Shown here: positions 1-48,386 of the stretch, in pieces
How positions within the stretch are numbered: position 1 is the stretch's first letter
Layout: each line of letters opens with the position of its first letter
DNA from: Opitutaceae bacterium
GTDB lineage: Bacteria > Verrucomicrobiota > Verrucomicrobiia > Opitutales > Opitutaceae
Length of the DNA stretch: 48,386 nt
Reading direction: 5' to 3'
Assembly (NCBI GenBank): GCA_014879845.1
Contig: JACSRI010000135.1
Span: 1-48,386, forward strand
Translations under genes and position numbers: made by a program
The notes under the pieces: model-generated
Database searches by the model: none
The model's input: the letters and a program-made list of their open reading frames with translations, nothing else
Told to the model about the DNA's origin: nothing

Positions 1-1055
1 ACTTCAATGGCGACGGGCACCTCGACCTGTTCCTCGGCGGACGTGTGATCCCCGGGTCCTACCCGGACGCGCCCCGCAGCGCCCTGCTGGCCTGGCGCGA
101 TGGACGGTTCGTCGACGTCACCGCCACAGTCGCGCCGACCCTCCCCCGGCTCGGCATGGTGACAGCAGCGTTGTGGACGGACGCCACGGGCGACGGCCGC
201 CCCGACCTGGTGGTCGCCTGCGACTGGGGACGCGTGTCGTGCTTCCGCAACGACGGGGCGCAGGGATTCACCGACATCACCGAATCCGCGGGATTTGCCT
301 CCGCCGGGACGGGATGGTGGCGGGCGCTCGCGGCCGTCGATCTCAACGGCGACGGTCGGCCGGACTTCGTGGCGGGCAACATCGGCCTCAACACCCGCTA
401 CCGCGCCAGTGCGAGCGAGCCGGCGTTGCTCTACGCCGGTGTCGCACTCGACGGCGCACGCCCTCAACTCATCGAGGCCCACTACGCCGACGGACGGATC
501 TACCCGTGGGTGACGCGGGAGGTCATCACCCGGCTCTTCCCGACGCTGGCGCCGCGTTTCCCGACGGGCGACTCCTACGCCCCGGCCACGCTCGACGAAG
601 TCTTCCCGGCCACGGCGCTCGGCGCGGCACGCCGGCTCGAGGCCACGCAGCTGCAGAGCGGTGCCTTTCTCAGCCAGGCCGATGGCCGCTGGGTCTTCAC
701 GCCGCTCCCGCGCGAACTCCAGATCGCTCCAATCACGGCGCTCGCCGTCGCGGACTTTGACGGCGATGGGCACGCGGACCTCGTGGCGGCGGGCAACGAC
801 TTCACCCCGCTCCCCGAGATCGGCCGTTTCGACGGAGGCCTCGGCTGGCTCCTGCGCGGTGATCCCCGGGCCGGGCCCCTCGGATTGACGACGGTCTGGC
901 CGCGCGAGAGCGGGCTGCAGCTTTTCGGAGATGTGCGCTCGGTCGTGACGACCGATCTCGACCGCGACGGGAAACCGGACCTGTTCGTCACGCGCAACAA
1001 CGCCCCGTCCCTTGCCTTCGCCAGCCGACGCCCCAGCATCGTTCCCGCCCCATGA
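1..1055 (+). CDS. FG-GAP/VCBS repeat protein (5' end missing)
   Basis: The reading frame is open from base 3, so the gene began before the window; only its C-terminal ~350 residues are visible. They contain repeated calcium-binding FG-GAP/VCBS loops: FNGDGHLDL at the very start, then TGDGRPDLVV, DLNGDGRPDFVAGN, DFDGDGHADLVAAGND and DLDRDGKPDLFVTRNN. Such loops form blades of a beta-propeller in secreted proteins; the spacing resembles the CRTAC1-like proteins common in Verrucomicrobia and Planctomycetes. The stop codon overlaps the ATG of the FKBP gene (ATGA), so the two are translationally coupled and probably act in the same extracytoplasmic compartment. The ligand is unknown, and the signal peptide would lie outside the window. 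Confidence 0.85.
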   Translation, partial: FNGDGHLDLFLGGRVIPGSYPDAPRSALLAWRDGRFVDVTATVAPTLPRLGMVTAALWTDATGDGRPDLVVACDWGRVSCFRNDGAQGFTDITESAGFASAGTGWWRALAAVDLNGDGRPDFVAGNIGLNTRYRASASEPALLYAGVALDGARPQLIEAHYADGRIYPWVTREVITRLFPTLAPRFPTGDSYAPATLDEVFPATALGAARRLEATQLQSGAFLSQADGRWVFTPLPRELQIAPITALAVADFDGDGHADLVAAGNDFTPLPEIGRFDGGLGWLLRGDPRAGPLGLTTVWPRESGLQLFGDVRSVVTTDLDRDGKPDLFVTRNNAPSLAFASRRPSIVPAP

Positions 1056-1840
1056 AGCGACCCAAGTCCGTCCCACCGGCCCGGCCCGTATCCAAAACTC
1101 CAGCACTCTGGCGCAACCTCGCGATCATCTTCGGATTGAGCACCATCGCCCTGGCCGTGCTCCTTGTGCGGGTGTCCAACGCCTTTGATCAACTGGCCGC
1201 CACCCAGAAGGCCAGGCCGACGGGTGATCCGGCCGCCTCCCTGCCGCGCGAGCTCCGCCCCTATGCGGCCCTGGGCACCCACATGGCCGAGAACAACCGC
1301 ATCGCCGACCTCGGCTGGAGCGCCCCGCAGTTCGACGCATTCCTGGATGGCATGCGTTCCAGCTACAGCGGTCGCGGGGTGCCGCTCGATGACGACGCGC
1401 GCCGCCTGCGCGATGAGACGAGTGCCCGCGTGCGGAAGATGCTCGCCCAGGAAAATCCCGATCCCGTCGAGACCTACTTCAACACGCTGCGCGCCACCGA
1501 GGGAGTCACACGCACCGACAGCGGACTGCATTATCGCATCACCGAGCCCGGCGAAGGCGACCTGGCGCGGCCCGAGGACACCGTGGTCTTCACCGTCACC
1601 GTCCGCCTGCCCGATGGCACGTTCGTGCCGGAAATGAATCTCGTGCGCTCGCGCAGCGCCGTGCGCGACCTGCTCCCCGGACTGGCCGAGGGTATTCAGC
1701 TGCTGCCGGTCGGCGCCAAGGCCCTGCTCTACCTGCCGCCGAAGCTCGCCTTCGGCGCCCATCCGCCTGCATCCGTCCCGGCGGGATCGCCGATCATCTG
1801 CTTCGTCGAGTTGCACGACATCATCCCGCCCGAGCAGTAG
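1052..1840 (+). CDS. Membrane-anchored FKBP-type peptidyl-prolyl isomerase
   Basis: 262 aa. A short basic N-terminus is followed by one hydrophobic helix (about residues 22-44), then a helical FKBP_N-like stretch and a C-terminal FKBP domain (about 155-262). The FKBP fold is seen in SGLHYRI, the VVFTVTVRLPDG strand, LLPGLAEGIQLLPVG and the closing LAFG...IICFVELHDI. It should catalyse proline cis-trans isomerisation outside the cytoplasm, helping exported proteins fold. The usual conserved Tyr/Asp of the active site are not obvious, so catalysis may be weak and the role more chaperone-like. Its ATG overlaps the stop of the FG-GAP protein, a plausible client. Confidence 0.85.
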   Translation: MKRPKSVPPARPVSKTPALWRNLAIIFGLSTIALAVLLVRVSNAFDQLAATQKARPTGDPAASLPRELRPYAALGTHMAENNRIADLGWSAPQFDAFLDGMRSSYSGRGVPLDDDARRLRDETSARVRKMLAQENPDPVETYFNTLRATEGVTRTDSGLHYRITEPGEGDLARPEDTVVFTVTVRLPDGTFVPEMNLVRSRSAVRDLLPGLAEGIQLLPVGAKALLYLPPKLAFGAHPPASVPAGSPIICFVELHDIIPPEQ

Positions 1841-2016
1841 GCCACCCGCCTCTCCCGCGCGCGGATGCCGCGCCGTCATCCCGACTCGTCCGCGTTCTCT
1901 ACCGATAGAGTTCCTGCTGCGTTTCCGGACGAGCCGCCGGCGCGCATGGTTTGCCCCCTCCCCGCCGCGCTCCCCCGACGCAGCGCCGCCAGCGCGACGC
2001 CACACATTCTCTCCTA

Positions 2017-2100
2017 CCAGATCCCGGCAGCCGGAAACTCCTAGGGGTAGGCGTTCCCAAGCTGCCGGGGTCTGGCAGGCTGTTCTATCCGACGACCAGA
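2017..2100 (+). promoter_or_regulatory. Stem-loop in the MFS gene leader
   Basis: The 307-base gap 1841-2147 has no gene. It holds a 15-bp inverted repeat, arms 2017-2031 and 2061-2075 with one mismatch that could pair as G-U, around a 29-nt loop. The TCTGG at 2071-2075 can pair with CCAGA at 2017-2021 or with CCAGA at 2096-2100, so two folds exclude each other. No T-run follows, so a simple terminator is unlikely. It lies about 50 nt before the GTG start and could be a leader switch or a terminator for the FKBP operon; nothing else supports either. Confidence 0.4.
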
Positions 2101-2147
2101 ACCCGGCTCGCGGCACCGCGGGCCGCCGCCACGCTTCCCCGACTCAC

Positions 2148-3905
2148 GTGACCTCCTCACACTCCCCTTCGACCGGCCCGAACCACCCGATCCTGCGCTC
2201 GCTGCTCTGGGTGCCCACGCTCTACCTGGCGATGGGCATTCCGTTCAACGTCATCAACAGCACCGCGGCCTCGATGTACAAGGACCTGGGCGTCGCCGAC
2301 GGCCAGATCACCATCGCGCTCGGCAGCGTGATCATCGCCTGGTCGCTCAAGCCCCTGTGGGCGGCGTTCCTGGACATGTATCGCACGAAGAAATTCTTCG
2401 TGATCACGACCGAGATCCTCCTGGCGCTCCTCTTCACCGGAGTGGCCATGTCGCTGCCCCTGCACGGGTATTTCCAGATCACGATCGCGATCCTGTGGGT
2501 GGCCGCGTTCGCCTCCTCCACCCAGGATATCTGCGGCGACGGCATCTATCTGACCTCCCTCGACAAGAAGACGCAGGCCAATCTCGCCGGCGTGCAGGGC
2601 ATGTTCTGGAACCTGGGCAAGGTCCTCGCCACCGGCGTGCTCATCAGCTCGCTGCAAAAACTCGCCACCGCCAACAGCTGGGCTCCGCAGAAGATGTGGA
2701 TGTCCGTTTGGATCACCGCGGCGATCGCCATGGCGGTGTTTGCGATCTACCACATCAAGTTCCTGCCGCCCGGCAGCATCGAGGACCGACCCCATAGCGC
2801 GAAGGCGGTGTGGGACGACTTCCTGGGCTCGGCCACGACGTTTTTCCACAAGCGCGCGTTCTGGGGCATGATCGCCTTCGTGTTCCTCTACCGCATCGGC
2901 GAGGGACTCATCCTCACGGAGGGCCGGCTCTTCCTGCAGTCGTCCGTCGAGTCCGGCGGCCTCGGCCTGAGCGCCGGCCAGGTCGCCGACATCGACGCCG
3001 TCTACGGCACCGTCGCCGCGATCTCCGGCGGCATCCTCGGCGGCATGTTCCTGGGAAAACTCGGCCTGAAGCGCGCGCTGCCCATCCTCGGCCTCTGCCT
3101 GAACGTGCCGCACTTCACCTTCGTGATCCTCAGCCAATACGGCGCCGCGCGGCACGGCCTCGACTACACGACGATCGCGACCCTCGTCTGTATCGAGAAG
3201 TTCGGATACGGTTTCGGCTTCATCGGCAACATGGTCTACATGATGCAGCAGATCGCCCCCGGCCGCTGCACGATGACGCACTACGCGTTCGCGACCGCGC
3301 TGATGAACCTGATGCTCTCGCCCACGACGATGATCTCCGGACCGCTGGCCGAGTGGCTGGGTTTCGCGACGTTCTTCATCGTGGTGATGTTCGCCTCCGT
3401 GCCGTCGGTGCTGGCCGCGTGGAAGGCTCCGCACCCGCTGGGCGACGCCACGCGCGCCAAGGAGGGCGAGCGCCGCGAGGACGAGCACATCGTCACCATC
3501 GACGACCCCACCCGCCTCACCGAGGCCGAGCGCCAGGTCCAGGCGATCGCCGGCCGCGCTTCGATCTACGCGATGCTCAACATCCTCACGCTGCTCATCG
3601 TCGACGCGTGGGCCCTGGGCCAGCTGCGCGGCCTGCATGGCGTGGCGGAGACGACGTTCTTCGGCATCGCGCTGTCCGCCTCGGCCATGCGCATCTTCGC
3701 GCTCGCCGTGCTCGGCCTGAGCTTCGCCTTCAAGGTGCAGTTCTCGCTCAAGACCTTCCGCTTCGCCGCGCAGGCCGCCGCTGCGGCCGCGCCCACGGGC
3801 GAGAAGGCCTACCTAGGCAACGCCCGCGGCGCGAAGATCACCACGATCCTCTGCGGCCTGGTCAGCGCGATCGTGCTCGTCGTCGCCTACCTGCTGGCGA
3901 ACTGA
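2148..3905 (+). CDS. MFS transporter, AmpG-like
   Basis: 585 aa, strongly hydrophobic, with about 12-14 predicted membrane helices starting at LWVPTLYLAMGIPFNV. The early helices, the AWSLKPLWAAFLDMYRTKK loop and the SSTQDICGDGIYL segment resemble the AmpG/SLC33-like branch of the major facilitator superfamily. AmpG imports anhydro-muropeptides; related carriers in Bacteroidetes and Verrucomicrobia often take up oligosaccharides, so the substrate is open. Longer than typical AmpG because of a charged cytoplasmic loop (around residue 430) and extra C-terminal helices. The start is GTG at 2148; a later ATG at 2232 would cut into the first helix. It is not in an obvious sugar operon. Confidence 0.8.
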   Translation: MTSSHSPSTGPNHPILRSLLWVPTLYLAMGIPFNVINSTAASMYKDLGVADGQITIALGSVIIAWSLKPLWAAFLDMYRTKKFFVITTEILLALLFTGVAMSLPLHGYFQITIAILWVAAFASSTQDICGDGIYLTSLDKKTQANLAGVQGMFWNLGKVLATGVLISSLQKLATANSWAPQKMWMSVWITAAIAMAVFAIYHIKFLPPGSIEDRPHSAKAVWDDFLGSATTFFHKRAFWGMIAFVFLYRIGEGLILTEGRLFLQSSVESGGLGLSAGQVADIDAVYGTVAAISGGILGGMFLGKLGLKRALPILGLCLNVPHFTFVILSQYGAARHGLDYTTIATLVCIEKFGYGFGFIGNMVYMMQQIAPGRCTMTHYAFATALMNLMLSPTTMISGPLAEWLGFATFFIVVMFASVPSVLAAWKAPHPLGDATRAKEGERREDEHIVTIDDPTRLTEAERQVQAIAGRASIYAMLNILTLLIVDAWALGQLRGLHGVAETTFFGIALSASAMRIFALAVLGLSFAFKVQFSLKTFRFAAQAAAAAAPTGEKAYLGNARGAKITTILCGLVSAIVLVVAYLLAN

Positions 3906-3920
3906 AGCAGCCACCGTCGG

Positions 3921-4000
3921 ATTGTCATCTATTGGGTGACATTCCCGTCAGACGACACCACGCACTCCCAGCGCCATTGTCATCTATTGGATGACAATGG
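3921..4000. promoter_or_regulatory. Two tandem palindromic operator-like boxes
   Basis: A 21-base unit occurs twice, at 3921-3941 and 3976-3996, differing at one position, with starts 55 bp apart (about five helical turns). The second copy sits in a perfect 11-bp inverted repeat (3974-3984 and 3990-4000) around a 5-bp centre; the first has a 7-bp repeat with one mismatch. They lie between the MFS gene and the first sigma-factor gene. Paired copies with constant spacing suggest binding of a dimeric regulator at two sites. As RNA the second copy would also form a hairpin, but no T-run follows. Confidence 0.55.
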
Positions 4001-4010
4001 CGTCGAAGCC

Positions 4011-4036
4011 GATTCCCTGTTCGGTTTCCCTTCGCG
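4011..4036 (+). promoter_or_regulatory. Shared upstream motif of sigma module 1
   Basis: Contains CCTGTTCGG (4016-4024) followed by TTTCC. Nearly the same block stands upstream of the second sigma gene at 6547-6571. The motif begins 45 bp before the start ATG here and 51 bp before it there. It may be a promoter read by these sigma factors themselves (autoregulation) or a residue of the duplication; the rest of the two upstream regions differs. Confidence 0.4.
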
Positions 4037-4060
4037 GTGCCGGCCAGTAGTGTCGCCACC

Positions 4061-5575
4061 ATGGTCGAGGATTCCGAGCTGCTGCACCGTTTCGCCCGTG
4101 AAGGCGACCAGTCCGCCTTCGCGGAGCTGGTGACGCGGCACCTCGACCGGGCCTACGCCGTGGCGCTGCGCGGCGTCGGCGGCGACACGCACCTTGCCGA
4201 GGATGTGGCGCAGATCGTCTTCACCACGCTGGCGCGCAAGGCGGCTTCGCTCATCGATCACCCCGCCCTCAGTGCGTGGATACACCGCACCACCCACCAT
4301 GTCGCGATCGACGCCGTGCGCTCCGAGGCGCGTCGCCGCGCCCGCGAGGAGAAGGCCCAAGTCATGCACGGACTCCACGACGACCCCGCTCGCGACGCCG
4401 ATTGGGAGAAACTCCGCCCCGACCTCGACGCCGTCCTCGCCGCGCTGCCCGAGCGGGACCGCATCGCGCTCGCCCTGCGCTATTTTGAGGATCGCGCCTT
4501 CGCCGAGATCGGCCGCCGGCTGAGTGTCTCCGAGGATGCCGCGCGCATGCGCGTCGACCGCGCGCTCGAGAAGATGCGCACGCGCCTCGCCCGCCGCGGG
4601 ATTGCCTGCACCGCCGCGGTGCTCGGCGGCGCGCTCACCTCGCCCGGCCTCGTCGCCGCGCCGAGTGGGCTGGCCGGAACCGTCACCACGACCGCTCTCG
4701 GCGCCTCCGCGACCGGCCTCGGAACGGGCGCGATTCTTTCTCTCGTGAGCAGCACCAAACTCGCCACCGGCGTCGCAGCCGCTATCGTCGTCGTCACTGT
4801 CGGAATCGGCATTCTCGATACCGCGAACCGTCGCCACGTCATGGCGACGCGGGCAGCGACGGATGCCGAGAGGCTGGCGGCGTTGACCGCCGAGGTGGAT
4901 GAGCTGGAAAGACAGGTCCGCGACCAAACGGCAGACCAGCCACCCACCCCGGTTCCCGCAGCGAAGCCGGTCGCTACAGACGATCCCGAAGCGCTGGGTC
5001 GCCAGTTTCTGGCCGACCATCCGGCGGTGCACCAGGCGTTCATCCGATCGGTGGATGCGAAAAGCCGCATGCAGTTCGGTGGTCTCTTTCGCGAACTCAG
5101 TCTCTCGTCCACCCAGGTCGACGAATTTCTCACCATTCAGCGTCCCTGGACCGGCAGCTTCAGGGGTCCTTGGGGCCCGAACGGGATCAGTATCATGCTG
5201 CGCCCCGGGCTCAAGACCTCCGGGGAAGAGCGCGATCAACAGCTTTCAGCCGTGCTTGGGGCCGAGGGACTTCGCCGCTTCCGCGAGTATGTCTCCACTT
5301 CTGACGCCAGAAAGTTGGCCATGACAGCGGCGTCCTATCTCGCCTTCGACTCGGAACCCCTCAGCGCTGAACAGATCGAGGAACTCACCCGCAGCATCCA
5401 CGCTCGCTCCTACGGAAACGCTCCAGGAGCAACGACCCAGTATGCTTGGCAGACGATCCTCGAGGATTCCCAAGGTATCCTGACCCCCGCGCAACTTGAG
5501 GCCATCGACTACCTTCACGCGGACGACACCTTCCAGACGGCTGTGCGCGAGCGCGCCTACGCACCCCGTCCATGA
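4061..5575 (+). CDS. Sigma-70 family factor fused to a membrane/extracytoplasmic domain (copy 1)
   Basis: 504 aa. Residues 1-80 form sigma region 2 (GGDTHLAEDVAQIVFTTLAR core helix). Residues 118-178 form sigma region 4 with its helix-turn-helix (LPERDRIALALRYFEDRAFAEI, SEDAARMRVDRALEKMRTRL). An alanine/glycine-rich hydrophobic stretch follows (182-228), then a clear membrane helix (about 233-252) and a ~250-residue tail with short LTPAQ-like motifs (LSSTQ, LSAEQ, LTPAQ). Ordinary ECF sigma factors are under 200 aa, so the tail is an addition that should tether the factor to the membrane with a sensor outside. Start ATG 4061 was chosen over GTG 4037 because it matches the paralogue at 6603. 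The next gene overlaps by 4 nt. Confidence 0.85.
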   Translation: MVEDSELLHRFAREGDQSAFAELVTRHLDRAYAVALRGVGGDTHLAEDVAQIVFTTLARKAASLIDHPALSAWIHRTTHHVAIDAVRSEARRRAREEKAQVMHGLHDDPARDADWEKLRPDLDAVLAALPERDRIALALRYFEDRAFAEIGRRLSVSEDAARMRVDRALEKMRTRLARRGIACTAAVLGGALTSPGLVAAPSGLAGTVTTTALGASATGLGTGAILSLVSSTKLATGVAAAIVVVTVGIGILDTANRRHVMATRAATDAERLAALTAEVDELERQVRDQTADQPPTPVPAAKPVATDDPEALGRQFLADHPAVHQAFIRSVDAKSRMQFGGLFRELSLSSTQVDEFLTIQRPWTGSFRGPWGPNGISIMLRPGLKTSGEERDQQLSAVLGAEGLRRFREYVSTSDARKLAMTAASYLAFDSEPLSAEQIEELTRSIHARSYGNAPGATTQYAWQTILEDSQGILTPAQLEAIDYLHADDTFQTAVRERAYAPRP

Positions 5576-6501
5576 CCTCGCGTCCTGCGGCCATCACCCT
5601 CGGACTCGTCGTCGCCTGCATCGTCGTTGGCGTGCTCGGGAACGCCGCGCGGAACCGACGGGAGGCCGTTGTTTCCATCGCCGAGCGTGCCGCGCACCTC
5701 ACTGCACTGACAGAAAGACGCGACGCTGCCTTGCGGCGGCTCGTCGCATTGCGGGACTCAAGTCCCAAACCCTCTGGCCGCTCCGTCGACGACTCGACGA
5801 CAGGGAAATCATCAGCCGCAGTCCCTGTGGTACCCAAGCCGCCCTCCTACCCATCACGCAGTATCGCAGAAGAACCCATTCTTCAGGTGCTCAAACAGGA
5901 AGCCGATCGCGGGCTCCACCACCTGCGATACGCTTCCTTTGTCCGAAGCTTAGCCCTAACTGAGCACCAAGCCGAAGCCCTCTACCGCCTCGTGCAGGAC
6001 CACGACACACGTCGTCTCGACCTAAACCGCTCGATACAGAACCAGAAACTCAACATCAATGATCCAGCCGCGGTGGCTCTGCGCAACGAAGCTGAGCATG
6101 CCAGAGAAGCGGATCTGCGCGCGCTGCTCGGTGAAGCGGGGCTCGCGCAACTCACGACCTACGAACGCACCGTGAGCCTTCGGCAAACCGTCGCCAACTA
6201 TTCGGTTGCTGCGACGATGGCCGGCGAGCCGCTCAAGGCATCCCAAACCGAAGAGATGATCCGAATCCTCGCCGAATCGACGTCACTCTACCGTGCCGGC
6301 GGCTCGGCGAAGGATGGCGCCGTCGATTGGGAGGAGGCCCTTCCCCGCATGCAGGCACTGCTCTCGCCGTCGCAGTTTGCCCACATCTCTCAGATCGAGC
6401 CGACAGCGCTCGGTGGCTCCGCTTCGCGGTTCATGATCACGTTCCTCTCCGCCGCCCAAAGCGCCGCGCGCGAGGCCGACCCAACGACCGTGAGACCCTG
6501 A
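5572..6501 (+). CDS. Membrane partner of sigma factor 1
   Basis: 309 aa. One N-terminal membrane helix (about residues 7-25), a charged coiled-coil-like segment, a low-complexity linker, then a helical domain of about 200 residues. This domain resembles the tail of the upstream sigma factor: a FVRSLALTEHQAEAL segment aligns with LFRELSLSSTQVDEF, and a LLGEAGLAQL...YERT segment aligns with LGAEGLRRFREY. The ATG overlaps the sigma stop codon (ATGA), so the proteins are made in a fixed ratio and probably pair through the shared domain. A role as anti-sigma partner or co-sensor is inference; no zinc-finger anti-sigma motif is visible. Confidence 0.7.
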   Translation: MTSRPAAITLGLVVACIVVGVLGNAARNRREAVVSIAERAAHLTALTERRDAALRRLVALRDSSPKPSGRSVDDSTTGKSSAAVPVVPKPPSYPSRSIAEEPILQVLKQEADRGLHHLRYASFVRSLALTEHQAEALYRLVQDHDTRRLDLNRSIQNQKLNINDPAAVALRNEAEHAREADLRALLGEAGLAQLTTYERTVSLRQTVANYSVAATMAGEPLKASQTEEMIRILAESTSLYRAGGSAKDGAVDWEEALPRMQALLSPSQFAHISQIEPTALGGSASRFMITFLSAAQSAAREADPTTVRP

Positions 6502-6546
6502 GCCCACGCGCGACCCCGCGCTCCCCCGGGCGAGAAACTCCGTGCA

Positions 6547-6571
6547 GAAATCCTGTTCGGATTCTCGTCCG
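6547..6571 (+). promoter_or_regulatory. Shared upstream motif of sigma module 2
   Basis: Contains CCTGTTCGG at 6552-6560 followed by ATTC, matching the block at 4011-4036 upstream of the first sigma gene. It lies in the 101-bp gap between the two modules. The palindromic boxes present before module 1 are absent here, so the two copies probably share only part of their control. Confidence 0.4.
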
Positions 6572-6602
6572 GCGGCTGCCATGATGTGGAGCAAGTCCCA
6601 CC

Positions 6603-8147
6603 ATGGAACCCGACGATGCCGAACTGCTGCGGCGCCACCTCGCCGACCCGAACTCGGATGCGTTCGCGCAGTTGGTGGCCCGGCACATCGATCGCATCTA
6701 CGGCGTGGCCCTGCGCCAGGTGGGCGGCGACACCCACCTGGCGCAGGATGTCACGCAGCGGGTATTCGCAGATCTGGCACGCAAGGCGCCGTCTCTCGCT
6801 GATCGGCCCACGCTCGGCGGCTGGCTCTACCGCAGCACTCAATTTGCCGGCAGCGAGGTGGTGCGCACGGAGCGTCGTCGTCGCGCCCGCGAACAGGAGG
6901 CCTACGCCATGCAGGACATCCACGATGACAACGATCCACAGGCCTCCATCAGCTGGAACGCGCTGGGGCCGGTACTCGACGAGGTTATGGCCGGCCTCAA
7001 CGACCGCGATCGCGATGCCGTCGCGATGCGATTCTTCGAGAACCGTGCTTTCGTGGCGATCGGTGCAGCCTTGCACACCTCCGAGGATGCCGCGCGCATG
7101 CGTGTGGATCGCGCGCTTGAGAAGATGCGTACGCTCCTCGCCCGCCGCGGCATCACCTGCACGGCCGCCGCGCTCGGCGGCGTGCTCGCGGCGCCGGGCC
7201 TCGTGGCCGCGCCGAGTGGGCTGGCCGCGAGCATCACCACCTCCGCACTCACCGCTTCCGCCGGTGCCGTCGCCGGAGTGGGAGCCGGAACGGTCGTCCA
7301 TCTCATGAGCAGCACCAAGCTCGTCACCGGCCTCGCCGCCGCGATCGTCGTCCTCGCTGTGGGGACGGCAACGTATGAGACACGCACGTACGCCACGCCC
7401 GTCGTGGTCACGACACCCGTCGACGGGCCGGCGAGCGCCGAGTTGTCGGCGATCGAAGCGAAGACCATCGCCGTCGTCGCGGAGACGGAAGCGATCCGCG
7501 CCGAACTCACCACGCTGCGCACGATGCGAGCCCAGGCCATGGCGCGTCTCGCAGTCCCGCAGCGTTCGACCGACGTCGCCGCGGAGGAACTCGGACGCGC
7601 CTTCATGGAACGCCACCCCGAGGTGCGCCAGGCTCTCCACGAGTGGACGGATGCGAAGACACGGTTGGACTATGGCGCGCTGTTTCGCCAGCTCCAGCTC
7701 ACGCCCGCCCAAATCGACGCATTTCTCGCTCTCAAGCGCACGACGGGGCGCGTGAGCGGGAGCTGGGGTCCGAACGACGCCACGATGACCCTGCGCGCCG
7801 AGGGCGCCGACTCAACCAACGACATCAAGTCGATCCTCGGCGACGAGGCCTTCGCAGTCTATCGCGACTACGAACGCACGAAGATGGAGCGCCGCGCGAG
7901 CATGATGGCTGCAAGTTACCTCAGCTTCACCGACGAGCCGCTCACGACCGTGCAGACCGACGAGCTGACGCGCATCCTCCAAGAGAGTCGCCTGCGTCAA
8001 CGGCCGGGCACCGGAGCCGAAAACTACGATTGGGACCGTGTGATGGCCGAGGCATCCGGTATCTTCACCGAGTCTCAGCGCCCGGTCCTGGAGGCACTGC
8101 GCGCCGACGACTGCCACCGTGCGGCCCTCAGCCGATCCATGCCATGA
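6603..8147 (+). CDS. Sigma-70 family factor fused to a membrane/extracytoplasmic domain (copy 2)
   Basis: 514 aa, clearly a paralogue of the gene at 4061 along its full length. Sigma region 2 spans about 13-80 (GGDTHLAQDVTQRVF), region 4 about 120-178 (LNDRDRDAVAMRFFEN, TSEDAARMRVDRALEKM). Then come the hydrophobic stretch (184-235, with APGLVAAPSGLAA shared with copy 1), a membrane helix (about 239-257), a coiled-coil-like linker (278-312) and the extracytoplasmic domain (330-514) with LTPAQ at 367-371. The DNA-binding parts are better conserved than the linker and tail, which fits two sigma factors with related targets but different inputs. The ATG at 6603 follows CACC and is the only reasonable start. 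Confidence 0.85.
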   Translation: MEPDDAELLRRHLADPNSDAFAQLVARHIDRIYGVALRQVGGDTHLAQDVTQRVFADLARKAPSLADRPTLGGWLYRSTQFAGSEVVRTERRRRAREQEAYAMQDIHDDNDPQASISWNALGPVLDEVMAGLNDRDRDAVAMRFFENRAFVAIGAALHTSEDAARMRVDRALEKMRTLLARRGITCTAAALGGVLAAPGLVAAPSGLAASITTSALTASAGAVAGVGAGTVVHLMSSTKLVTGLAAAIVVLAVGTATYETRTYATPVVVTTPVDGPASAELSAIEAKTIAVVAETEAIRAELTTLRTMRAQAMARLAVPQRSTDVAAEELGRAFMERHPEVRQALHEWTDAKTRLDYGALFRQLQLTPAQIDAFLALKRTTGRVSGSWGPNDATMTLRAEGADSTNDIKSILGDEAFAVYRDYERTKMERRASMMAASYLSFTDEPLTTVQTDELTRILQESRLRQRPGTGAENYDWDRVMAEASGIFTESQRPVLEALRADDCHRAALSRSMP

Positions 8148-9079
8148 AACCACGCACCGGCTTCGCGCTGACTCTGTCGATCGTCCTGCTCGCCGCTGCC
8201 GCCGTGGGCTGGAACCACCGCCGGCTCGCAAAGCGCACCGCGCCGCCGCCGGCTGCCCGATCGGATTTCCGCGACGCGGACGACGCGGCGCGCGCCCTCA
8301 ATCGCGCCCGCCTGCAACTCGCCGGCGCGGAACTCGCCCGCGACGAACAGCGCCGGATGCTCGAGCGCGAACGCGGTGCACCCACCTCCTCGACACCACC
8401 GCTGCACCTGCCCGGCGAGATGGATGCACTACAGCGCATGCTCCACGATCCGGAGTTGAACCTGCTCCAGCTCGCCGCCGGGAGGGCCGCACGCACCGTG
8501 CAGTACGGCACGCTCGTGCGCCAGCTCGGCCTGTCGCCGGAACAAACGCTGGAACTGGATCGCATCCTCGCGGCCAAGGAGATGCGCGAGATGGACGTCT
8601 ATGCCTCCGGCCGCGCGCAAGGTCTCGCCACCACCGACCCGGCCCTGGCGGCACTCAACCGCGAGATCGAGGCCGACACGGAGAAGGCACTGCGCCCGCT
8701 CCTCGGCGATGAGGGTTATGCGCTGTTTCAGGAGCACGATCGCACCGCCATGCTCCGCCTCACCGTGAGCAGCCTCGCCGGAGCCGCGACCGTAGCCGGT
8801 GCTCCGCTCTCGCCGGCGCAATCCGAGGCGCTCGTGCAGATCCTCGCCGAAAGCACACCCGGCTACGCCCAAGGCCGACGCGTGAAGACGTCGCAGGTGG
8901 ACTGGAGTGCGGCCGATCTGCGTATCCAGGCATCGCTCACGCCGGCGCAGTGGGAACAGGTTCGCTGGACGGAGCCAAGCGGACCAAAGGGCGTCGGCGG
9001 ACGCCACTTCGCCCACATGTCCTCGATCATCCGCGCCGCGCGCCAAGCCGACGCTGCAGCCGCTACTCCCCGCCCTTGA
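8144..9079 (+). CDS. Membrane partner of sigma factor 2
   Basis: 311 aa, a paralogue of the gene at 5572. One membrane helix at the N-terminus (about residues 6-23), an Arg/Glu-rich helical linker, then the shared extracytoplasmic domain with LSPEQ, LSPAQ and LTPAQ motifs and an LLGDEGYALFQEHDRT segment. The frame stays open far upstream (to 7643), but only the ATG at 8144 gives a signal/anchor helix and the same 4-nt ATGA overlap as in module 1. It ends 17 nt inside the converging minus-strand gene at 9063. Function unknown; by position and shared domain it should associate with the sigma factor upstream. Confidence 0.7.
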   Translation: MKPRTGFALTLSIVLLAAAAVGWNHRRLAKRTAPPPAARSDFRDADDAARALNRARLQLAGAELARDEQRRMLERERGAPTSSTPPLHLPGEMDALQRMLHDPELNLLQLAAGRAARTVQYGTLVRQLGLSPEQTLELDRILAAKEMREMDVYASGRAQGLATTDPALAALNREIEADTEKALRPLLGDEGYALFQEHDRTAMLRLTVSSLAGAATVAGAPLSPAQSEALVQILAESTPGYAQGRRVKTSQVDWSAADLRIQASLTPAQWEQVRWTEPSGPKGVGGRHFAHMSSIIRAARQADAAAATPRP

Positions 9080-9233
9080 GCCAGAGCGGGGCGGCGACGA
9101 ACCACAGCACCGCGCCCGCGAGCATCGCGGTTTTCATCGGCGCGTCGGCCAGTTTGCCGGCGGCGAAGAGGGCGGGCGGGATGAGCGTGAGACCGAGCGC
9201 GAGGATGCCGACGAGTCGTGCGACGAGGTTCAT
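9063..9233 (-). CDS. Small two-helix membrane protein coupled to NCS1 permease
   Basis: 56 aa with two hydrophobic helices (about residues 4-26 and 35-53) and a charged WLKGGE end. Its ATG overlaps the stop codon of the NCS1 permease by 4 nt, which argues for a real coupled gene. Size and topology suggest a small accessory subunit or stabiliser of the permease; no family is recognised. Confidence 0.6.
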   Translation of the reverse strand: MNLVARLVGILALGLTLIPPALFAAGKLADAPMKTAMLAGAVLWFVAAPLWLKGGE

Positions 9234-10615
9234 GCGGAGGCGCCGGGATGGCGGATGAGGGTTTTGGAAAACACGACGTAGAGCAGACCGCAGGCGAGCC
9301 AGACCGGCACGGTCATGTAGGAGGCGAACACACCGTGCACCTTGTAGATGTAGAAGAACACGCCGACTGGGATGACCCACGCGAGCAGCGCCGCGAGATT
9401 GAAGCCCGAGCCGGTGCGCTCGGCCCAGTTCTGCGTCAGGCCGAGTCGCTTGGAGAGGTAGTGATCCACGACGATGATCGCCCCGACCGGCGCGAGCACC
9501 GTGCCGTAGATGCCGACGAAATCCAGGAGCTTCATCGCGAAGGCCGGGAACAGGCCGGCGACCGTGGCGACGAGTCCCGCGATGAGCGTGCCCGTCGTGC
9601 GCGACATCGAGGGCATCACACCCTGGAAAGCGAGACCGGCGCGGTAGATCGTGGGATTGGCCGTGGTCCAGCCGGCGATGACGACACACACCAGCCCCGC
9701 CCAGCCCACGGCGGAAAACACCATCGGGCCCGGCGCATTGGAGGCGGCGTCGCCGTGCAGCTGGCGCTCGAGCGCGAAGAGCAGCGAGGCGCAGATCCAC
9801 GCGACGTAATGGCCGAGGAACATGCCCGCGCTCGCCGCCCAGCCCGACGACGGTTTGCGCGCGTAGCGGAAGATCGACATGTCGGACATGCCCAGGTGCA
9901 TGGCGGCGTTGCACAACCACGCGAAGAGCATGATGCCGAGAAAACCGATCGGCTTGCCGCCGTTGAGCGGGACGCCTGTCCAGATGGCGTTGAGGTCGAG
10001 CGACTGGAGCTTGGGCAGGGTCGTGAGTCCGCAGGCGACGAAGACGAGGAACATCCACGGGGCCGCGAGGTGGCCGATGCGCGCGACGAAGCCGTATCCA
10101 CGGATCGCGACCAACGTCTGCGCGAGGCCGAGCACCACCACGACCACGCACCAGGCCACGCCCGTCGGCATGGTGTCGGCGAAGGTCGGCATCTTCACGC
10201 CGGGGAACGGCACGCCCACCGCGGTGGCCGACACCGTCACCATCGCACCGGCGAGGAAACAGAAGAGCACGCCGTTCGCGACATTGTAGAGCGAGACGAG
10301 CTGCCGTCCGCAGATCTTCTCGAGTTTGGTGTAGAGCGTGAGGCGCAGGTCGGTCGCGATCGGCGCGGTGAGGTAGCGCCAGGTGAGCACGGCGAGGATG
10401 TTGCCGAGGAGCAGGCCGAGGATCACGTCCTTGGCCGAGGCGCCCCAGGCGATGAAAAGCGGCCCGAGCATGAACTCGGTGCCCGCGGTGTGCTCGCCCG
10501 CGTACATGCCCCAGAAGGAACTGGGGCCCTTGAGCGCCTTGTCGGGCACGGGCTCGCGCTCGTATTCATTGACGTGTGTCGCGCCGCTCACGGCGGCGGA
10601 GGTGGCATCGGCCAT
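9230..10615 (-). CDS. NCS1 family nucleobase:cation symporter
   Basis: 461 aa from the ATG at 10615; the frame is open further upstream, but that part (to 10714) is not hydrophobic or conserved-looking. About 12 membrane helices. The N-terminal FWGMYAGEHTAGTEFMLGPL, the GNILAVLTWRYLTAPIATDLR stretch, the MSDMSIFRYARKPSSG segment and PVGAIIVVDHYL fit the nucleobase:cation symporter-1 family (CodB, allantoin and hydantoin permeases). It should import a purine, pyrimidine or related ring compound with Na+ or H+. The catabolic cluster at 36676-41684 is too far away to fix the substrate. It lies downstream of the VOC gene and is coupled to the 56-aa gene. Confidence 0.85.
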   Translation of the reverse strand: MADATSAAVSGATHVNEYEREPVPDKALKGPSSFWGMYAGEHTAGTEFMLGPLFIAWGASAKDVILGLLLGNILAVLTWRYLTAPIATDLRLTLYTKLEKICGRQLVSLYNVANGVLFCFLAGAMVTVSATAVGVPFPGVKMPTFADTMPTGVAWCVVVVVLGLAQTLVAIRGYGFVARIGHLAAPWMFLVFVACGLTTLPKLQSLDLNAIWTGVPLNGGKPIGFLGIMLFAWLCNAAMHLGMSDMSIFRYARKPSSGWAASAGMFLGHYVAWICASLLFALERQLHGDAASNAPGPMVFSAVGWAGLVCVVIAGWTTANPTIYRAGLAFQGVMPSMSRTTGTLIAGLVATVAGLFPAFAMKLLDFVGIYGTVLAPVGAIIVVDHYLSKRLGLTQNWAERTGSGFNLAALLAWVIPVGVFFYIYKVHGVFASYMTVPVWLACGLLYVVFSKTLIRHPGASA

Positions 10616-10794
10616 GGGGTGGATGGGGTTGTCCGAGACGTATGGGGAACCGCGCGCACCGAACACGCGGCTGAGGACTGCAGCGGTTAAGCCCGATCGC
10701 CGACACGCACGCAAGCCGCAGCCGCGCCACGCGCAGACGAACAGTCAGCTCCATGCCCCCTCGCCTCTCGCCCGAGCGGCGCGCGTCGCGTCAC

Positions 10795-11178
10795 TCAAGG
10801 CATCAGCTTCGTGCGGCGGCAGAGCTGGATGCACACGCCCCACGGGTCGCGCATCATGATCAGGCGCGAGCCGTCGGGCAGGTCGTCGATCGTGGCGAGC
10901 GTGGCTCCGGCCTGCTCCAGGCGCGTGCGGTCGGCCTCCACGTCGCCCGAGACGAGCGCGAAGTGGAACACCAGCCAGTGCTGGTTGTGGTAATCCGGAT
11001 ACGGCGCCTTGGGATTCGAGTAGACCTCGATGACCGTGCGGCCGCTGTCGTCGGCGAGGAAGCGCGTCCAAGGCGCTCCCTCGACGGCGCGCACGACCTT
11101 GAGTCCGAGGTTGGCCACGTACCAGTCCGCGGCGGCGCGGGCGTCGGGCACATTGATCGCGAAGTGTTCAAAACGCAT
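10795..11178 (-). CDS. VOC (glyoxalase/bleomycin resistance) family protein
   Basis: 127 aa, the normal size for one vicinal-oxygen-chelate domain with two beta-alpha-beta-beta-beta units: MRFEHFAINVPD begins the first, HWLVFHFALVSGDVEA the second. Metal-ligand candidates are His5, a Glu in the TVIEVYSN strand and His/Glu positions in the second unit. Members include glyoxalase I, dioxygenases and antibiotic-binding proteins; the substrate cannot be told. The last strand, IMMRDPWGVCIQLCRR, is typical. It follows the TrmH gene after a 66-bp gap on the same strand. Confidence 0.8.
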   Translation of the reverse strand: MRFEHFAINVPDARAAADWYVANLGLKVVRAVEGAPWTRFLADDSGRTVIEVYSNPKAPYPDYHNQHWLVFHFALVSGDVEADRTRLEQAGATLATIDDLPDGSRLIMMRDPWGVCIQLCRRTKLMP

Positions 11179-11244
11179 CGCCCGCGAGCGTGCCCGCGGC
11201 GTCCGTGCGCGCCAAGCCGCGAACGTGAAGCCTGGGGCCCCGCC

Positions 11245-12000
11245 CTACCTCTTCCCGAAAAACCAGTGCATGAGGATCGCGCCGGCGGCGGCGACGTTGA
11301 GCGACTCGATCGCACCACCGCCGGGGATGAGGACGTTGTGCTCGCAGGCGGCGAGCACCTCGGGGGCGAGACCGTGCTCCTCGTTGCCGAGCACGAGCGC
11401 GACCGGGCGGGCCTTCGGGCCGGTCTTGACGACGCGGACGTTCTCCAGCGGCTCACCCTGCAGCGCGGCGCCGATGACCAGGTACTGGGCGCGGATGGCG
11501 CGGAGAAACTCCGGGAGCGACGCGACCTCGCGCAGCTCGATGTGCTCCATGCCGCCCTCGGCGATGCGGTAGGTCGCCTCGGTCGCGAGCGCCTGCTCAC
11601 GATGGTGGCCGTAGACGATGGCCGGCACGCCGAAGTAGGCGGCGGTGCGCACGAGGGCGCCGAGGTTGTGGTGGTTGGCCACACGATCGAGCACGACGAG
11701 CGGCCGGCGCTCGTGCGCCCAGTCCTCGACCTCGGCGCGCGTGAGCTCGGGCGGCTCGGGGCGCGCGGTGATGGCGACGATGCCGCCGTGGTGCACCGTG
11801 CCCGCGACTTTCGCGAGCTCGGCCGGTGTCACCTGCCGATAGATACGTTTCTCGCGGGCAAGATACTTGCACCATTCGCCGGCGCGGCGGCCGGTCGGCT
11901 CGTCGAAGAACAACCGCACGACGGCGCCGGGGTGCCGGTCAAACACCGCCGCCACCGCCTTCCATCCACACACGGGAATCTCGCGCCGCTTTCGCTGCAT
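11245..12000 (-). CDS. SpoU/TrmH family RNA 2'-O-methyltransferase
   Basis: 251 aa. The three SPOUT motifs that make the trefoil-knotted SAM site are clear: motif 1 NHHNLGALVRTAAYFG (about residues 109-124), motif 2 LVLGNEEHGLAPEVL and motif 3 IPGGGAIESLNVAAAGAIL near the C-terminus. The Arg in motif 1 and the Asn in motif 3 are the usual catalytic residues. An N-terminal ~90-residue substrate-binding domain resembles RlmB/TrmH-group enzymes. It should methylate a ribose 2'-OH in rRNA or tRNA; the exact target cannot be assigned. The ATG at 12000 is unambiguous. Confidence 0.9.
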   Translation of the reverse strand: MQRKRREIPVCGWKAVAAVFDRHPGAVVRLFFDEPTGRRAGEWCKYLAREKRIYRQVTPAELAKVAGTVHHGGIVAITARPEPPELTRAEVEDWAHERRPLVVLDRVANHHNLGALVRTAAYFGVPAIVYGHHREQALATEATYRIAEGGMEHIELREVASLPEFLRAIRAQYLVIGAALQGEPLENVRVVKTGPKARPVALVLGNEEHGLAPEVLAACEHNVLIPGGGAIESLNVAAAGAILMHWFFGKR

Positions 12001-12043
12001 CGGGAAACGCTACGCACGGCGGCGGCGCGAGGGCGAGCGCAAG

Positions 12044-12069
12044 GTAGGGATGCCTCGGCGAGGCGCCCC
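12044..12069. repeat. GC-rich stem-loop repeat (GTAGGG type)
   Basis: Begins GTAGGGATGCC and forms a hairpin around CGGCG (GCCTCGGCGAGGC). The same unit, inverted, is at 31305-31329, and relatives are at 31246-31270 and 21416-21438. It sits between the start of the TrmH gene and the end of the chemoreceptor gene. Confidence 0.6.
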
Positions 12070-12090
12070 CGACCCCGGAAACGCGATCCC

Positions 12091-13704
12091 TCAGAAGTCG
12101 ATCGAAGCGGGCTGCTTCGTGCGCGCGGGCGAGGTCGTGCCGAGGCGGACCGCCTTGGCCGGGGCGGGACGCACCAGCGGCACGGCGGCCACCGGCGCCG
12201 GGGCGACCTGCGGGCTCACGAGCGGCGCGGCGTCGAGCCGGCCGACGGTGCTGCCGACACAGGCGTTGAGCGCGCCGACCGAGTCGGCGAGCAGCGCGGC
12301 GTGCGCGGTGAGATCCTTCGCCCCACTCGCGCCGTGCTCGGCGTTGGCCGCCGTGGCCTGGGTGACGTTGTTGATCTCGTGCATCGCGCGCTTGAGTTCG
12401 TTGATGCCCGAGGCCTGTTCCTGGGCGGTGCCGGCGATGTTGGTGACGAGCGCATCGACCTCGCGGGCCTTGCCCACGACGTCGGCCAGGCCGGCGGCGA
12501 CCTTGGCACTGAGCTCGGCGCCGCGCTGGGCCTTGGCCACGGCATCCTCGATGCGGCCGGTGGTCTCGCGCGCGGCGTTGGCGCTGCGCTGGGCGAGGTT
12601 GCGCACTTCCTCGGCCACGACGGCGAAGCCCATGCCCGCCTCGCCGGCGCGCGCGGCCTCGACCGCGGCGTTGAGCGCGAGGATGTTCGTCTGGAAGGCA
12701 ATCTCGTCGATAGTCTTGATGATCGCGGAAATGCCGGTGGCGGAGGTGCGGATGTCCTCCATCGCCCGAGTCATGTGTTCCATGTCGGCGGCGCCGGCAT
12801 CGGCGGCCTCGCGGGCGCGGGCGGCGAGATCGCGCGCCTTGGCGGCGGAGTCGGCGTTGCTCGCGGTCATGCCGGCCATCTCCTCGAGCGAGGCGCTCGT
12901 CTCCTCGATCGACGCGGCCTGGCGGCTGGCGCCGGTGGCGAGCTCGGTGCTCGAGGCGTCGAGTCCGGCGGCCTCGGTGGCGATGCGGTTGGAGACGGCG
13001 GAGAGTTCCTCGGTCGTGCTGTTGAAACGCACGGTCACGCGACGGCCGACGAAGAGCACGAGGCCGACGGCGAGGATGGAGAGGCCGACGATGACCGAGC
13101 CGAGCGTGACCGAGATCGTCACGCTCTTCTCCAGGGCCTGCTGCGTGGCGCGGCCGTTGTCGACGCTGAGCGCGGCGACGTGGGCATTCACGGCGGCGAG
13201 GCGTTTCTCGATGTCCTGGTAGGCCCGGGCGAGGTCGCCATCGAGCACCTTCATCGCACCGTCGAAGTCGCTGTCACGCAGGAGCGCCTGGAGTTTTCCG
13301 GCGGCGTTGGCGTATCCACGGAGCGAAGTCAGGAGCTCGGCAAGCAGCCCGGAGGCGGACTTGTCGGGCATCTGCGTCTCGAGCCGCGCGATGAGTTCTT
13401 CCGCCAGCTTGAGCTGGGCGGCGGCCTCGGTGGCGCGCGCCTTCATGCCGTCCTCGTCGCGGGCGAGGACGAACTGCAGGCTGGCCGTGTGGCTCTTGAG
13501 CGTGGCCTCGCCGAGCTGGCCGAGCGTGCCGAGCGCCGGCAGCAGGTGCCCGGTGAGGTCGGCGGTGCGCGCTGCGCTGGAGCGCGAGAGGCGATAACCG
13601 CCGGCCGCCAGCACGAACGTGAGGGCGGCGAAGAAGGCAAACCCGAGCGCCGAGCCGATCACGGCGCGGCGCAGGTTCCAGAAGCGTGGATGGCGGTCTT
13701 GCAT
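12091..13704 (-). CDS. Methyl-accepting chemotaxis protein
   Basis: 537 aa from the ATG at 13704; an upstream extension to 13803 is open but overlaps the preceding gene and looks non-coding. Membrane helix 1 (about 14-34), a helical periplasmic domain of the four-helix-bundle type, and membrane helix 2 (about 200-222) are followed by a cytoplasmic signalling region. The signalling tip contains [20 protein letters not shown], the universal receptor hairpin that contacts CheA and CheW. No clear HAMP domain separates helix 2 from the signalling coil. The C-terminus is Pro/Ala-rich without the CheR-tethering pentapeptide. It lies 44 bp after a PstS-like gene, suggesting that protein delivers the ligand. 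Confidence 0.9.
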
Positions 13705-13747
13705 GGGCGGGAGGATCGGCGCGGACACTGTCGGTGTAATCGACCGG

Positions 13748-14176
13748 CTACCCGCCGGCCTTGACCACGACGACGGAGGCGTCCGCCGTCGTGCTGTCGA
13801 CAAACCCGATGGCGCCGGGCGTCTCGGCCACGAACTTGAGCACCTCGGCCTCGGACTCGAAGGACTTGGGCGCGAGGCCGCCGCCGGTCATGGCGAGGCG
13901 GCGCCAGTGGTTGAGGAACTGGCTGGCCGTCTGGTCGACCGCGGCCTTGAGCGCGCCGTCGGCGACCGGGCCGCTCTTGAGTGCGGCGATGGTCACGCGG
14001 GAGCCGTTGTCCCAGGCGACCTTCTTGCCGAGGAGCACGGACTTGACCGTGGCGGGGTCGAGGGCCTGGCCCTCCAGGCCCTTGTGAACGATGATCACGG
14101 GCTCGGCACGCAGCGCAGCGAGCGGCGCGAAGGCGAGCAGGGAAAGCAGTCCCCAGCGAAGCAGTGTCGTTTTCAT
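13748..14176 (-). CDS. PstS-like periplasmic substrate-binding protein
   Basis: 142 aa with a signal peptide ([20 protein letters not shown], cleavage near RAEP). The rest resembles the short phosphate-binding-like proteins related to Pst[19 protein letters not shown], a central [10 protein letters not shown] segment and [10 protein letters not shown], the loop that in PstS-like proteins signals one lobe of the fold. It is about half the length of a true PstS, and no pst permease genes are near. Its place between a porin and a chemoreceptor suggests it senses or presents a small anion rather than feeding an ABC importer. Confidence 0.75.
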
Positions 14177-14202
14177 GGATGCTGTCTCCGTCGATGGGAC
14201 GC

Positions 14203-15420
14203 TCAGAAGCTGAGGGTCATCTTGGCGGCGAAGAGCGTGAAGCTCTCGTCGGCGGCGCGATTCGGGTTCGGGGCCGAGGGCGTGTCGAACACGTGGGCCT
14301 GGCCGTCGATGTAGTGGCCTTCCACCTTCACGAGCACGTGCTCGTTGATGTCGAAGCGCAGGCTCGCGGCGAAGTCGCCCTGGGAGTCGGGCTCGCCGGC
14401 CGGAGCGGTCTCGGCCGAGAAATGGGAATAGTAGGCGCCGATCTCGAAGCGCTGGTTGAGCCGGCGCGCGGCGGAGAAATACCAGGTGACCGATTCCGTA
14501 TCGCCGAGATTGTCGAGCCCGATGCCGGGCACCTGGATACGGGCGTCACCCCAATCGCGACCGTACTCGGCGGCGAAGGTCCAGTCGTCCTTCAGGTACT
14601 CGACGGAAAAGATCATGTTCTTGTAGGCGGGAAGCTCGATCGATCCCTCGAGGACCGGCATGGGCACGAACGGCCCGGAGGAGATGACCGAGTCGAGGAC
14701 CGAGTAGGACAACCCGACACGCAGCCCGGCAACCGGCGTATTCCAGAAAGCCCAGGCACCGTAGGTGGCATCGAGGTCGGCCTCGGTCGGCTCGAAGATC
14801 CCCGCGTTGCGCAGGTAGTCGGCCACGCCGCTACCCTCCTTCGTGCTGATGTCGGTCGTGCCGTAAAAGGCCTTGTAGTCGAACGAACCCGCCTGGCCGG
14901 CCTCCAGCGAGCCGTAGATCATGGCGCCGTCGAACGAGGCGTTGAAGTCGCGCAGGCGCGGATCGTAGACGCCCATCGGCAGGAAGACGAAGGGGCGGAC
15001 CAGGTCGAGATCAAGCGCCTCGTTGTAGAGGCCGCGGGGCTTCTTCACCCGGCCGGCGCGCAGGCCGAACTCCGGGGCGACGTTGTAGTCGACCGAGGCC
15101 CAGTCGAGGACGATGCGGTCATCCCCGTAGTCGCCGAGCCGATACTCGAAGACCTGGGCGCCGATGCGCAGCTTCGAGCCGATGGGCAGGGTCGCGTTGA
15201 TCGCAGCCTCGCGGAAGTCGGCCGTGCCGCCGCTGGTCTCGGCGGGATAGTTCACGTCGTTCGACGTCGTGAGATAGCCCTGGCTGAAGAAGCCGCCGAC
15301 CTGGGCTTCACCCACCGAGACGGCCGCACGGCCGGGGGCAAACGCGCCAAAGGCCGCGACGAGGACGAACGCAAGACGAGCGGCCGAGCGGCCGCCCCGT
15401 GTATGGGAGCGAATATTCAT
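14203..15420 (-). CDS. Outer-membrane porin-like beta-barrel protein
   Basis: 405 aa with a signal peptide (about residues 1-32). The mature part alternates hydrophobic and polar residues in strands such as VGGFFSQGYLTT, KLRIGAQVFEYRLGDYG and VTWYFSAARRLNQRFEIGAY, and ends in AKMTLSF. A terminal Phe is the classical BAM recognition signal. The many short strands and acidic loops fit a 16- or 18-stranded porin for anions or small solutes. It starts an apparent operon with the PstS-like gene 26 bp downstream and the chemoreceptor after that. The specific porin family is not certain. Confidence 0.8.
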   Translation of the reverse strand: MNIRSHTRGGRSAARLAFVLVAAFGAFAPGRAAVSVGEAQVGGFFSQGYLTTSNDVNYPAETSGGTADFREAAINATLPIGSKLRIGAQVFEYRLGDYGDDRIVLDWASVDYNVAPEFGLRAGRVKKPRGLYNEALDLDLVRPFVFLPMGVYDPRLRDFNASFDGAMIYGSLEAGQAGSFDYKAFYGTTDISTKEGSGVADYLRNAGIFEPTEADLDATYGAWAFWNTPVAGLRVGLSYSVLDSVISSGPFVPMPVLEGSIELPAYKNMIFSVEYLKDDWTFAAEYGRDWGDARIQVPGIGLDNLGDTESVTWYFSAARRLNQRFEIGAYYSHFSAETAPAGEPDSQGDFAASLRFDINEHVLVKVEGHYIDGQAHVFDTPSAPNPNRAADESFTLFAAKMTLSF

Positions 15421-15488
15421 AGGAAGCGAACGGCCCCAACGTTCGTCCGGTTCCCTCGTGCACTTTAGGGTGCCCCCCTCCGATTAAG

Positions 15489-15530
15489 GGATGGTCCGTA
15501 TGCGGGAGACTCCACACTACGGCCCCATCC
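15489..15530. other. Inverted repeat upstream of the porin operon
   Basis: GGATGGTCCGTA (15489-15500) pairs imperfectly with TACGGCCCCATCC (15518-15530). It lies in the 153-bp gap between the RlmM-like gene and the porin gene, both on the minus strand. No T-run follows on the minus strand, so it may be an operator or leader structure rather than a terminator. A second small hairpin, GCAC...GTGC, lies at about 15460-15473. Confidence 0.35.
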
Positions 15531-15573
15531 CTCGTCAAAAAAAGGAAAAGCCCGACGCCACCCGCCCTCGACC

Positions 15574-16575
15574 TCAGGCCACCTCGCCCACGAGGGTGAA
15601 CTCCTCGCGATCGTGGAAGAGATGCCGCACCGTCAACACCGCGCAGCGCGGACCGAGCCTCCGCCGCACCTCGTCGAGCACCGCCACGGCGTCGGCGCGG
15701 CCGAACTTGAGGTTGATGACAAAACGCCGGCACCACCGCTGCGCGATCCATGGCTCGACGATCGCGCGCAGCACCTCGTGCGGGTCGTCGACCATGTCGC
15801 AGAAGAGCCAGTCGTAGCGCGTTCCGGCCGCGGGCCGAAATCGGTAGGCGTCCTCGCGACGGTGCTCGATCTGCGGGTGGCCGAGCGCGCCGCCCTTGAG
15901 CGGACCGTTGTCGATGGCGATGACCGTGGCGCCGCGCCGGGCGGCGCTGAAACTCCAGCCTCCCGGCGCCGCGCCGAGGTCGACCACGGTCTCGCCCGCC
16001 GCCGGCTCGACACCGAGGATGCCATACGCCTCCTCGACCTTGAGATAACTGCGCGACGGCGCGCCCGGGTCGTCGGCCATGCGCCGCTGGCCGCCCGACC
16101 ACATCGAGCGCGCGACAAACACCCGGCCAAAGTCCGCGAAGAAGAGAAAAAGTCCGCGCCCCTCACCCGTGCGCGGCGGCGTGCCGGTGGCGAGACGCGC
16201 GACGCGGGCGATCTTGCGCTTGAGCAGGTCGCGCACGGCGCCCTCGACCGCCGCAGCGCGCCGGCCGAGACCATCGAGCTCGGCCGCCGCGAGAACGACC
16301 AGCGGCCATGGCTGCTCGATGCGTTCGCCGCGCACGGACGCGAGGAACTTCTCCGCGATGGCAGCGGCGAGCGCGTTGACCGAGTTCCCGCCGACTTCGT
16401 CGGCCGTGAGAAGTACGGCGTGGGCGAAACACCAATCGTGCATGCGCGTCGCTTCGCCCGGCGCGCCGCCGCGCACAGTCAGCCAGCCGCAGCCGCGTTC
16501 TTCGACACCGAGGCCGGCGCCGCGCAACTCGCGCTCGACGAGATCCTCAAAGCCGGGCTGACAGGTGAACACCAC
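15574..16575 (-). CDS. RlmM-like 23S rRNA ribose methyltransferase
   Basis: 333 aa. The N-terminal ~110 residues (MVFTCQPGFEDLVEREL) resemble the THUMP-containing part of RlmM. The C-terminal half is an FtsJ-type Rossmann methyltransferase: VVDLGAAPGGWSF binds SAM, DNGPLKGG, CDMVDDP and FVINLKFGR follow. The linker SRSYLKVEEAYGILG is characteristic of RlmM. In E. coli RlmM methylates the 2'-OH of C2498 in 23S rRNA; the K-D-K-E pattern of 2'-O-methyltransferases can be traced (Lys in SYLK, Asp in CDMV, Lys in NLKF, Glu in REEF). The start is one of two adjacent GTG codons. Confidence 0.8.
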   Translation of the reverse strand: MVFTCQPGFEDLVERELRGAGLGVEERGCGWLTVRGGAPGEATRMHDWCFAHAVLLTADEVGGNSVNALAAAIAEKFLASVRGERIEQPWPLVVLAAAELDGLGRRAAAVEGAVRDLLKRKIARVARLATGTPPRTGEGRGLFLFFADFGRVFVARSMWSGGQRRMADDPGAPSRSYLKVEEAYGILGVEPAAGETVVDLGAAPGGWSFSAARRGATVIAIDNGPLKGGALGHPQIEHRREDAYRFRPAAGTRYDWLFCDMVDDPHEVLRAIVEPWIAQRWCRRFVINLKFGRADAVAVLDEVRRRLGPRCAVLTVRHLFHDREEFTLVGEVA

Positions 16576-16643
16576 GAGGTCAGCGTCCGGCGCCCGGCAC
16601 GGTGCGGCGAGACCTTTCCGCGCCGATCACGCCCCACCGTCTG

Positions 16644-17873
16644 TCACTCCGCCGCCGCCGGCTCAGGGACGGGCGCGGGCGCCGTGGAGGCCGCGGTGCC
16701 GCGCGTGGTCAGGCGCGCGTGCACCTCGGCAAAGGTCCCGGCCCAATCAGGGTATCGGCCGGAGTCGATCCATTCGCGCAGGTGCGCGAGGGACGACAAC
16801 TCGACCGCACGCACTTCCGTCGCAGAACGCACCGCCGGCTCAGTGAGGAGGCGATGCGTCGGCGCCGCATTGAGCTGCGGAAACGCCGCGGCAAACTGCG
16901 CCCGTTCGCCCGGGCCCACGTCGCCGCGCGCGAAGTAGCGCTCGAGCTGGGCGCGCTGCGCCGGATCGCGGACGTCGGCGCGGGCAAAGAGTCCGGCCCG
17001 CACGCCGGTCGAACCGGCGAAGAGCGACGCATCGTCATTGAGCGCGGTGAGACAGGCGGCCGGCGCAGCGAGGACGAGACGGTCGGCGGTGAGAAAGGCC
17101 ACAAAACGCGAGGTTCGCGACGCCCGCGTGCCGCTCAGGTCGGAGAGGTCCTTGAGCGGCTCGGCCGTGCCGCCGGCGACGAGCACGTCGAAGCCCTCCA
17201 TCCAGGACGCACTCCCGCGGGCCGACCACTCGGGGTCGTGGATGAACTCCTGCACGCGGACGCGCACGAGGCTGCTCCACTCGGCCGTGGTGTGACCACG
17301 CACGAGCTCGCGCAACGCCAGCGACCATTCGCCGGGTTCGTCGGGTCGCGCCTGCAGGAGCGTGATCGCGAGTTCGTGGGCGAGCTTGCGATCGCGCTGC
17401 GCCACGTAGTCAAAAAGCGCCACGCGCAGCGTCGGCCAGTCCATCAGCCAACCACCGCGGCCGACGGTGAAGACTTCGCTGAAACGCACATCGCGGCCCG
17501 ACTCGAAGAAAGCGCGCAGCGCGCCCTCCTGCTCGGTCGACTCCATCGCATCGAAGGCCGTGAACAACGTCCACACGAAGAGCCGCAGCTGGTCGGGCCC
17601 GGCCGCAGCCGCGGCGCGCGCGCGTTCGACGATCATCTCCCAGCGCCCGCTCACGGCTGCCTCGGCCGCCTCGGCCGCGGCCTGGATGAGCCCGGCCCGG
17701 TGGCCGTCCGCCGCGGCCTGGCTGGTGCGTTGTGGCGCGGTGGCCGCGCCCTCCGTCGTCGCCTTCGAACCGCCCAGGTACGGCCAGAGAAAGACGAGGC
17801 CGACGGCGAGCACCGCGAGGGCGACAAAGGTCACCTGCGGCCAGCCGGAGCCGTTGTGGGAGTCAGACGCCAT
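16644..17873 (-). CDS. Hypothetical membrane-anchored protein
   Basis: 409 aa from the ATG at 17873. A single membrane helix (about residues 13-32, VTFVALAVLAVGLVFLWPYL) precedes a ~370-residue alanine-rich helical region, probably outside the cytoplasm, without cysteine motifs or catalytic signatures I recognise. The C-terminus is Ala/Pro-rich. The repeating helices (e.g. LAHELAITLLQARPDEPGEW) could form an alpha-solenoid. It stands between the RNase D and RlmM genes on the same strand, about 100 and 70 bp away; no function can be inferred. Confidence 0.6.
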   Translation of the reverse strand: MASDSHNGSGWPQVTFVALAVLAVGLVFLWPYLGGSKATTEGAATAPQRTSQAAADGHRAGLIQAAAEAAEAAVSGRWEMIVERARAAAAAGPDQLRLFVWTLFTAFDAMESTEQEGALRAFFESGRDVRFSEVFTVGRGGWLMDWPTLRVALFDYVAQRDRKLAHELAITLLQARPDEPGEWSLALRELVRGHTTAEWSSLVRVRVQEFIHDPEWSARGSASWMEGFDVLVAGGTAEPLKDLSDLSGTRASRTSRFVAFLTADRLVLAAPAACLTALNDDASLFAGSTGVRAGLFARADVRDPAQRAQLERYFARGDVGPGERAQFAAAFPQLNAAPTHRLLTEPAVRSATEVRAVELSSLAHLREWIDSGRYPDWAGTFAEVHARLTTRGTAASTAPAPVPEPAAAE

Positions 17874-17975
17874 GACGCCCGAGGCTACGTCGCGAGGTCG
17901 ACTCCGCAATCACCGTATGAATCGGATGCATGGACCGTTCACGGGTGGCGCCCGCGGCGGTCCACCCGCTGGCGT

Positions 17976-19367
17976 TCACTGCGCGACAAACGACTCGAGC
18001 ACGGGCCGGAGCAGGTCGACCTGCCAGGGCTGAAGCACCTTGTCCGCCTCGGCCGGCGCGCGGCAGAGCTGCGCGATCTGCGAGCGGCTGGCGATGAGCG
18101 TGGCGTCGATCTGCAACTCATGCGCGACCTTGTCGCGATGGGACTTGATGCGGTCCTGGCGCGCGAGTTCCTCGGCATCGAGCGGATCGGGCCGCGGGCC
18201 CCGCGTGTCGCGGCGCGGGAGCGATTTGGGATCGCGCTCGAGCCCGCGCTCGAGGGTCTCGAGCAGTCCGCGCGACGGACCGCGGCGCAGGCCGTTGGGG
18301 AGCCGCTCGTAGACCTCGCGGTGCGAGCCGTCGGCGACGGCGAGGGCAAGCTTGGCGAGGTAATCGTTGCTCATCACCTTGAACGGCGGGCGGTCGAGGC
18401 GCTTGGCCTCGGCCTCGCGCCAGTGCCAGAGCTCGTAGAGCGCGGCGAGCGCGCGCGGCGACATGCCACGCGACGGGCCGATGCGCCAGGCATGGACGTT
18501 CTCCTCCGGGAAACCCACGGTCGCGACATCGATCTGCCAGCGGCACTTCTGCCGATGCCAGTCGAGGCGGCCGAGGCGCGTGAGCTCGTCGGTGAGGATG
18601 CGGTGGATCTCGAAGAGATGCGCCACGTCGCCGGCGGCGTAGTTGAGCATCTTCGGGGGCAGCGGGCGCCGCGACCAGTCGGCCTTCTGGCTGTCCTTCG
18701 GATGATGGATGCCGAGATATTCCTCGAGCAGCGAGGCCAGCCCGATGCGCTCGCGCCCGATCAGCTGCGCGGCGAGCATGGTATCGAAGACCTCGGCGGG
18801 CCGGAACTTCGTCAGATCCCAAAGTAGGCGCAGATCGTAGTCGCTGCCGTGCATGAGCAGCGATTTCTGCGCAAGCAGATCGAAGAACGGTGCGAGATCG
18901 ATGCCGGCGAGCGGGTCGACGATGAACTGGCGTCCGCCCGCCGAGACTTGGATGAGGCAGACGCGCGTCTCGTAATGGTGGAGGTTGTCCGCCTCGGTAT
19001 CGATGGCGATGAGAGTCTGGCCCTGCAGATGATCGAGGAGGCCTGCGAGGCCGTCCTGGGTGTCGACGTAGGTGAACTCCGCCTCGGCCGGCTGCGGTCC
19101 GCGCTCGCCACGGGCGCGATCACGCGCCTCGTGATGGCCGCCGCGACGCGACGGACGCTGGCCCTGGCCGGAAGTCTCCGCCTCGCCGCCGTCGGGGCGG
19201 TCGCGTCCACCTCCACCGCGGCGCCCGCGCCTGCGCGAGCGGCGTCCGCCGCCCTGCCCCGCGTCGTCAGCCGTGGAGCCAGCCTTCGAGGAATCCGGCG
19301 ATGAGGATGGGGAGATCCTTGCTGTAACCGCCTTCCAGTATCGCTGCAGTCGGGAGATCAGCGTCAT
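17976..19367 (-). CDS. rnd: Ribonuclease D with basic N-terminal extension
   Basis: 463 aa. A DEDD-type 3'-5' exonuclease domain spans about 95-265: IAIDTEADNL (Exo I, Asp and Glu), HGSDYDLRLL (Exo II) and NYAAGDVAHLFEI (Exo III, Tyr and Asp, the DEDDy form). A helical HRDC-like region follows (about 300-460). Together these define RNase D, which trims tRNA 3' ends and other structured RNAs. Unusually, residues 35-90 are Arg/Gly-rich (RRSRRRGRRGGGG), like an RGG RNA-binding tail. The first 33 codons overlap the end of the upstream HDAC gene by 101 nt; no later start codon precedes the nuclease domain, so the overlap seems genuine. Confidence 0.88.
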   Translation of the reverse strand: MTLISRLQRYWKAVTARISPSSSPDSSKAGSTADDAGQGGGRRSRRRGRRGGGGRDRPDGGEAETSGQGQRPSRRGGHHEARDRARGERGPQPAEAEFTYVDTQDGLAGLLDHLQGQTLIAIDTEADNLHHYETRVCLIQVSAGGRQFIVDPLAGIDLAPFFDLLAQKSLLMHGSDYDLRLLWDLTKFRPAEVFDTMLAAQLIGRERIGLASLLEEYLGIHHPKDSQKADWSRRPLPPKMLNYAAGDVAHLFEIHRILTDELTRLGRLDWHRQKCRWQIDVATVGFPEENVHAWRIGPSRGMSPRALAALYELWHWREAEAKRLDRPPFKVMSNDYLAKLALAVADGSHREVYERLPNGLRRGPSRGLLETLERGLERDPKSLPRRDTRGPRPDPLDAEELARQDRIKSHRDKVAHELQIDATLIASRSQIAQLCRAPAEADKVLQPWQVDLLRPVLESFVAQ

Positions 19368-20172
19368 GCAGCCACCCGCCCAGGGTGATGAAATCGTCGC
19401 GCCTCAAACATAACGTGGTAATTGGATCATGCTCATAGGCATCGAATCCCGCGGAGACGAGCACAAGATCGGGCCGGAAGGAAAGGAGCGACTCCCACGA
19501 CTGGCGCAACAGGGCCATGTGGCGCTCCGGCGACGTGTCGGGCAGGACGGGAAAGTTCAGGCAGTTGCCGTCGCTGATCGTCCCCGTGCCCGGATAGCCC
19601 GGGAACTGGTGCACCGAGGCGAAGCTGATGCCTTCACGTCCGCGCACGATCGCCTCGGTGCCGTTGCCGTGGTGGGCGTCGAAATCCCAGATCGCCACGC
19701 GCGCGACACCGGAAGCGCGGGCCTTGATGGCGGCAAGTGCGATGTTGTTGAGGTAGCAAAACCCCTGCGCCCGGTCGGCCGTCGCATGATGGCCGGGCGG
19801 CCGCATCAGGCTGAACGCCGCGTGCCCCTTTCGCGCCGACTCCATCGCAGCGAGGGCCGCGCCCGCGGAGAGTGCGGCATGCTCGGCGATCCCTTCGTGG
19901 TAGGGCGTGTCGCCGTCGAACGGCTCGGGCGCACGCAGGCGTTGCAGATGCCGGGGCGAGTGCGCGAGGAGCAGGTCCTCGAGGGCCGCGGGTTCTGGAC
20001 GGCGCCACTCGATGCCATGCACGGCATGGGCGAGATGGGCGGCCGAGGCGATCACACGTTCCGGTCGTTCGGGGTGCCCGGGCGCCGCATACCCCACACA
20101 TGCTGGATGGTGAAAAACGACCACGCGCCGAAATTCGCCGACAGGCCCGGAGTCTGACAAGGAGCAAAACAC
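19267..20172 (-). CDS. Histone deacetylase/acetoin utilisation family deacetylase
   Basis: About 300 aa. Characteristic motifs occur in order: HPERPERV, MRPPGHHATADRAQGFCYLNN (the tandem His of the charge relay), WDFDAHHGNGTEAI (zinc Asp and His), VSAGFDAYEHDPI (second zinc Asp) and LEGGYS. Bacterial members deacetylate small amines or acetylated lysines; the substrate is not predictable here. The start is uncertain: GTG 20172 gives a long non-conserved lead, and GTG 20124 just before VVFHHPACVGY fits the family better. The 3' end overlaps the RNase D start by 101 nt. Confidence 0.9.
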   Translation of the reverse strand: MFCSLSDSGPVGEFRRVVVFHHPACVGYAAPGHPERPERVIASAAHLAHAVHGIEWRRPEPAALEDLLLAHSPRHLQRLRAPEPFDGDTPYHEGIAEHAALSAGAALAAMESARKGHAAFSLMRPPGHHATADRAQGFCYLNNIALAAIKARASGVARVAIWDFDAHHGNGTEAIVRGREGISFASVHQFPGYPGTGTISDGNCLNFPVLPDTSPERHMALLRQSWESLLSFRPDLVLVSAGFDAYEHDPITTLCLRRDDFITLGGWLHDADLPTAAILEGGYSKDLPILIAGFLEGWLHG

Positions 20173-20327
20173 ACACGACCGGCCGAGGATGTGAGGGCCG
20201 TCGCGGGATGAAACCGCATGTGGTCCACGCGGCTACGTGAGGAGCGTGGCCCGCCCGTAGCCGAATTCACCCGTAGCGGCGTCGGCCAAACGCGGCAGCC
20301 CGGCGACTCGGGTTGCCATTCAGCCTT

Positions 20328-20355
20328 TTAGCCCTTCAGTCCTTCAGCCTTTCTC
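20328..20355 (+). repeat. Short CTTTCAGCC-type repeat
   Basis: Four imperfect copies of TTCAGCC/TTTAGCCC run together just before the XdhC start codon. Likely a simple-sequence tract; it may place the ribosome site in a pyrimidine-rich context. No other element is seen in the 188-bp gap 20173-20360. Confidence 0.45.
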
Positions 20356-20360
20356 ACTCG

Positions 20361-21419
20361 ATGCGCACGCTCTGGCCCCAACTCAGCTCCTGGATCGACG
20401 GCGCCGAATCGTTTGCCCTCGCGACCGTCACAGCCGTCTCGGGCAGCGCGCCGCGCCTGCCGGGCGCCTGCATGACCATCGCGCCGGGCTCGCTGCGGTT
20501 TCTCGGCTCCGTCTCCTCGGGCTGCCTCGACGTGGAGGTCGTGGAGGCCGCGCGCGCCACCCTCGCCTCAGGCGAGCCGCAAATGTTGCGTTTCGGCCCC
20601 GACGGCCAACCGCCCTGGACCGACGGCCTGACCTGCGGCGGCTGGATCGCCGTGCGTGTCGAGCCCTGGTGGGGTTCGCAATCTCGCGTCGAGCCGCGCG
20701 CGATCGTGCCGCACCTGCGCGGCTGGCTCGAACGCGACGAATCCGCCGTGATCCTCAGCCGCGACGACTGCCATCTCGCCCTCACGCCCGACGGTGCGGC
20801 GTTCGGCGACTCGGCGGCGTTTTCCACGGAGGAGACGCACACCGCGCTCGCGCGCCTGGCGGCCGACCTGCCGCCGGCACTGGCCGGGACCGACGCCGAG
20901 GCCGTCTTCGTGCGCACGATCCGCCGACGGCCGCGGTTGTTCATCGTGGGTGCCACCGATGTGGCTGCCCGCCTCCTGTCGTGCGCGCGCGAGGCCGGAT
21001 TTGCCACGGTCGTGATCGACCCGCGCGCGGCCTACGCGGATGAGTCGCGTTTCTCCACCCGGCCCGACCGTCTCGCCCGCATCTGGCCGCAGGGCGTCAT
21101 CCAGGAGTTGCGGCCCGGCCCGCGCGATGCGGCCGTCGCGGTGACGCACGATCCCAAGATCGACGACGTCGCGCTGCTCGCCCTGCTCCGCACGCCGTGT
21201 GGTTACGTCGGGGCCATGGGCAGCACGCGCAGCCACGCCCACCGACTCGAGCGTCTGCGCGACCAGGGTGCAGCCGACGCGGATCTCGCGCGCATCCACG
21301 GCCCGGCCGGCATCCATCTCGCCACCCCGCACGCCGCCGGCATCGCCGTGGGCATCCTCGCCGGCATCCTCAAGTGGCAGGCCGAGGACGAGCGCCGGCG
21401 CGCGGCGATCACCCTGTAG
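20361..21419 (+). CDS. XdhC/CoxI-family molybdenum cofactor chaperone
   Basis: 352 aa. The N-terminal XdhC_CoxI domain (about 10-75) includes LATVTAVSGSAPRLPGACM and GSVSSGCLDVEVVE with the conserved Cys; the C-terminal Rossmann-like XdhC_C domain begins at RPRLFIVGATDVAARLL and ends with YVGAMGSTRSHAHRLERL and GIHLATPHAAGIAVGILAGIL. Such proteins (XdhC, PaoD) bind molybdenum cofactor, help its maturation (sulfuration or cytosine dinucleotide form) and insert it into the partner enzyme. The neighbouring PaoABC-like operon is the obvious client. ATG 20361 was chosen because earlier codons encode the repeat tract. Confidence 0.88.
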   Translation: MRTLWPQLSSWIDGAESFALATVTAVSGSAPRLPGACMTIAPGSLRFLGSVSSGCLDVEVVEAARATLASGEPQMLRFGPDGQPPWTDGLTCGGWIAVRVEPWWGSQSRVEPRAIVPHLRGWLERDESAVILSRDDCHLALTPDGAAFGDSAAFSTEETHTALARLAADLPPALAGTDAEAVFVRTIRRRPRLFIVGATDVAARLLSCAREAGFATVVIDPRAAYADESRFSTRPDRLARIWPQGVIQELRPGPRDAAVAVTHDPKIDDVALLALLRTPCGYVGAMGSTRSHAHRLERLRDQGAADADLARIHGPAGIHLATPHAAGIAVGILAGILKWQAEDERRRAAITL

Positions 21420-21438
21420 CGCGGGCTTCCCGCCCGCC
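21416..21438. repeat. GC-rich stem-loop repeat overlapping the XdhC stop
   Basis: GTAGC followed by GCGGGCTTCCCGCCCGC, a hairpin with a CGGGC stem. The TAG of the xdhC-like gene is part of it. The layout resembles the repeats at 12044, 31246 and 31305. Confidence 0.5.
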
Positions 21439-21521
21439 CTCGCAACGACGCCGAAGGGACGTCACCGCGGCCGCGCTGCTTCCGCCTCGTGGACGTCGCC
21501 GTCGCGGATACTGTCGCGCGC

Positions 21522-22115
21522 ATGCCCGGGCTTCCCACCGCCATCATCCTCGCCGCCGGCCTCTCGCGCCGCGCCGCGCCGCGGCACAAACTGCTCCTGC
21601 CCGCGCCCGACGGCAGCGGACGCACGGTCGTGCGCGCGACGGTCGAGGCGTTCTGCGGCGCGGCCCCGCACCTCGCCGAAATCGTGGTCGTGACCGGCCA
21701 CGCCCGCGCCGAGATCGAGGCGGCCCTGGCCGGCCTGCCGGTGCGGGGCGTCTTCGCGTCGGATTTCGCCCAGGGCATGGGCCACTCGCTGGCCGCCGGC
21801 GTGCGTGCCACGAATCCGGATACGCCGGGCTTCCTGGTTTCGCCGGGTGACCTGCCCGGGCTTGGGCCGGCGCTGGTCGCACGCGTCGCCGCGGCGGCGA
21901 ACGCGGGAGAACCACCCTTTCGCCGACACATCGTGCCGACCGCGGATGGCCGGCGCGGACACCCGGTGTTTCTCGGGAGCTGGCTGCGCGAGGCCTTGAG
22001 CAAACTCACCGGCGACATGGGCGCACGACTGCTCCTGCAGCTGCCGCGGGAGCGATCGCGCACCGACCTGCTGGAGGTCCGCGACGAGGCGATCCTGCGG
22101 GATGTGGATGCTTGA
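21522..22115 (+). CDS. MocA-like molybdenum cofactor cytidylyltransferase
   Basis: 197 aa. A nucleotidyltransferase of the MobA/MocA fold: TAIILAAGLSRR is the NTP-binding loop, followed by KLLLPAPDG, VVVTGHARAEIEAAL, GMGHSLAAGVRA and FLVSPGDLPGL, whose Asp binds the metal, and GRRGHPVFL near the end. The GMGxSL and GHP motifs are those of MocA, which adds CMP to molybdopterin to make the dinucleotide cofactor used by PaoC-type enzymes. The start ATG 21522 (MPGLP) is preferred to GTG 21489. It follows the XdhC gene by about 100 bp and converges on the oxidoreductase operon. Confidence 0.85.
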   Translation: MPGLPTAIILAAGLSRRAAPRHKLLLPAPDGSGRTVVRATVEAFCGAAPHLAEIVVVTGHARAEIEAALAGLPVRGVFASDFAQGMGHSLAAGVRATNPDTPGFLVSPGDLPGLGPALVARVAAAANAGEPPFRRHIVPTADGRRGHPVFLGSWLREALSKLTGDMGARLLLQLPRERSRTDLLEVRDEAILRDVDA

Positions 22116-22120
22116 CGCAG

Positions 22121-22179
22121 GACGGGCGTCACTGCCCGTCACGAAGGCGGCAGTCTCGACAGGCACGGAGGCCTGTCGC
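22121..22179. repeat. Two adjacent stem-loops between mocA-like gene and Pao operon
   Basis: GACGGGC...GCCCGTC (22121-22140) and GACAGGC...GCCTGTC (22159-22178), both perfect 7-bp stems with 6-nt loops. They lie between convergent genes, so they could act as a two-way terminator, although no T-runs follow. They look related to the other GC-rich hairpin repeats here. Confidence 0.5.
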
Positions 22180-22188
22180 CACGCCAAT

Positions 22189-22413
22189 TCACCCGCCCGG
22201 CTGGTAACAAGGCCGCGTCGCGTCCGAGCAGTCCTCGGTGTTGACGCGGCGGTCGTCGAGGCCGAGCGGCGTCATCGTCTTGTTGCACCAGCAGTGCCGG
22301 GCGGTGCCGGACTCGAGTTCGTCGAGTTCGGCCCCGGCCTGCGGCGGCACAGGCATGTAGAGCATCTTTGTGCGCAGATGGCGGCAGAGCGGCGGATTCA
22401 TCGGCGTATTCAC
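22189..22413 (-). CDS. Small five-cysteine protein coupled to the Pao operon
   Basis: 74 aa from GTG 22413, which overlaps the stop of the FAD-subunit gene (GTGA); an in-frame ATG lies at 22401. Conserved-looking parts are LCRHLRTKMLYMP, HCWCNKTM and a C-terminal ATRPCYQ. Five Cys (10, 41, 43, 62, 69) in so small a protein suggest metal or iron-sulfur binding. I recall similar CRxLRTK...WC-type small proteins beside such oxidoreductases in Acidobacteria and Verrucomicrobia, without an assigned function. Its coupling to the FeS/flavin subunit suggests a role in assembly or electron transfer. Confidence 0.65.
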   Translation of the reverse strand: MNTPMNPPLCRHLRTKMLYMPVPPQAGAELDELESGTARHCWCNKTMTPLGLDDRRVNTEDCSDATRPCYQPGG

Positions 22414-23378
22414 CCCGGGGTGGCGGCCGCGAGCAGCGCGCGCTTGATCAGGGCGCGCGCGATCGGGACCTTGTAGGCATTGTGCGGCAGCGGCTCAGCC
22501 TTCTCGAGCAGGAGCGCGGCTGCGGCGTCGGCCGTGGTTTCGTCGAGCCTCGTGCCGACGAGCGCCTTCTCGGCGCGCTCGTCGCGATAGGGCACGGGCG
22601 AGACCGCGCCGAGGGCGATGCGGGCTTGACGCACGACGCCGCCCTCGAGCTCGAGCGACACCGCGCAACTCACGAGCGCCCAGTCAAACGACGCCTTCTC
22701 GCTCGCCTGCACGAACGCGCTGCGCCGTGCGGCGAGCGGGATCTCGATCGCGGTGAGCATCTCGCCGGGCACGATCGCGTGGTGCACGGCGTGGTCATCC
22801 CACGCCGGCGCGTAGAGCTCGGCCATGGTCAACCGTCGCTCGCCGCCGCGCCCGCGCACCACGACGCTCGCGTCGAGGACGGTGAGCGCGACGGCGAGGC
22901 TCGAGACGAGCGGGCTGATGCAGTAGCCGCCGGTGAAGAGGGCGTGATACTTGTGCTCGCCCTCGCGGGCGTAGCAAACGTCGCCGCCCTTCTTCATGCA
23001 CGTCACGTCGCGGTGCCGGTAATACCAACAGCGCGAGTGCTGCAGGAGGTTGCCGGCGACGGTCGAGACGTGGCGGATCTGCGGCGAGGCCACGTCGCGG
23101 GCCGCGGCGGCGAGGCCGGGGAACGCGCGCGCGAGGTCGGCGTGCGCGGCGATCGTCGCGACGGTCACGTTCGCGCCGATCGTCCAGCCGGCGGACTTCT
23201 TCTCGATCGTGTCGAGCCCCGGGATGCGGGTGACGGCGACGACCTTGTCCGCCTCGACCAGGCCTTCCTTAAGTTCGCCAAGCAGGTCGATGCCGCCGGC
23301 GAGAAGGCGGCAACGCTCGGACGACTCGGCCACGGCCGTGTCCACGGAGAGCGCCCGCTGATAGGTGAATGGTTTCAT
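22410..23378 (-). CDS. PaoB-like FAD-binding subunit with extra 4Fe-4S site
   Basis: 322 aa. The FAD-binding domain of molybdopterin dehydrogenases is seen in LLAGGIDLLGELKEG (the AGGTD-type loop), TIGANVTVATIA and SPQIRHVSTVAGNLLQ, followed by a CO_deh_flav_C domain. After NLLQ comes an insertion with Cys117, Cys127, Cys135 and Cys153 (RCWYYRHRD, CMKKGGDVCYAREGEHKYHA), as in E. coli PaoB/YagS, where four cysteines hold a 4Fe-4S cluster. The subunit passes electrons from the molybdenum site via 2Fe-2S to FAD. It lies 25 bp after the large subunit gene. Confidence 0.88.
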   Translation of the reverse strand: MKPFTYQRALSVDTAVAESSERCRLLAGGIDLLGELKEGLVEADKVVAVTRIPGLDTIEKKSAGWTIGANVTVATIAAHADLARAFPGLAAAARDVASPQIRHVSTVAGNLLQHSRCWYYRHRDVTCMKKGGDVCYAREGEHKYHALFTGGYCISPLVSSLAVALTVLDASVVVRGRGGERRLTMAELYAPAWDDHAVHHAIVPGEMLTAIEIPLAARRSAFVQASEKASFDWALVSCAVSLELEGGVVRQARIALGAVSPVPYRDERAEKALVGTRLDETTADAAAALLLEKAEPLPHNAYKVPIARALIKRALLAAATPG

Positions 23379-23403
23379 GGGTGGTGCGTGCGGGGTTGGC
23401 GGG

Positions 23404-25533
23404 TCATGCGGGCTGGGTGGCGAAGAGGCTCATCCAGGCATCGTGCGGGTTGTCCCTCGCCGCGCCCGGCACCTTGCCGAGGGCCGCGAGGACCTTGTCG
23501 GGAGTGATCGGCAGGCTCGTGACGCGCGCGCCGATGGCGTTGGCCACGGCGTTGGCGATGGCCGAGGCCGTCGGGATCGTCACCGGTTCCCCGATACCCA
23601 TGACGCGGCGCTCCAGCAGGTCCATGAACGCGACGTCGATCTCCGGCACGTCGGCGATGCCCGGGAGCTTGTAGGTCTCGAAGTTCGGGTTGAGCATCAC
23701 GCCGCTGGTCGAGTCCATCACGCGGTTCTCATAGAGCGCGTAGCCGATGCCCATCATGATGCCGCCGTTGGCCTGGCTGCGGGCGGTGAGCTCGTTGACG
23801 AGCAGGCCGGCGTCCTGCACGCAGGTCACCCGCTTGACGCGCACGAAGCCCGTCTCGGTGTCGACCTCGACCTCCGCCATCTGCACGCCGCCGGTGCCGG
23901 CGGCGGAGAGGCCGTCGATCCAGCGGCCCTGGAGGACGAGCGGGGAGACGCCGAGCTTGCGGCACGCGGCCCTCCACTGCGGGCCGCGCACGTCGGCGAG
24001 GCCGGAGGTTCGCATCAACTCCTCGATCGCCTTCGTGCAGACGTCGAAGACGGCGGGCGTGACCGAGGTGACGGTCATGCTGCCGCCGCTCGCGCCCGAG
24101 GGCGGAAAACGCGAGTCCGCGATGCGCACCTGGATGTCGGCGGGCGTCAGCCCGAGCAGCTCGGCCGCGACGACCGCGATGACCGTGTGCGTCCCCGTGC
24201 CCAGATCCTGGGTACCGCAGCGGATCTCGACCGAGCCGTCCGGGCTCACCTCGATCTCCGCCTGCGTGCCGCCGCCGGGCACGCGCCAGGCGGAGCCAGC
24301 GCAACCGACGCCGGTCTTGACCGGACCCGACGAGGAGCCCGGCTTGCGGTACTTCGCGGCCCAGCCGAAGCGCTCGGCCGCCATGCGGTACTGGCGCTGG
24401 CGCAGCTCCATCGGGTCGTTCTTGATGCGCAGCTCGACCGGATCGATCCCGAGCTTCACCGCGAGTTCATCGAGGATCGACTCGATGCCGAACGAGGCCG
24501 GCGGACATCCCGGCGCGCGAAACGCCGCGGCGGGACCGGCGTGGATCGAGACCTCGGTGTGGCGCGTGCGGAAGTTGGGCACGCGGTAGATGTAGGGGGC
24601 GGGGAAACCCGAGTTGGTCGAGCCGCCGGCGGACGGGCCGCCTGCGGCGTAACCGGCGCATCCATACGACTCCATCGAGAACGCCGTCAGCGTGCCGTCG
24701 GCCCTCGCGCCGACGCGGATCTTCTGGAACGTCGAGGGCCGGTTGCCCACCGCGAGCGACTCGTCGAAGCGCGTGAGCATCAGGCGCACGGGCGCGCCCG
24801 CGGCCTGCGAGAGCCGCGCAGCCAGCAAACCTTCGACGCCGGCGCTGAATTTCGAGCCGAAGCCACCGCCCATGAACTCGCCGAGCACGCGCACCTTGTT
24901 TTGCGGCAGCTCGAGGGCGCCGGAGAGTCCGTCGCGCACGCCGGAGATGCCCTGTGTGGAGTGCCAGGCGGTGAGTTCGCCGTCCTTGAACGAGGCCACG
25001 CCGCCGTGGGTCTCCATCGGCTGGTGGATCTCCACCTGCGTGGCATACAGGCCCTCGACGACGACATCCGCCTCGGCGAAGCCCTTGTCGGGGTCGCCCT
25101 GCTTGCGCTCGCGGCCGGCGCCGGTGTTCGGCGTCTCGGCGAACACGCGCGGCGCGTCGGGCCTCGCCGCGAGGTGCTCCTTCACGACGTGCGGCTGCGG
25201 CTCCGCCACGACCTTGATCGCGCGCAGCGCGTCGAGGGCCGCGCGCTTGGAGGTGGCCGCGACGGCGGCGAGTTCGTCGCCGTAGTAGCGGACCTGGCGC
25301 GAACCCTCGCGCACGAGGATCGCGGCCTTGACGCCGCGCACCTTCAGCGCAGGCGCGAGGTCGATCGAAGTGATCTTCGCCGCCGCCCAGCGCGAGCGCA
25401 GGACAACTCCATAGAGACAACCCTCGGGCTGCACGTCGTGCGCGTACTTCGCGGCGCCCGAGACTTTCTTCGCGCCGTCGACGCGGGGCGTCGACTTGCC
25501 GATGTATTTCGGATCCTTGGGCCACTCAGGCAT
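23404..25533 (-). CDS. PaoC-like molybdopterin-binding aldehyde oxidoreductase large subunit
   Basis: 709 aa, near the length of E. coli PaoC. GKSTPRVDGAKKVSGAAKYA opens the aldehyde oxidase a/b hammerhead domain; GEFMGGGFGSKFSAG binds the cofactor, AAFRAPGCPPASFGIESILDE is the AFRAPG loop, GTQDLGTGTHTVIAV and SGASGGSMTVTS bind molybdopterin, and GIGEPVTIPTASAIANAV carries the catalytic Glu near the C-terminus. The substrate is probably an aldehyde, oxidised to the acid in the periplasm, as for PaoABC; xanthine or isoquinoline cannot be excluded. No export signal of its own, so it would travel with the Tat-borne small subunit. Its ATG overlaps the end of the small-subunit gene by 8 nt. Confidence 0.9.
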   Translation of the reverse strand: MPEWPKDPKYIGKSTPRVDGAKKVSGAAKYAHDVQPEGCLYGVVLRSRWAAAKITSIDLAPALKVRGVKAAILVREGSRQVRYYGDELAAVAATSKRAALDALRAIKVVAEPQPHVVKEHLAARPDAPRVFAETPNTGAGRERKQGDPDKGFAEADVVVEGLYATQVEIHQPMETHGGVASFKDGELTAWHSTQGISGVRDGLSGALELPQNKVRVLGEFMGGGFGSKFSAGVEGLLAARLSQAAGAPVRLMLTRFDESLAVGNRPSTFQKIRVGARADGTLTAFSMESYGCAGYAAGGPSAGGSTNSGFPAPYIYRVPNFRTRHTEVSIHAGPAAAFRAPGCPPASFGIESILDELAVKLGIDPVELRIKNDPMELRQRQYRMAAERFGWAAKYRKPGSSSGPVKTGVGCAGSAWRVPGGGTQAEIEVSPDGSVEIRCGTQDLGTGTHTVIAVVAAELLGLTPADIQVRIADSRFPPSGASGGSMTVTSVTPAVFDVCTKAIEELMRTSGLADVRGPQWRAACRKLGVSPLVLQGRWIDGLSAAGTGGVQMAEVEVDTETGFVRVKRVTCVQDAGLLVNELTARSQANGGIMMGIGYALYENRVMDSTSGVMLNPNFETYKLPGIADVPEIDVAFMDLLERRVMGIGEPVTIPTASAIANAVANAIGARVTSLPITPDKVLAALGKVPGAARDNPHDAWMSLFATQPA

Positions 25534-26206
25534 GGTCGTGACGGAGCGAGTCCGCGGTTGAAGTTGTGGTCGTGGCGACGCCGGCGGCCGCGAGCGCGGC
25601 GCGGATGATGTGCGGCTGCGAGCCGCAGCGGCAGAGGTGGCCCGAGCACGCGCGGCGCACCTCGGCCTCGGTGGGCGTCGGGTTGGCGCGCAGGAGCGCG
25701 GTCGTGGTCATGACAAAGCCCGGCGTGCAGAAGCCGCACTGCAGCGCGTCGTGTTTCACGAAGGCGGCCTGCACGGGCGAAAGTCCGCCGGCGAGCGACT
25801 GACCCTCGATCGTCTCGATCGACGCGCCGGCCACCTCGAGCGCGAGGCGCATGCAGGCGTAGATCGGCTTGCCGTCGAGCAGCACGGTGCACGCGCCGCA
25901 GGTGCCGCGGTCGCAGCCCTCCTTGGCGCCGGTCAGCCCGAACCGCGCGCGCAAGACATCGAGCAACGTCTCACGCGGTTCGGCGGCCGTGCGCACGGGT
26001 TTGCCGTTGAGGACAAATTCGAGCGGCACCTCGCCCGGGCCGACGGTCGCCTCGCCGCCGGCTTTTTCCATTTCGGCGGCGACGGCCGCCGTGCTCGTGG
26101 CCGCGGCCGTGACCGCCGCCGTGCCGAGGCCGCGCAGAAACGCGCGCCGCGAGACGACGTGCGCCGGTGCGCCGGCTCCCCCTGATGATCGCTCGATGGG
26201 TTTCAT
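25526..26206 (-). CDS. PaoA-like 2Fe-2S small subunit with Tat signal
   Basis: 226 aa from the ATG at 26206, preceded by AGGAGC at a good ribosome-binding distance; the frame runs open to 26482 but has no ribosome site. A twin-arginine signal (SRRAFLRGLG then an Ala-rich helix, residues 18-45) predicts folded export by Tat. The first 2Fe-2S cluster uses the plant-ferredoxin pattern EGCDRGTCGAC and a later Cys in IYAC; the second uses QCGFCTPGF and CSGHLCRCG. This is the standard arrangement of the small subunit of xanthine oxidase-type enzymes and matches PaoA/YagT. First gene of the operon PaoA-PaoC-PaoB-small Cys protein; note the order differs from E. coli yagTSR. Confidence 0.9.
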   Translation of the reverse strand: MKPIERSSGGAGAPAHVVSRRAFLRGLGTAAVTAAATSTAAVAAEMEKAGGEATVGPGEVPLEFVLNGKPVRTAAEPRETLLDVLRARFGLTGAKEGCDRGTCGACTVLLDGKPIYACMRLALEVAGASIETIEGQSLAGGLSPVQAAFVKHDALQCGFCTPGFVMTTTALLRANPTPTEAEVRRACSGHLCRCGSQPHIIRAALAAAGVATTTTSTADSLRHDHA

Positions 26207-26524
26207 GAAAGCTCCTGGATGCGGGAGTCCGACTCCCGGGGTATCTGCCACGCGCGCAGCCAACGGGGGGACGCCGCACGCGCTGCCCGCAATTGGCGCG
26301 AGCAGAGGCGCGTCTTCTACACCGCGCGGGTGAGCCGGTAAAGCGACGCAGACCGTTTCGGCAGCGCGCGCGCAGAGTATCCCAAAGGGCGCGCAATCAG
26401 TCGTGACTCGATCGCGGAGACGCCCCGCACGCGGCTCACCCGCACTCCGGCCCGGGCTGCGCCCGCACCATCGCCCACGCACCCCGAATCAGCACCTCCG
26501 GAAGGTTCATTAGGGGGCCTGAGA

Positions 26525-26609
26525 TTTTCCACAAAACCCGTTGACGGTGCTTTCGCGACCCCCATTAGTTGGGGTCTTTCCTGTCCGTGACCACATCCCG
26601 TAGTGGTCA
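26525..26609 (+). promoter_or_regulatory. nrdB promoter/leader with DnaA-box-like site
   Basis: The 511-bp gap 26207-26717 between the divergent oxidoreductase operon and nrdB has no gene. TTTTCCACA at 26525-26533 fits the DnaA-box consensus TTWTNCACA. TTGACG at 26541-26546 could be a -35 element, with a weak CATTAG -10 at 26563-26568. Downstream, TGACCAC (26588-26594) and GTGGTCA (26603-26609) form a perfect 7-bp stem, and CCCCATTAGTTGGGG forms a small hairpin. DnaA-controlled nrd expression is known in E. coli; a NrdR box was not found. Confidence 0.4.
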
Positions 26610-26717
26610 GCGCCTCGCGGAATGCCCTTTCTGCCCCGCTCTGCGCTGCCCGAGTTGGGTCCGGTTCCGTCCCTCCACCTCCCAGAGTCTCCACGCCCGT
26701 CCTGCCCTCGGTGTCGC

Positions 26718-27803
26718 ATGACCAAAACGTTCCAGATCGGTAACAAGACTTTCCTCCTCGATCAGACCAAGGCCGAGGCCGCGTTCGCGGCCAAGAAGGT
26801 CATCCTCGGGCGCGAGACGATGACCTTCAACCTGCTCCCGCTGAAGTACCAGTGGGCCTACGAGCTCTACCGCACGATGAAGGCCAACCACTGGGAGCCC
26901 GAGGACATCCCGATGGGCAAGGACATCGAGCAGTGGCGCGACACCAAGGCGGTGACCGAAGTCGACCGGTGGATCATCCGCATGGGCATCGGCTACTTCT
27001 CCGCGGCCGAGGGCATCGTCGGGGACAACATCATCCACGTCGTGCGCGAGCTCGTCACCGCCCCCGAGCTCAAGCTCGTGCTCGGCCGCCACGCCCACGA
27101 GGAGAACATCCACGCCGATTCGCTGCTCTACATGATCAGCTCGCTCGGCATCAACCCGCACGAGTGCGAGGCGATGTTCGAGGACATCGAGACGATCCGG
27201 AAGAAAAACGAGTTTGTCACCGGCATCTCCCGCCGCATGCGCCGCGACCTCGACCTCACGCAGCTCGAGAACAAGCAGCTCCTGGCGAAAAACATCTTCG
27301 TCTTCGGCCAGTGCATGGAGGGCACGCAGTTCTACGGGCTCTTCGGCATGGTGCTCTCGCTGTATCGGCAGAACAAATTCCCCGGGATCGGGCAGATGTT
27401 CCGCTACACGCTGCGCGACGAGTCGAACCACATCGAGCTGTTCCGCAATCTCTTCATGGATCTCGTGCAGGAGAACCCCGAGATTTGGACCGACGCGTTC
27501 AAGGAGGAGCTGCGCGAGACCATGCGCACCGCCGTGGCGCTGGAGAAGGAGTTCATCCGCGACTGCCTGCCGGTCAACGCGGTCGGCCTGGTGGTCGACG
27601 ACTTCCTGCAATACATCGACTACATCGCCGACCGCCGCCTCGCCGGCTGCGGCCTCGCGGTGCTCGCGCCCGGCGTCGGCAATCCCCTGCCCTGGCTCGC
27701 CGAGATGATGGACATCAAGAAGGAGCAGAATTTCTTCGAGGGTCGCGTCACCGAGTACCAGAAGTCCTCTGCACTCGAAGGTACGTCCGACGACGATCTC
27801 TGA
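26718..27803 (+). CDS. nrdB: Ribonucleotide reductase class Ic beta subunit
   Basis: 361 aa from the ATG at 26718. The six metal ligands can be read with E. coli spacing: Glu98, Glu129 and His132 (EENIH), Glu201 (MEGTQFYG), Glu235 and His238 (RDESNHIE). The radical Tyr of ordinary R2 (seven residues after the second ligand) is replaced by Leu136 in HADSLLYMI; Tyr138 lies two positions on. Chlamydial NrdB, founder of the Mn/Fe class Ic, has Phe there, and Leu, Val or Phe define the subclass. The enzyme should therefore use a Mn(IV)/Fe(III) cofactor in place of a tyrosyl radical. nrdA follows after 141 bp on the same strand. Confidence 0.92.
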   Translation: MTKTFQIGNKTFLLDQTKAEAAFAAKKVILGRETMTFNLLPLKYQWAYELYRTMKANHWEPEDIPMGKDIEQWRDTKAVTEVDRWIIRMGIGYFSAAEGIVGDNIIHVVRELVTAPELKLVLGRHAHEENIHADSLLYMISSLGINPHECEAMFEDIETIRKKNEFVTGISRRMRRDLDLTQLENKQLLAKNIFVFGQCMEGTQFYGLFGMVLSLYRQNKFPGIGQMFRYTLRDESNHIELFRNLFMDLVQENPEIWTDAFKEELRETMRTAVALEKEFIRDCLPVNAVGLVVDDFLQYIDYIADRRLAGCGLAVLAPGVGNPLPWLAEMMDIKKEQNFFEGRVTEYQKSSALEGTSDDDL

Positions 27804-27944
27804 ACTTCCCCCTCACGGGACGTGCGCACGACTTCGCGCGCTCCGTTTTTCAGCACCCCCAACGATCCGATTCTCCCGAGCGCCGTTCACATCGCGCCGG
27901 CCTCGCCACTGCCTTTTCGTCCTCTGTCCTCCTTTTCCGCCGCC

Positions 27945-30900
27945 ATGACCAATCCGCACCTCGCCGAAGACCTCGCCCTCAAGAAGTTCGTCACGGTTCC
28001 CGTCGAGCAGAAACCCAACTACAACTGGCGCGGCCTCATCGCCGAGGAAGCGCGCGTGCGCCCCGACATCCGCGTGATCTGCCCGCACGGCGAGGAGCAC
28101 TTCGACCTCGCCGAGGTGACCGACACCATCGGCCGCGCGCTCACCAACGTGCTGCTCTCGCGCGAGGAGAAGAGTGAGATCTTCAGCGAGGCCAACCGCG
28201 TCTGGGTCGAAGCCGTGGCCCGCACCGTGGCCGACGCGCTCTCCGAGCGCGCGGCGATCGAGAAGCCCGCGCGCATCGCGCTGGGCGAACTCTACACGCT
28301 GATCGAGGCCAAGCTCGTGGAGCACCGCGCCTGGGAGGTCGCCAAGAGCATCCTCATCCACCGCTCGCGCAAGCTCGGCGCCACCGCGCCGGAGACCTTC
28401 GTGCCCGTGCGCCTGATACGCCGCAACGGCCACGTCGTGCCGTGGAACGAGGGCAAGATCGAGATCGCCGTGCGCAAGGCCTTCCTCTCGCTCGAGCGCG
28501 ACTCCGCCCCGGCCGTCGCCGTCGCGCGCGCCGTGACGCAGCGTATCGTGGAGTCGAAGCAGGCGTTCATGCACATCGAGGAGGTCCAGGACCTCGTGCA
28601 GGAGGAGCTCATGCGCCAGGGCCACTTCAAGGTCGCCGAGCACTACATCATCTACCGCTCGCAGCGCGCCGACCTCCGCGCCCGCGAGCGCACCGAGCCC
28701 GAGGCCGCGCCCGAGCAGAACCAGCTCATCGTGGTCAAGCGTCCCGACGGCCAGAACTACTTCTGGAACGGCGCCGACCTTCGCAAGCGCATCGAGTTCG
28801 CCCGCCTCGGGCTGGATCTCTGCCTCTCCAACGACGAGATCGAGGCCGAGCTCCGCCGCTCCATCTTCGACGAGATCTCGCAGCAGGACCTCAACAACAC
28901 GATCGTCCTCAACGCCAAGACGCTGATCGAGAAGGACGCCGATTTCGCGAAGTTCGCCGGCCGTATCCAGCTTTCCTACATCTACGAGGAGGTGCTCGGC
29001 TGGGATATCGTGCGCGACGGCATCGGCGCGCTCAAGCAGGCCCACCAGCAGCATTTCCGGCGCTTCCTCGACCGCGGCATCGCGATCAAGCGCATCAACC
29101 CGCGCCTGAAGGAATACGCCCTCGACCGCCTCGCCGCCGCGCTCGACCCGTCGGCCGACCTCGAGTTCGACTTCCTCGGCATCCAGACGCTCTACGACCG
29201 CTACCTCATCGTCGACAAGCAGGTGAAGCCGTCGCGCCGCCTCGAGACGCCGCAGCTCTTCTGGATGCGCGTCGCCATGGGCCTGTTCCTCAATGAAAAG
29301 CCCGGCGCGCGCGAGGACCACGTGCTCGAGCTCTACGGCCTCTACAAGAGCCGCCGCTTCTGCTCCTCGACACCGACGCTCTTCAACGCCGGCACGCTGC
29401 ACTCGCAGCTCTCCAGCTGCTACCTCTACCACGTCGACGACACGATCGAGTCGATCATGCAGCGCGGCATCGCCGAAAACGCCTATCTGGCGAAATGGGC
29501 CGGCGGCCTCGGCGGCTCGTGGACGAGCGTGCGCGGCACCGGCGCCCACATCGCCGGCACCAACGGCGAGTCCCAGGGCGTCATCCCCTTCCTCAAGCTC
29601 CACAACGACCAGCTCGTGGCCGTCAACCAGGGCGGCAAGCGCAAGGGCTCCGGCTGCGCGTATCTGGAAACCTGGCACAACGACCTCTACGAGTTCCTCG
29701 AGCTGCGCAAAAACACCGGCGACGACCGCCGCCGCACGCACGACATGAACACGGCGAACTGGATCCCCGACCTGTTCATGAAGCGCATGGAAGCGCGCCA
29801 GCACTGGACGTTCTTCCGCTCGTCCGAGGTCCCTGACCTGCACCACCTCTACGGCAAGAAGTTCGAGGAGCGCTACGCCTTCTACGAGAAGCTCGCTGAG
29901 GATGGGAAGATCTGGGGCCAGAAGGTCGAGGCCATCGAGGTCTGGAAGAAGATGCTCTCGATGCTCTTCGAGACCGGCCACCCGTGGATCACCTTCAAGG
30001 ATCCCTGCAACGTCCGCTCGCCGCAGGACCACGCCGGCGTGATCCATTCGTCGAACCTCTGCACGGAGATCACGCTCAACACCGGCGCCGAAGAGACCGC
30101 CGTGTGCAACCTCGGCTCGGTCATCCTCGACTCGCACCTGCGCGCCGACGGTTCGCTCGACCTCGAGAAGCTGCGCGAGACCGTGCGCGTCGCCGTGCGC
30201 GCCCTCGACAACGTCATCGACCTCAACTTCTACCCGACCGAGGCCGCCAAAACGTCCAACCTCCGCCACCGCCCCATCGGCCTCGGCGTGATGGGCCTGG
30301 CCAACGCGCTTTACGCGAAGAACGTCGCCTTCGCCTCGGAGGCCGCGGTCGAGTTCAACGACGAGTTCATGGAGGCGATCGCCTTCTACGCCTACGAGGC
30401 CTCGAGCGACCTCGCGGCCGAACGCGGCGCGTATTCCTCCTTCAAGGGTTCGAAGTGGGACCGCGGTCTCCTGCCGCCGGATACGCTCGATCTCCTCGAA
30501 CAGGAGCGCGGGCAGAGGATCGACGTGCCGCGCACCGGGCGGATGGACTGGAGCGAACTGCGCGCGAAGATCCAGACGCAGGGCATGCGCAACTCCAACG
30601 TCCTCGCCATCGCGCCCACGGCGACGATCTCAAACATCACCGGGACCTCGCCCTGTATCGAGCCGACCTACAAGAACCTGTTCGTGAAATCGAACCTCTC
30701 GGGCGAGTTCATCGTGTTGAACGCCTTCCTCGTCCGCGACCTCAAGGCGCGCGGCCTCTGGAACCAGGCCGTGATCGACGACCTCAAGTATTTCGACGGC
30801 GAGCTCAAGGACATCGGCTCCATTCCCGCCGACCTCAAGGCGAAGTACCTCACCGCCTTCGGCATCGATCCGAAGTGGCTGATCGCCGCCGCCGCACGCC

Positions 30901-31241
30901 GCCAGAAGTGGATCGACCAGGCGCAGAGCGTGAACCTCTTCCTCGGCAAGGCCGACATGAAGGCGCTCTCGCACATGTATCGCGCCGCCTGGCACGGCGG
31001 GCTCAAGACGACGTACTACCTGCGCACGCTCCAGGCCTCGAACATCGAAAAGGCGACGGTCGCAGTGAAGAAGGAGGTCCGCGGCGTGGTGGCCGAGGCG
31101 CCCGCGGGCTACGGCGACTCCGCCGCCGCGCCGGCCGAGGTCGCCGCACCTGCGCCGAAGAAGGTCTACACTGCCGAAGAAAAACGCGTGTGCAGCATCG
31201 AGGCCATGCGCCGCGGCGAAGAGTGCGAGGCCTGCCAGTGA
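27945..31241 (+). CDS. nrdA: Ribonucleoside-diphosphate reductase alpha subunit with multiple ATP-cones
   Basis: 1098 aa from the ATG at 27945, far longer than E. coli NrdA (761). Two clear ATP-cone domains (about residues 152-245, VPVRLIRRNGHVVPWNEGKI, and 260-345, IVVKRPDGQNYFWNGADLRKR) follow a third, diverged cone-like region (about 30-145). The catalytic barrel has the redox Cys492 (LSSCYL) and Cys721 (AVCNLGS), the active-site Asn704-Cys706-Glu708 (SNLCTE), the radical-transfer Tyr pair (KTTYYLRT) and a C-terminal Cys pair (EECEACQ) that re-reduces the site. It makes deoxyribonucleotides with NrdB; the cones give dATP/ATP control. Chlamydial NrdA has a similar long N-terminus. Confidence 0.95.
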   Translation: MTNPHLAEDLALKKFVTVPVEQKPNYNWRGLIAEEARVRPDIRVICPHGEEHFDLAEVTDTIGRALTNVLLSREEKSEIFSEANRVWVEAVARTVADALSERAAIEKPARIALGELYTLIEAKLVEHRAWEVAKSILIHRSRKLGATAPETFVPVRLIRRNGHVVPWNEGKIEIAVRKAFLSLERDSAPAVAVARAVTQRIVESKQAFMHIEEVQDLVQEELMRQGHFKVAEHYIIYRSQRADLRARERTEPEAAPEQNQLIVVKRPDGQNYFWNGADLRKRIEFARLGLDLCLSNDEIEAELRRSIFDEISQQDLNNTIVLNAKTLIEKDADFAKFAGRIQLSYIYEEVLGWDIVRDGIGALKQAHQQHFRRFLDRGIAIKRINPRLKEYALDRLAAALDPSADLEFDFLGIQTLYDRYLIVDKQVKPSRRLETPQLFWMRVAMGLFLNEKPGAREDHVLELYGLYKSRRFCSSTPTLFNAGTLHSQLSSCYLYHVDDTIESIMQRGIAENAYLAKWAGGLGGSWTSVRGTGAHIAGTNGESQGVIPFLKLHNDQLVAVNQGGKRKGSGCAYLETWHNDLYEFLELRKNTGDDRRRTHDMNTANWIPDLFMKRMEARQHWTFFRSSEVPDLHHLYGKKFEERYAFYEKLAEDGKIWGQKVEAIEVWKKMLSMLFETGHPWITFKDPCNVRSPQDHAGVIHSSNLCTEITLNTGAEETAVCNLGSVILDSHLRADGSLDLEKLRETVRVAVRALDNVIDLNFYPTEAAKTSNLRHRPIGLGVMGLANALYAKNVAFASEAAVEFNDEFMEAIAFYAYEASSDLAAERGAYSSFKGSKWDRGLLPPDTLDLLEQERGQRIDVPRTGRMDWSELRAKIQTQGMRNSNVLAIAPTATISNITGTSPCIEPTYKNLFVKSNLSGEFIVLNAFLVRDLKARGLWNQAVIDDLKYFDGELKDIGSIPADLKAKYLTAFGIDPKWLIAAAARRQKWIDQAQSVNLFLGKADMKALSHMYRAAWHGGLKTTYYLRTLQASNIEKATVAVKKEVRGVVAEAPAGYGDSAAAPAEVAAPAPKKVYTAEEKRVCSIEAMRRGEECEACQ

Positions 31242-31245
31242 TCCG

Positions 31246-31270
31246 GTAGGGCGGACTCTCCGAGCCCGCC
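31246..31270. repeat. GC-rich stem-loop repeat after nrdA
   Basis: GTAGGGCGGACTCTCCGAGCCCGCC starts 5 bp after the nrdA stop and folds as GGCGGACTC...GAGCCCGCC with one mismatch. It may also terminate nrdA transcription. It shares the GTAGGG head with the unit at 12044. Confidence 0.6.
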
Positions 31271-31304
31271 GCATGGGCCCTTCCGATTTGCGGACGTCGT
31301 TCGC

Positions 31305-31329
31305 GGACGCCTCGGCGAGGCGTTCCTAC
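31305..31329. repeat. GC-rich stem-loop repeat, inverted copy
   Basis: On the minus strand it reads GTAGGAACGCCTCGGCGAGGCGTCC, matching 12044-12069 in its core CGCCTCGGCGAGGCG. It faces the repeat at 31246, so the two heads point away from each other across 34 bp. Confidence 0.6.
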
Positions 31330-31394
31330 CGCTTCCGATTCGCACAACCCAAAGCCGATTGCCGCCGCGGCCTCCCGGCTGTTGGCTGCCGCCC

Positions 31395-32327
31395 ATGAAC
31401 AGCAGCCGTCGCGCAGCCCTGATCGCTTTGGCCATCGCCCCTCTCGCATCTTCGGTAGTTGCCAGTGAGATGCCTTCCCTGATCCGCCTCTGGCCCGGCG
31501 CCGCGCCCGGCTCGGAAAAACTCACGATCATCGAGAAGATCACCGAGCGCAGCGCGGATCCGGCGAAGCACGATCGCATCACCACGCAGATCGTCGCGCC
31601 GTCGCTGCAGGTGTTCCGCCCGCCCTCGCCGAATGGCGTGGGCGTGATCATCGCGCCCGGCGGAGGCTACCAGCGTGTCGTCATCGACAAGGAGGGGCTC
31701 GACACCGCGACGTGGCTCAACGGCCTCGGCATCACCGCGTTTGTCCTGAAATACCGGCTACCCGACGAGGGCCACGACAACGGCCACCTCGTGCCGCTGC
31801 AGGACGCGCAGCGCGCGATGCGCCTCGTGCGGGCGCACGCGGCTGAGTGGGAGCTCGACCCGACGCGCATCGGTTTCCTTGGCTACTCGGCCGGCGGACA
31901 CCTCGCGGCCTCAGTCGCGTTCTTCTCCGAGCGCCGCACGTACGAGCCGGTCGACGACGCCGACGCGCTCAGCGCACGGCCGGACTTTTCCGTCTTCTGC
32001 TACGCGGTCGCACAAGGATTCGGCAATGCGGCCACCGACACCACCGCCCCGCAGCGCGCGCGCCTGCTCACCGAACTTGCGATCGTCCCGAGGCCCGGAG
32101 TCACCTGTCCGCCGGCCTTTATCTTCCACGCGAGCGACGACACGACGGTCCCGTCGGAGCACGCCCTGCGCCTCTATCGTGCCGTGCGCGATTCCGGCTC
32201 GCCGGCCGAGCTGCACGTCTTCCGCCGCGGCGGCCACGGCTTCGGCATCCGCAACGCCCAGGGGCCGATCGCACGCTGGCCGGATCTCTGCGAAGCGTGG
32301 CTGCGCGACACCGGCGTGCTGCGCTGA
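31395..32327 (+). CDS. Secreted alpha/beta hydrolase, acetylesterase-like
   Basis: 310 aa from the ATG at 31395, with a signal peptide ending near residue 24 (SSVVAS). GVGVIIAPGGGYQRV forms the oxyanion loop, GFLGYSAGGHLAA carries the nucleophile Ser165, HASDDTTVP the acid Asp and GGHGFGIRN the His. This is the BD-FAE/acetyl-xylan-esterase-like branch of the alpha/beta hydrolases, often next to glycosidases in plant-polysaccharide degraders. It would remove acetyl groups from a sugar polymer in the periplasm. A GH-A glycosidase gene lies 1.7 kb downstream. The gene follows the repeat-rich gap after nrdA and ends 10 bp from the converging aminomutase gene. Confidence 0.82.
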   Translation: MNSSRRAALIALAIAPLASSVVASEMPSLIRLWPGAAPGSEKLTIIEKITERSADPAKHDRITTQIVAPSLQVFRPPSPNGVGVIIAPGGGYQRVVIDKEGLDTATWLNGLGITAFVLKYRLPDEGHDNGHLVPLQDAQRAMRLVRAHAAEWELDPTRIGFLGYSAGGHLAASVAFFSERRTYEPVDDADALSARPDFSVFCYAVAQGFGNAATDTTAPQRARLLTELAIVPRPGVTCPPAFIFHASDDTTVPSEHALRLYRAVRDSGSPAELHVFRRGGHGFGIRNAQGPIARWPDLCEAWLRDTGVLR

Positions 32328-32337
32328 GCGCCACGGC

Positions 32338-33741
32338 TCACTCCCACTCGACGTGCCCGAAGATCGTGTGCTTGCGGCGCGGCACGACGCGATGCCCGTA
32401 GGCCGCTGAGCGGCCCGCGGCCTTCATCGCGCGCAGGGAACGCTGGAAGAAGAACTCGCGCTCGCCGAAGGCGGGCTTGAGCTGGTCGAGCCACGTCGCC
32501 TCCTCGTCGTAGGCGGCGAAGAACGGACGCCGCACCCAGTCGGGATCGCGCGCCTGCACAAAGCGCAGGTTGATCACCTTCTCGCCGCGCACCTCGGACA
32601 CACCGTCGACAATCACCTTGCCCGGCGTGGCCGACATCGAGGGCCCGCGCACGGTGCGCTCGAGACCCGATACACGCCGGTAGGCCTTCTGGAAGATCTC
32701 GTAGCAGCGCACGAGCGGCACCTCGAAGTAGCCCTTCGGCCCGGTGTCGCGCTCGACAAACATGTAGTACGGCACTGCCCCGAGCCGCACCTCGGCGCGC
32801 CAGAGATCGGCCCAGGTGTCGGCACGGTCGTTGACGTGCCGGATGAGCGGGGCCTGGCAGCGCACGACGGCACCCGCGGATTGGATACGGCGCAGCGCCG
32901 CCTGCACGACCGGCGTGTCCAGCTCGCGCGGGTGCGAGAAGTGCGCCATGAGCGCGAGGTGGCGCCCAGCCTTGCGCACCTGCTCGAAGAGCCGCAGCAG
33001 GTCATCGGCGTCGGCATCGGTCACGAAGCGGTACGGCCACGTCGCCGGCGCCTTCGTGCCGATCCGGATCACGCTCACGTGCTCGAGCTCGGGATCGAGC
33101 AGCGGCTCGATGTAGCGCCGCAGCACGGAGGTGCGCATGATCATCGGGTCGCCGCCGGTGAAGAGCACGTTGCTCACCTCGTGATGCTGCTTGAGGTAGG
33201 CGACGAGCGAGGCGGTCTGCCGCGAGGCGAACTTGAGGTCGTCGAGCCCGACGAACTGCGCCCAGCGGAAACAGTAGGTGCAGTAGGCGTGGCACACCTG
33301 CCCGGGACTGGGGAAGAAGAGGACGGTGTCGCGATACTTGTGCTGCATACCCGGCAGCGGTTCGCCGTCGAGCGACGGGACATTCAGCTCCATCTGTCCG
33401 GCGGGATGCGGGTTGAGCCTTCGCTGGATGGCGCGGACGGCCTGGTCAAAGCGCGGGCTCGCGACGCCGCTGCGCAGCATCGAGACCAGGCGCTCCAGGT
33501 CCGCTGGATCAAGCATCCCGGGCTGCGGAAAGAACAGCTGGAAGATCGGGTCGTCCGGCACGCGTTCCCAGCGGATCAGCTCGTCGGTGATGTAGCTATT
33601 CACGCGGAACGGCAGCACGGCCGAGACCGCGTCCATCTCCAGCATCCTGTCGGGCGGGAGGGATTTGAGCTGCGGGATCTGGCCCAGCGTGCTGCGGGTG
33701 AAGGCGGCGTACTCGCGACGTTTGATTCGGGCGTGGTGCAT
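32338..33741 (-). CDS. Lysine 2,3-aminomutase family radical SAM enzyme
   Basis: 467 aa from the ATG at 33741. CHAYCTYCFRW is the radical SAM CxxxCxxC site that binds a 4Fe-4S cluster; NVLFTGGDPMIM is the SAM-contacting GGD motif, and a Lys in SATPGKVIVDG sits where KamA holds its PLP. The long N-terminal region (FRVNSYITDELIRWERVPDDPIFQLFFPQ) is also KamA-like. The enzyme should move an amino group from C2 to C3 of lysine or a similar acid, using a 5'-deoxyadenosyl radical. Without kamD/kamE-type genes nearby, beta-lysine as end product (for osmoprotection or antibiotics) or another substrate is possible. It ends 10 bp from the esterase gene. Confidence 0.82.
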   Translation of the reverse strand: MHHARIKRREYAAFTRSTLGQIPQLKSLPPDRMLEMDAVSAVLPFRVNSYITDELIRWERVPDDPIFQLFFPQPGMLDPADLERLVSMLRSGVASPRFDQAVRAIQRRLNPHPAGQMELNVPSLDGEPLPGMQHKYRDTVLFFPSPGQVCHAYCTYCFRWAQFVGLDDLKFASRQTASLVAYLKQHHEVSNVLFTGGDPMIMRTSVLRRYIEPLLDPELEHVSVIRIGTKAPATWPYRFVTDADADDLLRLFEQVRKAGRHLALMAHFSHPRELDTPVVQAALRRIQSAGAVVRCQAPLIRHVNDRADTWADLWRAEVRLGAVPYYMFVERDTGPKGYFEVPLVRCYEIFQKAYRRVSGLERTVRGPSMSATPGKVIVDGVSEVRGEKVINLRFVQARDPDWVRRPFFAAYDEEATWLDQLKPAFGEREFFFQRSLRAMKAAGRSAAYGHRVVPRRKHTIFGHVEWE

Positions 33742-34006
33742 GGCGATGCGGGATTGAGAATTGACGACAAGCCGCACCGCGCGCGCGGACGACAGGAACT
33801 CCAACCTTATAGGCCATTCGGACGCTCAAGATAAGCCCATTCTGCCCGCGTCGCGAAGATCCCCGCCCGTCGCAGTCCGCGCGCCGCCTCCGGATTCGTG
33901 CGATTGAACAACGGTTCGCTTGCCTCGCCACGCCCGACGCCCAGCCTGCCTCCCGCGGTGCACGCCCGCATCGCGTGCCTCCAGGTCCCCCGCCCGTCAC
34001 TCCGCC
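33742..34006. other. Divergent promoter region
   Basis: 265 bp between the divergent aminomutase and glycosidase genes. GAAC-AACG-GTTC at 33906-33917 is a short palindrome that could be an operator half-site pair. Nothing else stands out; the frame extending the glycosidase gene upstream to 33920 is not convincing as coding. Confidence 0.3.
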
Positions 34007-36643
34007 ATGCGCCTCATCCCGCTTCTCTCGTCCGCCACGTTCGCACTCGCCACATCGTCCGGCCTGCTCCACGGCGCGGATACACCCGCGGTCCCCGCCG
34101 GCTGGTTCGCCTGGCCCTACGTCGATCCGCAGCCCGGCAGCGCGCTCGACACCAGCGCCCTCAACCACAAGCCCGCCGGCGCGCACGGTGCAGTCATCGT
34201 GCACGACGGCGTATTCAAGACCGCCGACGACGGCCAGCGCATCCGCTTCTGGGGCTGCAACCTCAGCTCAAACGAGGCATTTCCGGCCGACGCCGCCACA
34301 GCCGAGCGCATGGCGAGCCGGCTCGCGGCCGGCGGCGTCAACATCGCGCGCCTGCACCACCTCGACAACCCATGGTCGGTCGACTCCGGCGGCAGCCTGT
34401 GGCGACCCGGCTCGCAGGACCGCATCACCATCGACCCCGCGCAGCTCGACAAGCTCCACCGCCTCGTCGCCGCGCTCAAGGCCGAGGGCGTGTATTCGAA
34501 CATCAATCTCAAGGTCTCGCGCACGCACACCGAGGCCGACGGGTTTCCCCCCTCGATCGCGGAGCTGCCCGCCTTCCACAAGCGCGTGGACTACTTCTCC
34601 CGCCGCCACGTCGAGCTGCAGAAGGACTATGCCCGCCAACTCCTGTCGGCGAAGAACCCCTACACCGGCCTGAGCCTCGCCGAGGATCCCGCCGTGGCCG
34701 TGATCGAGATCAACAACGAGAACTCCCTCCTCGGCCTGCGCACGCGCGACATCGGCGCCGGCCTGCACCTCTTGCCCGAGCCCTTCCGCGGCGAGCTGAC
34801 CGGGATGTGGAACCGCTGGCTGGCAAAAAAATACTCCGGCAAGGTCGCCCTGGCGCTCGCCTGGGAGCGCGGCGCCACGCCCGCGGGCGAGTCCCCGCTC
34901 ACGCCGGCCTCGCGCTGGTTCGCCGATGCGCAGCCGGGCAACACGGTGACCGTGGCTTCGCCCAGCCCCGGCGAGGTCCATGTTTCAATCCAGCCCGGCG
35001 ACGGCGTGCGCTGGCGCTCGGCCGCGTACCTCGACGCCCTCCGGCTCACGGAGAACAGCACCTACACGCTGACGTTTTCCGCCCGCGCCGACATCGCGCG
35101 CCGCGCCGAGATCGCGGTCGGCCGCGACGATCCGCTCTGGCGCACGGACAAGTGGCGCTCGCGCGGCCTGCGCGCCATGATCGATCTCGCGCCGGTGTGG
35201 CGGGACTACCGCCACGTCTTCGTCGCACACTCCATCGTCGACGTGGCCACGCGCCTGTCCGTCCTCGCCGGGAACCAGTCCGGCGAGATCTGGCTCAGGA
35301 ACGTGAGGCTCGTTTCCGGTTCCGCCACCGCCGGCCTGCAGGGCGGCCAGGACCCGGCGGCCGGCACGGTGCCGATCCCGACCGACCCGACGCCCGCGCA
35401 GTGGAACGACTGGCTGCAGTTCCTCGTCGACACCGAGGTGGCCTACGTGGCGGAAATGCGCGCGACGCTGCGCGACGAGCTCGGCGTGCGCGCCCCGATC
35501 GTGTGTACGCAAGCCAACTACGGCGGCATCGCCGGTCTGGTGCGCGAGCAGCAGTCGGAGTTCATCGACGCGCACTGCTACTGGCAGCATCCCGACTGGG
35601 GCAACCCCGCCTCGGCCTGGGACACCGCGCGCTACACGATCAACAACTGGCCGCAGGTCGGCGAACTCGGCCCGCGCTGGTTCGGCGAGTTCGGCGCACT
35701 CGCGCAGCTGCGCGTCACGGGCAAACCCTTCAGCGTGACCGAGCTGGACCATCCCGCGCCCAGCGACTACGCGGCCGAGATGTATCCATTCTGTGCGACC
35801 TTCGGCGGCCTGCAGGATTGGGACGCACTCTACACCTTTGACATGGTCGGGCTCGGCGACGCACCGGCCGCGGACTCCGGCGCACTGCGCACGTTCTTTG
35901 ACCAACACCATCATCCCGCCAAGTGGGGTTTCGGGCCCTTCGCCACGCGTGTGTTCCGGCTCGGGCTGGTCCCGCCCCTCGCGACCCAGCGCGAGCTCTT
36001 CGTGCGCTCCGCCTTCTGGGCCGAGGCCAATCACCTCGATGTGCTCTGGCTCAAGCACCAGACCGGCCGCGACCTCGGCTTCCTCAACAGCCGGCTGAGC
36101 GTGAACGAGAAGCTCCTCGCCCGCTCCGAGGCCACGCGCGTGGAGACGTCTGGCGACAGCCGCACCTCACCCGCCCGCCTCATCCAGGCCAAGCGCGGAC
36201 CGGTCTATCTCGTGAGCGCTCCCAGCGCCGCCGCACTCGTCGGCTACGTCGGCGACGACGCCGTCGAGACCGACAGCCTCACCGTCGCCTGCGAGGCCTT
36301 CGGACTCAACTTCGGCGCGGTCACCGCCGTCGCGCTCGACACCAAGCCGCTCGCGCTTTCCGAACGCATCCTCGTCACGCTCGCCGCCCGCGCGGAGAAT
36401 CAGGGTGCCGAGTGGAACGCCGTGCGCACGAGCGTGGGCGACATCTGGGGCAAGGGAGGTCCGACCATCGCCGAGCGGGTGCCGGCGATCGTGCGTGTGC
36501 AGAACTTCAATGCCCGCAAGGTCCGCGCCCTCGCGCCCGACGGCTCCATCGCCGCCGAGATCCCCGCGGTGTGGAAGAACGGCTGGCTCAACTTTGCCAC
36601 GATGCGGGGCCCGGCGACGTTGCACTACGAGATCACGCCGTAG
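34007..36643 (+). CDS. Secreted clan GH-A glycoside hydrolase with internal carbohydrate-binding-like domain
   Basis: 878 aa from the ATG at 34007, with a signal peptide (about 1-22). The barrel starts at IRFWGCNLSSNEAFP and GGVNIARLHHLD; the acid/base is Glu238 in EINNENS and the likely nucleophile is Glu579 in FSVTELDHP, the pair expected for clan GH-A retaining enzymes. Between them, residues ~300-440 form a jelly-roll-like insert (HVSIQPGDGVRWRSAAYLDA, YTLTFSARADI) resembling CBM4/9 modules. The C-terminal ~200 residues look like a beta-sandwich. The GH family cannot be fixed by eye; GH5-like or beta-galactosidase/mannosidase-like enzymes are the nearest. The substrate is probably a plant or algal polysaccharide. 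Confidence 0.78.
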   Translation: MRLIPLLSSATFALATSSGLLHGADTPAVPAGWFAWPYVDPQPGSALDTSALNHKPAGAHGAVIVHDGVFKTADDGQRIRFWGCNLSSNEAFPADAATAERMASRLAAGGVNIARLHHLDNPWSVDSGGSLWRPGSQDRITIDPAQLDKLHRLVAALKAEGVYSNINLKVSRTHTEADGFPPSIAELPAFHKRVDYFSRRHVELQKDYARQLLSAKNPYTGLSLAEDPAVAVIEINNENSLLGLRTRDIGAGLHLLPEPFRGELTGMWNRWLAKKYSGKVALALAWERGATPAGESPLTPASRWFADAQPGNTVTVASPSPGEVHVSIQPGDGVRWRSAAYLDALRLTENSTYTLTFSARADIARRAEIAVGRDDPLWRTDKWRSRGLRAMIDLAPVWRDYRHVFVAHSIVDVATRLSVLAGNQSGEIWLRNVRLVSGSATAGLQGGQDPAAGTVPIPTDPTPAQWNDWLQFLVDTEVAYVAEMRATLRDELGVRAPIVCTQANYGGIAGLVREQQSEFIDAHCYWQHPDWGNPASAWDTARYTINNWPQVGELGPRWFGEFGALAQLRVTGKPFSVTELDHPAPSDYAAEMYPFCATFGGLQDWDALYTFDMVGLGDAPAADSGALRTFFDQHHHPAKWGFGPFATRVFRLGLVPPLATQRELFVRSAFWAEANHLDVLWLKHQTGRDLGFLNSRLSVNEKLLARSEATRVETSGDSRTSPARLIQAKRGPVYLVSAPSAAALVGYVGDDAVETDSLTVACEAFGLNFGAVTAVALDTKPLALSERILVTLAARAENQGAEWNAVRTSVGDIWGKGGPTIAERVPAIVRVQNFNARKVRALAPDGSIAAEIPAVWKNGWLNFATMRGPATLHYEITP

Positions 36644-36675
36644 TGCCGCGGTCGCCGGCGCGCGGACGGAAACGC

Positions 36676-37137
36676 TCAGACAAAACTCACCGTGACCTGA
36701 ATCTCGACGGTCGCGTTGCGCGGGAGTCCGGCCACGGCGATGGCAGCGCGCGCGTGTTTGCCGGCCTCGCCGTAGAGACGCACGAAAAGGTCGCTCGCGC
36801 CGTTGACCACCTGCGGGCTCGCGTCGAAGCCGGCCACTGCGTTGACGTAGCCGCCGAGGTAGATGAACTCGCGCACGCGGTCGAGGTCGCCGAGTGCGGC
36901 CTTGATCGCAGCGAGCACGTTGAGCGCGCACACGTGGGCGGCGGTGTAGCCGGACTCGATCGTCTGTTCCGCGCCGACCTTGCCCGCGTGGGTGATCACA
37001 CCCTCACGCGCGCTGATCACGCCGGCCAGCACGAGCGTGTTGCCGTGGATCCGGAAGGGCACGTAGTTGCCGCCGGGTGACGGAGCCGAAGGAAGGGCCA
37101 ACCCGAGCGACGTGAGTTTTTCTTCGATGAGGGGCAT
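36676..37137 (-). CDS. RidA/YjgF-family protein
   Basis: 153 aa. The longer chorismate-mutase-like RidA subgroup is indicated by MPLIEEKLTSLGLALP, VPFRIHGNTLVLAGVIS, ALNVLAAIKAALGDLDRV, IYLGGYVNA and ARAAIAVAGLPRNATVEIQ. Classical RidA deaminates reactive enamines/imines made by PLP enzymes, using an Arg in the RxxxxxxLP region, which is present here (ARAAIAVAGLP). Relatives sit in many catabolic operons for nitrogen-containing rings. It is the last gene of the operon creatininase-like, creatininase, formamidase, RidA, starting 9 bp after the formamidase stop. Confidence 0.85.
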   Translation of the reverse strand: MPLIEEKLTSLGLALPSAPSPGGNYVPFRIHGNTLVLAGVISAREGVITHAGKVGAEQTIESGYTAAHVCALNVLAAIKAALGDLDRVREFIYLGGYVNAVAGFDASPQVVNGASDLFVRLYGEAGKHARAAIAVAGLPRNATVEIQVTVSFV

Positions 37138-37146
37138 GGTGGTGAA

Positions 37147-38076
37147 TCAGTCGAAAATCGCGTCCGGCAGCGCGGCCGTGATCGTCGTGGTCGGCACATT
37201 GACGAGCTGGCTGACCTTCAGGTCGAGCACGACGCTGCACAGCGTGTAGGCCATGGCGGGCGTCACACCGAGTCGGGCGACGATGAACTCGATGGCGCGA
37301 CGAACCGCGCGCCGGCAGGCCTCACGCGGCTGCTCGTCGGACTCGATGAAAAGGTGCCACGGCCTCGTCGCGTAGCGCGGCGGCGCGAAGCCGCCAGGGA
37401 AGATCGCGTACGGCCCGGCGAGCGGGCGACGCTTGTGCAGGTGGAAGGTGAGCGTGACGTCCATCGGCGCCTCCATGCCGTTGATGCACACCTCGCCGTC
37501 GCCCTGCGCGGCGTGACAGTCGCCCACGAGCACGCCGGCGCCGGGCGTGAAAATCGGCAGGAAGAGCGTCGTGCCCGCGGTGAGCTGGCGCACGTCGAGG
37601 TTGCCGCCGAACGGCCCGGGTGCGCGCGTGCGAAACTCGCCGGCCTCCGCGCGCTGCACGCCGATGATGCCGGCGAAGGGATGAAGGTCGAGCGTCACGC
37701 CGGGAAAGCTGCGCGTGACGCGCTCCTCGAGCTTCCAGATGAACAGGTGATGGTCGGGAAAATCCTCCGGCAGCAGGCCGAGGCCGGGGATCAGGCTCGT
37801 CCACGCGTGCCCGTGGTGCTGATACGCGTCGATCCGGATCTCGAGCGCGTCGCCCGGCTCCGAGCCGTCGATCGCGACCGGGCCGGTCAAGGTGTGCACG
37901 CGCAGCGGTTCGAAGCGCGCCCGGAAATCCGCCGCCGTCCAATCCGGCCGCACCTGGCCGCCGCTGGAGTCGGTGCACTGGAACGTCACCGTATCGCCGG
38001 GCGCGACGGTGAGGCGCGGCGGCGTCTGGTTGTTCCAGCGGTCGACGGTCGCAGCAGCGCTCAGCGTGTGATGCAT
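37147..38076 (-). CDS. Acetamidase/formamidase (FmdA/AmdA) family
   Basis: 309 aa. SGGQV, GPVAIDGSEPGDALEIRI, HPFAGIIGVQRAE, GPFGGNLDVRQLTAGTTLFLPIF, VLVGDCHAAQGDGEVCINGMEAPMDVTL and QLVNVP follow the family order. These enzymes hydrolyse short-chain amides to ammonia and the acid and are homo-oligomeric; the GDCHAAQGDGE motif holds active-site acid residues. In this operon it probably acts on formamide or a formylated intermediate freed by the amidohydrolase-type enzymes. Start ATG 38076; 8 bp after the creatininase stop. Confidence 0.9.
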   Translation of the reverse strand: MHHTLSAAATVDRWNNQTPPRLTVAPGDTVTFQCTDSSGGQVRPDWTAADFRARFEPLRVHTLTGPVAIDGSEPGDALEIRIDAYQHHGHAWTSLIPGLGLLPEDFPDHHLFIWKLEERVTRSFPGVTLDLHPFAGIIGVQRAEAGEFRTRAPGPFGGNLDVRQLTAGTTLFLPIFTPGAGVLVGDCHAAQGDGEVCINGMEAPMDVTLTFHLHKRRPLAGPYAIFPGGFAPPRYATRPWHLFIESDEQPREACRRAVRRAIEFIVARLGVTPAMAYTLCSVVLDLKVSQLVNVPTTTITAALPDAIFD

Positions 38077-38084
38077 ACGGATAG

Positions 38085-38873
38085 TCAGGCGTCGGCCGCG
38101 ATGCGGCGTCGCCCCTGGTCAGCCAGAGCGACAATCTGCGCCACGTAGCCGTCCACGCGCTGCTCGATCCAGCGCGCGCCCTTTTCGGCCGATGCTGCGG
38201 TGGCGTCGCCCATCACGCCGCTGCGCGAGACATCCTGCGAGGCCCATGCAAACGTCGCTGGAGCGTCCTCCGGACGGAGCTCGCCCGGATCAGACAGGTG
38301 AGCCGGATATTCGCACGTTCCAAGATGCGGACGCACGAGCGACGGCGCCGCGGCGAGCAGCCACGAGGTCTCCACCTCGCCGGCGTGGAAGCCATACGTG
38401 GCCTCCTGTGGCGAGAGCCCGGTCTCCGGCGCGTGGGTCAGGCGCGTCGCACGGAGGCCGAAAAGCGGCTCTAGCTCGCGCAGCGTGTAGCCGAGCACCC
38501 CGGAGTTTCCGCCATGCGTGTTGAGGACGGCGAGTTGGCGGAACCCCCACTGCGCGAGTTGGCGCGCGATGGCGTGGATCTGCCCGCGCAGGGTCTCCTG
38601 CGAAATCGTGAGCGTGCCCGGAAAGCCGATATGCTCGTTGCTCTTGCCGATCGTGATCGACGGCGCGACGTAGCAGGTCGCGTCGGCGGGCAGGCGCGCG
38701 AGGATGCGCTCGATCCAGACCTGGGCGATGAGCGCGTCGAACGCGACAGGCAGGTGCGGCCCGTGTTGCTCGATCGCACCGGTGAGGAGCACGACCGGAG
38801 CCCACGCACGATCGGGCAGCGCGCGTATCCGCGATGCGGATATAGAGGCGAGGTGACGGACGTCGCGGCTCAT
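38085..38873 (-). CDS. Creatininase-family amidohydrolase
   Basis: 262 aa from the ATG at 38873, overlapping the upstream gene by 4 nt; the longer open frame is only the overlap with that gene. Metal ligands are complete: Glu35, His37 and Asp46 (GAIEQHGPHLPVAFDA), His120 (NTHGGNSG) and Glu166 (HAGEVETS). The family opens cyclic amides (creatinine) or deformylates FAPy intermediates with two zinc or manganese ions. Which ring is used here is open; neighbouring formamidase and RidA suggest release of formyl groups and ammonia. Confidence 0.88.
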   Translation of the reverse strand: MSRDVRHLASISASRIRALPDRAWAPVVLLTGAIEQHGPHLPVAFDALIAQVWIERILARLPADATCYVAPSITIGKSNEHIGFPGTLTISQETLRGQIHAIARQLAQWGFRQLAVLNTHGGNSGVLGYTLRELEPLFGLRATRLTHAPETGLSPQEATYGFHAGEVETSWLLAAAPSLVRPHLGTCEYPAHLSDPGELRPEDAPATFAWASQDVSRSGVMGDATAASAEKGARWIEQRVDGYVAQIVALADQGRRRIAADA

Positions 38874-39523
38874 GGCTGGGACGGCCGCACCGGCCCGAGA
38901 TGACCGCCGCCCGGCAGGGCGGGCCGCCGAACGATCTCCCCGAGCAGGCTCGCCAGGTGTCGCCCGTGCCGCTCGAGGGCGTCCGAGGCCGTCCCGTCCA
39001 GCAGGCGCGCGATCTGCGCGAGGCCGGCCGGATCGGACGCGCCGAGGGCGAGCCCGAGCGCACCCAGGTGCACGCAGAACAGCTGCAGGCCGTGGTCGAT
39101 GCGCAGGTCGCGCGCCGCGACATCGCACAGCTCCTCGTTGGCTGGGCTGGCGTTGCAGAGCACGATGCGGCGGAACCCACTCGCCGCGACCGAGCGGCAG
39201 ACCTCCGCGATGAAGGCGTGCGCGAGCGGTGGCTCGACCGCGAAGACGCCCGTCCCGACCGGGCCGAGGACAAACCGCAGCGGCGGCACGACGAGCAGGC
39301 GGTCCGGTCGTTCGAAGAGCCGCGCCGCACGCTGCAGCACGCGCATGAGCACGCCTTCCTCGGCATCGAGCGGCAGATCCCCGCGCTCGGCGTATCCAGC
39401 GACCGGAACAACCACCATCGTCTCCGTCGGCGGAAGACGGGCGAAGTCCGGCCAGGTCCGCCACGGCCAGAACGTCGCGTCGTCGCAGACGCACAATGCG
39501 GGGGAGGATGAGGCGGCGGCCAT
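38870..39523 (-). CDS. Degenerate creatininase-fold paralogue without metal ligands
   Basis: 217 aa from the ATG at 39523. The fold of creatininase is recognisable: VVVPVAGYAERGDLPLDAEEG matches the strand and ligand loop of the family, LVVPPLRFVLG the next strand, and AHAFIAEVCRSVAASGFRRIVLCNASPANEEL the helix and the NGHGGN region. The ligands are mostly lost: the first His is missing and NTHGGN is replaced by NASPAN. It is therefore probably catalytically dead, serving as a partner subunit of the true creatininase, to which it is coupled by an ATGA overlap. An alternative start is TTG or ATG at 39538. Distant homology, judged by eye only. Confidence 0.6.
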   Translation of the reverse strand: MAAASSSPALCVCDDATFWPWRTWPDFARLPPTETMVVVPVAGYAERGDLPLDAEEGVLMRVLQRAARLFERPDRLLVVPPLRFVLGPVGTGVFAVEPPLAHAFIAEVCRSVAASGFRRIVLCNASPANEELCDVAARDLRIDHGLQLFCVHLGALGLALGASDPAGLAQIARLLDGTASDALERHGRHLASLLGEIVRRPALPGGGHLGPVRPSQP

Positions 39524-39611
39524 GTCAGCCGAAAGCAAAAGCGACGCCAGCCACCGGGGTCAATCGAAGGACGGACCGGGATTGGCCCGCATTATGCGTG
39601 ATGCGGCCCGC

Positions 39612-40409
39612 ATGATTCGCCTGGAGACCGCCACGCACTGGATCCTCGTCACGCATCCGGACCACGCCCGGATCGCGGGCGAGTTCGCCGATGCGTGGGG
39701 CAACGAGCGCTTCCCGCGCCCCGAGCCCTTCGGGGCCATGCGCCATGCCGTCTACCACCACGACGACGGCTGGCGGGCGCGCGACGCCGCGCCGGTCCTG
39801 ACCAGGGACAACCGGCCCGAGGCATTCACGCGCCAGCTCGTCGGCACCTACAGCGCTTTCGAGGAGATCGACCTGCCCTCATACCTGCGCGTGCGCGGCC
39901 AGGCCACGGCCGAGGTCGCGGCGCAGAACAAGGCCGCGGGCATCCTCGTCTCGATGCACACCACCAACCTGCTCACCGAGCAGGCGGACCTCGCCACCAT
40001 CCGGCCCGAGCATCGCGGGGCCCATGCCGAGTTCCTCGCCGGCCAGCTCGCCTGGCAGCACACCGCGGCGCAGGAAACCGGCATGGATCCGGCGACGCTG
40101 CGCCGCGGGTTCGAGTTCCTGCAATGCTGCGACAACCTCTCGCTCATCGTCTGCAGCGGTTACGACGGCGCACGCGACTTGCGGCACCGACACCCCGACC
40201 GCGAGGGCCGGCACCACGCGATCCGCTGCGCACCGGCGGGAGCGTCTGGATACACCCTCACCCCGTGGCCGTGCGCCGACGGCGAGATCGTCCTGCAGGT
40301 GCCGTTTCGCGCCGTGCCCAAGTCGGCCTGCACGAGCGTCGACGCCTACCGGCAGGCGTTTCACGCCGCGCCCATCGAGACCCGCCGCGTGGTCCTGCGG
40401 TCCGGATGA
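39612..40409 (+). CDS. DUF3891-family protein
   Basis: 265 aa from the ATG at 39612, chosen because DUF3891 proteins begin close to this point (MIRLETATHWILVTHPDHARIAGEFADAW); an earlier ATG at 39522 overlaps the divergent gene's start. Recognisable blocks are AVYHHDDGW, SMHTTNLL, EFLQCCDNLSLIVC and PFRAVP. The many His/Asp residues (HHDDG) suggest a metal-dependent hydrolase of the HD type, but this is not proven. Divergent from the creatininase operon and 48 bp before an amidohydrolase gene, so part of the same pathway by context. Confidence 0.75.
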   Translation: MIRLETATHWILVTHPDHARIAGEFADAWGNERFPRPEPFGAMRHAVYHHDDGWRARDAAPVLTRDNRPEAFTRQLVGTYSAFEEIDLPSYLRVRGQATAEVAAQNKAAGILVSMHTTNLLTEQADLATIRPEHRGAHAEFLAGQLAWQHTAAQETGMDPATLRRGFEFLQCCDNLSLIVCSGYDGARDLRHRHPDREGRHHAIRCAPAGASGYTLTPWPCADGEIVLQVPFRAVPKSACTSVDAYRQAFHAAPIETRRVVLRSG

Positions 40410-40457
40410 GCCGAGGTGGAGCTTGCGTGCGCTGTCGCGACGGCATGCCCTGATCCC

Positions 40458-41684
40458 ATGCCCGAGATCCGCGATTGTGTCGTCCTGCACGGCCCGGAGC
40501 TGGCGCCGCACCGGTGCACGCGCTTCGCCTGGTCGCGGGATACGATCACGGCGATCGACCTCGGCGCACCCTGCGCGCGCCTCGACGCCGGCGCAGTTGT
40601 CGTCATCCCGGGCCTGACCAACGGGCACACCCACATTGGCGACAGTGCCCTGCCCGATGGCGCGACTGGCCTCACGCTGGAGCAGGCGTTTTTCCGCCCG
40701 GCCGGCTACAAGTATCGCGAGCTGGCGAAGCTCTCGCGCGAGGAGCACCTGCCCCATCTCATCGCGCATCAGCGCTACATGGCGCGCACCGGGACGGTGC
40801 GTCACCTCGACTTTCGCGAGCAGGGCGCGGCGGGCGCACAACTCTTGCGCGACGCCTCGGCCGAGACCGGCGTGGAGGCGATCATCCTGAACCAGTTCGA
40901 TGCGCCGCCGTTCTCCGCAGCCGAGCTCGCGGCCAACACCGCGCCACTACCCGAGCCGGCCCGCGCCGAACTCGCCGCCATGCTCGCGGTGGCGGACGGG
41001 TTTTCCGAGAGCACGATGAACGACCTGACCGATGCCGCGTGGCGCGAGATCCGCGCCGCCACGTCAGCGGCGGGCAAGTTGCGCGCGATCCATTGCCTCG
41101 AAAGCACCGACTACCGGGATCGCTCGGTGGCGATGAGCGGACGCGGCGACCTCGGGCGCGCGCTCGAGATCTATGACGCGCATCTGATCGTGCACATGAC
41201 CGTGGCCGACGCCGACGAGATCGCCCGGCTCGCACGCGCGGGCCGCACCGCTGCGCTCAATCCACGCGCCAATGCCACGCTCGGCCTGCCCCTCCCGCCG
41301 ATCGCAGCCCTGTTGCGCGCGGGCGTGAACCTCCTGCTCGGGACGGACAACGGCATGCTCAATGCACCGTCCCTGCTGCCCGAGCTCGATTTTGCCTACA
41401 AGCTGGCCAAGTCCCAGTGCGCCGACGCAGTCGCGCCGGATCCGGCCGCGATCCTCAAGATGGCGACGACCAACATCCACGCGCTCCTCGGCGGCGAGCA
41501 CTTCGGCCGGCTCGAGCACGGCCTGCCGGCGGATTTTGTCGTGCTCGACTTAACCCAGCCGCACCTGCGCCACACCCGGCACGTCGTCGCGAGCGTGGTC
41601 ACGCGGGTCTCGCCGGCCGACGTGCTCGCCACCTACCGGCAGGGCCGCGAGCTGTGGCGAGACGGCCGCTGGGCGCCGGCGTGA
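40458..41684 (+). CDS. Amidohydrolase (cytosine/guanine deaminase-like)
   Basis: 408 aa from the ATG at 40458. VVVIPGLTNGHTHIGD gives the HxH metal pair, IHCLES and LIVHMTVAD the next two His, and LLLGTDNGMLN the Asp of the TIM-barrel active site. ALNPRANATLGLP is the loop seen in TRZ/ATZ-type deaminases, and the C-terminal LPADFVVLDLTQP is the small beta-domain. Members deaminate or hydrolyse guanine, cytosine, S-adenosylhomocysteine or triazines; no substrate is fixed. Together with DUF3891 and the divergent creatininase-formamidase-RidA operon it suggests breakdown of a cyclic nitrogen compound. Confidence 0.85.
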   Translation: MPEIRDCVVLHGPELAPHRCTRFAWSRDTITAIDLGAPCARLDAGAVVVIPGLTNGHTHIGDSALPDGATGLTLEQAFFRPAGYKYRELAKLSREEHLPHLIAHQRYMARTGTVRHLDFREQGAAGAQLLRDASAETGVEAIILNQFDAPPFSAAELAANTAPLPEPARAELAAMLAVADGFSESTMNDLTDAAWREIRAATSAAGKLRAIHCLESTDYRDRSVAMSGRGDLGRALEIYDAHLIVHMTVADADEIARLARAGRTAALNPRANATLGLPLPPIAALLRAGVNLLLGTDNGMLNAPSLLPELDFAYKLAKSQCADAVAPDPAAILKMATTNIHALLGGEHFGRLEHGLPADFVVLDLTQPHLRHTRHVVASVVTRVSPADVLATYRQGRELWRDGRWAPA

Positions 41685-41738
41685 GTCCGCGCCCAAGAAT
41701 CCTGCAACCTTTCGGCGGTGCGGCGGGTTCTCCCGCAT

Positions 41739-44198
41739 ATGCACCTGCTGTCCTCCCTCGGTCGTGACCTTCGCCAGGCCGTGCGCGGCCTCCTGCGCGA
41801 GAAAGGGTTCGCGACGACCGCACTGCTCACCCTCGCCCTCTGCCTCGCCGCCAACGTGGTGATCTTCACCGTCGTGCGCTCGGTCGTGCTGCGGCCGCTG
41901 CCGTTTCCCGATCCCGACCGGCTGGTCGTGGTCTACAACAGCTACCCGAAGGCCGGCGTGGAGCGCGCCGCGTGTTCATGGCCCAACTACTACGAGCGCA
42001 AGGGCGACGCGCTGCCGGGATTCGCGGCGGGCGCCGTGGTGCGCGGCGGCGCGGTCAATGTCGGCGACTCCACCGGCCCGAGCCGCCTGCCCGTGCTCGA
42101 GGCGGCGCCGGAGTTTCTCGACGTGCTCGGGGTCAAGCTCGCCATGGGCCGGTTCTTCCAGACGGGCGAGGAACTCTACGGAAAGAACCAGCTCGTGGTG
42201 CTGACGGACGCGTATTGGCGCACGCGGTTCAACGCCGATCCCGACGTGCTCGGGAAGACGATCTCGGTCAACGAGCAGACCTATGAGATCATCGGCGTGC
42301 TGCCGGCGGGCTTTCGGTATCTCTCCGAACGCTTTGAGTTCCTCGTGCCGATCGCGCATGGCGAAGACGACGCGACGCCGCAGAACCGCCACTCGAACAA
42401 CATGGAGTACATCGCGCGCCTGCGCCCGGGCGTGTCGCTCGCCGTGGCGCAGCAGCAGGTCGACGCGCTCAACGCGCGGATGGTCGCGACCGATCCCTTC
42501 GCGCAGGTCGTCGAGGGCGCGGGCTTTCGCGCGCACGTCGCCGACCTGCACGCGGAGCACGTCTCCCAGATCCGCACGACCCTCCTGAGCCTGCAGGTGG
42601 GCGTGCTCTTCCTGCTCCTTATCGGCGTGGTCAATCTCGTGAACATCCTGCTCATCCGCGCGACCGCGCGTCACCGCGAACTCATCCTGCGCCAAGTCCT
42701 CGGCGCCGGCCGTGGGCATATCGCACTCCAGGTCGTGCTCGAGACGCTGCTGCTCACGTCGGCCGGTGCGGTGCTCGGGCTGGCGCTCGGCGCGGCCGGC
42801 CTGCGCACGCTCGCGGTGTTTGGCGCGGATCAGATGCCGCTGGGCGCGTCGATCGCCTTTGATGGCACCGTCGCGGCCGCCGCGATCGGCCTCGCGCTGG
42901 TGGTGGGGCTGCTCCTCGCCGCGCCCCTGGTGTGGTTCACCTTGCGCGGCCAGCTCGCCCCGGTGCTCAACTCCGAGTCGCGCGGGGGCACGACCACCCG
43001 GTCCACGCACCTGCTGCGCCACATCCTCATCGCCGTCCAGATCGCGGCCACCTTCGTGCTGCTCGCCAGCGCCGGCCTGCTCGGCATCAGCTTCGACAAG
43101 GTGCTGCGCGTGCAGCCCGGCTTCCAGCCCGACAAGCTGCTCACCGCGCAGGTCGTGCTGCCGTGGCAGAACTACCAGAAGGACGCCGACCGCTTCACCT
43201 TCACGCAGCGCCTGATCGAGGAACTACGCGCCTCGCCGGGCGTTGCCTCGGTTGGCCTGACCACCACGCTGCCGCTCTCCGGCAACAACAACCGCAACGG
43301 CATCTGGGTGAAGGGCCACGACCCCAAGCCCGGCGACACGATCCGCACGCACTACTCGCGCCTGGTGTCCGGCGATTTCTTCCAGGCCATGGGCCTGCCG
43401 CTGCGCGAGGGACGTTTCCTCAACGAGGGCGACGCGCGCGGCGAGGCCACTGTTTGCGTGATCGACGCGGACTTCGCCGACATCTACTGGCCCGGCCAGA
43501 GCGCCGTGGGGCAAATCGTCTACAACGGCCCGCCCGAGATCGAGGGAGTGAAGCCACTCACGATCGTCGGCGTGGTCGGCAACATGAAGCACAACAGCCT
43601 CTCCGACACGGAAAAGGCCGGCGCACTCTACATGCCCTACCGCGAGGACGCGGGCCCGTTCAACAGCTACGTCGTCGTGCGCACGATGCTCGCACCCGAG
43701 TCGGCCGGTCCGACCCTGCGCCAGGCCCTGGCGCGCGTCGACCCGCGCCTCCCGCTCGACGAACTCCAGACGATGGAGACGCGCATGGCCGAGACCCTCG
43801 TGACACGGCGCTCACCGATGATCCTCGCCTGGATCTTCTCGGGCGTCGCCCTCGGGCTCGCCGCGCTCGGCATCTACGGCGTGCTCGCGTATGCCGTCGC
43901 GCAACGCACGCGTGAGATCGGCGTGCGCATGGCGCTCGGCGCGCTGCCCGAGCAGGTGCTCGGGCAGTTCCTCGGCCTCGGCGGGCGCCTGCTCCTCGTC
44001 GGCACGGTAGTCGGCCTGGTCGGCGCGTATTTCGTCGGCCAGCTGATGAACTCGATGCTCTTCGAGATCTCCGCGTTCAACCCGCTGGTGCTCGGAGGCA
44101 CGACCGTCGTGCTTGCCCTCGTCGTGACGGTCGCCAGCTACCTTCCCGCGCGCCGCGCCGCGCACATCGCGCCGATCGAGGCGCTGCGGTCGGATTGA
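41739..44198 (+). CDS. Orphan MacB/FtsX-type ABC transporter permease
   Basis: 819 aa from the ATG at 41739. DLRQAVRGLLREKGFATTAL and the first helix begin a MacB-type periplasmic core domain (MacB_PCD, about 60-270), then three helices of the FtsX type; the same arrangement is repeated in the second half (PCD about 440-620, FtsX helices from 680). This doubled permease without an ATPase gene beside it is the architecture called ADOP (acidobacterial duplicated orphan permease), common in Acidobacteria and Verrucomicrobia. The closing motif RTREIGVRMALGA and IAPIEALRSD are typical. The exported substrate is unknown; macrolides, peptides or lipids are possible. No partner MacA-like gene is in the window. 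Confidence 0.88.
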   Translation: MHLLSSLGRDLRQAVRGLLREKGFATTALLTLALCLAANVVIFTVVRSVVLRPLPFPDPDRLVVVYNSYPKAGVERAACSWPNYYERKGDALPGFAAGAVVRGGAVNVGDSTGPSRLPVLEAAPEFLDVLGVKLAMGRFFQTGEELYGKNQLVVLTDAYWRTRFNADPDVLGKTISVNEQTYEIIGVLPAGFRYLSERFEFLVPIAHGEDDATPQNRHSNNMEYIARLRPGVSLAVAQQQVDALNARMVATDPFAQVVEGAGFRAHVADLHAEHVSQIRTTLLSLQVGVLFLLLIGVVNLVNILLIRATARHRELILRQVLGAGRGHIALQVVLETLLLTSAGAVLGLALGAAGLRTLAVFGADQMPLGASIAFDGTVAAAAIGLALVVGLLLAAPLVWFTLRGQLAPVLNSESRGGTTTRSTHLLRHILIAVQIAATFVLLASAGLLGISFDKVLRVQPGFQPDKLLTAQVVLPWQNYQKDADRFTFTQRLIEELRASPGVASVGLTTTLPLSGNNNRNGIWVKGHDPKPGDTIRTHYSRLVSGDFFQAMGLPLREGRFLNEGDARGEATVCVIDADFADIYWPGQSAVGQIVYNGPPEIEGVKPLTIVGVVGNMKHNSLSDTEKAGALYMPYREDAGPFNSYVVVRTMLAPESAGPTLRQALARVDPRLPLDELQTMETRMAETLVTRRSPMILAWIFSGVALGLAALGIYGVLAYAVAQRTREIGVRMALGALPEQVLGQFLGLGGRLLLVGTVVGLVGAYFVGQLMNSMLFEISAFNPLVLGGTTVVLALVVTVASYLPARRAAHIAPIEALRSD

Positions 44199-44377
44199 TT
44201 CCCGACCACGACCGGTCCTCGACGTATCCAACATGTCTGGGCCGATCGACCACCGACCGGCCCGCGATCACGACTTGAAACGAGATCGGGCGTGGGCCGT
44301 TCTAGCCGGCTTTCGCGTTCTGGCGGAACGACGCCGCTCCGCGGATGTCCGTCCGGCGCGAGCCAACACCACACTCC

Positions 44378-45166
44378 ATGAAGTCCCCTCTCGTTCTCCT
44401 CCTCCTCGCGACAGCGATCCTCGCGTCGTCCGCCCAGCTCCACGCGGGGCCGACGACGATCCGCCTCTACGAGATCTATGCCGTGCGAATCGTCGAAGAC
44501 AACGCCGGCATCCAAACGATCGAACGGGGCCGGCTCGACTCGCGCGGCGGATTCCACGTGGTCGAGCTCGCCGCGTTTGCCCCGGGCACGGTGGCTCCAC
44601 CCGAGGCGCTGAACCGGACGCTCATCACCACCCACACCTGGAACGCCTACGACATACTCGGCACCGAGGCGTTCGCGAATTTCGAGGTCACGGGCCCCGC
44701 CATCCCGATCGGAGGCCAGAGCTACTTCGGCGTCAGCGCATCGCCGGACGCGAAACTCGATCTCGGAGAGCTCGTGAACATCTCCACGCGCGCGACCGTC
44801 ACGCCGGGCGCCGATCCGGTCGTCGGCGGATTCGTCGTCACCGAGTTGCACCGGCGGGTCCTGATCCGCGGCATCGGCCCCGGGCTCGCCCGCCACGGCG
44901 TGGCCACGCCGCTTCCCGATCCGCACATCACGCTCTACCGACATGGATCGAACGAGGGTATCGCGGCCAACGACGATTGGAGCCAGCGCCCCGACGCCGA
45001 GGAGATCGCTCAGGTGTCCATGGCGATCGGCGCATTCTCGTTGTCTCCAGGATCCAAGGACGCCGCGTACCTGATCGAACTGTCGCCGGGCACCTACACG
45101 GTTCATCTCACAACCCATGGCGACACCGGTGGCACCGCCCTGCTCGAGATCTACGTGATTCCGTAG
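44378..45166 (+). CDS. Secreted hypothetical protein with Opitutaceae-type C-terminal domain
   Basis: 262 aa from the ATG at 44378, with a signal peptide (LVLLLLATAILASSAQLHA). The C-terminal half (LVNISTRATVTPG, GGFVVTELHRRVLIRGIGPG, DPHITLYRHGS, NDDWSQRP, AAYLIELSPGTYTVHL, ALLEIYVIP) matches a beta-sandwich domain that I recall at the ends of many large secreted Verrucomicrobia proteins, where it seems to aid surface attachment or secretion. Here it stands almost alone, after an N-terminal beta-rich segment. Function unknown. A GC-rich hairpin follows the stop codon. Confidence 0.65.
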   Translation: MKSPLVLLLLATAILASSAQLHAGPTTIRLYEIYAVRIVEDNAGIQTIERGRLDSRGGFHVVELAAFAPGTVAPPEALNRTLITTHTWNAYDILGTEAFANFEVTGPAIPIGGQSYFGVSASPDAKLDLGELVNISTRATVTPGADPVVGGFVVTELHRRVLIRGIGPGLARHGVATPLPDPHITLYRHGSNEGIAANDDWSQRPDAEEIAQVSMAIGAFSLSPGSKDAAYLIELSPGTYTVHLTTHGDTGGTALLEIYVIP

Positions 45167-45168
45167 GC

Positions 45169-45184
45169 CGCGCCGAGGGGCGCG
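45169..45184 (+). terminator. Hairpin after the secreted protein gene
   Basis: CGCGCC-GAGG-GGCGCG begins 3 bp after the stop codon. Stem of 6 GC pairs, 4-nt loop, no T-run; a terminator is plausible. The rest of the gap to 45400 holds nothing I recognise. Confidence 0.4.
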
Positions 45185-45400
45185 CGTCCGGCAGTGGTGA
45201 GTTTTGTCGTGGTCGTCGGTCGGTTCTGCGGTGTTGAGTGGCCCGAGGTCTCGCCATGCCATCCCCCGCCCATCGTCCACCAGCCTCACGCCATCCCCGA
45301 CGCATTCGGGACGCGACCGGGCGCCCCGGACCCGGCACGATAAAGGGATCCCTGCCCTGCCATCTCATCGGCGGCGGAAACTGATCGAAGTGTCCGCGCG

Positions 45401-46690
45401 ATGTCACCCGCAACCACACCTCGCGGCCTGCTCCTGCGACTCGCCCGCGCCGCGATCGAGTCCGCGGCGCCGGAGCGTTGCGTGCCACGTCATCTACCCG
45501 CGCCCCCGCAAGGCCGCACACTCGTGGTCGGCGCCGGCAAGGCGGCGGCGGCGATGGCACTCGCGGTCGAGTCGCACTGGCCCTCCGGAGCGCCGCTCGC
45601 CGGGCTCGTCGTGACCCGCAGCCTCCACGGCGCACCTTGCCGTCGCGTCGAGGTGGTCGAGGCCGCGCATCCCGTGCCCGACCGCGCCGGGATGGAGGCG
45701 GCCCAGCGTATCCATGACCTGGTCAGCGATCTCTCGGAGGATGATCTCGTGCTCGCGCTGATCTCGGGCGGCGGCTCGTCCCTGCTCGCGCTGCCCGCGC
45801 CCGGCCTGGCGCTCGCTGACAAGCAGCAGGTCAACCGTGCGCTGCTCCGTTGCGGCGCGTCGATCCACGAGATCAACACCGTGCGCAAGCACCTCTCCGC
45901 GATCAAGGGCGGACGCCTGGCGCTCGCATGCGCCCCGGCTCGTGTCGTGACGCTCGCGATCTCCGATGTGCCGGGCGACGATCCGTCCGTGATCGCCTCG
46001 GGGCCGACCGTGCCGGATCCGACGACGTTTGCGGACGCCCTCGCCATCCTCGACCGCTACGGGATCGCCGAGCCGCACGCCGCGATCGAGCATCTGCGCG
46101 CCGCGCGCGACGAGACGCCCAAACCCGGCTCCCTGGGAGTCTCCACGGCGGGCTTCCGGATCATCGCATGCGCACGCGACGCGCTCGCGGCAGCCGAGGC
46201 GCTGGCGCGCTCGCACGCAATCACCCCGCTGAACCTCGGCGACAGCCTCGAGGGCGAAGCCTCCCGCCTTGCGGAGGAGCATGCCGCACTCGCGCACCGC
46301 ATCGCGCGCGGCGAAGGACCGGTCGCACCACCGTGCGTGCTTGTCTCCGGCGGTGAGACCACCGTCACGGTGCGCGGTCGTGGCCGCGGCGGGCGCAACA
46401 CCGAGTATCTCCTCGCGCTCGCCTGCGCCCTCGAAGGCGCGGCCGGGATCCACGCGCTCGCCATCGACACCGACGGCATCGACGGCACCGAGGACAATGC
46501 CGGCGCCCACGTGGGGCCCGACACACTCGCCCGAGCCGCCACCCTCGGCCTCGACTCACGGTCCCTGCTCGCCGACAACGACAGCCACGGCTTTTTCGCC
46601 GCGCTGGACGACCTGATCATGACCGGCCCGACCCGCACGAATGTGAACGACTTTCGCGCCATCCTCATCACTGCGCCGCGAGCCCGATAG
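45401..46690 (+). CDS. Glycerate 2-kinase (MOFRL family)
   Basis: 429 aa. The type II glycerate kinase signature is present: TLVVGAGKAAAAMALAVE, EAAHPVPDRAGMEAAQRI, LALISGGGSSLLALPAPGL, INTVRKHLSAIKGGRLA, ISDVPGDDPSVIASGPTVPDP and, in the C-terminal MOFRL domain, LVSGGETTVTVRGRGRGGRNTEYLLALA and DTDGIDGTEDNAGAHV. It phosphorylates D-glycerate at C2 using ATP, linking glycolate, tartrate or sugar-acid breakdown to glycolysis. No other pathway gene is adjacent. The acetyltransferase gene begins 16 bp downstream, so they may be cotranscribed. Confidence 0.93.
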   Translation: MSPATTPRGLLLRLARAAIESAAPERCVPRHLPAPPQGRTLVVGAGKAAAAMALAVESHWPSGAPLAGLVVTRSLHGAPCRRVEVVEAAHPVPDRAGMEAAQRIHDLVSDLSEDDLVLALISGGGSSLLALPAPGLALADKQQVNRALLRCGASIHEINTVRKHLSAIKGGRLALACAPARVVTLAISDVPGDDPSVIASGPTVPDPTTFADALAILDRYGIAEPHAAIEHLRAARDETPKPGSLGVSTAGFRIIACARDALAAAEALARSHAITPLNLGDSLEGEASRLAEEHAALAHRIARGEGPVAPPCVLVSGGETTVTVRGRGRGGRNTEYLLALACALEGAAGIHALAIDTDGIDGTEDNAGAHVGPDTLARAATLGLDSRSLLADNDSHGFFAALDDLIMTGPTRTNVNDFRAILITAPRAR

Positions 46691-46706
46691 ACATCGGCGA
46701 CACATC

Positions 46707-47495
46707 ATGACCACCCCCGCCCTCGACCTCGACGCCTACTTCGCCCGGATCGGCTACCATGGCCCGCGCACGGCCACGCTGGATACACTCGCGGCCGTGC
46801 ACGAACGGCACGCGCAGACGATCCCGTTTGAGAATCTCGACGTCGTGCTCGGCCGGGCCATCCCCCTTGATCTGCCCGCCCTCGAGCGCAAACTCGTCCA
46901 CGAACGGCGCGGCGGATACTGCTTCGAGCAAAACACGCTGTTCGCCGCGGCGCTGCGCGCCCTGGGCTTTGCGGTCACGCCGCTGCTCGCGCGCGTGCGC
47001 TGGCAGGTGCCCGCGGGTGTCCCCACGCCGCAGACCCACATGGCGCTGCGCGTCGAGATCGACGGACGCCCCTGGCTCGCCGACGCCGGTTTTGGCGGCA
47101 ACGGCCTGATGGCGCCGCTGGCGCTGGACTCGACGAACGAGCAGCGCACGCGCCACGAACCACGCCGGCTCGTGCCGCATGGCCGCAACCTTCTCCAGCA
47201 GATCCAGATCGCGAATACGTGGACCGACGTCTACGTGCTCCACCTCGACGAGGCCTTCCCGATCGATTTCGAGGTCGCGAACTGGTTCACGAGCATGCAC
47301 CCGGCCTCGCGCTTCCGCCAGAACGTGATGGCGGCGCGTGCGGAGGGTGAGTTGCGCTACGCCCTGCTCAACCGCGACCTCACCGCGCGCCACCGCGACG
47401 GCACGGCCGAGAAACGCCAGATCGCCTCCCACAACGAATTGTTGGAGGTGCTTGTAAGCTTGAGTTTTTTGGCTTATTTTTTTTCTTGCCGGTGA
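46707..47495 (+). CDS. Arylamine N-acetyltransferase, 3' end replaced at a contig junction
   Basis: Frame of 262 aa; residues 1 to about 245 are a typical NAT. The catalytic triad is Cys72 (ERRGGYCFEQN), His111 (PQTHMALRVEIDG) and Asp126 (WLADAGFGG). NAT enzymes transfer acetyl groups from acetyl-CoA to aromatic amines and hydrazines, and related ones act in polyketide release. From about residue 243 the sequence changes: NELLEVLVSLSF and an aromatic tail do not look like a NAT C-terminus, and the codon use switches from GC-rich to AT-rich. The native end (perhaps 10-30 residues) is missing. Confidence 0.88.
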   Translation: MTTPALDLDAYFARIGYHGPRTATLDTLAAVHERHAQTIPFENLDVVLGRAIPLDLPALERKLVHERRGGYCFEQNTLFAAALRALGFAVTPLLARVRWQVPAGVPTPQTHMALRVEIDGRPWLADAGFGGNGLMAPLALDSTNEQRTRHEPRRLVPHGRNLLQQIQIANTWTDVYVLHLDEAFPIDFEVANWFTSMHPASRFRQNVMAARAEGELRYALLNRDLTARHRDGTAEKRQIASHNELLEVLVSLSFLAYFFSCR

Positions 47496-48354
47496 AAATA
47501 CCGAGCAATAAAAATACAATTCCTGCAATTACTAAGCCGATTAATAAACCTTTTGATTGGATGACGTTGGAAACACCCGACGAATCAAATTCTGGTAATT
47601 GTAGCTGTGAGAACCAGTTACGAATTTGATCGAATAGCCCAGATTTATTTTCTGACTCTGGTGATGTTTGGGTGATGGGAATGATTGTGGTAGGAGATGG
47701 TTCTAATACCGCGGATTCTGATGCTTCAGTGGTAGTGGGACTTACCTTGGGTGAGGGAGAGAGCGCAGGTGTGAACGATGGGTTGCCTATGCCTCCTTTC
47801 GGTTGAGAAGCTGTAGGGGTTGTACGCTTAACAGGTGGGGCAACGGAACATGATTGGCTAGTCGGGTTAGTTGCGAGGCGACAGCTACCGCTATAACAGC
47901 GCATATTAATGACACAGTCTCGATTGCTCGAGCAACTATCACCACAGTTATCTTGCATCAGTTGGTTTAAATCTGCATCGGGTGGGGTACAGCTCACGCT
48001 GGACACATTAGCTGCTTCACGGCAGCGGTTATACCAACAGGTTAAATCTCCTGCACACTCACTACTATCACTACAGTATTCATTGCAAGCAAAATTCAAC
48101 CCTTGATCTGGAATGCCTTGGCAATTTTCATTTGCAGGATTCGTTGCTAATCTGCAACGTTTACTTCCGCCAACATCATAACAACGCAAATTTGTGCTGC
48201 AGTTAGCGTTGCTCTCACAGCTTTGGTTGCAACCAACAATGGTGGTACCTCCAGTGCCACTCGTTGCAGTTGGCGTTGGTGTGGCAGACGGTCTCCCGGT
48301 TGGTGATGGTGTGGGAGGTGTCGGGCGTCTCGAGGATAGTGGAGACTGAACCCA
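47380..48354 (-). CDS. Cysteine-rich, Pro/Thr-rich surface protein with C-terminal membrane anchor (foreign, partial)
   Basis: Open on the minus strand from 48354; no credible start, and the first alternative start (TTG) is at 48189, so the N-terminus is missing. It has three similar cysteine modules (CNQSCESNANCSTNLRCY, CNEYCSDSSECAGDLTCWYN, CGDSCSSNRDCVINMRCYSG), each followed by CR-A-N and a short spacer. A Pro/Thr/Ser-rich linker follows, then an amphipathic stretch, a membrane helix (GLLIGLVIAGIVFLLLGIF) and a KKK tail, so it is anchored with the modules outside. The last ~20 codons, from about 47440 down, lie in Opitutales DNA and are not part of the real protein. The style matches Patescibacteria (Microgenomates) surface proteins. 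Function unknown. Confidence 0.6.
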   Translation of the reverse strand, partial: WVQSPLSSRRPTPPTPSPTGRPSATPTPTATSGTGGTTIVGCNQSCESNANCSTNLRCYDVGGSKRCRLATNPANENCQGIPDQGLNFACNEYCSDSSECAGDLTCWYNRCREAANVSSVSCTPPDADLNQLMQDNCGDSCSSNRDCVINMRCYSGSCRLATNPTSQSCSVAPPVKRTTPTASQPKGGIGNPSFTPALSPSPKVSPTTTEASESAVLEPSPTTIIPITQTSPESENKSGLFDQIRNWFSQLQLPEFDSSGVSNVIQSKGLLIGLVIAGIVFLLLGIFTGKKKNKPKNSSLQAPPTIRCGRRSGVSRPCRRGGAR

Positions 48355-48386
48355 TTACATCGACGATCCTGTCGATCAGCGCGGTG
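47440..48386. other. AT-rich foreign segment, probable chimeric contig end
   Basis: GC content falls abruptly from about 68% to roughly 42% near 47440-47455, in the middle of the acetyltransferase gene, and codon choice changes with it (TTA, CAA, ACA on the minus strand). No integrase, IS end or direct repeat marks the border. From about 48290 the composition rises again and the last ~90 bases read as a different, GC-richer frame. Confidence 0.7.

Follow-up and report, generated by a model that had tools for sequence, protein, structure and literature searches.

Two tandem operons, S1–M1 (positions 4061–6501) and S2–M2 (6603–9079), in the window, by which we mean the whole 48,386-nucleotide stretch of Opitutaceae DNA that was analysed, probably encode self-amplifying membrane-tethered sigma factors that are controlled by a periplasmic pair of tails, one carried by the sigma factor itself and the other supplied by its partner gene. 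At the sequence level this scheme is backed by the domains found, a hydrophobic helix, homology between tail and partner, pairing of tails with partners by type and an upstream motif that is nearly confined to genes of the family.

Two operons encode predicted membrane-anchored ECF-type sigma factors

A 4-nt ATGA overlap joins the sigma gene and the partner gene in both pairs, and together with the gene coordinates it bears out the duplicated two-gene module with 4-nt overlaps that had been described in an earlier note on this DNA. S1 (504 aa, 4061–5575; Pfam, BLASTP and AlphaFold2) and S2 (514 aa, 6603–8147; Pfam and BLASTP), which like all window features described here lie on the forward strand, are predicted membrane-anchored ECF-type sigma factors. 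Both contain sigma regions 2 and 4, as had been claimed: region 2 covers residues 23–92 of S1 (4127–4336; PF04542, E=2.6e-11) and 24–92 of S2 (6672–6878; PF04542, E=5.7e-6), while region 4 covers residues 125–173 of S1 (4433–4579; PF04545, E=5e-12) and 128–176 of S2 (6984–7130; PF04545, E=5.3e-9). All four matches exceed the Pfam cut-off and were the only sigma regions that Pfam found in the two proteins, which places them in the ECF group; TIGR02937 scored 75.9 bits for S1 and 52.6 bits for S2 (cut-off 42.9). Regions 2 and 4 were confidently modelled by AlphaFold2 in S1, and Foldseek matched this model to the solved ECF sigma factors SigW, SigK, AlgU and SigE (E about 1e-5 to 2e-4).

The sigma part of S1 is followed by an A/G/T-rich linker (residues 181–234, 4601–4762; low model confidence) with an AP-x-GL motif in which P and G are conserved, by a predicted membrane helix at the hydropathy maximum (residues 235–253, 4763–4819; KD 2.07 over 19) and by a helical tail with L[ST]xxQ-type motifs (residues 309–499, 4985–5557), predicted to be extracytoplasmic. 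S2 likewise has a predicted membrane helix at residues about 239–258 (7317–7376; KD 1.84) and a helical, predicted extracytoplasmic tail at residues 329–510 (7587–8132). The S1 maximum falls inside the interval (residues 233–257) in which the earlier note had placed a helix, although the hydrophobic stretch that it described ahead of the helix, the A/G/T-rich one, proved just mildly hydrophobic. Across 91 distinct homologues the helix zone reached a KD of at least 1.6 in 84 and at least 1.4 in 90, and among 33 non-family sigma matches of the same genome, taken as controls, one (C98) attained KD 1.6 past the start of region 2. A sigma factor with its own anchor and outer tail, as first proposed, is thus supported as a prediction by hydropathy and by the homologues. 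The AlphaFold2 model of S1 has a helix at residues 239–292, with low confidence across residues 199–260 (pLDDT <50 at 199–209 and 212–250); block means in the membrane part (231–260) were only 36–49, so the model by itself does not establish the S1 membrane helix, and those of the tail (309–499) were 51–95, being at least 85 in 12 of 20 blocks. Hydropathy and the known biology of the TonB_C, ExbD and SLBB domains suggest that the sigma part would be cytoplasmic and the tail periplasmic.

S1 and S2 are 45% identical (BLASTP, E=7e-118) and M1 and M2 38% over 188 aa. Identity between S1 and S2 was 59% in the sigma part and 62% in the linker and membrane helix, against 15% in the stalk and 38% in the tail, and for this reason the earlier statement that the DNA-binding parts were kept while the sensors diverged is right. 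The two sigma factors were joined at 83% on a quick tree, a level of support that makes their direct duplication likely, not certain.

The partner proteins are twins of the sigma tails

M1 (309 aa, 5572–6501) and M2 (311 aa, 8144–9079) are predicted single-pass proteins with one hydrophobic stretch each, at residues 5–23, leaving 4 residues ahead of it. BLASTP aligned S1 with M1 (E=2e-9) across helix, stalk and tail, and S2 with M2 (E=8e-13) inside the tail. Judged by these alignments, each partner is a sigma-less twin of its own sigma factor's tail, a homology that the earlier note overlooked. The M2 model was all-helical (block means 67–96 for residues 101–280); its Foldseek search returned nothing at E<=0.001 (best 0.092, 3g6i), and its VIA-align Z scores of at most 7.2 are at a level common for helical models, so neither search singled out a known fold for the tail.

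A Verrucomicrobiota family with exchangeable tails

Long sigma proteins of this kind had been mentioned for Verrucomicrobia, and relatives were indeed found across Verrucomicrobiota, forming a family with exchangeable tails (helical, TonB_C, ExbD, SLBB, PDZ and others) that numbers seven members in the window's genome and at least ten in one relative. From the 80 loci of one search, 36 (L115–L149 and L152) were used as family, the others being other ECFs. Among 44 non-helical tails there were 13 TonB_C, 2 ExbD, 1 SLBB, 1 PDZ and 1 secretin (44 of 48 tails typed, duplicates and one cut tail excluded), frequencies that are biased because most loci were chosen by similarity to S1; the profile for helical tails yields inflated E-values, having been iterated over this same set.

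A coupled partner gene, taken as one that begins between -60 and +150 nt, followed, as a raw count, 45 of the 84 family sigma genes with room downstream. Not counted among the 84 are 5 rows truncated at a contig end and 4 that lacked downstream room, and one apparent partner (L133:3010) that was the next sigma gene was counted as none. In the window's own genome five of the seven family sigma genes had a coupled gene (P0005 and P0006 had no partner). The coupled membrane partner proposed earlier is therefore supported by both window pairs and by these homologues, the majority of which do have the second gene; its absence from 39 of the 84 shows that a partner is not obligatory.

Nearly all coupled partners (44/45) matched the tail of some family sigma factor at E<=1e-3 in plain BLASTP, a second hydrophobic stretch was present in 5/45, and the shortest partners (96–111 aa) were scarcely more than stalk. 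The 45 pairs of sigma tail and partner were helical with helical (23), TonB_C with NTF2-like (9), NTF2-like with NTF2-like (3), ExbD with NTF2-like (2), A with B (2), B with A (2) and pairs with an unclassified member (4), where 'NTF2-like', 'A' and 'B' are labels assigned in this analysis (one DUF4878 match, E=0.0002). Pairing by type is non-random, helical tails having a helical partner in 23 of 23 cases. The A–B and B–A pairs combine identical domain types and differ in which of the two bears the sigma part; each arrangement was seen at two loci, L149 and L152 being closely related. At L094 (733 aa) the sigma part and both tail domains lie in a single chain, with no partner gene.

A promoter-like motif precedes most family genes

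The promoter-like motif of S1 (4012–4048) consists of a TGTTCGG block and then a -10-like block, with 12 nt from its end to the ATG (model R1 E=0.0017 in the window; two-block score 33.9), and that of S2 (6549–6586) ends 16 nt before the ATG (E=0.00049; score 27.2). Model R1, built from 42 sites of other genomes that were picked for clean copies among 72, had exactly two matches at E<=1 in the 48-kb window, namely these two. Of the genome's seven family genes, six had two-block scores of 10.9–33.9 and the seventh, P0006, scored -2.9, which is no better than the best control; 33 non-family sigma genes of the same genome scored at most -1.0 (best C106; next -10.7) and the 35 other called ORFs of the window at most -8.4.

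In seven relatives, 28 of the 29 matches at E<=0.01 sat 43–57 nt before a family gene, and the remaining one 288 nt before a family gene that has its own nearer copy; since 15 of the 29 are training sites of R1, the figure for the non-training matches is 13 of 14 at 43–57 nt. The other 22 of the 51 rows were weaker (E 0.01–0.3); 13 of them were examined, of which 3 preceded family genes and 10 lay farther than about 1.5 kb from any family sigma. With 150 of 2837 candidates across the window's genome scored, R1 gave at least 20 matches at E<=10, and three of these precede family genes (S1, S2 and P0008). The seven other loci of the first ten lay inside called ORFs (five) or between ORFs (two, with no convincing gene downstream, one having a called 68-aa ORF 33 nt on), and the last ten had no family sigma within the locus. 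A wider R1 regulon was looked for in these matches, where strong copies were essentially confined to family sigma genes. We infer that the family sigma factors may read this motif and so activate their own genes. The earlier idea of separate inputs to related regulons is weakened, because much the same motif stands before most members whatever their tail, so that a shared promoter specificity is possible.

Comparison with known systems

The arrangement does differ from the usual sigma/anti-sigma pair, as had been said of this DNA, but it is not the first case of a membrane-fused ECF sigma factor, IutY/ECF243, ECF48, ECF52 and ECF53 being known (PMC8999054, from the portions consulted). IutY of Pseudomonas putida (ECF243), a sigma factor fused to a membrane anti-sigma, resembles S1 and S2 in holding a cytoplasmic ECF sigma and a periplasmic part in one polypeptide; its periplasmic part, however, is the anti-sigma domain of cell-surface signalling, whereas S1 and S2 have the coupled tail twin instead, and a Pfam search up to E=10 gave no FecR match in S1, S2, M1 or M2. 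ECF52 (SCO4117), ECF48 and ECF53 of Actinobacteria also carry C-terminal membrane helices, with an outer domain in ECF52, and proteolytic release has been proposed for them (PMC5826349, PMC8999054). These three groups hold a zinc-finger (ZAS-type) domain that lies between the sigma part and the membrane, while S1 has one Cys (183) and S2 two (186 and 504), with no zinc-finger match in Pfam up to E=10. Published accounts confine ECF52 to Actinobacteria, and the consulted portions of these descriptions mention no tail-twin partner (PMC5826349, PMC8999054). ECF sigma factors of Tuwongella immobilis (Planctomycetes, a neighbouring phylum) occur in Triton- or SDS-soluble and not in soluble fractions, and are linked to WD40-repeat domains, again with no tail-twin partner mentioned in the portions consulted (PMC8567305). 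A targeted literature search, covering partial texts, found no description of this Verrucomicrobiota sigma family.

The helical tail gave hhalign probabilities of 71 and 90% (two directions) against CnrX-like Metal_resist/LTXXQ proteins, a comparison set filtered for L[ST]xxQ, and eight control profiles gave at most 8.8%. In CnrYXH-type systems the anchored, helical protein CnrX serves an ECF sigma factor as its periplasmic sensor, and sensor, anti-sigma and sigma are made as individual proteins, whereas in S1 and S2 sensor and sigma form one chain and no anti-sigma was seen. PF07813 and PF13801 (LTXXQ/Metal_resist) had no match up to E=10 in S1, S2, M1 or M2; the S2 tail alone scored 11.5 bits (cut-off 24.3), and among 71 members three touched LTXXQ (best E 0.043) and one Metal_resist (0.0084). 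A sequence search of the PDB ranked the CnrX chain 3zg1 first (E=0.0062), on the stalk side only and among coiled coils, and was for that reason not counted as evidence. The Foldseek top 50 for the S1 model shows sigma factors and says nothing on the tail fold. Metal sensing by analogy with CnrX was considered and is not supported, since the tail has no conserved His, Cys or Met column (highest conservation 30%, 4% and 14%, respectively; n=77). Separately, CnrX-like Metal_resist/LTXXQ proteins adjoin soluble ECF genes in relatives.

Proposed mechanism and alternative explanations

In the proposed scheme, a single helix would hold S1 and S2 in the inner membrane, leaving the sigma part on the cytoplasmic side and the stalk and helical tail on the periplasmic side; M1 and M2, each produced by translational coupling from the operon of its sigma factor, would adjoin and pair with the sigma tail. 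The tail pair would read an envelope condition and, on changing or dissociating, render the sigma part usable, most likely through trimming of the tail and then cleavage of the membrane helix by a site-2 (M50) protease, with use while still tethered a less likely route. The freed sigma factor would transcribe its own operon from the upstream motif, giving more sigma and more partner, and hence an amplifying yet self-capped switch. Binding between tail and partner is suggested by their homology, which does not amount to proof of binding, and proteolytic release is likewise presumed; an M50 protease is present in the window's genome, although this says nothing specific, as such proteases were found in 14 of 14 control genomes.

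ToxR/CadC-type membrane activators act while still membrane-tethered, and the sigma factor might similarly work uncleaved, the tail pair altering just its oligomeric state or reach. The modelling of membrane segment and stalk as one helix (the first part at low confidence) and the likeness of the tails to pairing modules speak for such a route, yet a sigma factor must bind core RNA polymerase and then let the polymerase leave, and IutY, the best-studied fused sigma, is activated by cleavage by Prc and RseP (PMC5411451, in part), which makes activity without release unlikely, if the least improbable of the alternatives. Somewhat more doubtful is that the motif is bound by the housekeeping polymerase, or by a regulator shared across the family, and is not the promoter of these sigma factors. 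Its second block (TTAT/CTAT) does resemble ordinary -10 boxes, its reading by these sigma factors is our inference and one of the seven family genes scored like a control; against this, it is missing before the other sigma genes and window ORFs that were scored, it is almost exclusive to family genes in the seven relatives, and autoregulation is said to be common among ECF sigma factors (PMC5826349, in the part consulted).

A cytoplasmic tail, with the A/G/T-rich residues 181–230 and the helix at 235–253 forming a membrane hairpin, appears very unlikely: the linker zone attains KD 1.6 in 26 of the 91 homologues, but its median is 1.50 against 1.94 in the helix zone, the same tail sits behind an N-terminal helix in the partners, and sibling tails include TonB_C, ExbD, SLBB, PDZ and secretin domains, which have a periplasmic or envelope role. 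We give slightly less credence still to M1 and M2 being usual anti-sigma factors that bind the cytoplasmic sigma part and are destroyed on a signal. Their genes lie immediately downstream with a 4-nt overlap and encode a membrane anchor, and anti-sigma genes generally do adjoin the sigma gene, the membrane-anchored kind being the most widespread (PMC8103513, in part). Nevertheless, the hydrophobic helix is preceded by a median of 5 residues in 44 partners, too few, in the predicted orientation, for a classical anti-sigma domain; neither protein has a Pfam family above cut-off (one spurious M1 match, E=0.15) or an NCBIfam family at E<=1, and homology was found solely to the sigma's own tail, so a classical anti-sigma role was rejected.

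Implications

If the scheme of a tethered sigma factor controlled by a pair of tails is right, sigma activity would be governed without an anti-sigma factor, through a twin of the tethered sigma's own sensor, with sensors swapped across the family, and the tails listed here, including TonB- and ExbD-like ones, would be candidate envelope-sensing modules. More tentatively, Verrucomicrobiota may possess a large class of transmembrane sigma factors that are built as one chain, have interchangeable periplasmic tails and read one promoter class, checked by sigma-less tail twins and not by anti-sigmas. Were this true, a single self-amplifying type of promoter would receive many envelope inputs, and the resulting network would be combinatorial, with cross-activation possible among the members that a genome carries. 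Because the motif is sharply defined, autoregulation and cross-talk can both be tested directly, and this in a phylum in which gene regulation has received little study.

Two tandem operons and the anatomy of their sigma factors

The window corresponds to contig C210 in a genome of 5.4 Mb and 277 contigs and carries two tandem operons on the forward strand, in each of which the sigma gene (S1, 4061–5575; S2, 6603–8147) overlaps by four bases with a partner gene (M1, 5572–6501; M2, 8144–9079). Pfam and NCBIfam scans identified ECF sigma regions 2 and 4 in both S1 and S2, and the S1 model matched solved ECF sigma factors including SigW, SigK, AlgU and SigE (Foldseek). Region 4 is followed by a conserved A/G/T-rich linker (residues 181–234 in S1), a hydrophobic stretch, a stalk and a helical tail; the single strongly hydrophobic stretch lies at residues 235–253 in S1 (hydropathy score, KD, 2.07) and 239–257 in S2 (KD 1.84). 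In the AlphaFold2 model of S1, confidence is good for both sigma regions and for most of the tail, and low for residues 212–260, including the predicted membrane segment. Identity between S1 and S2 is 59% in the sigma part, 62% in the linker and helix, 15% in the stalk and 38% in the tail. The helix zone reached KD 1.6 in 84 of 91 distinct homologues, compared with one of 33 non-family sigma matches in the window's genome, scored after the start of region 2. One non-family match on contig C98 (7651–7854, minus strand; locus L038, 3652–3855) lies in a frame that continues for more than 500 residues and includes a very hydrophobic stretch (KD 2.67); it is perhaps another membrane-fused sigma factor, or a frame artefact.

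The partner as a twin of the tail

No convincing family was found for M1 or M2 in Pfam or NCBIfam. BLASTP matched M1 to S1 across helix, stalk and tail (E=2e-9) and M2 to S2 inside the tail (E=8e-13); judged by this homology, the partners are twins of the sigma factors' own tails. M1 and M2 each have one hydrophobic stretch (residues 5–23), and a median of five residues precedes the helix in partners, too few to accommodate an anti-sigma domain in the cytoplasm, provided that the partners are oriented N-in, C-out.

Of the family sigma factors (Verrucomicrobiota sigmas like S1 and S2, with varying tails), 84 are followed by 400 bases or more of sequence, and 45 of these are coupled to a partner that bears an N-terminal helix (one false partner row counted as 'none'). 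A partner is present for 23 of the 42 helical-tailed sigmas and for 22 of the 42 whose tails are of another kind. All but one of these partners (44/45) have a match among the tails of the family sigma factors, and pairing is by type: helical with helical (23), TonB_C with NTF2-like (9), NTF2-like with NTF2-like (3), ExbD with NTF2-like (2), A with B (2) and B with A (2), A, B and NTF2-like being our labels for tail domain types; four pairs include an unclassified member. In the A/B pairs (L132 and L128 versus L149 and L152) the two domains are unchanged and the sigma is joined to the opposite one, while at locus L094 a sigma and two helical tail domains form a single 733-aa chain and the partner gene is absent. 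The swap and the fusion alike point to direct contact between tails.

The window's genome encodes seven family sigma factors: S1, S2, P0005 and P0006 (both C61), P0007 (C41), P0008 (C63) and P0009 (C225), five of them beside a coupled partner. P0006 (L030, 9193–11648) lacks a tail twin; downstream of it lie two small genes, of 102 and 145 aa, which by eye we take to resemble a toxin–antitoxin pair. Contig C73 (L034, 4051–5843) has an operon of two tail twins with a 4-nt overlap, without a sigma part or the family upstream motif, and lone twins occur on C237 and C242, two contigs on which no family sigma was found.

Spread of the family and exchange of tails

S1 was matched at E≤1e-30 in 63 of 150 genomes and 34 of 49 genera of the window's taxonomic family (its own genome counted), and a sigma-plus-helix profile (E≤1e-45) in 16 of 240 genomes of a phylum-wide draw, under four family codes. 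Scanning of 44 non-helical tails identified TonB_C (13), ExbD (2), and SLBB, PDZ, secretin and carboxypeptidase-regulatory domains (one each). These domains have periplasm or envelope roles, which is the best evidence here that the tail would lie on the periplasmic side. ExbD-, secretin- and SLBB-like outer tails are carried by sigma factors of L141 and L147; L148; and L091 (5119–6405).

A quick tree built from 91 sigma domains requires at least 18 changes of tail type, against a minimum of 5 and an average of 29 for shuffled labels; the tails therefore appear to be inherited yet repeatedly swapped. In a relative (G023, contig C102, ~39,650–77,200; L120, L131, L091) family sigma genes with differing tails form an array, with ten motif matches at E≤0.01 inside ~38 kb.

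A motif upstream of the family sigma genes

Most members are preceded by a TTTTGTnCGGTTT-like block, a spacer and a GGCGGnTGTTAT-like block ending ~14 nt ahead of the ATG; the first block scored at least 10 of 12 in 53 of 92 distinct upstream regions (shuffles, 0.16%). R1, a motif model built from 42 sites in other genomes, matched the window only at 6549–6586 (E=0.00049), just before S2, and 4012–4048 (E=0.0017), just before S1. Two-block scores were 33.9, 27.2, 23.5, 15.7, 12.5 and 10.9 for six of the seven family genes in the genome and -2.9 for P0006; the 33 other sigma genes scored -1.0 or lower (next best -10.7), and the 35 other called window ORFs -8.4 or lower. No score above -19.3 was seen for the sigma-less pair or the two single twins. 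Among the 29 R1 matches at E≤0.01 in seven relatives, 28 sit 43–57 nt ahead of a family sigma gene. Training sites of R1 account for 15 of the 29 matches, and 13 of the remaining 14 are placed in this way too. Among the R1 matches examined in the window, its genome and these relatives, no strong site stood ahead of other genes. A class of ECF promoters under autoregulation would be expected to show this pattern; the 5' leader would be very short.

The stretch that separates the S1 motif from the preceding transporter gene contains a perfect 11-bp inverted repeat (CCATTGTCATC-TATTG-GATGACAATGG, 3974–4000) and a second, imperfect copy at 3922–3941. The perfect repeat is not an obvious terminator because no T-run follows it, and it could be an operator.

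Comparison with known systems and proposed mechanism

ECF sigma factors fused to membrane parts have already been described (IutY, ECF52/SCO4117, ECF48 and ECF53; PMC5411451, PMC5826349, PMC8999054), IutY combining a sigma with a periplasmic anti-sigma domain and being released by Prc and RseP (PMC5411451). The zinc-finger feature of such proteins was looked for in S1 and S2 and not found, nor was the FecR feature. The helical tail appears to resemble CnrX/Spy-like Metal_resist/LTXXQ proteins remotely, below Pfam cut-offs; hhalign gave probabilities of 71 and 90% in the two directions against a set of these pre-filtered by L[ST]xxQ, and at most 8.8% for eight control profiles. CnrX-like Metal_resist genes adjoin ordinary ECF sigma genes at L020 (C67, window's genome), L256, L258, L263 and elsewhere, a separate-gene counterpart of the fused S1/S2 design. 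An ECF sigma gene lay within the same 3-kb stretch at 10 of 11 distinct Metal_resist places examined (C67 being included on account of its ECF gene); a periplasmic sensor that is a separate protein elsewhere may therefore be fused to the sigma in this family.

The homology, the pairing by type and the upstream motif are read directly from sequence; topology, binding, cleavage and use of the promoter are inferred. In our preferred reading, the sigma factor would be tethered in the membrane with its tail held by the twin partner, and a signal would disturb this tail–twin pair. Trimming together with a site-2 cleavage would then probably free the sigma; the genome has an M50 protease, but such proteases are universal. 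Once freed, the sigma would transcribe its own operon, yielding more sigma and more twin.
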